Part shown: piece by piece, positions 1-33,837 of the stretch
Layout: each line of letters begins with the position of its first letter
How positions within the stretch are numbered: position 1 is the first letter of the stretch
NCBI GenBank assembly: GCA_903869365.1
Contig: CAIPYV010000005.1
Coordinates: 1 to 33,837 of the forward strand
DNA: 33,837 nucleotides
From: an uncultured Chlorobiaceae bacterium
Lineage (GTDB): Bacteria > Bacteroidota > Chlorobiia > Chlorobiales > Chlorobiaceae
Direction of reading: 5' to 3'
Notes under the pieces: generated by a model
Database searches by the model: none
Told to the model about the DNA's origin: nothing
What the model saw: only the letters and a program-made list of their open reading frames with translations
Translations under genes and position numbers: made by a program

Positions 1-2
1 AA

Positions 3-119
3 GCATTAAAGACAAAGGCACTGGAGGAAGGCATTCCATATCAAACACTCGTTACCAGTATTCTCCACAAATATGTTACTGGTAAACTGACAGATTCAAA
101 GACCAGAAATTTGTCTTAA
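3..119 (+). CDS. C-terminal end of a CopG-type antitoxin (partial)
   Basis: Only the last 38 residues are inside the window; the reading frame is open to the left edge. The tail reads ALKTKALEEGIPYQTLVTS followed by ILHKYVTGKL. This is the characteristic C-terminal ribbon-helix-helix end of CopG-family antitoxins (the group paired with BrnT/HigB-like RNases). Such proteins bind their own promoter and neutralise a toxin encoded next to them, normally upstream. The toxin is not visible here. The call rests on motif similarity alone. The complete start and the partner gene lie outside the window. Confidence 0.65.
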   Translation, partial: ALKTKALEEGIPYQTLVTSILHKYVTGKLTDSKTRNLS

Positions 120-302
120 GGCCTTGTGAAGGGAGTTTCTGCAACAAGGCTCTCTAATGGCTGCACATACTGCTTAGCAAAACGCCCTGCGCACCCGCAC
201 TGCGCCAGCGAAGAGCCTCTATAATACGAAGCAGTTGGATGGTAGGGTTGCGAGTGAGCGGTCTGGTGCGGGTGGAGTCGGGCGGGCACAAGGCAGTACA
301 CA

Positions 303-440
303 TCTCGACCGCATATCCACGCTGAATATGGAGATCACCCAACCTCCATAGCTATAGATGATGGAGAAGTTCTTATTGGAAGCTTGCCGCCGACCAAGAT
401 GAAATTGGTACAAACCCTATTTACTCGGCAGTGCTTTTAA
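303..440 (+). pseudogene. DUF4160 protein remnant
   Basis: One plus-strand frame reads HIHAEYGDHPTSIAIDDGEV, then LIGSLPPTKMKLVQ, and stops at 438-440. This matches the middle of the DUF4160 family (the PPHFHA-Y-G-D...I-DGEVL-G-LP core). The usual first 20 or so residues and the C-terminal W-E-H/N tail are missing, so it is a fragment. The 120-300 stretch upstream shows no convincing gene. The family often pairs with DUF2442 and is suspected to be toxin-antitoxin-like. An intact homologue lies at 1097-1366 on the other strand. Confidence 0.6.
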
Positions 441-648
441 AGAGCTTCAGGACGAATCGTATTTTCGCCTCGTTCGTCCCGCTCACCATGGTATTATGTG
501 GCCGAACGAACAGGATTTTAGTTCTGATACTATTGTGTGGGATATACAGATCGCCAAAGAATCAGGCTACACATCGAAGTTACTCGGAAATGGTGGAATG
601 AAGAGTACTTTTGACATTTGTGTCTGGAATTCCGATCCTGATGCCTGA
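436..648 (+). pseudogene. DUF2442 protein remnant
   Basis: A plus-strand frame reads FKELQDESYFRLVRPAHHGI then MWPNEQDFSSDTIVWDI. This is the C-terminal core of DUF2442 (L-D-YF-V...I-WPN--D--PD). It has no start codon of its own and overlaps the end of the DUF4160 fragment, so the pair keeps the usual order DUF4160 then DUF2442. After WDI the frame runs about 35 more codons of unrelated sequence to a TGA. A further open stretch in another frame (626-709, containing MPDAQIVDIAQIYLDMKLL) could be part of a third broken gene; I do not recognise it. Confidence 0.55.
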
Positions 649-755
649 TGCGCAAATAGTTGATATAGCTCAAATCTACTTGGATATGAAATTGTTGCGG
701 CAAGAATAAGAGAGAGGCGGCTGAAGAGGTGGAAATTGAGTGTGGGGTTATCTTC

Positions 756-1073
756 TTAGGCGCACTCGCTGACTTCGCGGTCCGATTGATCAGCATGTTT
801 CAGTTGAGTAGCAAAAGCATCGACGTAGTCATCCCAAAGGTATAACATGTCAGGATCGAAATCAGCTCCATTGGGCCAAACGAGAGTTCCAACCTCATCA
901 TCAACAGTAACCTTATCAAAAAGCTCCTTTTTACGCAAAGGTCCATAGAGTTCACCATACAAAACAGGCTCGACATTAATACGCCTAACTGTGCCATCAT
1001 CAAAATGCACCCGTAATAAAAAACCATTATCCGGCAGATTGACAGCAGTAACCCTTCTCATTTGGTGTTTCAT
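756..1073 (-). CDS. DUF2442 domain protein
   Basis: A 105-residue protein of the DUF2442 family. An N-terminal strand region (VTAVNLPDNGFLLRVHFDDG) is followed by the conserved end VGTLVWPNGADFDPDMLYLW. It is soluble, with no signal peptide. The start at 1073 has a good Shine-Dalgarno sequence (AAGGAA, about 7 bases upstream), better than for the inner ATG at 1061. It lies 23 bases after the DUF4160 gene, so the two are almost certainly one transcript. The biochemical function is not known. The pairing with DUF4160 and a location among toxin-antitoxin scraps suggest an addiction or regulatory pair, which is inference. Confidence 0.85.
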   Translation of the reverse strand: MKHQMRRVTAVNLPDNGFLLRVHFDDGTVRRINVEPVLYGELYGPLRKKELFDKVTVDDEVGTLVWPNGADFDPDMLYLWDDYVDAFATQLKHADQSDREVSECA

Positions 1074-1096
1074 CGTAAATTCCTTCCCTTTTTACT

Positions 1097-1366
1097 TTAG
1101 TGCAGTGGCTCTATTCTTCTTGGTGCTTTACCTGCCTGTAACAAATCCCAATCTGCCATGAGTTCAAGCTGGTGAATTTCCGCCCAAGCCTCAACCAATC
1201 GACGTTGTCTATCAGCTAATGAACCTTCGATGGCCTCAATCGGATCAATTGAAAAAACAGCCTGAGAGCCCTGATAATAAACATGAAAATGGGGCTTATG
1301 ATGAGGAGAATCAATTTCGGAATACATCCTTATCAAAATTCCGTAAAATCTTGCTATCTCAGGCAC
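1097..1366 (-). CDS. DUF4160 domain protein
   Basis: An 89-residue protein with the full DUF4160 pattern: start MPEIARFYGILIRMY, central HHKPHFHVYYQG, then W-A-E-IHQLELMADWDLL. Translation starts at a GTG (1366), chosen because family members begin with MPEI-RF-G. It is the first gene of a two-gene unit with the DUF2442 gene 23 bases downstream. A decayed copy of the same pair sits at 303-648 on the opposite strand. Its molecular role is unknown. It is cytoplasmic, with no membrane segment. Confidence 0.85.
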   Translation of the reverse strand: MPEIARFYGILIRMYSEIDSPHHKPHFHVYYQGSQAVFSIDPIEAIEGSLADRQRRLVEAWAEIHQLELMADWDLLQAGKAPRRIEPLH

Positions 1367-1705
1367 TCTTCATTTTTGATATACCAATTCCTTATCAAAC
1401 ATCACAATACTCAGTTTCATCAAAACACAATACATACAGGTAGTACACCTAATGTATTCATTTCTCTCTTGCATCACTATTCAACTGAAAGGATACATCA
1501 CCCTTTCAGAATAAAAAAATAACACATCAGTATCAATCGTCTCGCAATGAAAGTATACTGCAAAAAGATAATAACTCATCAGGAAATAAGGTTCATGCTC
1601 CGTTTTTATTGATCAAGGTAGCACTTACAGCTCAGATTGTTACGTCACAGTAAAACACAATATTTGAATATATCTCTTTGGAAAATCAATAATAACGCAT
1701 AGGGT
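1367..1705. other. Intergenic region without a gene
   Basis: This AT-rich stretch separates the DUF4160 start from the 3' end of the nSTAND pseudogene. No frame gives a recognisable protein. It holds one good hairpin (1485-1509, listed separately). The promoter of the DUF4160/DUF2442 pair must lie in its left part, but I cannot fix a convincing -35/-10. Confidence 0.5.
1485..1509. repeat. Perfect 8-bp hairpin
   Basis: CTGAAAGG (1485-1492) is followed nine bases later by CCTTTCAG (1502-1509), a perfect inverted repeat. There is no T-run after it on either strand (the plus-strand flank is AATAAAAAA), so it is not a classical intrinsic terminator. It may be an operator or a remnant structure. 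Confidence 0.4.
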
Positions 1706-3608
1706 TCACTGCCTGAACAGGGTCGAAGTTCGTTTATCACGGGGCGTCAGAAGCCAGTCGGTAAGATGACGGGCTTCAGGAGATGTCGTATTAGTTTTAG
1801 CGCAATCGCGAAGCTGCCGAAATTCATCTGCACTGAGTTTTTCCTCTCCTCCCATATTATTGATTCGCATTTGACCAACAGCTTCGCCAAAGTGAGCAAG
1901 AGCCAATGCCATTCCCTCCCCCCCTTTGGATAATATTTCCCAGACCCTTGCGGTGTTATCCATTGATGCGGTGACGACAAAGCGCCCGTTCGGGCTGAAT
2001 TGCGCTGAACGCACCAAGGACATATGTTGCATAGGCTGGGACAAAGGAATCGGATTGATAGTATACACAAGAGCAGAATAGAGCCGTGCGACGACACTAA
2101 GGTTTGTGCTATTAGTACGAATTGCGCGAGAGAGATATGCCATCCCCTCACTTAACCTCTCTTGCTCCAGGTACTCTGAGTCTTGGATAACGTCTGACCG
2201 GCTCAGTGTTTGCAATGCTTCATATTTTGCCTTTTCAGCCCGCTGATTGGATATCCAGCTATAAGCAGCCAAAGCGGCAAAGAGCAGCATCAGCAGTGTC
2301 AAAGTGGAAGCTCCCTTTATCTGGCGACGTATTTGCTGCCTGGCTTTATCCAATACCTCCTGTTCTCGTCGGGTAGTGCGGGAACGTACCGCCAGCGGAG
2401 TAAGAAGATCGTGGGTCAGTTCAAGACGGTTAGTGCCGTTGCGCTCTTCAGCGGTGAGAAGCCGCCTGGAAATCAGGGTGTAGATGAGTTGACGGGCATT
2501 CTGCACTCCCGCACTCTTCAATTCATTTTCAGCATCTTCAAGAGGTAGGGTGTTGCAATGGCCGCTGGGACTGACCAACTGATCCTCAACAAAGTGACGC
2601 AGTGCAACGGGTTGGTTGGCAAAACTCTCCTCGTAGTAATTACTGAGTATGTCATCTCCAAGAGTTGTTACCAGCCCGGAACTTATTTCTGCGTTCGGAG
2701 GGGAGCTTTTCAGGCGAGCAGCGTTCAACTGTTCGCAGAGAAGGCTTAAAAACGGCGGAACAGCCTCGATCTCATCCATTGGCATGTTGTCAGGACGGCG
2801 CGCAACCTTGAGTACGATCTGCATCCCCACCTTTTGGGAAACAATAGCGGCCTCCCCCCTTCTGCCGGGGCAAACCGCTGCTTCAAGGGCCTCTGGTCCG
2901 CTCAACAGATGCAGCGCCATCCGGTTGCGCATGAGCGAAGGCATCACACTTTTCCAGCGTTCCAGATGAGAGAGATAATCCGCCCGCAGGGTGAGCACAA
3001 TCCGGACAGGGGTTGCTGTTGTGTCGAACTCTCGGGCTTGCTGACGATCACTTCGAAACTGTTGCTGTAAAAAGACCGGAGGGCGGTTCTCCACCAGATC
3101 AGCTATCTGGGTAAACCATTCAACAACCTCAGCCTGTCGTGAACCGGAAAGGGTAAAGATCTCTTCAAACGAGTCAACAAACAAGCACCGGCGGAGATTG
3201 GAGCAAATCTTTCGGACGGGAATCGATATGATGAAGAATTTCCCAGAGGGTGACGGCGGGTTTTACACTCTCTATCTTCAGTGCCTTGCAGAGAGCAAGA
3301 CGGGTCTGATCTGCCAGTGAAGGGACATCTTCAGAAAAACTCAGCCGGATCAACTGCGGTCGATAGCTCTCAACCTTGAGTTTCGGGAGAAGACCGGCCC
3401 CAAGCAGTGAAGTTTTACCGAAACCGGACTGACCGAACAGAGTGGTAAGTCTGTTTTCCCTGACACGCGTGAAGAGTTCATTGATCGCGTTGTTTCGGCC
3501 AAAGAAGTATGCCTGGGTCTCTTCGGTGTAGGCATTGAGGCCAAGCCACGGGTGCTGGTCGTCAACAATCTGACGACTGTCATCAGGTTTCAGTGTTGTA
3601 CTCTTCAT
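1706..3608 (-). pseudogene. nSTAND-type NTPase with residual WD40, frameshifted
   Basis: Two adjacent frames (3608 to 3174, then 3184 to 1706) form one STAND NTPase. The N-terminal part has HPWLGLNAYTEETQAYFFGR and a Walker A, GQSGFGKTSLL. The Walker B should read PPVLVVDSFEEIFTL, but an extra T near 3180 throws the frame into a stop. Downstream are the winged-helix-like region (RRLLTAEERNG...LELTHDLLTPL), a membrane segment (TLTLLMLLFAALAAYSWI), then a single WD40 repeat (FSPNGRFVVTASMDNTARVW). That repeat jumps straight into the usual C-terminal tail (LAHFGEAVGQMRIN ... DWLLTPRDKRTSTLF), so most of the propeller has been deleted. STAND proteins sense a ligand through the repeat region and oligomerise to trigger an effector. 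The SIR2-TIR gene 40 bases upstream is the likely effector partner. Confidence 0.75.
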
Positions 3609-3648
3609 GGGTTACACTTTCATAGCTTCGTGTCGAACGGCTCTCTCA

Positions 3649-5025
3649 TTACCCTTTTGGACGGCCGGAGTTGCGGTACTCCTCTAACAGAGTCTGCATC
3701 CACCGCGCAAAATCTGGAGTTACTCTCCCATTCAGCAGCAGTGTACGGTGACTACGGGCAAGTTGTGGCGGCTCATGTTCAACATTTGCCAGTTTTTCGA
3801 TCAGCACTGGAATATAGTAGACAAAGCCATCAACCTGGCGCTGAGCTGCCCACGTACGTTCCTGATGGACATAGCGGGTCTGGTCTGATTCGGTATTTTT
3901 TGAAATCAGCGAGATGAAAAAGCTGGAATCATTTTTTATTGCATTCTCCAACTTCCGCTCGAAGTTTTCGCCTGCGGAGAGCCTTTTTTTGTCGAGCCAT
4001 ACCGGTATTTTTGCAGCCATCAGGCCACGCGCCAGTTCCAGGGCAGACGATTGATCGTCATGAGAATAACTGATAAAAACATAACCACGAGGCAACTCGT
4101 CGCTCATCGACTGTAGGAGATCACCATCGGCTGACAGAGAGTAGCGTTCTCTCCACTGACGGGCAAGTTCGCAGGCGAAGTCGCACGGGTTGCCAGGAAT
4201 AATGCGGGTGGAACCCACCTTCTGTTCATAAAAAAAGATCGTCGGGGATGCTATTGTTGCCGGTTCGTCAGCCACATAGTCCAGACGACCCTGATCACGA
4301 GGATCTGAAAAGCGCTTTCCTTTTGCTACACGAAGGAAAAAACGGACCATCCAGTCGTTGAATGGAGAGCCGATCAGGAGCAGGTCTTTATTGCGCAGGT
4401 GGTCAAAAAGCAATCGCAGATTATCCTGCTTCTCCAGCAGTCCGCAGATATATTCGATGTAATCTTCCTCCCAGACAACAAAATCGGGGTAGGTGTTGTG
4501 TGTGCCAAGGATGTGAAAGAGAAATGGTGCCGGCAGTTGCGAGGGAAGATCCCGGGGTTGTTGGGATGAAAATCGAGACCATTCTGTTCCGGCAGAAAAC
4601 CAGGATTGTTCTGCTCAAGGGCTTGCGATGTCAGAGGATCAAATGTTGTGGAGATAAAGAGCGCGAAATCAGTAATCGAGGTCAGATCAAGCAATGCCCT
4701 TGAGGGTTGAGCTTTCAGTTTGTCCACCAGATCCCGTACCTCGTCATAGATCTCTTTGCATGCATTGCCGCTCAATAGCCAGGAGCAGGTTACGGCGTTG
4801 AGCGTAGGTTGTTCTCCCTGTGGGATCGGAATCTTGAGACGCCTGGCAAGTTCGGCAGCAAGGTGGCGGTAAAGCGAAATCTGCTGGCCATCAGCAGAAG
4901 TAATGGTCACCAGTTCCGGGCCTATGACTGGAAGCACCTGCCCTGCATAAATGTCGCGCATAAGGCTCCGCCCACTGGCGATCATCAAGAAAGGGAGTAG
5001 TAGAACGTTGGGATTCTAATTCCAT
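3649..5025 (-). pseudogene. SIR2-like/TIR fusion protein, two frameshifts
   Basis: Three consecutive frame segments rebuild one protein of about 455 residues. ATG at 5025 (weak AGGA upstream) begins MELESQRSTTPFLDDRQWAE. An extra base near 4964 shifts to LMRDIYAGQVLPVIGPELV. A second shift at 4551-4565 joins NGLDFHPN to PRDLPSQLPAPFLFHILG and YPDFVVWEEDYIEYI. The N-terminal half is a SIR2-like NAD-binding fold (IGPELV in the GAG position, TTFD for TTN, and a likely catalytic His in LFHILG). The C-terminal half (about residues 290-430) is a TIR domain (GYVFISYSHDD, PVWLDKKRLSAGENF, an acidic residue in HQERTWA). Both domains are linked to NAD+ breakdown in immunity. The gene is interrupted as read; sequencing error cannot be excluded. 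Confidence 0.75.
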
Positions 5026-5210
5026 GATAAAAGTCCTGGATGAGCCTATGCAAAAGCGATATGTAAAACAATGTTACTGAGGAGCTGAGGTTAAGTTTGT
5101 ACTGTCAAGTTATCAAAAATATGGAAAGAAAGGCTCTCAACCGTGGGATCCGTCTTGCATGCGCCGGCTAACAAGTGGTACAGAACTTAGCAAAATCTTT
5201 GAGAAATCTC

Positions 5211-6917
5211 TCACGCAACCAGTTCGGGTGAGTTAAAACTAATGAGAGCCCACCATTCGTAATTTTCAAGATTGACCGTCCATACTGCTTGTTGGACGAT
5301 CTCTCTGAGTTCATATAGATTGCTACTATCATTAGCAAGTGCTTCCAGTCGGCCCAGTTCACAAGCCATTTTTTTTGAGCGTTCAGCAATACGATCATAC
5401 TCCAGTTGTTTGCCTATGGCGTGTAATGCCGCACCCCAAACGGGCAAAGTGACGGCAAGAAATGTTCCCCATTTGCTTAAAGAAAAAATCTCTTCTCCCT
5501 CAGGGATACGCTCATGCCCTATACCGCTCAGATGGAAAACTGCCATTGCCAAAGTAATGCAGAAAAGCGCTATCACGGTATTCCGAAGCTTATGTTCGGT
5601 ATCCTCTTTTATTTTGGCATTTCTTAAGTGCCAATTTTTTTGATTTTTCAGCCATCCATAAATGATAAATGTTTTAATAGCGTCTAAATCAGCAGTACCA
5701 TTGATGTTAGAAAAGACTTTTTTTACCTGGATCGCTATAAGGAAATCAATCCAGTTTTTAGGTTTATTGTAGAATGGTAAGGGTTGTGATTCAGGAGATG
5801 AGCCTGAAAGAGGATAGTCTTGAACCATAACGGTAAACATCGATGTGCGTAATCGCTCGGCAAGAAAGCGGTAATTGATCCATTTTTCATGCCATGAGAA
5901 CCGTCGACTGATATAGAGTGCGGCTAACACAGCCGCCATTGAGCCGATTTCCAAGAAAATAATTTTTGTTTGATGCTCAAAAAAAATTAACTGAGACACA
6001 ACGACCGAAACCGCAACTGCAGAGAAGATATGGATCAATTTGCTTACTCGAACATGACAGTTTTGATTGTGTGAAGCGACCTTGTCTGAGTGCACATAAG
6101 CAGGTATGAGGTATTTTAAAATCGGTTCGAGTTGGACACAGGGTAATGATGTCATTTGTGCAAGTTCCCGGATTTCCTGACGGCGCTTTTCCGTGAGAAT
6201 ATCCTGTTTTTTATTAGGATGATATAAGTCATGGCAAAATTTCACAAAGTGATGATCACGGCTAAACTCTGCAAATTGACGGTAGTTTATAGTGAGAATG
6301 CTTGTCTCGCTGGCTAACTGAAACTCTTGATAGTCGGGAGTGCTTTTTTGTTCGACTTTGTTTTTTTTTGCACGAAGCAGCGTGGCTTGGGCATTGGGAT
6401 TCCCAGTATCAATACGAAGAACAATTCGCCCGCGCTCAAGGGCATAGCTGACAATTTCGGCTGTTCCTCCCTTGCCCTGAGATGGATTGCCGTCCCAGAT
6501 GGCTATCAGAATTTCACAGGCATCGACAACTTTTTTGCCGACTGGCAAATAACCCTCTGAACTCGGAGGCATCTCAACATGTAGAGATGCACTCTCCAAT
6601 AACTGATTGAACTCCTGTAAATCTTTCGGATCGGTAAAGTTTTTGCGATATTCACCCAGAGAAAAGGGTGTGAGTACTTCCAGTCGTGCGCTCTCTTTTT
6701 TCAGGATTGATTTTGCTACAATTCTGTCGGCCCCCTTTGCCAGAGGTGAAATAACCGTCCATTCAATCGGAACATTGTCCTGATTGTTCATCAGGTTTTC
6801 CAGATAAGTAAGCAGACGGTTCACTGCTTCCGCAACAGCATGCTCCTCTGTCAGTTTGCTGTGACCGGTTACTCCGATACGAAGCTCATAGGCGAGTTGC
6901 TCTGGCTTGCTTGGCAT
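5211..6917 (-). CDS. SLOG-SLATT membrane effector protein
   Basis: A 568-residue intact protein. Residues about 10-170 form a Rossmann-like SLOG/LOG-type nucleotide-binding domain: VTGHSKL (16-22), SPLAKGADRIVAKS (57-70), IAIWDGNPSQGKGGTAE (138-154). Residues about 280-365 carry two membrane helices followed by WINYRFLAERLRT, the signature of SLATT (SMODS/SLOG-associated 2TM) effectors. A second TM pair (around 435-500) is followed by YDRIAERSKKMA and a long helix ending EWWALI, a second SLATT-like half. Family knowledge: SLOG domains are thought to sense or process nucleotide signals, and SLATT modules to act as pore-forming effectors. No strong Shine-Dalgarno precedes the ATG. It sits 185 bases before the SIR2-TIR start. 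Confidence 0.8.
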   Translation of the reverse strand: MPSKPEQLAYELRIGVTGHSKLTEEHAVAEAVNRLLTYLENLMNNQDNVPIEWTVISPLAKGADRIVAKSILKKESARLEVLTPFSLGEYRKNFTDPKDLQEFNQLLESASLHVEMPPSSEGYLPVGKKVVDACEILIAIWDGNPSQGKGGTAEIVSYALERGRIVLRIDTGNPNAQATLLRAKKNKVEQKSTPDYQEFQLASETSILTINYRQFAEFSRDHHFVKFCHDLYHPNKKQDILTEKRRQEIRELAQMTSLPCVQLEPILKYLIPAYVHSDKVASHNQNCHVRVSKLIHIFSAVAVSVVVSQLIFFEHQTKIIFLEIGSMAAVLAALYISRRFSWHEKWINYRFLAERLRTSMFTVMVQDYPLSGSSPESQPLPFYNKPKNWIDFLIAIQVKKVFSNINGTADLDAIKTFIIYGWLKNQKNWHLRNAKIKEDTEHKLRNTVIALFCITLAMAVFHLSGIGHERIPEGEEIFSLSKWGTFLAVTLPVWGAALHAIGKQLEYDRIAERSKKMACELGRLEALANDSSNLYELREIVQQAVWTVNLENYEWWALISFNSPELVA

Positions 6918-7080
6918 AACGATTCTATTAAAAGGCTATTGAAAAAACAGTTATATTAATGGCCGAGTTTTATGATGACATCATCGGCATTTTTCAACAT
7001 GATCGGAATACTCTCTGAGTTACGCCTGTTAATCCATAGTCTATCTATATACGATAATAATGAAGATCTACTGCAAAACC

Positions 7081-8988
7081 TCATTTATTAGTACTTGCAG
7101 ACTCATAATTGTTTCTTAACTGCAAAGCTTGCAATGATTGTTCGATGATGTCGTTATCTTTAACATGCTCTGTTTGGGATAACTTTTCTTCGAGTAAGGT
7201 AGAATTAACCCTGAGGCATCGATCCAGTTCCTTACCTGATTTAATTTGCATCTCGGTATATTTTGCAGGATGACTCCCATGTGTAAAACCATTCATAAAC
7301 ATAAATGCTCTGTACCGGCGCCTTTCCATGATTACCAAATCGTTGTATTTTTTTTCCATAAGTTTTCGGTCATTATCCGAAATGTTTACACTCCCCTTAA
7401 ATACACAATTTGCAACTGTTTCTGAATTAATCCCAGAGTAGCGAGCTTTGATCGCCAGATGGTCTGCGACATCCCGATTTGACTCTTTAAAGAGCAATTT
7501 TTCTTGTTCCCAATCTTTGTTGTCTATTTTTTGACGTTTTGCATACACTGAATGAAATCCTTTTGCAAGGTCATCTGCAAGGTCATCTGTAACTGTTTTG
7601 GCAAAAACAGAGTCAAGGCATATCTCCTCTATACTATAAGGTATTTCCTTTAATACAGGAATATCATTACCATTCCTTATTCCAACAACTGATTTACTCT
7701 GCACTGCAAGGATTAAACGTTGCGGTATAGTACCAATTAACTCATCATGAACACCTAATGCCGCCTGCAGATCACGTGCTTCTGCCAGATTGCGTATATC
7801 AGAATCGTGACACACATAAATAACCGATGGCCAACGTGCACCACAGGTTTCAGATATAGAACCGTCTCGAACAGCATGTACTGCGGACGATTTCAGAAGA
7901 CATACGTTAATCGTGGGCAACACACTATCAAAATAATCCTGAGAGATTTCCGACCTTCCTCCCCAAGACTCGCAGACACTGTAATCAGTGTCAAGTGCAG
8001 GATAAATGGCTTTAAGTTCCAAGAATGCCTTAGTTACTCCTTCACCTGCCCAAATCACAAGAAGTTTTCCTTTGGGCGAAAAAATGCCGATGCGTGCAAA
8101 CCTAAGTAAGATCGCCTTAGCGGCTTCAGACGTGCCAGTCACCATCACGATTTGGGAAATAGGGCCTTGTTCAGTATGGGCATAAATATCGGGAGCGTAA
8201 TCATTCACGATGCCTCGCGCCGCTATATCGATGGGGTTACAGGAACGAATGTCTAATTGTGTATTTTGGTTAAGCGCTTTAAGTCCAACCCAGTCTACAA
8301 GAAGTCTTTGCATATCGCTTGATTCAGTACGAATGAATACTTTTGAAGAATTCTTAAGATATCCGGAAATGTTTTCAAGAATTGACAGATTGTCTCGTTC
8401 CTTTGGAAGTAAGAGATAAATACATTTTGCATGTTCCAGATTAGCAATTTTCCCTATGTTGGGGTGCAGAGCATTATAGCTTAGTATAACAGGTTTTTGT
8501 TTGTTGCTCTTATTCTCTTTTTCCTTGTTTTCTGGAGGATCAATCAAGTCAATTCCGACTATCAATTTTCCATTTATAAAAAGTTGTTTTGCTAATGCCT
8601 GCCCAAATGCACCATAACCGACGATCACATAGTGATTATGAAGACGACCAACCTCCAACTTTTTCATATACGGTACAATACGATCATGGAAGAGCTTGCT
8701 GAAAATTGTGATAGAAGCAAATAACGGGATTGCAAATTGGGTAGCGTAAAGAGCATATCGAAGAATATTATTCACTACGTCATCAGCTGTCTTGTTAAGA
8801 ACAATAAATTGTAAAGAATAGTAAAAGCCATGAAGAAATCGCGATGGCATACTCCCGCCCAACGCACAAATCCAAAGTCCTGTAGAAATAGCAAGCAACA
8901 AACCTACAATCCATTTACCATGGTAATCAATCAATTCAATCCATTTGCCTTCTCTGAACCAATGAATCCATTTGCTTATCCAGTTCAT
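7081..8988 (-). CDS. 2TM channel-like protein with TrkA_N and RyR domains
   Basis: A 635-residue intact protein with a good Shine-Dalgarno (TGAGG, 8 bases before ATG). Helices lie near residues 26-45 and 76-99 with a pore-like loop between. They are followed by a TrkA_N/RCK-type Rossmann domain starting HYVIVGYGAFGQALAKQL (119-136) and probably a second, weaker one (IVMVTGTSEAAKAILLRFA). Residues about 500-575 resemble a bacterial RyR domain (ESNRDVADHLAIKAR, then MERRRYRAFMFMNGFTHG). The layout resembles a K+ channel plus RCK regulator, but the T-x-G-Y-G filter is absent. RyR domains occur with SLATT, SLOG and TIR genes in predicted nucleotide-signal conflict systems, which is exactly the neighbourhood here. 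Likely a ligand-gated membrane protein; the ligand is unknown. Confidence 0.75.
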   Translation of the reverse strand: MNWISKWIHWFREGKWIELIDYHGKWIVGLLLAISTGLWICALGGSMPSRFLHGFYYSLQFIVLNKTADDVVNNILRYALYATQFAIPLFASITIFSKLFHDRIVPYMKKLEVGRLHNHYVIVGYGAFGQALAKQLFINGKLIVGIDLIDPPENKEKENKSNKQKPVILSYNALHPNIGKIANLEHAKCIYLLLPKERDNLSILENISGYLKNSSKVFIRTESSDMQRLLVDWVGLKALNQNTQLDIRSCNPIDIAARGIVNDYAPDIYAHTEQGPISQIVMVTGTSEAAKAILLRFARIGIFSPKGKLLVIWAGEGVTKAFLELKAIYPALDTDYSVCESWGGRSEISQDYFDSVLPTINVCLLKSSAVHAVRDGSISETCGARWPSVIYVCHDSDIRNLAEARDLQAALGVHDELIGTIPQRLILAVQSKSVVGIRNGNDIPVLKEIPYSIEEICLDSVFAKTVTDDLADDLAKGFHSVYAKRQKIDNKDWEQEKLLFKESNRDVADHLAIKARYSGINSETVANCVFKGSVNISDNDRKLMEKKYNDLVIMERRRYRAFMFMNGFTHGSHPAKYTEMQIKSGKELDRCLRVNSTLLEEKLSQTEHVKDNDIIEQSLQALQLRNNYESASTNK

Positions 8989-9219
8989 GCGATTACCTCA
9001 TAAGTAATTGAAAAAATATCAGCATCGATTACGTCTAAACTATTATTCGGATTACCTGATCAACCAACCTGCAACTTACACTATAACTGAACCTCATTGG
9101 TCGAATCGTAGGTAGGGTAACTCAAGACGTAATCCGGTGGCTCAGCTTGCAACAACGACAGTTTGATGTAAATTAAATATATATGACATTTAACCAGGCA
9201 GTAGTAGGGTCAAACTTCT
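8989..9219. other. Intergenic region with a long-spaced inverted repeat
   Basis: No gene is seen. GATTACGTCT (9027-9036) and its exact reverse complement AGACGTAATC (9125-9134) flank 88 bases. The promoter of the TrkA-RyR gene probably lies here, making the region a possible regulatory site. The evidence is only the repeat and its position. Confidence 0.35.
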
Positions 9220-11181
9220 TCAATCATTATCGATTTTGCTGAGGTTTTTCAGTGCAGGTGTATATCCTTGCTTGGCAGATTTACGGTACCAGGTCACAGC
9301 TTCTTTTTTATTTTTAGGAACTCCTTCTCCATCCGCATACATATCACCAAGATGGTTCTGGGCCTCAGCATCTCCATTGACAGCGGCTTTGCGGTACCAA
9401 GTTACAGCTTCTTTTTCATTTTTAGGAACACCTCTACCATATGCAAACATATCTCCTAAATTGAACTGTGCAGCTGCATATTCCTGCTCTGCGGCTTTGC
9501 GGTACCAGTTCACTGCTTCTTTTTCATCTTTAGGAACACCTTCTCCATCCGCATACATATCGCCTAAATTGTTCTGAGCATCGGCATTTCCCTGCTCTGC
9601 GGCTTTGCGGTACCAGTTCACTGCTTCTTTTTCATCTTTGGGAACACCTTCTCCATCCGCATACATATCGCCTAAATTGTTCTGAGCATCGGCATTTCCC
9701 TGTTCGGTTGCTTTCGGCTCTGCTGCTTTGCTGTACCAGTCCATAGCTTCTTTATAATTTTGAAGAAGTCCTTCTCCATCCGCATACATATCGCCTAAAT
9801 TGTTCTGAGCAGCTCCATATCCCTGATCTGCGGCTTTGCGGTACCAGTTCACTGCTTCTTTTTCATCTTTAGGAACACCTCGACCATACGCATACATATC
9901 TCCCAAATTGTTCTGAGCAGCTGCATTGTCCTTTTCTACTGCTTTGCCGTACCAGTCCACAGCTTCTTTATAATTTTTAGGAACACCTCGACCATACGCA
10001 TACATATCTCCCAAATTGTTCTGGGCATCAGCATTTTTCTGTTCTGCTGCTTGGCGATACCAGCTCACCGCTTCTTTATAATTTTGAAGAACTCCTTTTC
10101 CATTTGCATACATATTGCCTAGATTATTCTGGGCATCAGCATTTCCCTGTTCTGCGGATTTACGGTACCATTTTAACGCTTCTTTATAATTTTGAAGAAC
10201 TCCTTTTCCATTTGCATATATATTGCCTAGATTGTTCTGGGCATCGGCATTTCCCTGTTCTGCTGCTTTGCGATACGAGTTTAACGCTTCTTTATAATTT
10301 TGAAAAGCTCCTTTTTCATTGGCATACATATTGCCAAGATTATTCTGGGCATCGGCATTTCCCTGTTCTGCCGCTTTGCGGTACCAGCTCATCGCTTCTT
10401 TTTCATTTAAAAGGACGCCTTCTCCTTTTTTATACATGCTGCCAAGATAGAGCTGTGCAGCAGCATATCCTTGATCTGCGGCTTTCAGAAATAAGTGATA
10501 AGCCTGCTCATATTGTTTCGCATTATACAATTCAACTGCTTTGTTGTAATTTTGTGCATTAGTATCCGGTTCTATTATTGGTATTGATTGGGTTTGAGGT
10601 TCTTTAAGTGTAGGAACTCTATCTCTGGATTGATAAAAAAAAGTTATCAATATCCCTGATACAACAAACAGAACGACCAATCCTAATGGAAGCATTTTAG
10701 TCGCTGCAAGTTTTTTAAAAGCACGGATATATTTTATCCAGATTGGGTCTGGTCGTTCTTGATTAGGATCCGGTGGTACAGGTCTTGGTGGTTTTCCTAA
10801 AATATTTGACATATCCTCTACCAGCTTGAGGAAAGAAAAATCTGAAGTACTCCCCTTCCATTCTATGAGGTTGGCTGCTTGAGTTGACCTGAACCCCATC
10901 GGTTGATCAACTGAACTTATGAGTATTGGTATTAGTATTTGGCGTTTTAGCCCTGATTCTGCTTCCTCACGAACCCAGGTGCTTTTTATTGACACTTCAG
11001 ACCACAACACCAACATACAACGGGTGTTAGCAAGAGCATCCTCAATTACCTCGGCATATTTTTTTCCAGCTGGAATTGTGCGATCCCACCAGACAACCCA
11101 TCCCAAAGCCCCTAATGCCTTGCCCAGCTGCTGAGCCCGTTGGCGGTCTTCATGTGCATAGCTGATAAAAATATCAAACAT
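9220..11181 (-). CDS. TIR-TM-Sel1 repeat protein
   Basis: A 653-residue protein. The frame opens farther upstream with a TTG at 11232, but ATG at 11181 is preferred because it begins directly at the TIR domain, MFDIFISYAHEDR, with a GGA about 9 bases upstream. TIR spans about 1-130 (GWVVWWDRTIPAGKKY; likely catalytic acidic residue at E72/E73 in WVREEAESGL). A proline-rich linker and a membrane helix (about 164-183) follow. Then come about eleven Sel1-like repeats of 36 residues (LG-MYA-G-GV---EA--WYRKAAEQGNADAQNN). Repeats eight and nine are near-identical at DNA level. Inference: Sel1 repeats sense or scaffold a protein ligand and the TIR acts on NAD+ or makes a signal molecule. It is the first gene of the minus-strand conflict block. 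Confidence 0.85.
   Translation of the reverse strand: MFDIFISYAHEDRQRAQQLGKALGALGWVVWWDRTIPAGKKYAEVIEDALANTRCMLVLWSEVSIKSTWVREEAESGLKRQILIPILISSVDQPMGFRSTQAANLIEWKGSTSDFSFLKLVEDMSNILGKPPRPVPPDPNQERPDPIWIKYIRAFKKLAATKMLPLGLVVLFVVSGILITFFYQSRDRVPTLKEPQTQSIPIIEPDTNAQNYNKAVELYNAKQYEQAYHLFLKAADQGYAAAQLYLGSMYKKGEGVLLNEKEAMSWYRKAAEQGNADAQNNLGNMYANEKGAFQNYKEALNSYRKAAEQGNADAQNNLGNIYANGKGVLQNYKEALKWYRKSAEQGNADAQNNLGNMYANGKGVLQNYKEAVSWYRQAAEQKNADAQNNLGDMYAYGRGVPKNYKEAVDWYGKAVEKDNAAAQNNLGDMYAYGRGVPKDEKEAVNWYRKAADQGYGAAQNNLGDMYADGEGLLQNYKEAMDWYSKAAEPKATEQGNADAQNNLGDMYADGEGVPKDEKEAVNWYRKAAEQGNADAQNNLGDMYADGEGVPKDEKEAVNWYRKAAEQEYAAAQFNLGDMFAYGRGVPKNEKEAVTWYRKAAVNGDAEAQNHLGDMYADGEGVPKNKKEAVTWYRKSAKQGYTPALKNLSKIDND
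9491..9706 (-). repeat. Near-perfect 108-bp tandem repeat inside the Sel1 gene
   Basis: Bases 9491-9598 and 9599-9706 differ at only one internal base (A/G in the ATCTTTAGG/ATCTTTGGG stretch) and the last few positions. Each unit encodes one Sel1 repeat of 36 residues. The other repeats in the gene are more diverged, so this looks like a recent duplication or gene conversion. Confidence 0.8.
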
Positions 11182-11232
11182 CACTAATATCCGATTGTTA
11201 AAAAAAACAAATGAATCCTCCCAAACAAACAA

Positions 11233-11836
11233 TAAAGGTCTGAGTTTAACGTTGGTAACCTGCCCTGATCGAACTGTTAAAAGGCACTGTCCTTTTAAAC
11301 TTCCAATTTCTTTGTGAGAGTCTTCTTCTCACGATTCATGTTAACTATTCTTGCACCACCTCCGTTGTCCGTCCGGTAAATTTTTTTATGATGTGCTATA
11401 GACCAACGATTGATGCATTCTCTTAAAGTTGGAAAATACTAAATATTCTTAGAATACAAGCTATGCTCTGCGCCAGAGTCGTTCCATAAAGATGTTATCC
11501 AGTACACGACCACAAGCAAGCATCTTCGCGCATTTAGGACGGCAATAAAAACATCACAGGTGCATTGAAAACCTCTATCTGTGTTGAATATTTCTGGTAT
11601 TCCATAAACCAACAATGCTGTATTTAAACAGTCAAAAAAAATCAATTATTCAAGGTGTTCGATAAACGCTATGCGAGAAACTTACGTTCTTATCAGAAAT
11701 TTCCACTAAATAGAAGCATTTTTTTCACCCAAGGAGTGTACTGATAGGATAGTAACTTTTTCAAAACTACTTTAAATATTAATAATTATATTGCAGTGCA
11801 GATGACCTTCTTGAGCACTTTGTAACAAAAACAGAT
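11233..11836. other. Non-coding border of the conflict block
   Basis: A 600-base stretch without an intact gene. It separates the minus-strand immunity genes from the plus-strand core genes. It contains the IS3-type transposase scar listed separately. On the minus strand a short open stretch (about 11300-11385, IYRTDNGGGARIVN) has no recognised family. The promoter for the TIR-Sel1 gene should be just after 11182, but I see no clear consensus. Confidence 0.5.
11460..11640 (-). pseudogene. IS3-family transposase (OrfB, integrase core) remnant
   Basis: The minus strand reads YGIPEIFNTDRGFQCTCDVF, the core around the second catalytic Asp of IS3/IS911-type rve integrases (YG-PEI-NTDQGSQFTS--F). 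In a shifted frame it continues VLDNIFMERLWRRA, the segment with the catalytic Glu. At least one frameshift and deletion of both ends make it a scar. It marks past insertion-sequence activity at the boundary of the defence block. Confidence 0.75.
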
Positions 11837-12343
11837 ATGTATGCAGAACACCGTCAAAGAGTGTACAGAGAGATGAAACACAATCCATTAAAGAAAGTCG
11901 GGATTATTGTTTTCCTTGTGGGCCGGTATCTTTTTGCAGCGTTTTTTCTTTATGGGTTCTGGCGCAAGTTGACGAAGGGGTGGCTTTGGAGCGATCTGAT
12001 GCTGGGGTTTTTTACCCAGCGTTTTGGGGAGCTTCCTGCGGGTTCGTTTCAGGCTAACTATCTTGAGCACTTTGCCATACCGTTGGCATTTCCGATTGCG
12101 TGGATTGTTACGGTCGGAGAACTTATCATCGGTCTTTCGCTTATGGCTGGTTTTGCTGTCAGGATCAACGCAGCGTTTGCGTTATTCCTTGTGCTTAATT
12201 TTGCGGCGGGGGGCTATTACAATCTTTCCCTTCCACCATTTATGATCTTTTCGGTATTGATGATGCTGCTCCCATCAGGCCACTGGCTTGGGTTGGACAA
12301 GCAACTGCACCAGAGATACCCCGATTCCATCTGGTTCAAATAA
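11837..12343 (+). CDS. DoxX-like integral membrane protein
   Basis: A 168-residue hydrophobic protein with about four membrane helices. It shows the DoxX/SURF4-like pattern: RYLFAAFFLYGFWRKL, AWIVTVGELIIGLSLMAGF, and a final helix ending in LLPSGHWLGLDK. Family members are inner-membrane proteins of varied or unproven function, some linked to terminal oxidase subunits or thiol stress. An alternative start is the ATG at 11873 (MKHNPLKK), preceded by an AGAGAG purine run; the first 12 residues are polar and may not be translated. It lies 6 bases before the TPR gene, so they probably share a transcript. Confidence 0.75.
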   Translation: MYAEHRQRVYREMKHNPLKKVGIIVFLVGRYLFAAFFLYGFWRKLTKGWLWSDLMLGFFTQRFGELPAGSFQANYLEHFAIPLAFPIAWIVTVGELIIGLSLMAGFAVRINAAFALFLVLNFAAGGYYNLSLPPFMIFSVLMMLLPSGHWLGLDKQLHQRYPDSIWFK

Positions 12344-12349
12344 CTGAAC

Positions 12350-13177
12350 ATGCCTACCTCCAAAAATTGCTGCTCCATCCACTACCGCTGGGTTTATGTT
12401 TTTCTTCTCTTTTCGCTGACTGCACTTTTTCCTGCAATTGCTGCCAAAAAAGCAAAAAAAGCTACCATCAAACCAACTGAAACGCCAATCGAAATTGCCG
12501 ATGAGGCGTTATGGCAGATGAACTACTCAAAAGCTGATTCAATATACTCGGCAGAACTTCACAATAATCCCTGTAATGCCGATCTCCACTGGAAAATGGC
12601 CCGGCTGCAGGTGAGCCTTGGGGAGTCGTTTCCTAAGGGAAACTTCGATGCCCGTATGCTGCACTACCGTAAAGCGGCGGAATATGCCCGCACCAGTATC
12701 TCACTTGACAGCACAAATGCTAAAGGTCACACCTGGCTTGCTGCTTCACTTGGCATGATGGCTGAAAAAATAGGCACCAAGGAAAAATTAAAGCGGGGAC
12801 AGGAGATAAAACGGGAGCTTGATACCGCGCTTCGATTAAACCCGAACGATGCAACCGCGCTCTCCATACTCGGATCTTATTATCGTGAAGCCGCAAATAT
12901 CGGATGGTTTAAAAGAATGGTGGGCAACGCCTTTCTCGGTGAAGTACCGAAAGGCAATTATACCCTGGCAGAAAAAGCATTCCGAAAATCGATCAGCATT
13001 GATCCCGGAATCATAAGAAGCTACCATGAACTGGCGTTAATCTGTATTAAATCCGGTAACAAGGAGGAAGCAATCTCGCTCATGAAGACCGCGCTTGATA
13101 AACCCATTCTGATAGAGAGTGACAAGAGACGCATTGAGGAGATGCATGCACTCTTGAAACAACTTACGAAAGAGTAG
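12350..13177 (+). CDS. Exported TPR-repeat protein
   Basis: A 275-residue protein with a signal peptide (hydrophobic core VYVFLLFSLTALFPAIAA, likely cleaved before the KKAKKA stretch). Several tetratricopeptide-like helix pairs follow, such as ADLHWKMARLQVSLGES, AKGHTWLAASLGMMAEKIG, ATALSILGSYYREAANI and SYHELALICIKSGNKEEAI. It is probably periplasmic or an outer-membrane-associated scaffold; no enzyme motif is present. Its stop codon is one base from the stop of the convergent aroQ gene. Confidence 0.75.
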   Translation: MPTSKNCCSIHYRWVYVFLLFSLTALFPAIAAKKAKKATIKPTETPIEIADEALWQMNYSKADSIYSAELHNNPCNADLHWKMARLQVSLGESFPKGNFDARMLHYRKAAEYARTSISLDSTNAKGHTWLAASLGMMAEKIGTKEKLKRGQEIKRELDTALRLNPNDATALSILGSYYREAANIGWFKRMVGNAFLGEVPKGNYTLAEKAFRKSISIDPGIIRSYHELALICIKSGNKEEAISLMKTALDKPILIESDKRRIEEMHALLKQLTKE

Positions 13178-13178
13178 G

Positions 13179-13616
13179 TTACTGTTTACCGGAAAGCCCC
13201 AAAAGAGCCCTGACTCCGAGATGATAGCTGTTTGCTCCGAACCCGCTGATGACGCCGACACATACTTCTGAAATGACTGATGTGCGGCGAAACTCCTCAC
13301 GGGCATAAATATTGGAGAGATGAATCTCGACGACAGGAATCTTCACTCCGCTGATGGCATCACGGAGGGCTATCGAGTAGTGAGTGAGCGCGCCGGCATT
13401 GAGCAAGACCCCTCGGTAGCCTCCCGTGTCTTCGATATGAAAGAGTTTTTCCAGCAGTGCGCCTTCATCCTCCGATTGAAAAAATTCAAACTTCAGCTCC
13501 GGAAAACTTGCAGTCAATCCGCGATTGATATCGTTAAGGGTCTGATAACCATAAACTTCAGGTTCACGTTTTCCAAGCCTTGAAAGATTCGGGCCGTTGA
13601 GGACAAGTATTGACAT
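13179..13616 (-). CDS. aroQ: 3-dehydroquinate dehydratase, type II
   Basis: Catalyses dehydration of 3-dehydroquinate to 3-dehydroshikimate in the shikimate pathway to chorismate; cytoplasmic, normally a dodecamer. Type II signatures are all present: NGPNLSRLGKREPEVYG (with the catalytic Tyr), LNAGALTHYSIALRDAI, VEIHLSNIYAREEFRRTSVIS (His and the Arg lid). At about 145 residues it has the usual length. ATG at 13616 places the start right at the first strand (MSILVLNGPN) with GGCAGG upstream; an in-frame ATG at 13628 would add MAGA. It is the last gene of the DUF3109-rpoN-hslV-hslU string, about 20 bases after hslU. Confidence 0.95.
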   Translation of the reverse strand: MSILVLNGPNLSRLGKREPEVYGYQTLNDINRGLTASFPELKFEFFQSEDEGALLEKLFHIEDTGGYRGVLLNAGALTHYSIALRDAISGVKIPVVEIHLSNIYAREEFRRTSVISEVCVGVISGFGANSYHLGVRALLGLSGKQ

Positions 13617-13636
13617 AGCGCCTGCCATGATTGTTG

Positions 13637-15124
13637 TTAAAGGATATACTGGCTGAGATCTCTGTCGGCAACCACATGGTTCAGCTTTTCCTTCACCATG
13701 GCTTCATCAATCTCGACATGATTATCGGAAAAGTTTTCAGGGATATTGAACATCAACTCCTCAAGCAGGTTGGTCATAATGGTATGCAGCCGTCTTGCTC
13801 CGATATTTTCAACACTTTCGTTGACTCTTGCCGCTATTCTGGCAATCTCGCGAATGGATCCATCGCTGAAAGTCAGGTCAACACCTTCCGTTGCGAGGAG
13901 GGCTGAGTACTGCTTGATAAGAGCATTGTCGGGCTGCGTGAGAATCAGATAAAAATCTTCCTCCGTCAGACTTTTCAGTTCGACCCTGATAGGAAACCGG
14001 CCCTGCAGTTCGGGAATCAGATCAGAAGGCTTTGCTACATGGAAGGCGCCGGAAGCGATAAAGAGCACATGATCAGTCTTCACCATACCATGTTTGGTTG
14101 CGACATTAGAACCCTCGACAATCGGCAGAAGATCACGCTGCACACCTTCACGGCTGACATCCGGTCCTTTTCCGCCAGCACCGGACGATGGTGCGGCAAT
14201 TTTATCGATTTCATCAATGAAGACAATACCGGACTGCTCGACTTTATTGATAGCCTCTTTAATGACACTGTCCATATCGATCAGCTTCTGAACCTCTTCC
14301 TGTTCAAGAAGCTTGCGTGCTTCGGCAATGGACACTCTTCTCTTCTTGCGTTTACGAGGCAAGCCGCTGATAAGATCCTGCATAATCCCGCCTATCTCTT
14401 CCATCTGTCCGAGAGGACCGAAAATCTGCATCATTCCGCCGGGATTGTCACCCGTTGTATCCATTTCAATCAGACGATCGTCAAGCTTGCCGTTGCGAAG
14501 ACGTTCAAGCATCTTTTTGCGGCTTCGCCGGTTCACCTCAAGGGACTTGTCGTGCTCATCCGTCGAAACCTGGGGTTGAGCATCATCATCGTTCTGGTGA
14601 TCATTATCACGGGAACCGCGCGACGATCCCTGAGGAGGAAGCAGAATATCGAGCAGGCGCTCTTCAACAAGCAACGCTGCTTTTTCACGAACATCTTCAG
14701 ATCTTTCGCTTCTTACCATAGCCACGGATTGATCAACAAGATCACGAATCATCGACTCAACGTCGCGGCCAACATAGCCGACTTCAGTGAATTTCGAGGC
14801 CTCCACCTTGACAAACGGAGCTTTTGCCAGCTTGGCAAGCCTGCGGGCAATTTCGGTTTTTCCTACGCCGGTCGGGCCGATCATAATAATGTTGTTGGGC
14901 ATGATCTCATCACGAAGATCGTCACTGACATGCTGGCGGCGAAGTCTGTTGCGCAAAGCAATAGCAACAGATTTTTTAGCATCTTTCTGGCCAATGATAT
15001 ATTTATCGAGCTGCGAAACAATCTGGTTTGGAGTCAGATTACTTGCCGCTATCGAACTTTGAACACCGTTTCCGGCTTCGGGTAAAGCGAAGAGATTCCC
15101 CTCGCTGTTTGTAGTCATTTCCAT
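13637..15124 (-). CDS. hslU: ATP-dependent protease ATPase subunit HslU
   Basis: The AAA+ unfoldase of the HslUV (ClpYQ) proteasome-like protease; it forms a hexamer that feeds substrates into HslV. It has 495 residues. Visible features are [21 protein letters not shown] near the N terminus, Walker [16 protein letters not shown], the [10 protein letters not shown] pore loop, the acidic variable I-domain in the middle, Walker [12 protein letters not shown], sensor region GRFPIRVEL, and the C-terminal RRLHTIM and SQYIL tail that docks into HslV. ATG at 15124 or 15118 are both possible. It follows hslV by 35 bases. Confidence 0.97.
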
Positions 15125-15159
15125 ACTAAAAATTGTGAATTACAAAAATGCAATGCTGC

Positions 15160-15708
15160 TCAGACCTCTTCGATAACGATATGATCGTTGGTATAAATAC
15201 AGATATCGGCAGCTATCTTCAAACTCTCATGAACAATATCCTTGGCTGAAAGAGCCGAATGCTTCATGAGGGAACGTGCAGCCGCAAGAGCATACATACT
15301 GCCGCTGCCAATGGCGACAATACCATCCTCCGGCTCAATGACATCACCCGTTCCTGAGATGATAAGGGCTTTATCCTTGCTGACAATGGCAAGCATGGCC
15401 TCCAGACGACGGAGATATTTGTCGGTCCGCCAGTCTTTAGCGAGTTCAACAGCCGCACGATCAAGCTTGCCGTTAAACGCTTCAAGCTTTTCTTCAAACC
15501 GGTCAATAAGAGTCACAGCATCAGCCGTTGCTCCGGCAAAGCCAGCAATAAGTCTTCCCTGATACAATCTTCTGATTTTCCGGGTGGATTGCTTGAGAAT
15601 TGTATTTCCCAAGGTCATCTGGCCATCACTGCCAAGCGCTGCCTTGCCATCTCGTATAACACCGATAACCGTCGTTGAACGAATCAGTGGTCTCTGATTA
15701 TTCTTCAT
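15160..15708 (-). CDS. hslV: ATP-dependent protease subunit HslV
   Basis: The peptidase of the HslUV complex, an N-terminal-nucleophile hydrolase related to proteasome beta subunits; it assembles as a double hexamer. A short propeptide ([11 protein letters not shown]) precedes the catalytic Thr of [19 protein letters not shown], then the conserved [12 protein letters not shown] and the end [14 protein letters not shown]. It has 182 residues from ATG at 15708; a TTG one codon earlier is less likely. The ATG lies 3 bases after the rpoN stop, so translation is probably coupled. Confidence 0.97.
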
Positions 15709-15711
15709 CAA

Positions 15712-17163
15712 TTAAAATATTTTTTTTCTTAATCTTGCAACTGGAATTTGCATTTGTTCACGATATTTTGCAACCGTTCTTCGAGCAATATGCACTCCCC
15801 TTTCGATCAACATCTCCGTCATGGCGTCATCACTCAATGGATGGGCTGAATCTTCCTCCTTAATCATTTCAGTAATATACTGCCGGATAATCTTGCTCGA
15901 CAAATCATCTCCATCTTCTGTCGACAGTCCCGCACTGAAAAAATACTTTAATTCAAAAACACCGAAACGAGTCTGAACATATTTTCCATTCACGGCTCGA
16001 CTGATGGTTGATATATCAAGGCCGGTTTCAGCCGCAATGATTTTCATACCAAGGGGCACCACTCGTTCGGGGCCGAAAACAAAAAAACCATACTGTCGCT
16101 TCATCAGGGCTTCAATCACCTTTAACAGCGTCTGGCGCCGTGTTTCAATGGCACTGGTAAACTCTTTGGCCCGCTGAAGGTTCTTGCGGATAAACTGCTT
16201 TTCATCTTTTGGGCCTTTCCTGTTTTTCAGACGATCAAAATAGACATCACTGACCTTTACTGAAAGGGCGCTTCTGTCGTTCAGTACCGCGGTCAGGGCG
16301 CCATTCTCATAGCTTACAACAAAATCAGGCGTGATATAGTGACCACCTTCATCCTGAAAAATACCGGGATGGGGATCAAGGGCTGTAATAAGAGCGATGG
16401 CTGATTCGACCCTTTCATTGGGCTCCAGAAGCTTTTTGAGCAGCAATTCATAACGCCTGTGCAGAAAATCGTCAAAATGATCACGAAGAATTCTTGTTGC
16501 AACCTCATAAGTCTTTGGATCGTAGCGAGAGGCAGAAAATTCAAGCTGGACAAGAAGTCTTTCACGCAACCCCTTTACGGCAACACCCGGCGGATCAAGA
16601 AACCAGATTTTACGCAAAACCGTTTCAAGCTCTTTTTTGGTGACATCAAGACCTTCGAGCTGAAGACTGTCAATAATAACACTGTATTCCTCCGTAAAAT
16701 AACCATCACCATCCAGGTTACCGAGAATTTCAACGGCTATCATCACGTCACGTCTTCCGATTCCTTCCTGCAGAGCCAGCTGTTTCAGCAGTATTTCATG
16801 AAAACTGTCGTGCTGAACGGCCTGAAAAAATCTCTCTTTCGGACCGCTTTCATAGGCAAAACTGAGTCGTCCTTCAGTAGTTTCAACGGGAAGGGGTGCA
16901 TCGCGACTCTCCTTCAGAGAACTTTTTCTGAATCGCTCAATGGAATCGAACATGTCGTCACTCTCTTCCCGATCACCATCATCTGCAACATCGCCGGCAG
17001 TGTCCTTTCGTTCTTCAACCAGTTCCAAAAGAGGATTTTCCTGCAACTCTTCATAAATCCGCTGTTCAAGGTTCAACATAGGAAGTTGAAGGAGTTGACT
17101 GCTTAAAATCTGCTGAGCAGAGAGCAGCAGCTTTTGTTTTTGTTGAAGCCTGATTTCCGGCAT
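15712..17163 (-). CDS. rpoN: RNA polymerase sigma-54 factor
   Basis: Directs RNA polymerase to -24/-12 promoters and needs AAA+ activators. It has 483 residues. Region I is Gln/Leu-rich (LQQKQKLLLSAQQILSSQLL), followed by an acidic region II, the core-binding domain, and a C-terminal helix-turn-helix (GLDISTISRAVNGKYVQT). The diagnostic RpoN box is ARRTVAKYRE near the end. Its ATG overlaps the TAA of the upstream DUF3109 gene (TAATG). No activator gene is in the window, so its regulon cannot be inferred here. Confidence 0.97.
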   Translation of the reverse strand: MPEIRLQQKQKLLLSAQQILSSQLLQLPMLNLEQRIYEELQENPLLELVEERKDTAGDVADDGDREESDDMFDSIERFRKSSLKESRDAPLPVETTEGRLSFAYESGPKERFFQAVQHDSFHEILLKQLALQEGIGRRDVMIAVEILGNLDGDGYFTEEYSVIIDSLQLEGLDVTKKELETVLRKIWFLDPPGVAVKGLRERLLVQLEFSASRYDPKTYEVATRILRDHFDDFLHRRYELLLKKLLEPNERVESAIALITALDPHPGIFQDEGGHYITPDFVVSYENGALTAVLNDRSALSVKVSDVYFDRLKNRKGPKDEKQFIRKNLQRAKEFTSAIETRRQTLLKVIEALMKRQYGFFVFGPERVVPLGMKIIAAETGLDISTISRAVNGKYVQTRFGVFELKYFFSAGLSTEDGDDLSSKIIRQYITEMIKEEDSAHPLSDDAMTEMLIERGVHIARRTVAKYREQMQIPVARLRKKIF

Positions 17164-17735
17164 TACTTCACTGGGGAAAGATTGATAAATGCGTTCAGGC
17201 TCATAATCCAGTCAGGACCATACAGTGAACGAAGAGCTTGAGAGACATAATCAATAAGTTTTACTTGCCGTTCCCCACCCGCTTTGCGGGCAGAGCGACA
17301 CATAGAGTGCTGTTCATAAACAAGATAATCCAAACCAAACTTTTTTCTTACCCTTATCGGAAACAATCGACACGATAAGGGTTTGTCAAAACCGAGGAGA
17401 GCTTCCCGAAATGCAATCTCGATAGCACAAACGGTTATCCCGTCGCGAACACAGGTAAAAACACACTCGCGGTTATCGATGGTTCTGGTATACTGTTTTC
17501 CTTGATATATTTCTACACAGCCATGCCGGCGAATATGCTTCACACTTTTTTCCGGCAGCATCCTCAACAACTCAACCGGCAGATGCTGAAGCTGCAGGGC
17601 TTCACCTTCGGTTAACGGAGCTCCAAGTTCACCCTCAACACAGCAGGTTCCTTTACATTCATGCAGATCGCAGGAAAAAAAAGCCTGAAAAACCTCTTTG
17701 TCAACAAGAACATCACCTATAGAGACAAGCGACAT
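17163..17735 (-). CDS. DUF3109 cysteine-rich protein
   Basis: A 190-residue protein of the DUF3109 family, common in Bacteroidetes/Chlorobi. It has a cysteine cluster near the N terminus (FFSCDLHECKGTCC), then GELGAPLTEGEA, NRECVFTCVRDGITVCAIE, KPLSCRLFPIRV and a late MCR. The arrangement resembles Fe-S or zinc-binding YkgJ-type proteins, suggesting metal binding. The function is not established. It is the first gene of the five-gene minus-strand operon, its stop overlapping the rpoN start. The 131-base gap to folD is the divergent promoter region. Confidence 0.85.
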   Translation of the reverse strand: MSLVSIGDVLVDKEVFQAFFSCDLHECKGTCCVEGELGAPLTEGEALQLQHLPVELLRMLPEKSVKHIRRHGCVEIYQGKQYTRTIDNRECVFTCVRDGITVCAIEIAFREALLGFDKPLSCRLFPIRVRKKFGLDYLVYEQHSMCRSARKAGGERQVKLIDYVSQALRSLYGPDWIMSLNAFINLSPVK

Positions 17736-17866
17736 AAGGAACCATCTTTATTTGAATAAAACCAGATTTGCTGCTTCAATGAATTTTTCATAGCTATGCG
17801 CTACGTTATATTCGAAAGTCTGAACAACCCGCTGAAAGAAAAACAGGTACAACCTCTACAATCACC

Positions 17867-18754
17867 ATGCTCATTATCGATGGAAAAAAGGTATCTCTCG
17901 ACCTGAAAAACGAACTGAAAGCCAGCGTTGACAAGTGCAAAACCATCACCGGCAATGTTCCGGGACTGACAATAATCATTGTAGGTCAGGATCCTGCCTC
18001 GCAGGGTTATGTACGCAATAAAGCGAAAACATGCAAAGAGATCGGCATGATTTCCACGGTGATTGAAATGCCAGTCGAAACAACCGAAAAGGATCTGATA
18101 GAGACCATAGAGGCATTGAACCATGATCCAGCTGTTCACGGCATCCTTGTGCAGCTGCCGCTTCCAAAGCAGATTGATGAATTTACCGCTACCCTCGCCG
18201 TCGATCCATCAAAAGATGTTGACGGTTTTCATCCGGAAAACCTTGGGCGCCTTGTGATGGGACATCTCGACAAGTGTTTTATCAGCTGCACTCCTTACGG
18301 AATCCTGGAGCTGCTCGGACGCTACAGCATTGAAACCAAAGGAAAGCACTGTGTTGTTGTCGGACGAAGTAACCTTGTCGGCAAAGCCATGGCAAACCTG
18401 ATGCTTCAGAAACATGAAGCTGCAAACTGCACCGTCACCATCTGCCATTCCGCCACCCAGAATATTTCTTTTTACACCAGACAGGCTGATATTCTCATTG
18501 TTGCCATTGGCAAGGCCGGATTTATTACCGCCGATATGGTAAAAGCAGGAGCAGTCGTGATTGATGTCGGCATAAACCGTATTGAAGATCCAACGGCAAA
18601 GAACGGCTACCGCCTCGTCGGTGATGTGGATTATGAGGGGGTCTCCGGCGTTGCCTCTGCCATGACTCCGGTTCCCGGGGGGGTCGGACCGATGACCATT
18701 GCCATGCTCCTGAAAAACACGCTTCTGTCGTTCCAGCGTCTCAACAATCTTTAA
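17867..18754 (+). CDS. folD: Bifunctional methylene-THF dehydrogenase/cyclohydrolase
   Basis: Interconverts 5,10-methylene-, methenyl- and 10-formyl-tetrahydrofolate using NADP+, supplying one-carbon units for purines and formyl-Met-tRNA. It has 295 residues, the usual length. It shows the catalytic region GYVRNKAKTCKEIG, VHGILVQLPLP, KDVDGFHPENLG, the NADP-binding VVVGRSNLVGKAMANL, and the terminal PVPGGVGPMTIAMLL signature. The Shine-Dalgarno is weak, as for several genes here. It ends 6 bases before radA, so the two are co-transcribed. Confidence 0.97.
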   Translation: MLIIDGKKVSLDLKNELKASVDKCKTITGNVPGLTIIIVGQDPASQGYVRNKAKTCKEIGMISTVIEMPVETTEKDLIETIEALNHDPAVHGILVQLPLPKQIDEFTATLAVDPSKDVDGFHPENLGRLVMGHLDKCFISCTPYGILELLGRYSIETKGKHCVVVGRSNLVGKAMANLMLQKHEAANCTVTICHSATQNISFYTRQADILIVAIGKAGFITADMVKAGAVVIDVGINRIEDPTAKNGYRLVGDVDYEGVSGVASAMTPVPGGVGPMTIAMLLKNTLLSFQRLNNL

Positions 18755-18760
18755 CACATA

Positions 18761-20128
18761 ATGGCCAAAACAGCTACAAGGTACATCTGCTCGAACTGCG
18801 GCGCTGTATCCCTGAAATATCAGGGAAAATGTTTTGAATGCCAGAGCTGGGGTACGCTGCAGGAGACCCGGATTGAACCGGAACAGAAACACCGCCAGCC
18901 GGGGACACCCGAAGGAGCTACGGTTGTTCAGAACCTGCACGACTGCGTACCATCAGAGTTTCAGCGAATCATGACCGGTATCGGAGAGCTCGACAGGGTG
19001 CTCGGTGGCGGACTTATGCAGGCGTCAGCTGTGCTGGTGGGAGGAGAACCGGGTATCGGCAAATCGACCCTCATGCTGCAGCTTGCGCCTCGCCTTGCGC
19101 CGGCAAAAGTGCTCTATATCTCCGGTGAAGAGTCGCCAAACCAGATCCGAGAACGCGCTCGAAGGCTCTCGATCAAGGCAGAAAACCTCTGGCTGATCCC
19201 TGAAGTCAACCTTGAGCGCATTCTTGCCGTCATTGCTCATGAAAAGCCGGCACTGGTTATTATCGATTCCATTCAAACCATCCATTCCGCCGAATACCAG
19301 AGTTCTGCCGGCACCATTACGCAGATCAGGGAGTGCGCGGCTACCCTGATCCGGGCGGCCAAGCAGCAGAACGTCATCCTGATGATTATCGGTCACATCA
19401 CCAAAGAGGGTGCGCTTGCAGGTCCGAAAGCCCTTGAACACATGGTTGATACCGTTCTGCAGTTCGAAGGTGAGGGATACCAGCGCTACCGTATTATACG
19501 ATCGGTAAAAAACCGATTTGGCTCGACCAATGAGATCGGCGTTTTCCGCATGGATGAAACAGGCCTTGAGGAGGTGAGCAACCCCTCTGAATTCTTTATT
19601 TCTGGACGCAGGACCGATGTGCCCGGAAACTCGATACTTGCGGCTATTGAGGGCACAAGGGCGCTTCTTGTTGAAGTTCAGGCGCTGGTATCGAAAACCA
19701 ACTACTCGATGCCGCAACGCATCAGTACGGGTTTCGATCTGAAACGCATGTCGATTATCCTCGCCGTGCTTGAAAACAGGCTCAAGATTGAGACCTGGGG
19801 ACAGGATGTTTTTGTGAAAATAGCCGGAGGGCTGAAACTGGCAGAACCTGCTGCTGACCTTGCCATTGCAGCCGCCATTGCTTCGGGGCTCATGAACCGT
19901 CCGGTTGATCCGGCAACTGTCTGCTGCGGTGAAATTGGCCTTGCCGGTGAACTCAGAGCCATCAGCGACAGTGAACGGCGTATCAGAGAGGCTGCCCATC
20001 TCGGCTTTAAACGCATTGTTCTGCCCGAAGCCAACACCCGTGAATTAAAGCCCTCTCTTCTCAAGCTCCCGATAACCATCGCGGGGTGCAGCACACTGCA
20101 TGAAGCGCTTGAAGAGCTTAATATCTGA
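18761..20128 (+). CDS. radA: DNA repair protein RadA (Sms)
   Basis: A RecA-like ATPase that promotes branch migration and processing of recombination intermediates. It has 455 residues. The N-terminal C4 zinc finger is CSNC (10-13) and CFEC (24-27). The RecA core has Walker A GGEPGIGKSTLML and the RadA-specific KNRFGSTNEIGVF. The C-terminal Lon-protease-like domain includes GGLKLAEPAADLAIAAAIAS and GEIGLAGELRAI, with no expectation of peptidase activity. It follows folD with a 6-base gap. A CTGAGC/GCTCAG hairpin overlaps its stop (20125-20149) but lacks a T-run. Confidence 0.97.
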   Translation: MAKTATRYICSNCGAVSLKYQGKCFECQSWGTLQETRIEPEQKHRQPGTPEGATVVQNLHDCVPSEFQRIMTGIGELDRVLGGGLMQASAVLVGGEPGIGKSTLMLQLAPRLAPAKVLYISGEESPNQIRERARRLSIKAENLWLIPEVNLERILAVIAHEKPALVIIDSIQTIHSAEYQSSAGTITQIRECAATLIRAAKQQNVILMIIGHITKEGALAGPKALEHMVDTVLQFEGEGYQRYRIIRSVKNRFGSTNEIGVFRMDETGLEEVSNPSEFFISGRRTDVPGNSILAAIEGTRALLVEVQALVSKTNYSMPQRISTGFDLKRMSIILAVLENRLKIETWGQDVFVKIAGGLKLAEPAADLAIAAAIASGLMNRPVDPATVCCGEIGLAGELRAISDSERRIREAAHLGFKRIVLPEANTRELKPSLLKLPITIAGCSTLHEALEELNI

Positions 20129-20263
20129 GCGACGACTGATGTGGCTCAGAGGACATAGAGGGAGATGCGGAGGCTTGCAGTGGCATGTTCAATTAGTCTA
20201 TTTGGATACACTTTCTTACATTACGGGGATAGGAGAGGTGTGAACATAATCAAGGGGACGATG

Positions 20264-20602
20264 ATGCATATTCTGATCCAATGGTTGGTTAATGCCGTTG
20301 CGGTCTATGCTACTGCGCATATACTGAGCGGTATTCATATAAAAAGTTTTGGTGCGGCGATTCTTGTTGCACTGGTTCTTGGTTTAGTCAACGCTGTTGT
20401 CAGGCCGGTACTGGTGTTTTTTTCAATACCGTTTATCATTGTAACCGTGGGGCTTTTCCTGCTGGTCATCAATGCTCTTCTGCTTCAGTTGTCCGCTTCG
20501 ATTGTCGGGGGGTTCACCATTGACAGCTTCTGGTGGGCTGTTGCGGGATCAGTGGTCATCAGTGTGATCTCCTGGATACTCAGCTCTCTTTTCAATCTCT
20601 AA
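20264..20602 (+). CDS. Four-TM membrane protein (phage holin family 4 / DUF360-like)
   Basis: A 112-residue protein with four closely packed hydrophobic helices. It shows the pattern of the PF04020-type family: LVNAVAVYATAHILSGIHI, ALVLGLVNAVVRPVLVFFSIPF, VGLFLLVINALLLQL, then FWWAVAGSVVISVISWIL. The family was named after a phage holin but is widespread in chromosomes, and its function is unknown. The frame is open back to 20165, but AAGGGGA just before the double ATG at 20261/20264 marks the real start. There are no phage genes nearby, so it should not be read as a prophage sign. Confidence 0.8.
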   Translation: MHILIQWLVNAVAVYATAHILSGIHIKSFGAAILVALVLGLVNAVVRPVLVFFSIPFIIVTVGLFLLVINALLLQLSASIVGGFTIDSFWWAVAGSVVISVISWILSSLFNL

Positions 20603-20668
20603 TGACATACGATTAGTTGCATGACGGCATATCCGAACGATATCGGCAAAAAGTAACCTTACATAACG

Positions 20669-21628
20669 ATGATGCAAGGGGAAGCGCAGGCAATTGTCCT
20701 GCAGAAAGCCAACAAGCTCAAGCTGCTTATGGCGGCATATCATGCCGATAAACCCCATGATGTGCTGGTGAAAACCATTGCAAGCACTATAACACCGGGT
20801 TTTGACCGTCTTCTTCTGACGAACAAGCCTGTATCAAACAGAGTCTTCCGCTACCCCATCATGCCGGGCAGCGAGTCGATCGGTCAGGTTATCGCTACAG
20901 GCGCTGGAGTCGACGACCTCACGCCGGGTGATTTTGTCTATGCCTTCAAGGGCAACCGCTGGACTGGAATCGAACCCTATTTTGGCTGCCATGCAGAAAT
21001 TATTCCGACATCGCGCCACAATCTTTTCCCTCTCTGCCGCCAGCCTATTCATAGAGACCTTCTGACCGGGCTTCTGGCTTATGTTATCAGTGCGGTTGAA
21101 AAAGTTCCTCTGCACGCTGCATCCAGAATTCTCATTCTCGGACTCGGCTCTGTCGGACTCATGGTTTCTGAGTACCTCTCCTCTCTCGGCTTTCAGAATT
21201 TTGATGCTGTTGAAACATTCAGTATCAGAGGGCAGCTCTCTCAAGCTGAACATATTGCCATTGATCTCAACGATTTCACTCCTGATTTCAACGACAGCTA
21301 TGATCTGATTTTTGAAACAACCGGCAGAATTCTGCTGATTGAAAAAGCTGTGCGACTGATGAAGGAGCGGGCTAAAATAGTGCTGATGGGCAATTATGAA
21401 ATCATGGCCTACGATTACCGTCTGATACAGCATAAAGAACCCGCTATTATCTCATCCGGCATTACTTCCAACGCCCATATTCAGCAGGCACATGATGTGC
21501 TTAATGATGAGAGCCTCGACAGTGAAAAGTTTTTTACCAATGTATTTCCTGTCTCCCAGTTCGAACTTGCCTACCGTATGGCACTTGACAGCAAGGAATC
21601 CATTAAAACTGTCCTGAGCTGGGTATAA
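20669..21628 (+). CDS. bchC: Bacteriochlorophyllide dehydrogenase BchC-like
   Basis: A 319-residue medium-chain-dehydrogenase-like protein. The N-terminal GroES-like half has VLVKTIASTITPGFDRLLL and PIMPGSESIGQVIATGAGVDDLTPGDFVYA. A Rossmann half follows, ILILGLGSVGLMVSEYL. Length and motifs fit BchC, which oxidises the 3-hydroxyethyl group of bacteriochlorophyllide a to the acetyl group, using NAD+. The zinc-binding residues of alcohol dehydrogenases are not evident, as in BchC. This is a main clue to a phototrophic green sulfur bacterium. A generic zinc-type dehydrogenase is the alternative. It is followed after 21 bases by an ABC transporter gene. Confidence 0.75.
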   Translation: MMQGEAQAIVLQKANKLKLLMAAYHADKPHDVLVKTIASTITPGFDRLLLTNKPVSNRVFRYPIMPGSESIGQVIATGAGVDDLTPGDFVYAFKGNRWTGIEPYFGCHAEIIPTSRHNLFPLCRQPIHRDLLTGLLAYVISAVEKVPLHAASRILILGLGSVGLMVSEYLSSLGFQNFDAVETFSIRGQLSQAEHIAIDLNDFTPDFNDSYDLIFETTGRILLIEKAVRLMKERAKIVLMGNYEIMAYDYRLIQHKEPAIISSGITSNAHIQQAHDVLNDESLDSEKFFTNVFPVSQFELAYRMALDSKESIKTVLSWV

Positions 21629-21649
21629 ACCACTGAACATCAAGAAGCA

Positions 21650-23191
21650 ATGGGTGCTGCCGTCCGTTTGAGCGGTATATCGAAAAGGTTCGGAACTTTT
21701 GCGGCCAACAGCAATATCTCTCTTACAGTCGAGGAGGGCACCATTCACGCACTTGTGGGTGAAAACGGAGCGGGTAAAAGCACACTGACTAAAATTATCT
21801 ACGGTATGCTGCAGCCATCGGAAGGGGAGGTTTTCATACAGGGCAACCCTGTGAAGTTTACCTCTCCTCGCGACGCTATCGATGCGGGCGTTGGTATGGT
21901 TCATCAACATTTTATGCTGATACCGACACTCACGGTAGCTGAAAACATCATGCTCGGCAATGAGCATGCCAGTCTGTTTCAGCGCCTGCCCATGAAGACT
22001 CTTAAAGAGCTTATCCAGAAACATGCTCTGGAGTTCGGGCTTGCCGTCGACCCTGATGCTACCGTAGCAAACCTCAGCGTTGGAGAGGAGCAACGGGTTG
22101 AAATCCTTAAACTGCTCTTCCGTAATGCTTCCATCATGATTTTTGATGAACCGACTGCAGTACTTACTCCGTCAGAAATCGAACATCTGTTTGCAACGCT
22201 CCGGACACTCCGTGACAAGGGAAAAACCATTATTCTCATTACCCATAAACTTGATGAAGTGTTATCGGTGGCTGACACGGTAAGCGTCATGAGAAAAGGA
22301 GAGATCACGGGCAGCATGCCGGCCAAGTCGATCACAAAACCAGAACTCGCAAGAATGATGGTGGGACGCAGTGTGCTGTTAAGGGTAACAAATCCGCCAT
22401 CAAACCCAGGCGACACTGTCCTCCAGGTCAATAAGCTTGGATTTTGCACACCCCATGGCGAGAAAAAACTTTATGACCTCAGCTTCAAGGTGAGAGCTGG
22501 AGAGATCTATGGTATTGCCGGAGTAGAAGGTAACGGACAGAGCGAGCTGCTTCAGGCTCTCTACGGCCTTGCTCCTGCTGGAACGCTGCAGACAGGCGAA
22601 GCAACGCTCAAGGGAAGGTCGGTTTTGGGAAAGTGTCCGGCCGAAATCACCCGCATGGGCATTTCCCTCACTCCTGAAAACCGACTGAAACATGCTGTAA
22701 TTCTTGATTATACCGTTTCAGAAAACCTGCTTTTCGGACGGCACAGAGAGCCTGCTTTTCATCGCGGGGCAGGTTTCGATAATAAGGCTGTGAGCCGCTA
22801 TTGCGGGCAAATGATTGCCGACTATGCTGTCCAGTGTACTGCGCCGGCCAGCCAGCTGCTCAGCTCCCTGTCTGGAGGCAACCAGCAGAAGATTGTCCTT
22901 GCCAGAGAGCTCAACAGGCCGGATATCTCGCTTCTGATCCTTGCCCAGCCGACGCGCGGGGTTGATATCGGTGCGATTGAGACCATCCACAATAAAATTA
23001 TTGAAGCGCGTTCAAAGGGTATGGCAATACTGCTCATCTCTTCAGAACTGGAAGAAATAACAGCTCTTTCAACCCGTATCGGCACTCTCTATAAAGGGTC
23101 GATTGTCCACGAATTCAGCCAGGATGAGGTAGCCCTTAACAGAAATTCTAAAGATGAGTTCCAGAAAGAGATCGGCCTTTATATCACCTGA
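21650..23191 (+). CDS. ABC importer ATPase, duplicated domain (BMP/nucleoside type)
   Basis: A 513-residue protein with two ABC domains in tandem, as in RbsA/MglA and in BMP-family nucleoside importers (YufO/NupO). Domain 1 has Walker A GENGAGKSTL, the Q-loop region GVGMVHQHFML, signature LSVGEEQRVEIL and Walker B IMIFDEPTAVL. Domain 2 has a degenerate Walker A (GVEGNGQSELL) but an intact signature LSGGNQQKIVLARE and LAQPTRGVD. It drives uptake across the inner membrane together with the permease 14 bases downstream. The pairing with a BMP-type permease favours nucleosides over sugars; the substrate is inferred only. Confidence 0.88.
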   Translation: MGAAVRLSGISKRFGTFAANSNISLTVEEGTIHALVGENGAGKSTLTKIIYGMLQPSEGEVFIQGNPVKFTSPRDAIDAGVGMVHQHFMLIPTLTVAENIMLGNEHASLFQRLPMKTLKELIQKHALEFGLAVDPDATVANLSVGEEQRVEILKLLFRNASIMIFDEPTAVLTPSEIEHLFATLRTLRDKGKTIILITHKLDEVLSVADTVSVMRKGEITGSMPAKSITKPELARMMVGRSVLLRVTNPPSNPGDTVLQVNKLGFCTPHGEKKLYDLSFKVRAGEIYGIAGVEGNGQSELLQALYGLAPAGTLQTGEATLKGRSVLGKCPAEITRMGISLTPENRLKHAVILDYTVSENLLFGRHREPAFHRGAGFDNKAVSRYCGQMIADYAVQCTAPASQLLSSLSGGNQQKIVLARELNRPDISLLILAQPTRGVDIGAIETIHNKIIEARSKGMAILLISSELEEITALSTRIGTLYKGSIVHEFSQDEVALNRNSKDEFQKEIGLYIT

Positions 23192-23205
23192 ACAACCCGT
23201 TTACG

Positions 23206-24234
23206 ATGAATCGCAAAACTGCACAGTTTCTCATTGCCCTTCTCTCTATCCTCTCTGCACTCGTTGTCAGCACTCTTGTCATTGTTATCGTAGGCAGAGA
23301 TCCGATCATGATTTTCCAGAAAATGTTCCAGGCGACACTTGGCTCTTCTTATGGAACCGGGCAGGTGGTGTTCAGAATGACAACCCTTGTCTTTGCAGGA
23401 CTTGCCGTCGCACTCCCCTTTCAGGTCAGGCTGTTCAATATCGGGGCAGAAGGCCAGCTTCAGATGGGGGCCTTTGCCGCTGCCATGACGGGGGCTCTGC
23501 TGCCGGCCTCACTACCCTCTCTGCCAGCCATTTCCCTCTGTATCTTTTCCGCAATGGCTGCTGGAGCTTGCTGGGCACTTTTAGCCGCAGGGCTCAAGGT
23601 ACGATTTGGGGTCAATGAGGTTATTGCCACAATCATGCTGAATTTCATTGCCCAGGGCATTACAGGGTATCTGCTTACCTACCATTTTGCAATACCATCC
23701 ACCGTGCATACGCCACCGATCATTGACGCTGCAATTATTCCTTCCTTTAACGCCATGACTGGATTGTTCGCAAAATCGCCGGCAAATCTCAGTACACTCC
23801 TTGCCCCATGTGTCGCACTTCTCTTCTGGGTTATTCTTTTTCAATCGAGGTTTGGCTATGAAATGCGAGCTACCGGCCTGCAGCCCGAAGCGGCAAGGTA
23901 CGGAGGAATCAATGCAGGGATGCATACTCTGACAGCAATGGGGCTTGGCGGAGCTGCCGCAGGTTTGGGGGCAGCAAACATTCTTCTCGGCTACAAGCAC
24001 TACTATGAAGCTGGAATGAGCAGCGGAATAGGGTTTACGGGTATCGCTGTTGCTCTTCTTGCAGGTGCTCACCCGTTGTGGATTATTTTTTCAGCTCTTT
24101 TTTTTGGAATGCTCGAATATGGAGGGCTCACGGTCAACGCTTATATACCAAAGGATATCTTCATGATCATTGAGGCCATAACCATCCTGCTGGTCATCTC
24201 CTTCAATGCTCTTGGAAAACGCATCCCGACATGA
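23206..24234 (+). CDS. ABC importer permease (BPD_transp_2, nucleoside type)
   Basis: A 342-residue integral membrane protein with eight or more helices. It has the branched-chain-amino-acid/ribose/BMP permease features: LPFQVRLFNIGAEGQLQMGAF, LLAAGLKVRFGVNEVIATIMLNFIA (read here in two parts), GINAGMHTLTAMGLGGAAAGLGAA, and FTGIAVALLAGAHPLWI. These are typical of YufP/NupP. A complete importer of this class needs a second permease and a lipoprotein binding protein; neither is next to it. The gene ends with 111 bases before the DUF2934 gene. Confidence 0.85.
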   Translation: MNRKTAQFLIALLSILSALVVSTLVIVIVGRDPIMIFQKMFQATLGSSYGTGQVVFRMTTLVFAGLAVALPFQVRLFNIGAEGQLQMGAFAAAMTGALLPASLPSLPAISLCIFSAMAAGACWALLAAGLKVRFGVNEVIATIMLNFIAQGITGYLLTYHFAIPSTVHTPPIIDAAIIPSFNAMTGLFAKSPANLSTLLAPCVALLFWVILFQSRFGYEMRATGLQPEAARYGGINAGMHTLTAMGLGGAAAGLGAANILLGYKHYYEAGMSSGIGFTGIAVALLAGAHPLWIIFSALFFGMLEYGGLTVNAYIPKDIFMIIEAITILLVISFNALGKRIPT

Positions 24235-24345
24235 TAAAAATAACGCTCTACGCTTACGAATGTAAAGGGAATATTTTTTTTCTTCATGAGAATTATATAA
24301 TATTCCACTATGGGGTTTTTGACAATGAAAACATGAACAATAACA

Positions 24346-24540
24346 ATGGCAAGAAAAACTGAGAAGGAAGACGGAGAGAAAACTCCAAAAAAAAGAAAAA
24401 AAGCCAACATCGAACTGACGGAGAGGGAGCGTGAAGAAAAAATAAAACTTGCTGCTTACTACCGTTGGGAACAGAAAGGAAAAAAACACGGCTCACATTC
24501 GGATGACTGGTATGAAGCGGAAGACTCGCTTACCGACTGA
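24346..24540 (+). CDS. Small DUF2934 protein
   Basis: A 64-residue, very Lys/Glu-rich protein. The C-terminal half [17 protein letters not shown] followed by DDWYEAE is the DUF2934 pattern (I---AY-LWE--G---G---DDW--AE). It is cytoplasmic, with no known function. Start ATG at 24346 in AATAACAATGGC has no strong ribosome site. A strong terminator follows 28 bases after the stop. Confidence 0.75.
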
Positions 24541-24567
24541 GATCTGACGCTCTCCTTTATCAATTCC

Positions 24568-24598
24568 AAAAGGCCATTCTTAAGGGAGTGGCCTTTTT
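24568..24598 (+). terminator. Intrinsic terminator after the DUF2934 gene
   Basis: AAAAGGCCATTC (24568-24579) pairs with GAGTGGCCTTTT (24586-24597) with one G-T pair and a short TAAGG-type loop. The 3' arm runs into five T residues. This is a classical rho-independent terminator reading plus-strand. Confidence 0.88.
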
Positions 24599-24619
24599 GT
24601 ATAGTTTTCAACACTGTTT

Positions 24620-24793
24620 ATGATAAAAAAAAGCATTACGGCCGTCTGGGAATCAATTGCCATTCTTTTTGCCGGCCTGTGGCTGGTTATTCGCATCATT
24701 CTGGAATATTTCGGGTTTATCAGTGACGGCAACGACCGGACAACAGGCATCAAAGACCTTCGGGAGGAGTATAAAAAAGCAAACTACAAGTAA
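24620..24793 (+). CDS. 57-residue single-TM protein
   Basis: A short open frame, MIKKSITAVWESIAILFAGL then WLVIRIILEYFGFI, ending with a charged tail DLREEYKKANYK. One membrane helix (about residues 7-28) has its N terminus inside by the positive-inside rule. It starts just after the terminator, so it needs its own promoter, and ends 7 bases from the convergent PASTA gene. It resembles small membrane proteins of Chlorobi, but I do not recognise a family. Coding status is probable. Confidence 0.5.
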   Translation: MIKKSITAVWESIAILFAGLWLVIRIILEYFGFISDGNDRTTGIKDLREEYKKANYK

Positions 24794-24800
24794 CCTTCAG

Positions 24801-25532
24801 CTACTCTGACGTTACAACGGTCAATTCAACCGCTTGATCAGGCGACACATAGGTATTAACAGCAGGCTTCTGACTGATAACGGTATTAGGAACAAGACTG
24901 GCAGAATATTCAGTAGTGACCTTTCCCAGCGATAGTCCTGCATCAGCGACAGCCTGTCTTGCCTGGTCAAGGGACATACCAAGAACATCGGGCATGGTCA
25001 CTTTTTTCATCCCCTCAGGCGATGCCTCGAACTTTCCGATAATAACAGAGACCGAACTACCTGACCTCACCATTGTCTGTGCCGGAATCGACTGGCTCAG
25101 CACTCGCCCGTTCTCTTCATATTTTGTGACCGTGCTGGTCTGTACATTCTGAAGTTTCAGATCCATGCGGGCAACGGTCTCCCGTGCATCCAATTCGGGC
25201 CTTCCCAGAAGATCCGGCATGGGAAAACTCGGCTTTTCAAGCTTGTTGACCACCAGATAGACGTTTCTGCCCGGCTTGACCTCCATGCCGGCTTCCGGCA
25301 TCTGAGAGAGCACAATATTGGCATCAACCCCACTGATATATTTAACATGATAACTCTTTATCGCAGTCAAACCGGCACGACGTAATTTCTTCGACGCATC
25401 TTCATAGTTCATGTTCAGTACGTCAGGCACAACCTTGGCATTTCCCTGTGAAATATACAGAGGCATAACCAGTTTGTCGATTATCACAACGATCCCGATA
25501 AGAAAAAAAACGATTAAAGCTGCTTTTTTCAT
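24801..25532 (-). CDS. PASTA-domain membrane protein
   Basis: A 243-residue protein with an N-terminal membrane anchor (ALIVFFLIGIVVIIDKLVM). Three PASTA domains follow at about 34-97, 98-167 and 173-241, each starting V/MPD(V/L)LG/N-----A and ending with a V-P/KPG-N/S-V--V-- strand. PASTA domains bind peptidoglycan or beta-lactam-like ligands in kinases and penicillin-binding proteins; here there is no kinase or transpeptidase, so it is a stand-alone periplasmic module. It lies 24 bases downstream of the polyprenyl synthase gene, consistent with one transcript and an envelope role. Confidence 0.88.
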   Translation of the reverse strand: MKKAALIVFFLIGIVVIIDKLVMPLYISQGNAKVVPDVLNMNYEDASKKLRRAGLTAIKSYHVKYISGVDANIVLSQMPEAGMEVKPGRNVYLVVNKLEKPSFPMPDLLGRPELDARETVARMDLKLQNVQTSTVTKYEENGRVLSQSIPAQTMVRSGSSVSVIIGKFEASPEGMKKVTMPDVLGMSLDQARQAVADAGLSLGKVTTEYSASLVPNTVISQKPAVNTYVSPDQAVELTVVTSE

Positions 25533-25556
25533 CTCACTGCTAACGGTTATTTCTGG

Positions 25557-26531
25557 CTAATACTGTCTATTCATCACAAAATCAACAAGCTGCAGTAACG
25601 AAGTTTTAGCCGAACAATCGGGAAAAGGAAGAATCGAGGCTACGGCTTTTTCAGCAAAACCCTCAGCGACTTCAGTGGCATAATCAAGCCCGCCCTTGCT
25701 GGTGACAAAAGCAATAACCTCTTTACTTTTCACCGCACGTTTTCGCGAACTTTTCAAAATTGAGCGGATCGTCTTCTGTTCAGCACTCGAGGCATGATTG
25801 AGGGCGTAAATCAGTGGAAGAGTTATTTTCTTATCCTTGATATCAATCCCCATCTGCTTGCCGGTTTTTTTTGAATCTCCGGTATAATCAAGGGTATCAT
25901 CACGGATCTGAAACGCAAGACCAAGATATTCACCATAACGTTTCAAAGAGGCAATAACCCCCTCATCAGTTGTTGCGCTCATCGCACCCATAGCACAGGC
26001 CGAAGAGATCAGCGAGGCCGTCTTATCTGAAATGACACTCAAATAGTCCTCTTCTGAAATATCGAGGCTTCGGGTTTTCTGTATCTGAAGTATCTCCCCC
26101 TCACTCATCCGGCGTACCGCTTCCGAGACCATGTGTAAAAAGCCATAGTCCTTGAATTCAAGCGAATACAAAAGCCCTTTGGAAAGAAGATAATCGCCGA
26201 TAAGAACTGATATCTTATTTTTCCACAAGGCATTAATCGATGGAAGACCCCGCCTCATCTCAGCACTGTCCACAACATCATCATGAATGAGCGTCGCCGA
26301 ATGCAACAGTTCGACCATGATAGCGGCCCGATAACTGGATTCAGTAACCCCTCCGCATATTTTAGCAGAAAGCATGACAAGGACTGGACGAATCTGTTTT
26401 CCCTGCTGTTTTAACACATAACGGGTAACCTTGTCGACCAGGGTATTCTGTGCATGCAGCACCTGTTTGTACTTGCGTTGAAAAACCTGCACCTCATCGG
26501 CTACCGATAGCGTAACATCCTTTATATTCAC
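25557..26531 (-). CDS. Polyprenyl diphosphate synthase
   Basis: A trans-isoprenyl diphosphate synthase that extends allylic diphosphates with isopentenyl diphosphate. It has about 324 residues. The first Asp-rich motif is LIHDDVVDSAEMRRG and the second is QIRDDTLDYTGD; LVMLSAKICGG and KITLPLIYAL are also typical. The small residues before the first motif suggest a long-chain product (octaprenyl/heptaprenyl type, for menaquinone), but chain length is not provable here. Starts: GTG at 26531 with GGGGAA upstream, or TTG at 26534; no ATG fits. Confidence 0.88.
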   Translation of the reverse strand: MNIKDVTLSVADEVQVFQRKYKQVLHAQNTLVDKVTRYVLKQQGKQIRPVLVMLSAKICGGVTESSYRAAIMVELLHSATLIHDDVVDSAEMRRGLPSINALWKNKISVLIGDYLLSKGLLYSLEFKDYGFLHMVSEAVRRMSEGEILQIQKTRSLDISEEDYLSVISDKTASLISSACAMGAMSATTDEGVIASLKRYGEYLGLAFQIRDDTLDYTGDSKKTGKQMGIDIKDKKITLPLIYALNHASSAEQKTIRSILKSSRKRAVKSKEVIAFVTSKGGLDYATEVAEGFAEKAVASILPFPDCSAKTSLLQLVDFVMNRQY

Positions 26532-26683
26532 CAATTCCCCGGACTTTTACGTGAAAAATTACATTACGGAGTCCATTTGCGATCGTGCTGTCTGGGACTC
26601 AGTCAGTTATGCCAAGATACGATTTTTTGCACCTTGTTTTCTACCCTAACATAGGAAAAGGAGCAAGGAGTAATGGATGTTAT

Positions 26684-27319
26684 TCAAGCCCCCATGTTGG
26701 CTGGCTGGTTTTCGGAGCTGTTGATGGCGATTACATGCTCATAGCGCTTCTTCAAGGTAGATATCGGTACCTCCCAACCCTCTTCACCCAGCAATTGATC
26801 TTTGATTCTTGCAAACTCTCTGGCATAGTGAAAGCTCCCCTCACCTACTTGAGGGATACCTTTGATAATGCCATCGTACAATCCATCCCAGTTGTCATAA
26901 AAGAGTGTCTCAATTTCTTTGTGTAATACACGGTATGAGTGACCAATTGTTTCTGAGCTTTCATCAAAAGTGACTTCTTTTTGTACGAGAATATTACCAG
27001 TATCGATGCCGGGGTCCATGAGATGAATAGAGACGCCCTTTGGTGTATTTTTAAGGAATGACCATATATTAGGGTTAAACCCGCGATTGTATGGAAGAAA
27101 TGAGATGTGTAAATTGATGAAGCGGTCAGGAAGTGTATCTAACACTTCGGCTTTCAGAATATGCAGGTAGGAATAGCTGATAACGATATCGGGATGCATA
27201 TCGATTATGGTCTTTTTGTCAAGCTTTTCATGCCATTCGATGAGTTCGCCACGCTTTGCCAACCAATTGGATAAGGGAGAACTGACTGCGTCGTTACTGG
27301 TTAAGAAAAGGGTTTTCAT
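26684..27319 (-). CDS. Formyltransferase-fold protein
   Basis: A 211-residue protein with the formyltransferase (Fmt/PurN) catalytic core. NLHISFLPYNRGFNPNIW carries the Asn-x-His pair, and GVSIHLMDPGIDTGNIL carries the catalytic Asp of D-GIDTG. It is shorter than methionyl-tRNA formyltransferase and has no C-terminal tRNA-binding domain, so a small-molecule acceptor (sugar amine or similar) with 10-formyl-THF as donor is likely. ATG at 27319 (MKTLFLTSND) is chosen over a TTG two codons upstream. It is a single gene between the prenyl synthase and the divergent cyclophilin. Confidence 0.75.
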   Translation of the reverse strand: MKTLFLTSNDAVSSPLSNWLAKRGELIEWHEKLDKKTIIDMHPDIVISYSYLHILKAEVLDTLPDRFINLHISFLPYNRGFNPNIWSFLKNTPKGVSIHLMDPGIDTGNILVQKEVTFDESSETIGHSYRVLHKEIETLFYDNWDGLYDGIIKGIPQVGEGSFHYAREFARIKDQLLGEEGWEVPISTLKKRYEHVIAINSSENQPANMGA

Positions 27320-27409
27320 AATCAAAATTGGGTTATCAATATCGCTATCTCACTTCACTCTTGGTATACTTCGCCATGCTATTTATCCGAACTTAACAGG
27401 TAACTTATT

Positions 27410-27973
27410 ATGAAAAAAACATTTCGAATTATTATTGTCTTTTTTGGGCTTGTGACCGCCTTACTTCCGTTGTCCGTTTCTGCCGCACCAGCACTCGATC
27501 CTGAAAACACGATCTATCTCGACCTTCCAACAGGCCGTGTCGTCATTCAGATGCTTCCAAATATCGCCCCCCGCCATGTGCTTCGCATCAAAGAGTTGAC
27601 CCGTAAAGGTTTTTATGACGGACTCTCCTTCCACCGAGTTATACCTGGATTTATGGCACAGACCGGCGATCCGCTCGGTGACGGCTCCGGCGGTTCCGGC
27701 CAAAAGCTTCAAGCAGAATTTTCCCGCGTGCAGCATATCCGGGGAACCGTCTCAATGGCACGCGCCTCTGACCCCAACAGTGCCGACAGCCAGTTTTTCA
27801 TCTGCTTTGCGCCAGCGCCATTCCTCGATGGGCAATACACGGTCTGGGGACATGTGGTATCCGGAATGGAATTTGTGGACAAGATCAAGGCCGGTTCGCA
27901 ATACAACAATGGCGCTGTTTCCAATCCCAGCAGAATAGTACGTATGAAAGTCGCTTCTGATGTAAAACCGTAA
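27410..27973 (+). CDS. Exported cyclophilin-type peptidyl-prolyl isomerase
   Basis: A 187-residue protein that accelerates cis-trans isomerisation of prolyl bonds, probably in the periplasm. The signal peptide is MKKTFRIIIVFFGLVTALL, with likely cleavage after SVSA. Cyclophilin motifs are GFYDGLSFHRVIPGFMAQTG (catalytic Arg), GTVSMARASDPNSADSQFFI and FLDGQYTVWGHV. It is monocistronic as far as can be seen, convergent with the Tim44-like gene. Confidence 0.92.
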   Translation: MKKTFRIIIVFFGLVTALLPLSVSAAPALDPENTIYLDLPTGRVVIQMLPNIAPRHVLRIKELTRKGFYDGLSFHRVIPGFMAQTGDPLGDGSGGSGQKLQAEFSRVQHIRGTVSMARASDPNSADSQFFICFAPAPFLDGQYTVWGHVVSGMEFVDKIKAGSQYNNGAVSNPSRIVRMKVASDVKP

Positions 27974-28047
27974 GCTATGCGCTATTTGAGTGATGGTTTC
28001 CTAATACCAATTTTCATGAGAACAAGAGGGTTTGGTTAAGAAGCAGC

Positions 28048-29556
28048 TTAATGGTTCATTTGTTGATTTTTAGTGAATTCTGAGCGGTTCATCAGGGCGC
28101 TGACTACCCAGTCATTCGCTGTACTGTTGAGCAGACTTCCGCAGAACGAACACTTAATGTCAAGCGTGTCTTTGACTGGACCACCACAAGATGGGCAATT
28201 ATGTTGATAGATTGAGCCCTTTCCGACCCCAGCCTGGGCATCGCGGGTCAGAACAATGACTTCTTCCTTTGTGATAATGTCCGGATCTACCAGCTCCATC
28301 CTCTTGTTCGAAACCAGCACTCGCTGCATCGAGCAGATGATTGCAAAGATGAGGATATTTTTATTGTCCTTCTTCTGTACTCCAATGAGAGTTACTTTGT
28401 TCAGGAAAATGCGATTGAAAATCTCCTGATTTTTTTCAAGCTTTGGAGCAAGTTGCTGGAATAATTCATCTGAAACAAACCTGCGCATCACTGAAGGATC
28501 ATGCATGGCTTTTGCAGCCATAATCTGCATGTATGCGTTTGAAGCCTTATCCTCAACCAGTTGTACTGAAAAATCGCCATAAACTGAGACCATGTCATGT
28601 AGTGTTGTGGCCAGATTACCAGGCTTTTCTGAAAACAGATCATTGCTGTAGTAATCATCTTGTTGGGTAATTTCGGAAAGTATCCAGTCGAACTCACCAG
28701 AGTTGACCATTGCATTACAATATGAACATTTGCAAACCTCGCCTATATTCTCCGGCAGGGGCGCGCCACAGTTAGGACATGTATCTGAATCATAGATGTC
28801 TTTTTTCGATACTCCGCGCTTGCGTATGAAAGACCAGAACTCGACAAAATCCTCTACACCCTCTTCATCCAGCTCATGGTTAAGGGCACATTCGAACTTA
28901 TCGTCCATGCTGGCTTCGATTCCAACCTGCATAATATCATACATACCGTCCTGTTCGATCTTATCGATCCATATATTCGCAATGTTGATATTGCTTACAG
29001 GGTTAGTCTGCTGAAGAAGCTGCATCATCTTGAACTGGGTGTTGAACCGCTGATAGACACCGTCCGTAATGAACCTGCGCATGCGATTCGTATTTTGTTC
29101 AGACCAGGATGTTTGAACTTCAACAAAGGCTTTGTGAACTTTCAACAAGAATTCTGATACATTAAAGTTCGGATTCGTTGCAATAAATTCTTTCCATCCA
29201 TCGACCTGCTCAAAGGACTTTTTTTCATTGCCGACTCTTGTGGCGTTCGTTGCATTCGAAGCTTTCTTTAAAAATAAAACAACTCTGAATGCCAGGTAGA
29301 GGAGTGCAATGAGAATAATAGCTGTCAAGAATGGAGAAAAACCGGAATGGCTGGATCCACTATAGGAGTTAGAGGAATGTCCCCAGTTGGAGGATCCACC
29401 ACTACTGTGCCCGCCTCCCCCTCCATGGCTTCCTCCGCCATGGCTTCCTCCACCACCTCCCCCAGCCCGTGCAATAAGCTCCTCACTGATGAAAGGAATA
29501 CCAAGAAAGGCAAAAGTGCACATAAAAAGGAGCTGTAAAACGTGCCTGGATCTCAT
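28048..29556 (-). CDS. Tim44-like membrane protein with two zinc ribbons
   Basis: A 502-residue protein. An N-terminal hydrophobic signal or anchor (LQLLFMCTFAFLGIPFI) precedes a Gly/Ser/His-rich stretch (about 31-72) and a membrane helix (LTAIILIALLYLAFRVVLFL). Next is a Tim44-like domain (about 115-250: VSEFLLKVHKAFVEVQTSWS), then a first zinc ribbon CPNC...CSYC. A second similar alpha/beta domain is followed by a second ribbon CPSC...CSFC near the C terminus. The Gly-rich-TM-Tim44 layout is known from bacterial proteins of unproven function. It lies 8 bases after the SPFH gene, so they act from one mRNA. Confidence 0.8.
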   Translation of the reverse strand: MRSRHVLQLLFMCTFAFLGIPFISEELIARAGGGGGGSHGGGSHGGGGGHSSGGSSNWGHSSNSYSGSSHSGFSPFLTAIILIALLYLAFRVVLFLKKASNATNATRVGNEKKSFEQVDGWKEFIATNPNFNVSEFLLKVHKAFVEVQTSWSEQNTNRMRRFITDGVYQRFNTQFKMMQLLQQTNPVSNINIANIWIDKIEQDGMYDIMQVGIEASMDDKFECALNHELDEEGVEDFVEFWSFIRKRGVSKKDIYDSDTCPNCGAPLPENIGEVCKCSYCNAMVNSGEFDWILSEITQQDDYYSNDLFSEKPGNLATTLHDMVSVYGDFSVQLVEDKASNAYMQIMAAKAMHDPSVMRRFVSDELFQQLAPKLEKNQEIFNRIFLNKVTLIGVQKKDNKNILIFAIICSMQRVLVSNKRMELVDPDIITKEEVIVLTRDAQAGVGKGSIYQHNCPSCGGPVKDTLDIKCSFCGSLLNSTANDWVVSALMNRSEFTKNQQMNH

Positions 29557-29564
29557 AATATCAA

Positions 29565-30572
29565 TTACAGTTGTGCAAGAATTTGCTGCTTTTTCGTATC
29601 GTATTCTTGTTGGTTGATGAGGTTGTTGTCGAGCATCTGTTTCAATGTAGTAAGCTTGGCCACTGGATCTTCCACTGCAGTTTGCGGTGCATTCATGTTG
29701 GTCATCATGCCGGCCATTGCTTGACCCATTCCAACGCCCGCACCAAGGCCAACTCCCATACCAGCCACCCCGCCCTGGTTCTGAGCCGCATCTCGAAGAG
29801 CTGCTAACTGTTGAACTTGAGCAAAATTCAAACCTACAGCCTGGGCCGCCTGTGCCTCAGCCTGCATATCTGCAATCCGTTGCACTCGATGCTTTGTGTC
29901 ATCATCAAAATCAGTATTTTCGACACGAAAATCCTTAAGCTCAAAACCGAGTGTCAGGAAAATCGGCGCTACCTTTCCCTTCAAACCATCAGCAATTTCA
30001 TTCCTGTTGGCATCAATTTCATTGTACCCGAATTTGGCTTCAGCAAGAAAATCTGTAAGTGGCTGGATAAGCCTTGCCACAATAACAAGACGGAGTTCAT
30101 CAACCAAGAACTCATCTTTCTGACCCATAACATTAATAAAGAAACTTCCCGGATCTGAGATACGAAAAGAGAAATTCCCAAAACCTTTCATCCCAACAGG
30201 AAACTTGTACTGCGGATCGATATATTTCACAGGCCCTGGTGTCCCCCAACCCTGGTTCAAAATTTCAGCTGTCCGAAAAAAATAGATCCCGACCTTGTGC
30301 TCACTTTGGAACGCCTGCATGAATTTTGTGATCGTAGTCCAGAAGGGGATGTTTTCTGTTTTCAAATCTGTAATGCCAGGCTCGGTAATAACAGCTTGCG
30401 GCTTACCCTCATAAACAAAGATCGCGCCTTGTCCAGGTGCAATGATAAGTTTCGAGGCATTTTTGATCTCATCTCCATTATTTGTCCACCGATGGAAAAG
30501 AACATCCGCATCAGGATTTTTCCATTCAATGACTGATCGCAATTGCCCTGTGGCTGAATTCCATAACGACAT
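29565..30572 (-). CDS. SPFH-domain protein with C-terminal SHOCT
   Basis: A 335-residue protein of the YdjI-like group (annotated in databases as virion core protein or SPFH). The SPFH/Band-7-like region spans about 20-260 (SVIEWKNPDADVLFHRW at the start; KGKVAPIFLTLGFELKDFRV near its end). A Gly/Met-rich linker (GVAGMGVGLGAGVGMGQAMAG) follows, then a SHOCT segment, LTTLKQMLDNNLINQQEYDTKK. The frame is open farther upstream, but ATG at 30572 has a GGAG 8 bases before it and matches family starts (MSLWN). It is probably a membrane-associated scaffold. It is translated just before the Tim44-like protein. Confidence 0.85.
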   Translation of the reverse strand: MSLWNSATGQLRSVIEWKNPDADVLFHRWTNNGDEIKNASKLIIAPGQGAIFVYEGKPQAVITEPGITDLKTENIPFWTTITKFMQAFQSEHKVGIYFFRTAEILNQGWGTPGPVKYIDPQYKFPVGMKGFGNFSFRISDPGSFFINVMGQKDEFLVDELRLVIVARLIQPLTDFLAEAKFGYNEIDANRNEIADGLKGKVAPIFLTLGFELKDFRVENTDFDDDTKHRVQRIADMQAEAQAAQAVGLNFAQVQQLAALRDAAQNQGGVAGMGVGLGAGVGMGQAMAGMMTNMNAPQTAVEDPVAKLTTLKQMLDNNLINQQEYDTKKQQILAQL

Positions 30573-30640
30573 ACAAGATACTCCGTTATTACGTTTAATA
30601 TAAACATTGGTTGAACAACCAGGTATAGCAAGAACTTGAT

Positions 30641-31036
30641 TCACCAAATTGTCTTCACAAGTTTTGATGCTCGTAAATTTGAATCTGCTGTCACAAGCGG
30701 TGTGCCCCGAACAATTGAAGTTGCACATATAAGCCTATCTGCGGGATCTAAGTTTATTCCAGAATTAAGAGAAACAGACAGGTCAGTAATTTCTGGAGTG
30801 ATCCTCTCAAATACGTAGTGATTTGCTGCCCTTATAAGGCTGATGAACTCAGCATATGTCGCATCAATAACCAGGCGTTTTTTGGCCATGAGCATAGCAA
30901 TTTCCCAAAGCGATATATCAGCGATGAATATCTTGCCCATTTCATTTGCCTGATCTATCATTTTCCTTGCTTTTGGGGATAGTTTTTGCGGTTGCAATGC
31001 GTCCCAGATTATGATGTGCGTATCAAGCATGATCAT
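30641..31036 (-). CDS. vapC: VapC-type PIN-domain toxin
   Basis: A 131-residue PIN-domain ribonuclease, the toxin of a type II toxin-antitoxin pair. Acidic catalytic residues are visible: D5 (MLDTH), E45 (LWEIA), D100 (DPADRLICATS) and D118 (VTADSN). Its ATG overlaps the TGA of the antitoxin gene (ATGA), so synthesis is coupled. The SPFH gene starts 68 bases downstream; read-through is possible. Targets (tRNA or rRNA) cannot be told from the sequence. Confidence 0.9.
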   Translation of the reverse strand: MIMLDTHIIIWDALQPQKLSPKARKMIDQANEMGKIFIADISLWEIAMLMAKKRLVIDATYAEFISLIRAANHYVFERITPEITDLSVSLNSGINLDPADRLICATSIVRGTPLVTADSNLRASKLVKTIW

Positions 31037-31266
31037 TGGCTAACCGCATTCCAGGTTTCTTCGATAGGTGAGACGACATCTCCGATAAAAGCTCCAGAAC
31101 TCAATTGTTGGAGTACGGCTTTAGCATTTTCTTGTGCAGCATCTGCTGGAACGAGCTGAGCAACTACTTTTCCGCGTGACGTGATCTGAATTTGCGCACC
31201 ATGTTTTATTTCTTCGAGGACTTTCATGAGATTTGCCCGTAATTCGCTCACCGCTATAGTTGTCAT
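31033..31266 (-). CDS. Phd/YefM-type antitoxin (vapB-like)
   Basis: A 77-residue antitoxin. The N-terminal Phd fold (MTTIAVSELRANLMKVLEEI, then ITSRGKVVAQLVP) binds DNA, and the C-terminal part binds and blocks the PIN toxin. The AAGGAG ribosome site lies 7 bases before ATG. The pair is probably autoregulated at the palindrome 31285-31303. The last four bases overlap the toxin start. Confidence 0.9.
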   Translation of the reverse strand: MTTIAVSELRANLMKVLEEIKHGAQIQITSRGKVVAQLVPADAAQENAKAVLQQLSSGAFIGDVVSPIEETWNAVSQ

Positions 31267-31284
31267 CGGTTTACTCCTTTTTTT

Positions 31285-31318
31285 TGTACAAATATAATGT
31301 ACATGAGATGGATATCAA
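31285..31318 (-). promoter_or_regulatory. Promoter and operator of the vapBC-like pair
   Basis: On the minus strand a TTGATA (-35; 31313-31318) and TATATT (-10; 31291-31296) are spaced by 16 bases. Overlapping the -10 is the inverted repeat TGTACA-N7-TGTACA (31285-31303), a natural operator for the Phd-type antitoxin. Two further TTGTAC half-sites lie just upstream (about 31327-31345), suggesting cooperative binding. Confidence 0.65.
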
Positions 31319-31661
31319 AACAAGAAGTACAATTTTGACGTACAAATTAGGGAGGTGCTTAATACCTGCATTCAGAGCAAAGAGCAGCCACAAGCGCCTG
31401 TATATGCCCGTTTCGCCCGTTTCAGCTCAAAATCCAGAAAACGCTTGTCGAATGACACCTTGTGCGCCACGATATTATGACCGGCTATAGCTGGAGGGTG
31501 CGGCGTTAGCGCGATCTGGTGTCTGGAAAACTTGCTTGAATTCAATGTTAATCGGTAGCACTACAATGGATCTTTCACTTCCCTTCCTCTGTAATGTGGA
31601 GTATATCGACCTATTGTGTCTGGCTATAATTTACCTAATGATCCAGTCTGGTGTATATGAT
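31319..31661. other. Intergenic stretch with gene scraps
   Basis: Apart from the exonuclease remnant (31372-31500) and the extra TTGTAC sites, no gene is recognised. The part 31500-31660 gives no similarity I can name. Confidence 0.45.
31372..31500 (-). pseudogene. DnaQ-type (DEDDh) exonuclease remnant
   Basis: The minus strand reads [20 protein letters not shown] then KRAKRAYTG before a TGA. This matches the central Exo II region of DNA polymerase III epsilon/DnaQ-like exonucleases (IVAHN-SFD-RFL--EL), including its catalytic Asp. Neither the N-terminal DxE motif nor the C-terminal HxxxxD is present, so only a fragment of about 40 residues is left. Confidence 0.55.
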
Positions 31662-31799
31662 TCAGTTAAGATCATTTGCTGAGACATTGCTGCTCGCGGA
31701 ACGATCAAAACTCTGAAAAAGTTTTTCGATGAGCTCCGCTCTTTCAACAGGAAGTAAACCAAGCGCATCTTTAAAAATTCGCTCAGCGACTACGGTCAT
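31662..31799 (-). CDS. Truncated addiction-module antitoxin (PF09720-like)
   Basis: A 45-residue frame beginning MTVVAERIFKDALGLLPVER and AELIEKLFQSFD. This is the N-terminal half of the unstable-antitoxin family that usually accompanies ParE/RelE toxins. Normal members are about 70-80 residues with a toxin-binding tail, which is missing. Just upstream in the same frame, LFYSVSGDVIILR resembles a strand pair from a ParE toxin, so the locus is probably a rearranged toxin-antitoxin remnant. Confidence 0.5.
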   Translation of the reverse strand: MTVVAERIFKDALGLLPVERAELIEKLFQSFDRSASSNVSANDLN

Positions 31800-31831
31800 A
31801 TTTTTATCTTTAAAATTCTTTTCAAGGTCTC

Positions 31832-32173
31832 TCAAAATAATAACATCGCCGGATACGGAGTAAAATAACACATTTTATCCTTGCCTAAAGTCTTTCTTAA
31901 TGCACTTGTCGCAACGGGATCAATTGTATAATAATGGCGGCAGAGCTTTTTGAATAACTGCAGCATTTTCTCGTCAAAGCAAAAATCAAGAACTCCATCA
32001 AGGCAGCGCTCAATCCGTTGTGGATTGATATCCTGATCTTTTATTATCGCATCAACCTCTTGTGCATAGAGTACTTCAGCTTGCCGTGCGAGTTGCTGTA
32101 TCTGTGTTGCGAGCGGTCTAATATTTTCAACCAGTTTGTTAATATCTGGAGTGTTCGCACGATTCTTATGCAT
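31832..32173 (-). CDS. Hypothetical 113-residue protein
   Basis: A helical, soluble protein (NKLVENIRPLATQIQQLARQ, CLDGVLDFCFDEKMLQLF, CRHYYTIDPVATSAL). I do not recognise a named family. Its ATG overlaps the TAA of the upstream antidote gene (ATGCATAA), so the two form a coupled unit. The last 20 residues (GKDKMCYFTPYPAMLLF) may be junction sequence, since the upstream part looks better preserved. An unproven third component of a toxin-antitoxin operon is possible. Confidence 0.55.
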   Translation of the reverse strand: MHKNRANTPDINKLVENIRPLATQIQQLARQAEVLYAQEVDAIIKDQDINPQRIERCLDGVLDFCFDEKMLQLFKKLCRHYYTIDPVATSALRKTLGKDKMCYFTPYPAMLLF

Positions 32174-32431
32174 CGATGTGCTGGTTCTCTTTGGTATATG
32201 AAGAGGTTAGCTTGAAGCTGATACCCTCTTTCTTCTTTAAGGCATGAATAACTTGAAATATGTTTTCCATTCTCGGATTACCCGATGGTGCCAACATGCG
32301 ATGTAAACTTCTACTGGATTTATCAACTTCTTTTGCTAATCCTTCAAAACCAATAGTCGAATTTACAAGATCTCGCAGAAGTGCTTTACCAACCGCTGTA
32401 TCACCCTCAAGAAAAGCGCTTTGGACTGTCA
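32166..32431 (-). pseudogene. Addiction-module antidote (HTH) remnant
   Basis: The frame reads FLEGDTAVGKALLRDLVNST, IGFEGLAKEVDKSSRSLHRM and LAPSGNPRMENIFQVIHALK. This is the helix-turn-helix core and C terminus of the HigA-like addiction-module antidote group. No ATG, GTG or TTG precedes this core in the open frame. The start and about 20 N-terminal residues are lost where the gene abuts the DUF4276 fragment. Functional status is doubtful. Confidence 0.65.
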
Positions 32432-32698
32432 GTGCTCCAAATTTTCGAGTGTTGTTACCCAGTTATTGAACAACGGACAAGCTTCTCGCATCTTCGGGAT
32501 GCCGATTGCTGCGGCAATTGCAATTCCAGTTGAAGTTTTTTTTGAACCGATCAGAGAGTTTTACCAGTCTTTTAGACGGAGCTGTCGTGGTATGATCGTT
32601 GATCTTCTCAGGCTCTCCGCATTCCTTAAGAATCTCTTCGATTTTTCTATGTTGCACTCCTAACTTTGCGGCAAGACAAGGTGTATCACTGAAATAGA
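32429..32698 (-). pseudogene. DUF4276 protein, C-terminal remnant with poly-A frameshift
   Basis: The minus strand reads YFSDTPCLAAKLGVQHRKIE, EKINDHTTTAPSKRLVKLSD. After a run of eight A residues it continues in the next frame as TSTGIAIAAAIGIPKMREAC and PLFNNWVTTLENLE. This equals the last 90 residues of DUF4276 (TAPSKRL...GYRK...IGL--IR-ACP-F--W---LE). The N-terminal TOPRIM-like part is missing. DUF4276 proteins pair with the AAA ATPase encoded just upstream; this gene begins at that ATPase's stop. Confidence 0.75.
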
Positions 32699-33180
32699 CT
32701 ATGCATAGCTCGTACCTCCCTGGATGACATTCTTCGACCAGAGCTCGCCCACAGAATAATTATTCAGCCATTCATTGAAATCTTCAAGATTTAATCGTTC
32801 AAAAGTGGATTGACCCTCTTTGCGATTCACGACAACAATATCCTCAATGGAAAACTGATCAAGCAACAGAGGAGATTGCGTGGCAACAATGATCTGAGTC
32901 CGCTTAGCCGCATCCTGAATAAGTTCACCAAGAATCCGGATAGCCTCTGGATGCAAGCCAAGTTCCGGTTCATCAATCACAATGGCTGATGGTGGAAATG
33001 GCTGCAGAAGTGCTGTAGCAAGACAGATGAAGCGAATGGAGCAATCAGAAAGATGATAAGGCTGCATCGGAAAATCGGAACCTTTTTGTCCCCAACTGAG
33101 CTTGACTTTTTCCGCCTCACCCATTTTGAGCACATCCAGGCGAAAATCGTCAAAAAACGGGATGACAAGTCGAACTTTGT
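32699..33180 (-). pseudogene. AAA ATPase (AAA_21/RecF-like), C-terminal remnant
   Basis: From VRLVIPFFDDFRLDVLKMGE the protein follows the C-terminal half of the ABC-type/OLD-like AAA ATPases that are linked to DUF4276: signature region YHLSDCSIRFICLATALLQP, Walker B IVIDEPELGLHPEAI, TQIIVATQSPLLLDQF, the end EWLNNYSVGELWSKNV. Walker A and the whole N-terminal half are absent. The open frame beyond 33180 (to 33322) is antisense to a transposase. The pair was probably a phage-defence unit, now inactive. Confidence 0.75.
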
Positions 33181-33837
33181 GGATCATTTTCTCGCTTCGT
33201 ATACCGAGTCTCCCGAGGTCATTGTCCTGGATTTTGATGATACTGATGATGTTGTTCACGGCAATCAGCAACTGGCCCTGTTCAACGGTTATCATCAGGA
33301 GACCTGCTATCAGCATCTGCATGTGTATGAAGGGTTCAGTGGCAAACTGATCACCACAATACTGCGACCGGGCAAGCGCCCAGGAGGTAAAGAGATCGTT
33401 TCGTACGTTAAACGGATTGCTATAGTGTGACCGGTCTGACCGGCAATAACGTTTTGCTCAAACATGTCGAACCCCTGATTAAATACGTAGAGAAACAACC
33501 AGCAGGCTTCAAACGCTATCACGCTTTCATGTACCAGGCACAGAGCTGGAGCAAGCCTCGCACCGTTGTCGCCAAAGTCGAGATGACCGACATTGGAAAG
33601 TTGAACGTCCGTTTTATCAGCACCGATATGCATAAAGCTAAGGCCAAAGCGCTCTACGAGGATATCTACTGTGCTCGAGGAAATGATGAGTTGTACATAA
33701 AGGATCACAAGACCTACACGAAAAGCGACCGTACCTCCTGTCACCGTTTTCTTGCCAATCAGTTTCGGCTATTTTTGCACTCGGCAGCTTATGTCCTGCT
33801 GCACAGTTTCCGAGACAACTTGCTCAAGGGTACCAGT
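33178..33837 (+). pseudogene. IS1380-type transposase, internally deleted, runs off the window
   Basis: The plus strand reads FVDHFLASYTESPEVIVLDF and DDTDDVVHGNQQLALFNGYH, the catalytic region of IS1380-family DDE transposases. It continues to RPGKRPGGKEIVSYVKRI and then stops at 33430. In another frame VTGLTGNNVLLKHVEPLIK, WSKPRTVVAKVEMTD, ALYEDIYCARG and SDRTSCHRFLANQFRLFLHS follow to the window end, which is the family's C-terminal half. The N-terminal third and the segment between VKRI and VTGL are missing. It abuts the truncated AAA ATPase gene at about 33178, so the deletion there is probably IS-related. Confidence 0.8.

What the first reader, a model, noticed from the sequence alone, without database searches (positions are those of the whole stretch)
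1706..11181. Five-gene TIR / RyR-TrkA / SLOG-SLATT / SIR2-TIR / nSTAND conflict block
Five consecutive minus-strand genes carry domains tied to NAD+ breakdown (two TIR, one SIR2), nucleotide-signal sensing (SLOG, TrkA_N, RyR), membrane effectors (SLATT, 2TM channel-like) and a STAND sensor. SLOG, SLATT and RyR associations are known from comparative genomics of nucleotide-centred conflict systems, but the exact combination with a TIR-Sel1 protein is not one I can name. A working model is that TIR-Sel1 makes an NAD-derived signal, which is bound by the SLOG or RyR proteins, which then open a pore. The genes may also be two systems side by side: an intact three-gene one (5211-11181) and a decaying two-gene one (1706-5025). 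Gaps of 163-231 bases between the three intact genes allow separate promoters.
Basis: partly seen in the sequence, partly recalled or inferred. Interest (0 to 1): 0.82.

Follow-up and report, generated by a model that had tools for sequence, protein, structure and literature searches.

The report
TIR enzyme with ryanodine-receptor-like channel
In a green sulphur bacterium, a gene for an immune-type TIR protein sits next to one for a membrane channel ending in a domain related to animal ryanodine receptors, and distant bacteria repeat this pairing, so it is probably a two-gene defence system in which an NAD-derived signal opens a pore.

Summary
The five-gene block is real. Three genes are intact: TIR-TM-Sel1, 2TM-TrkA-RyR-like and SLOG-SLATT. 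SIR2-TIR and nSTAND1-WD40 are broken into four frames. HMMs confirm TIR, Sel1, TrkA_N and nSTAND1, and SLATT through DUF4231 only. RyR fails Pfam on the window protein but profile comparison recovers it (99.8%, E 3e-30). SLOG support is weak.

The block is not conserved: TrkA-RyR and SLOG-SLATT share 1 of 101 related genomes, this one. A pair recurs: in 13 of 21 TrkA-RyR loci examined (Bacteroidota with Chlorobium, Fusobacterium, Butyrivibrio, Sinorhizobium, Arcobacter) the adjacent gene is TIR or DUF4062. Among genomes found by Pfam RyR searches it is 5 of 10, about 0.013 expected.

Best model: the TIR makes an ADP-ribose-type signal, read by the RyR/RCK part of a channel lacking the K+ filter. 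A 2026 preprint shows phage RyR-domain proteins bind or cleave cADPR signals. In Chlorobium three of four ligand residues differ, so the ligand may differ.

SLOG-SLATT is probably a second module, the broken pair a third. No activity was tested; a key 2025 preprint could not be read.

The parts
9220..11181 (-). TIR-TM-Sel1 protein, 653 aa: TIR at the N-terminus, one TM segment, 11 Sel1 repeats; predicted NAD+-processing signal maker with a repeat sensor
   Evidence: Pfam TIR_2 5.7e-21, Sel1 4e-120; one hydrophobic segment, residues 164-182; glutamate of the TIR motif present, as in all 8 TIRs aligned (that this glutamate is the catalytic one is recalled)
10858..11172 (-). TIR domain, one of only two TIR_2 hits in the whole genome, both in this window
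   Evidence: search of G000 with PF13676
7081..8988 (-). 2TM-TrkA_N-RyR-like protein, 635 aa; predicted signal-gated channel effector
   Evidence: TrkA_N 5.1e-7; profile match to TrkA-RyR proteins of other genera, 99.8%, E 3e-30, 542 columns; AF2 model (mean pLDDT 59.6) resembles GsuK and RCK gating rings
8659..8931 (-). TM1, pore-helix-like segment and TM2, without a TVGYG-type K+ filter
   Evidence: hydrophobic segments 27-45 and 79-97; filter motif absent in 15 of 15 homologues checked
8299..8631 (-). TrkA_N (RCK-type) nucleotide-binding lobe
   Evidence: Pfam, residues 120-230
7114..7521 (-). RyR-like domain with changed ligand site (R, Y, N, D against H, W, H, D)
   Evidence: alignment of 15 TrkA-RyR proteins; profile comparison; no Pfam hit on its own
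5211..6917 (-). SLOG-SLATT protein S, 568 aa: SLOG-like N-terminus and two SLATT-type 2TM modules (4 TM)
   Evidence: DUF4231 8 of 8, SLATT_3 7 of 8 and SLATT_1 6 of 8 family members at E up to 0.1; four hydrophobic segments
6318..6917 (-). SLOG-like domain of S (weak evidence)
   Evidence: sub-threshold hits to DprA, YspA-related SLOG and nucleoside deoxyribosyltransferase families; DprA profile E 0.0042 but probability 8%
4374..4988 (-). broken SIR2-like fragment (first frame of a SIR2-TIR gene)
   Evidence: 28.7% to the SIR2 part of an intact SIR2-TIR protein in G038, E 2.5e-11; no Pfam hit
3649..4413 (-). TIR fragment of the broken SIR2-TIR gene
   Evidence: TIR_2 1.9e-18; overlaps the previous frame
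3174..3608 (-). nSTAND1 N-terminal fragment (P-loop part)
   Evidence: nSTAND1 1.1e-19
1706..3184 (-). nSTAND1 C-terminal fragment with TM and a single WD40, truncated
   Evidence: nSTAND1 7.9e-10, WD40 4.3e-7; frame change against the previous fragment

Best explanation
The first two genes (TIR-TM-Sel1 and 2TM-TrkA-RyR-like) are a local version of a widespread two-gene TIR / RyR-channel system, most likely anti-phage. Proposed working: the Sel1 part senses infection, the membrane-anchored TIR turns NAD+ into an ADP-ribose-type signal, the signal is read by the C-terminal RyR-like domain and/or the RCK (TrkA_N) lobes of the partner, and the two-helix membrane part opens as a non-K+-selective pore, stopping growth or killing the cell. 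Shown here: domains, homology, recurrent adjacency, missing K+ filter. Inferred: signal, binding, pore, defence. The SLOG-SLATT gene downstream is a second membrane effector module that may listen to the same signal but is not an obligatory part. The SIR2-TIR / nSTAND1 pair is a separate, decaying system.
For: Thirteen of 21 TrkA-RyR loci examined have a TIR or DUF4062 gene as immediate neighbour, in five phyla if Chlorobium is counted in Bacteroidota; within three genes or about 1 kb it is 15 of 21. The three Sinorhizobium loci are near copies (93-100% identity), and the TIR of G099 is itself broken. Among the 10 genomes whose TrkA-RyR was reached through Pfam RyR searches 5 have it; expected 0.013, P about 7e-13; one per genus 4 of 8, P about 3e-10. 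G251 has one TIR_2 hit in its genome and it is the neighbour. Gaps are 3-47 bases or overlaps in 10 of the 13 pairs, so transcription is probably shared. Window TrkA-RyR is homologous over its length to these proteins, whose profile hits an RyR1 chimera at 1.2e-30, other RyR1 chains at about 1e-26 and bacterial TrkA at 1.4e-15. Phage RyR-domain proteins bind or cleave 2'/3'cADPR (PMC13232231). All 8 TIRs aligned keep the motif glutamate. The AF2 model is nearest to GsuK, whose listed PDB entries include NAD- and ADP-bound forms.
Against: Six of 21 TrkA-RyR loci have no TIR or DUF4062 gene in the stretch held (G041, G020, L052, G623, G503, G516; all but G623 are contigs of 5-11 kb, home-made HMMs). 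Three of the five Chlorobium-group loci are among them, and in G041 the same site lacks the TIR present in G003. In the window's clade three of four cADPR-contacting residues are replaced, and RyR is below Pfam detection. The window's two genes are 231 bases apart. TIR domains like that of gene 1 are common in Chlorobium (27 of 101 genomes). RyR falls below the Pfam cut-off or is not hit in the far members G147, G432, Fusobacterium, Butyrivibrio and Sinorhizobium, and the Sinorhizobium DUF4062 match is just below cut-off. [quoted passage not shown] No activity, pore or phage protection was tested. The model has mean pLDDT 59.6.
Confidence: 0.6

Rival explanations
1. All three intact genes are one system: TIR-Sel1 makes a signal, SLOG-SLATT (S) and TrkA-RyR are two membrane effectors (or sensor and effector) for it.
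For: Same strand and similar low GC, 39-44%. RyR and SLOG genes meet repeatedly: AAA-RyR then S in G012 and G057; AAA-RyR, SLOG, TrkA-RyR in a row in G516; SLOG and TrkA-RyR in G503; S-like, RelA-LSDAT-RyR, TIR, AAA-RyR in G647; SLOG near DUF4062/TrkA-RyR in Sinorhizobium. S also sits beside TIR genes in G024, G052, G038. SLATT is predicted in print to be an ADPr-derivative-regulated membrane effector (PMC9503650, passage seen).
Against: S and TrkA-RyR together in only 1 of 101 related genomes. Of 17 Chlorobium AAA-RyR loci held, 2 have S next door and 15 do not in the stretch held. Distant S proteins in G233 and G210 have no TIR, RyR or SLOG neighbour by the searches made.
Confidence: 0.22
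2. In Chlorobium the TrkA-RyR protein has left the cADPR-type pathway: it reads another ligand (for example NAD(H), ADP or a nucleotide through its RCK lobes), and the adjacent TIR-Sel1 acts alone as an NADase.
For: H75/W78/H100 equivalents are R, Q, Q, M or E / Y / N in 5 of 5 Chlorobium-group sequences; only D117 is kept. Three of five of these loci lack a TIR neighbour. Best structural matches are RCK channels and gating rings, though the RyR part was barely tested there.
Against: The changed region is among the most conserved of the family (ME.RRYR.FMFMN), so it is under selection and may be a re-tuned pocket. Loss of the catalytic histidine is what a sensor that must not cleave its ligand might show. 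Two of the loci do carry a TIR-TM gene next door.
Confidence: 0.25
3. Chance neighbours in a defence island: TIR, TrkA-RyR, SLOG-SLATT, SIR2-TIR and nSTAND are independent genes collected at a hot spot.
For: A transposase-like remnant lies upstream (about 11430-11560); two neighbours are decaying; the block is unique to this genome among 101 relatives; the nearest relative of TIR-Sel1 (G057:C19, 61% over the TIR) is in a genome without a TrkA-RyR hit.
Against: TIR/DUF4062 adjacency to TrkA-RyR recurs in unrelated lineages, mostly with 3-47-base gaps or overlaps, and in G251 and G083 the genome has only 1 and 2 TIR genes. The chance model used does not correct for defence islands, so its P value overstates the case.
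Confidence: 0.12
4. TrkA-RyR is a housekeeping ion-transport regulator, not a defence effector.
For: TrkA_N/RCK lobes regulate K+ transporters and channels (family knowledge; matches).
Against: Patchy: 4 of 101 relatives and 3 of 296 phylum genomes with the Chlorobium profile, one of these a plain channel by my reading of its DNA; on plasmids in Sinorhizobium, Butyrivibrio, Arcobacter; NADase-type partners.
Confidence: 0.06

Closest known systems
Thoeris anti-phage systems (TIR protein ThsB plus a signal-activated effector)
   Same: A TIR gene next to an effector gene with a predicted nucleotide-sensing domain and, as in membrane-type effectors, TM segments (effector classes of the types are recalled).
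   Different: Effector is a 2TM-RCK-RyR protein; no ThsA-type SIR2-SLOG, Macro-TM or caspase effector. PADLOC hits for gene 1 lie on the TIR (ThsB, SAVED-TIR, PDC-S66 and others) plus one weak one (PtuA1) on the Sel1 part; none for TrkA-RyR or S of the window or for six far TrkA-RyR proteins. NCBIfam's Thoeris type III ThcB4 matches only at TIR level, 32.1 bits against a cut-off of 220.
RyDEP family: phage RyR-domain proteins that cleave or sequester 2'/3'cADPR (PMC13232231)
   Same: PF02026 RyR family; ligand residues H75, W78, H100, D117 are all kept in 6 of 10 non-Chlorobium TrkA-RyR proteins.
   Different: Those are phage anti-defence proteins; here the domain is the C-terminus of a bacterial membrane protein next to a TIR. 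The Chlorobium copies keep 1 of 4 residues. 'TrkA' does not occur in that paper's main text.
Animal ryanodine receptors (R12 repeat domains)
   Same: The far TrkA-RyR profile hits RyR1 chains at 1.2e-30 (a chimera) to about 1e-26 over the RyR repeats; both are channels or channel-like with a cytosolic RyR domain.
   Different: The bacterial pore part is a 2TM-RCK type, not the RyR/IP3R pore; no Ca2+ release role is implied.
GsuK and other RCK (MthK, Slo1, TrkA) channels and gating rings
   Same: 2TM plus RCK lobes; best Foldseek hits GsuK at 1.2e-7, gating rings Z 14 with rmsd about 4 over about 300 residues.
   Different: No TVGYG-type filter in 15 of 15 sequences; extra RyR-like domain.
SLATT effectors with SLOG or TIR partners (Burroughs/Aravind network)
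   Same: S has SLOG-like and SLATT-type parts; TIR-SLATT neighbourhoods are in print for Firmicute phages (PMC9503650, passage).
   Different: S carries two SLATT-type modules in one protein and, in some Chlorobium, sits beside RyR genes. The 2015 founding paper was not held and not read.
DUF4062 TIR-like NADases, 'Swarozyc' (PMC13174449)
   Same: A DUF4062 gene takes the place of the TIR gene next to TrkA-RyR in G653, Sinorhizobium and Arcobacter.
   Different: Not shown to be the same proteins; 'RyR' and 'TrkA' do not occur in that paper's main text (otherwise only listing and passages seen).

Membership tests
TIR domain proteins | TIR domain above the curated cut-off | tested here: met
   TIR_2 75.7 bits against cut-off 28 for gene 1; 67.5 bits for the broken one
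TIR domain proteins | conserved glutamate of the NADase motif | tested here: met
   present at the same column in 8 of 8 aligned TIRs; its catalytic role is recalled
TIR domain proteins | NAD+ cleavage or signal production | not testable with these tools
   needs biochemistry
RyR domain (PF02026) | Pfam gathering score | tested here: not met
   no hit in window protein or the other 3 Chlorobium members scanned; met by distant homologues G251, G074, G083
RyR domain (PF02026) | homology to RyR-bearing proteins over the domain | tested here: met
   hhalign 99.8%, E 3e-30, alignment runs through the RyR region
RyR domain (PF02026) | ligand residues H, W, H, D as in RyDEP | tested here: not met
   window R, Y, N, D: 1 of 4; 9 of 10 non-Chlorobium homologues keep 3-4 of 4
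2TM-RCK channels | two TM helices followed by RCK lobes | tested here: met
   TrkA_N, two hydrophobic segments, model of moderate confidence nearest to GsuK
2TM-RCK K+ channels | TVGYG-type selectivity filter | tested here: not met
   absent in 15 of 15
SLATT | DUF4231 (SLATT-type, recalled) match and 2TM units | tested here: met
   DUF4231 29.4 bits against cut-off 24.7; four hydrophobic segments; DUF4231 8 of 8 family members at E up to 0.1
SLATT | a SLATT-named model above its cut-off in the window protein | tested here: not met
   SLATT_3 17.7 against 26.3 bits; NCBIfam SLATT_1, _3, _4 all below cut-off
SLOG | match to a SLOG-superfamily family or solved structure | tested here: inconclusive
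   DprA 3 of 8, YspA-type SLOG 2 of 8, deoxyribosyltransferase 1 of 8, all sub-threshold; DprA profile E 0.0042, probability 8%; no significant PDB hit
Thoeris | TIR gene adjacent to a signal-gated effector gene | tested here: inconclusive
   adjacency met (elsewhere); that the neighbour is signal-gated is inferred
Thoeris | known effector (ThsA or another named one) | tested here: not met
   no PADLOC or NCBIfam Thoeris effector hit for TrkA-RyR or S
Thoeris | phage protection | not testable with these tools
   needs phage assays
nSTAND1 systems | intact nSTAND ATPase gene | tested here: not met
   nSTAND1 in two frames, truncated WD40 end

The most novel reading that the evidence does not exclude
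Bacteria carry a TIR-to-ryanodine-receptor-domain channel pathway: a TIR or DUF4062 NADase makes an ADP-ribose-type signal that gates an RCK channel through a RyR domain, a bacterial counterpart of the debated cADPR-RyR axis of animals, and phages answer with small RyR-domain proteins. In Chlorobium the RyR pocket has been re-tuned (a variable residue, Y and N for H, W and H), predicting a different ADP-ribose derivative.
Probability: 0.4. Interest if true: 0.9.

Novelty: new variant of a known kind. Interest (0 to 1): 0.7.

Why it matters
If right, it adds a new effector class (RyR-bearing RCK-type channel) to TIR second-messenger immunity, and gives RyR domains of bacteria a role as receptors of NAD-derived signals. 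It would offer a small, testable model for whether cADPR-type molecules act directly on RyR domains in channels, a long-debated question in animals. It would also help explain why phages carry RyR-domain proteins that soak up such signals. The DUF4062 swaps suggest that TIR and DUF4062 enzymes feed the same kind of effector.

Tried and rejected
Five-gene single system: rejected, as the last two genes are broken and the block was not found in another genome examined; the GC difference is only a hint.

Three-gene conserved unit: not supported among 101 relatives; kept only as a rival because SLOG and RyR genes meet elsewhere.

Structure of S: AF2 on the single sequence gave mean pLDDT 36.9 and was not used. 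SLOG against the PDB: no significant hit (best E 0.055, a designed protein; a YtoQ chain at 0.72); whole S: none significant. RyR-like part of the window protein by fold search: the listed matches mainly span residues 25-500, so the RyR part was barely tested; the absence of RyR structures there shows nothing. PDB sequence searches with the Chlorobium TrkA-RyR alone found only weak hits: YbaL, TrkA, SMUBP-2 and a sulfotransferase.

Viral contigs: no relatives of the Chlorobium TrkA-RyR, S or the far TrkA-RyR profile. Plasmids: none for the window protein. Phages collection: none for the G251 protein. Promoter scan: no excess of promoter-like sites over shuffles (14 against 17.5); terminator-like sites 11 against 5.9, 10 of the 11 on the plus strand. 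Separate promoters are neither shown nor excluded.

AAA-RyRx2 proteins of Chlorobium as partners of S: only 2 of 17 loci.

Literature: searches for SLATT/SLOG/RyR/TIR together, RyR domain with TrkA, Thoeris with ThcA, Thoeris with RyR, RyR domain with TIR domain, and ryanodine receptor with TIR domain listed no paper whose title or abstract start describes a TIR / TrkA-RyR pair. Most listed papers were not opened, PMC8295901 among them, and unheld papers are not covered.

Dropped from counts: RyR hits G152 (fragment), G557, G583, G780, G357 (112-137-aa proteins) and G647 (RyR proteins without TrkA_N found) were left out of the TrkA-RyR set, as were the Chlorobium AAA-RyR proteins; Methylobacterium (L162, a 910-aa RyR protein with a SIR2 gene in the same stretch) and the Haloarcula hits were not examined further. 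For G432 the TIR/DUF4062 gene number was assumed to be 5, not measured; gene numbers were taken as one per kb.

Full report
What the window is. The window is a whole contig (G000:C5) of a 2.93-Mb genome, 99.99% complete. Its relatives carry Chlorobium, Chlorobiaceae and Chlorobiales names where names are given.

What is in the block. On the minus strand lie TIR-TM-Sel1 (11181-9220), the 2TM-TrkA_N protein (8988-7081) and S, the SLOG-SLATT protein (6917-5211). Downstream are four frames that belong to two broken genes: SIR2-TIR (4988-3649) and nSTAND1-WD40 (3608-1706). The genome has only two TIR_2 hits and both are here. GC is 50-52% over 2-5 kb and 39-44% over 5-12 kb; the other bins span 41-54%, with 41% at 1-2 kb. 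This hints, no more, that the broken pair and the intact genes came separately. A short transposase-like remnant sits upstream of TIR-Sel1 (the IS3-type name is recalled).

Domains. Gene 1: TIR_2 and 11 Sel1 repeats, one TM segment. Gene 2: two TM segments and TrkA_N; no Pfam RyR. Gene 3: two SLATT-type modules and four TM segments (DUF4231 above cut-off, SLATT-named models below), with an N-terminus that looks like SLOG by motif and by weak hits to three related families, but without a firm match.

Does gene 2 really have a RyR domain? A search of 247 phylum genomes with PF02026 found RyR matches in 20; two class searches found them in 6 of 244 and 9 of 391. Ten of the genomes have TM-TrkA_N-RyR proteins of 560-910 aa, some over the Pfam RyR cut-off (G251, G074, G083) and some under it (G147, G432). 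A profile of seven of them matches the profile of the window protein and its four orthologues over 542 columns (probability 99.8%, E 3e-30), and itself hits RyR1 chains at 1.2e-30 (a chimera) and about 1e-26, and bacterial RyR and TrkA structures. So gene 2 is a diverged TrkA-RyR protein. The four residues that contact the ligand in phage RyDEP (H75, W78, H100, D117; PMC13232231, results read) were mapped by motif and spacing. They are H, W, H, D in 6 of the 10 non-Chlorobium proteins aligned, with one or two differences in the other four (for Fusobacterium a gap at the last), and R/Q/Q/M/E, Y, N, D in the five Chlorobium-group proteins. None of the 15 has a TVGYG-type filter.

Neighbours of TrkA-RyR genes. 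Immediate TIR or DUF4062 neighbours: window and G003; G251, G074, G083 and G099, the last a broken TIR; G653; Fusobacterium vincentii, Butyrivibrio fibrisolvens, three near-identical Sinorhizobium loci and an Arcobacter plasmid. That is 13 of 21 loci. In G147 a TIR gene is three genes upstream, and in G432 a TIR-bearing frame begins about 1 kb away on the other strand, with a small RyR frame in the same stretch, giving 15 of 21. No TIR or DUF4062 in the stretch held: G041, G020, L052, G623, G503, G516 (home-made HMMs). Gaps are 4, 23, 22, 32 and 3 bases in G251, G074, G099, G653 and Fusobacterium; overlaps in G083 and Sinorhizobium; 14 and 47 bases in Arcobacter; 191, 231 and 320 in G003, the window and Butyrivibrio. 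In Arcobacter the TrkA-like part and the RyR domain are two genes. The Fusobacterium and Butyrivibrio proteins have no Pfam RyR or TrkA_N hit and are members by tblastn and alignment only. The TIR partner's other half varies: Sel1, FGE, Fib_succ_major, WD40-like repeats, or DUF4062 with NACHT/AAA and TPR, as expected of a swapped sensor.

Chance. For the 10 genomes reached through Pfam RyR searches, 5 have an immediate TIR/DUF4062 neighbour; from the counted TIR and DUF4062 genes (G432 assumed 5) and one gene per kb, 0.013 are expected (P about 7e-13; one per genus, 4 of 8, P about 3e-10). This null ignores clustering of defence genes. For the four Chlorobium carriers found by the genome search it is 2 of 4 against 0.018 expected.

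S. Relatives of S: 9 of 101 related genomes, 3 of them only SLOG-length hits; 13 of 296 phylum genomes with the profile. S follows an AAA-RyRx2 gene directly in G012 and G057 and lies next to TIR plus nSTAND-type genes in G024, G052 and G038 (in G038 the TIR beside the longer S copy is broken). S itself has stops in G052; G038 has one open 590-aa copy and one fragment. Far relatives stand alone in G233 and G210; G245 has an unidentified 336-aa gene before it. In G647 an S-like gene precedes a RelA-LSDAT-RyR gene, a TIR gene and an AAA-RyR gene. In G516 the order is AAA-RyRx2, SLOG, TrkA-RyR. Fifteen other Chlorobium AAA-RyR loci have no S, SLOG or TIR hit in the stretch held. So SLOG/SLATT and RyR genes belong to one network, but S is not a fixed partner.

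Mechanism. TIR domains make ADP-ribose-type signals; RyR-family proteins of phages bind or cleave 2'/3'cADPR and thereby block Thoeris (PMC13232231). An RCK-type membrane protein with a RyR domain, next to a TIR gene, is therefore best read as the receptor and effector of that signal. [quoted passage not shown] The steps shown are anatomy and association; signal identity, binding, gating and defence are inferred. In the window's clade the pocket has changed while the region stays strongly conserved, which suggests another ligand rather than decay.

What is known. PADLOC (2023) gives no hit for the TrkA-RyR proteins tested (the window's and six others) or for the window's S; it gave one weak partial hit (PDC-S46) for the G647 S-like protein. 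NCBIfam (June 2026) gives none above a curated cut-off for the TrkA-RyR and S proteins tested. The RyDEP preprint calls the RyR homology surprising and does not mention TrkA. SLATT as an ADPr-derivative-regulated membrane effector and TIR-SLATT neighbourhoods are in print (PMC9503650, passage; PMC7159879, passages). Two papers that could hold the pairing were not read: Yirmiya et al. 2025 and the 2015 network paper. Six literature searches listed no description of it.

Verdict. The finding is real but should be re-drawn: a TIR / RyR-channel pair (two genes), a SLOG-SLATT module beside it, and a decayed SIR2-TIR / nSTAND1 pair. The pair, as a recurrent system in several phyla, is the interesting part.

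Noticed in passing
L134 (G647:C91) 4666-7221: One protein joins a RelA/SpoT synthetase, an LSDAT (TRPM-type SLOG) and a RyR domain (below cut-off), between an S-like SLOG-SLATT gene and a TIR gene: a possible alarmone plus ADP-ribose signalling hub.
   Followed up: partly
L130 (G516:C156) 2632-7141: AAA-RyRx2, SLOG and TrkA-RyR genes in a row with 4- and 54-base gaps.
   Followed up: partly
L095-L109, L057, L058 (Chlorobium): An about 880-915-aa protein with an AAA-type ATPase part and two RyR domains is common in Chlorobium; 15 of 17 loci have no TIR, SLOG or S hit in the stretch held. Function unknown.
   Followed up: partly
L133, L135, L136, L138: Small RyR-only proteins (112-137 aa) in Bacteroidota contigs; whether these are phage genes was not tested.
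   Followed up: no
L157 (G249) 5527-8438: TIR, caspase (Peptidase_C14), ThsB-like TIR, SLOG and a further small frame in a row: looks like a TIR-caspase (type IV Thoeris-like, recalled) locus with an added SLOG gene.
   Followed up: partly
L137 (G432) 6149-12926: TrkA-RyR gene divergent from a long TIR-containing frame, with a separate small RyR frame (PF02026 E 1.1e-32) overlapping the start of that frame.
   Followed up: partly
L145 (Arcobacter plasmid) 5946-9669: TrkA-like part and RyR domain are encoded by two separate genes, followed by a DUF4062 gene.
   Followed up: partly
window 756-1366: Two small minus-strand genes that resemble a DUF2442/DUF4160 pair (names recalled, not searched).
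   Followed up: no
window about 11430-11560: Remnant with transposase-like peptide, broken by frame changes, upstream of TIR-Sel1.
   Followed up: partly

What the first reader, a model, noticed from the sequence alone, without database searches (positions are those of the whole stretch)
7081..8988. Channel-like protein with TrkA_N and RyR domains but no K+ selectivity filter
Two helices with a loop between and a GYGAFGQ Rossmann domain give a K+-channel/RCK plan, yet the loop has FIVLNKTADD where a T-x-G-Y-G filter would be. A C-terminal RyR-like domain is added. That points to a ligand-gated pore or sensor whose ligand may be a nucleotide made by the neighbouring TIR protein.
Basis: partly seen in the sequence, partly recalled or inferred. 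Interest (0 to 1): 0.65.

Follow-up and report, generated by a model that had tools for sequence, protein, structure and literature searches.

The report
TIR-linked channel with ryanodine-receptor domain
This bacterial gene encodes a membrane channel whose gate carries a domain of the animal calcium-release (ryanodine) receptor, and in many unrelated bacteria its relatives sit beside an immune TIR-enzyme gene, which suggests an ion channel opened by a TIR-made immune signal; this has not been tested.

Summary
It belongs to a rare but widespread family (Bacteroidota/Chlorobia, Fusobacterium, Butyrivibrio, Sinorhizobium, Arcobacter) in which no member has a K+ filter. Outside Chlorobia, 21 of 28 loci have a TIR gene directly beside the channel (usually 3-50 bp, same strand, in either order) and 5 have a DUF4062-type gene instead; in 7 genomes that neighbour is the only TIR gene. 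Predicted folds agree: gating ring like plant DMI1/CASTOR (Z 19.1) and GsuK (Z 17.4); C-terminus like RyR domains. Phage RyR domains were shown in 2026 to bind 2'/3'cADPR. Best reading: a Thoeris-like pair in which TIR makes an ADP-ribose-type signal and the RyR domain gates a non-K+ (probably cation) pore. Caveats: this chlorobial branch has lost three of four known RyR ligand residues, and only 2 of 5 chlorobial copies have TIR beside them. Ligand, ion and phage defence are untested.

The parts
7081..8988 (-). TM-P-TM / RCK1 / RCK2 / RyR channel-like protein (635 aa)
   Evidence: full-length homologs; model
8863..8946 (-). TM1 (residues 15-42)
   Evidence: helix in model; hydropathy peak 27-45
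8770..8850 (-). P-helix and pore loop (residues 47-73), FIVLNKTADD where a K+ filter would be; D69/D70
   Evidence: model; alignment and loop residues; no filter motif
8647..8769 (-). TM2 and linker helix (residues 74-114)
   Evidence: model
8191..8637 (-). RCK1/KTN domain (residues 118-266), TrkA_N, GYGAFGQ
   Evidence: Pfam; KTN structures such as 1lss Z 14.1
7618..8160 (-). RCK2-like Rossmann domain (residues 277-457)
   Evidence: model; tandem-RCK gating rings aligned over 117-557
7090..7593 (-). RyR (Repeat12-type) domain (residues 466-633); R556, Y559, N595, D611 at the ligand positions
9220..11184 (-). neighbouring TIR - TM - Sel1-repeat protein; TIR 10858-11172, TM about 10636-10692, TIR glutamate kept
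   Evidence: Pfam; TIR_2; TM; glutamate column
5211..6917 (-). SLOG-like domain plus two SLATT/DUF4231-type 2TM domains (568 aa); probably a second effector module
   Evidence: Pfam/NCBIfam; homologs beside TIR or RyR genes; SLOG assignment by inference
3649..4988 (-). second TIR gene, broken by frameshift(s); intact homolog L189
1706..3608 (-). nSTAND1-WD40 gene, split in two frames

Best explanation
A tetrameric (inferred) 2TM-type channel whose cytosolic ring of tandem RCK domains carries a peripheral RyR domain. The membrane-anchored TIR protein encoded just upstream detects a threat (its Sel1 part being the sensor or scaffold) and converts NAD+ to an ADP-ribose-type signal, of the cADPR-isomer class. 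The RyR domain binds that signal, the RCK ring shifts and pulls the TM2 helices open, and ions other than K+ alone (probably cations, because the loop always carries Asp/Glu) cross the membrane; depolarisation stops growth of the infected cell. Shown here: domains, missing K+ filter, RyR homology, kept TIR glutamate, conserved TIR pairing across lineages. Inferred: signal, gating, ion, defence.
For: Topology and tandem RCK ring: model pLDDT 80; GsuK, TrkA, MthK, Slo1 by Foldseek; DMI1 Z 19.1, 4.0 A over 319 residues; GsuK Z 17.4; CASTOR Z 17.2. RyR identity. TIR pairing: 21 of 28 loci outside Chlorobia directly beside, same strand, TIR up- or downstream; 15 of 18 genomes counted against 0.017 expected; neighbour is the only TIR of the genome in 7. 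The TIR partner's C-terminus changes (Sel1, WD40, FGE, Fib_succ_major) while the pairing stays. TIR glutamate column 25 of 26. Published: RyR domains bind or cleave 2'/3'cADPR (PMC13232231); filter-less RCK channel CASTOR conducts Ca2+ and needs a filter Asp (PMC6697748).
Against: No ligand, conductance or defence test. In the chlorobial branch H75, W78 and H100 of RyDEP are replaced (R/Q/E/M, Y, N). TIR is beside only 2 of 5 chlorobial channels, and the relative L147 has none at the syntenic place (TIR genes exist elsewhere in that genome). No oligomer could be modelled. TIR and channel could be joined only by defence-island clustering, although the 3-50 bp spacing argues against that outside Chlorobia.
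Confidence: 0.5

Rival explanations
1. The channel is gated by another nucleotide (NAD+/NADH, ADP, ATP, ADP-ribose) on the RCK or RyR sites and reports NAD+ depletion by the TIR enzyme rather than a dedicated signal.
For: RCK1 keeps the G-x-G-x-x-G nucleotide motif; GsuK and TrkA structures in the match list bind NAD/ADP/ATP; animal RyR Repeat12 entries with adenine nucleotides are among the best fold matches; chlorobial RyR ligand residues have changed.
Against: Would not by itself explain why the RyR domain is always kept, nor the tight pairing with TIR, although NAD+ depletion by TIR is also compatible.
Confidence: 0.22
2. An osmoregulatory or K+-homeostasis channel or transporter subunit without an immune role; the TIR neighbour is incidental.
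For: TrkA_N domain and RCK-channel plan; chlorobial copies without a TIR neighbour.
Against: No K+ filter in any member; patchy distribution (4 other genomes of 98 in the order); pairing with TIR or DUF4062 in at least four other phyla.
Confidence: 0.1
3. The RyR domain is an off-switch: it sequesters or hydrolyses the TIR signal, like phage RyDEP, and limits activation.
For: Most family members keep H, W, H/N and D of the RyDEP site; RyDEP hydrolyses 2'/3'cADPR with H75 and D117.
Against: In the window protein the catalytic His is Arg, so hydrolysis by that mechanism is not expected; a fused pore makes a gate likelier; 7 of 8 tested RyDEP homologs did not cleave.
Confidence: 0.08
4. The chlorobial branch has changed task or lost signal binding; channel and TIR no longer work together in this genome.
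For: Changed ligand residues in all five, TIR-less synteny, frameshifted TIR and nSTAND genes downstream in the window.
Against: The gene is intact and under purifying selection (dN/dS 0.15 between window and L003); two divergent chlorobial genomes keep different TIR-TM proteins directly upstream.
Confidence: 0.1

Closest known systems
Plant nuclear channels DMI1 / CASTOR / POLLUX
   Same: Tandem-RCK gating ring (7vm8 Z 19.1, rmsd 4.0 over 319 residues; 6o7c Z 17.2); no TVGYG filter; acidic residue in the loop (PMC6697748).
   Different: Four predicted TM helices, filter AD-S/A-GNHA, no RyR domain, Ca2+-regulated; 14% identity.
GsuK (bacterial 2TM tandem-RCK K+ channel) and MthK
   Same: 2TM-P plan and RCK ring.
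   Different: K+ selectivity filter absent here; RyR domain added.
Ryanodine receptor Repeat12 domains and Bacteroides 'putative ryanodine receptor' (3nrt, 6uag); Pfam PF02026
   Same: C-terminal domain homologous by profile (family profile against RyR1 E about 1e-31; hhalign 97.2%) and fold.
   Different: Fused to a 2TM-RCK channel; animal RyR pore and size unrelated; window copy lacks three ligand residues.
RyDEP phage anti-Thoeris proteins (PMC13232231)
   Same: Same domain family; binds 2'/3'cADPR (reported).
   Different: Soluble phage protein that destroys or sequesters the signal; catalytic His replaced by Arg here.
Thoeris (ThsB TIR + ThsA SIR2-SLOG or TM-macro)
   Same: Two-gene logic: TIR enzyme plus effector with an ADP-ribose-sensing domain; TM-macro ThsA is also a membrane effector (PMC11204291).
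   Different: Sensor domain is RyR, effector is a channel with an RCK ring; the TIR partner is usually membrane-anchored with repeats.
TIR-SLATT / SLOG-SLATT systems (predicted by Burroughs et al. 2015, cited in PMC7159879 and PMC9503650)
   Same: Predicted nucleotide-gated membrane effectors beside TIR; one such gene (5211-6917) lies downstream in this window.
   Different: SLATT is a 2TM domain without RCK or RyR.

Membership tests
RyR domain family (PF02026) | Match over Pfam's gathering score | tested here: not met
   Window protein has no PF02026 match; relatives L060, L061, L063 and others do.
RyR domain family (PF02026) | Homology by profile and same fold | tested here: met
   hhalign 97.2%, E 3.4e-11; best 13 structural rows are RyR, Z up to 7.5. 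Plain Foldseek gave nothing significant.
RyDEP-type cADPR binder/glycosidase | H75, W78, H100 and D117 of RyDEP | tested here: not met
   R556, Y559, N595, D611; position mapping rests on alignments A5/A8, not on a superposition with RyDEP. Most non-chlorobial members keep H, W, H and D.
K+ channel (RCK type) | T-x-G-Y/F-G selectivity filter | tested here: not met
   None in any full-length member.
RCK-gated 2TM channel fold | TM-P-TM plus tandem RCK ring | tested here: met
   Model and fold matches; tetramer not tested.
CASTOR/DMI1 channels | Tandem-RCK ring of this kind, no TVGYG | tested here: met
   the similarity is of fold, sequence identity 14%.
CASTOR/DMI1 channels | AD-S/A-GNHA filter and Ca2+ sites in the ring | tested here: not met
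   Filter sequence absent; Ca2+ sites not examined.
Thoeris | TIR gene beside an effector gene with an ADP-ribose-type sensor domain | tested here: met
   in the window 231 bp apart, same strand.
Thoeris | TIR active-site glutamate | tested here: met
   Conserved in the window TIR and 25 of 26 rows; activity untested.
Thoeris | Effector of a described ThsA kind (SIR2-SLOG or TM-macro) | tested here: not met
   No SIR2, SLOG or macro domain in the channel; no NCBIfam or PADLOC name for family members.
Thoeris | Phage protection through a TIR-made nucleotide | not testable with these tools
   Needs biochemistry and phage assays.

The most novel reading that the evidence does not exclude
A so far unnamed class of TIR immune system in which a TIR-made ADP-ribose isomer opens a non-K+ channel through a RyR domain, i.e. 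a bacterial, directly nucleotide-gated counterpart of the disputed link between cADPR and the ryanodine receptor.
Probability: 0.45. Interest if true: 0.85.

Novelty: new variant of a known kind. Interest (0 to 1): 0.7.

Why it matters
Whether cADPR acts directly on ryanodine receptors has long been argued. Here nature has joined a RyR domain to a small channel and, outside Chlorobia, keeps the gene next to that of a putative cADPR-making enzyme, in a protein small enough for purification, bilayers and cryo-EM. If true it adds an ion-channel effector to TIR immunity, explains why phages carry RyR-domain signal destroyers, and gives a simple test of nucleotide gating by RyR domains. The pair is not named in NCBIfam (June 2026) or PADLOC (2023); a 2025 preprint that surveys TIR systems (Yirmiya et al., cited in PMC13232231) could not be read and may include it.

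Tried and rejected
Pfam, NCBIfam, PADLOC and PDB sequence searches with the window protein alone: only TrkA_N. Single-sequence scan of viral contigs: no relative; plasmids at 1e-5: none, distant ones found through relatives. Search by other phyla in the genome search is not possible from a plasmid locus, so outside Bacteroidota only plasmid records were seen. Foldseek with the RyR model alone: no significant match, which I read as weakness of a small divergent helical model since the second look lists RyR entries alone at the top. 'K+ channel' rejected for lack of a filter in every member. 'Active RyDEP-like glycosidase' rejected for this protein because the catalytic His is Arg. Idea that the TIR pairing is universal: rejected, three chlorobial copies lack it. 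Hits of the family profile to ordinary K+ channels over RCK1 only were set aside. No paper on a TIR-RyR-channel pair in the library; Burroughs 2015 and 2020 and the Yirmiya preprint are not held.

Full report
OBSERVATION. The gene at 7081-8988 on the minus strand is an intact 635-codon ORF. Pfam finds one domain, TrkA_N at residues 120-230, E 5.1e-7. AlphaFold2 on a 20-row alignment gives mean pLDDT 80 and pTM 0.78, with helix 15-42, helix 47-63, a loop, helix 74-114, a Rossmann domain from 119, a second one from 277 and a helical C-terminus from 458. Residues 61-70, FIVLNKTADD, are the end of the P-helix and the loop.

FAMILY. The nearest relative, about 57% identical over the whole length, is in another Chlorobium-type genome. 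RyR-domain hits elsewhere in the phylum led to full-length proteins of the same plan. One of them, L061, aligns with the window protein from residue 15 to 572 with BLASTP E 3e-12, so the families are truly joined. A profile of seven such proteins (A3) recovered members from several orders, a related profile recovered five from the window's order, and plasmid records gave Fusobacterium, Butyrivibrio, Sinorhizobium and a split copy in Arcobacter.

PORE. No member has a T-x-G-[YFL]-G motif in its first 140 residues. All 20 aligned proteins have at least one Asp or Glu in the loop columns. Lack of the K+ filter is therefore a family trait, not decay in this gene. The best structural matches of the ring are Medicago DMI1 (Z 19.1, rmsd 4.0 over 319 residues) and Lotus CASTOR (Z 17.2), with GsuK (Z 17.4, whole chain, large rmsd because domains are placed differently); Foldseek ranks GsuK, TrkA, Slo1 and MthK. 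CASTOR also lacks TVGYG, is a Ca2+ channel, and depends on an Asp in its filter (PMC6697748). That a similar acidic loop makes this protein a cation channel is inference.

RyR DOMAIN. The family's C-terminal domains match animal ryanodine receptors and the Bacteroides 'putative ryanodine receptor' structures by profile (E about 1e-31 and 1e-14). The window's own C-terminus is too divergent for Pfam, but its five-sequence chlorobial profile matches the family profile with probability 97.2%, E 3.4e-11. The domain modelled alone (pLDDT 75) has RyR entries in all of its 13 best rows, Z 7.5 down to 4.4, followed by unrelated chains at 3.3 and below; Foldseek by itself found nothing significant.

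LIGAND RESIDUES. In phage RyDEP, H75, W78, H100 and D117 contact the cADPR-type ligand and H75/D117 catalyse its cleavage (PMC13232231). Most family members keep these as E-H-x-R-W, H and D. All five chlorobial proteins have R/Q/Q/E/M for H75, Tyr for W78, Asn for H100, and keep the Asp (the mapping rests on alignment). So hydrolysis by the RyDEP mechanism is not expected here, and the ligand may differ from that of the other members.

NEIGHBOURHOOD. The gene upstream on the same strand, 231 bp away, encodes a TIR domain, a TM helix and Sel1 repeats. In the relative G117 the gene upstream is TIR-TM-FGE. Across 28 loci outside Chlorobia, 21 have a TIR gene directly beside the channel on the same strand, mostly 3-50 bp away, upstream in most lineages and downstream in others; in two of these the TIR frame is interrupted. 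Five have a DUF4062-type gene instead (Pfam-tested in L057 and L068; read by eye in L164; L069 and L070 are copies of the Sinorhizobium locus). The other two have a TIR gene 1.0 and 3.6 kb away. In seven genomes the neighbour is the only TIR match. By a simple estimate, 0.017 adjacencies were expected in 18 genomes and 15 were seen; one per lineage, 5 of 8 against 0.009. TIR partners differ in their C-termini while the pairing stays. The TIR glutamate column is kept in 25 of 26 rows; the other row is a fragment.

COUNTER-EVIDENCE. Among the five chlorobial channels only two have the TIR neighbour. In G338 the syntenic locus carries the channel (87% identical to G117's) without the TIR gene, although TIR-FGE and TIR-TM genes lie on other contigs of that genome; the other two are on short contigs. 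The channel is under purifying selection in these pairs too (dN/dS 0.15-0.38).

WIDER ISLAND. Downstream lie a SLOG-like plus double SLATT-type gene (5211-6917), a second, frameshifted TIR gene and a split nSTAND1-WD40 gene. The same trio, SLOG-SLATT, TIR and nSTAND-type gene, is found in three other chlorobial genomes without the channel, and in two more the SLOG-SLATT gene directly follows a protein with AAA and two RyR domains. The window thus seems to hold two TIR-linked modules side by side; the channel's own partner is the TIR-Sel1 gene. These are the only two TIR genes of the genome.

MECHANISM. Shown: the domains, the missing K+ filter, RyR homology, TIR pairing. From published work: TIR enzymes make cADPR isomers, RyR domains of phages bind them, RCK rings open 2TM pores. 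Inferred: the TIR protein makes an ADP-ribose-type signal, the RyR domain receives it, and the RCK ring opens a cation-conducting pore that harms the infected cell. I hold this at 0.5 for the window gene; it would be somewhat higher for the canonical members such as L061.

NOVELTY. The logic is Thoeris-like, but neither sensor domain nor effector matches the described ThsA kinds (PMC11204291), and NCBIfam and PADLOC do not name family members. Searches of the paper library found no description of the pair. Two likely places for a prior description could not be read. Hence 'new variant of a known kind'.

Noticed in passing
window 5211-6917; L177, L178, L179-L181: SLOG-like plus double SLATT gene; its chlorobial homologs sit directly after an AAA-RyR-RyR gene (G213, G248) or beside a TIR and, in two of three, an nSTAND-type gene (G193, G044, G197), so SLOG-SLATT and RyR proteins may be alternative or joint receivers of TIR signals.
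   Followed up: partly
L032, L182, L183 and about 20 genomes of the window's genus: A protein of about 900 aa with an AAA-type ATPase part and two tandem RyR domains at the C-terminus is common in this genus, with no TIR beside it in the two loci examined; function unknown.
   Followed up: partly
window 3649-4988 and 1706-3608: The second TIR gene and the nSTAND1-WD40 gene are each split between frames; an intact homolog of the TIR gene exists (L189). Decay or assembly error was not told apart.
   Followed up: partly
L147 4297-4547 against L064 6777-8228: Two close chlorobial loci differ by clean presence or absence of the TIR-FGE gene upstream of the channel: recent gain or loss of the TIR partner.
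   Followed up: yes
L068:2490-3116 (Sinorhizobium): A SLOG-like gene stands divergently beside the DUF4062-channel pair and resembles the N-terminus of the window's SLOG-SLATT protein (BLASTP E 3e-8).
   Followed up: no
L065 6597-9314; L165 4652-7312: Longer, divergent members of about 900 aa with inserts between RCK2 and RyR, with TIR genes near but not adjacent.
   Followed up: no
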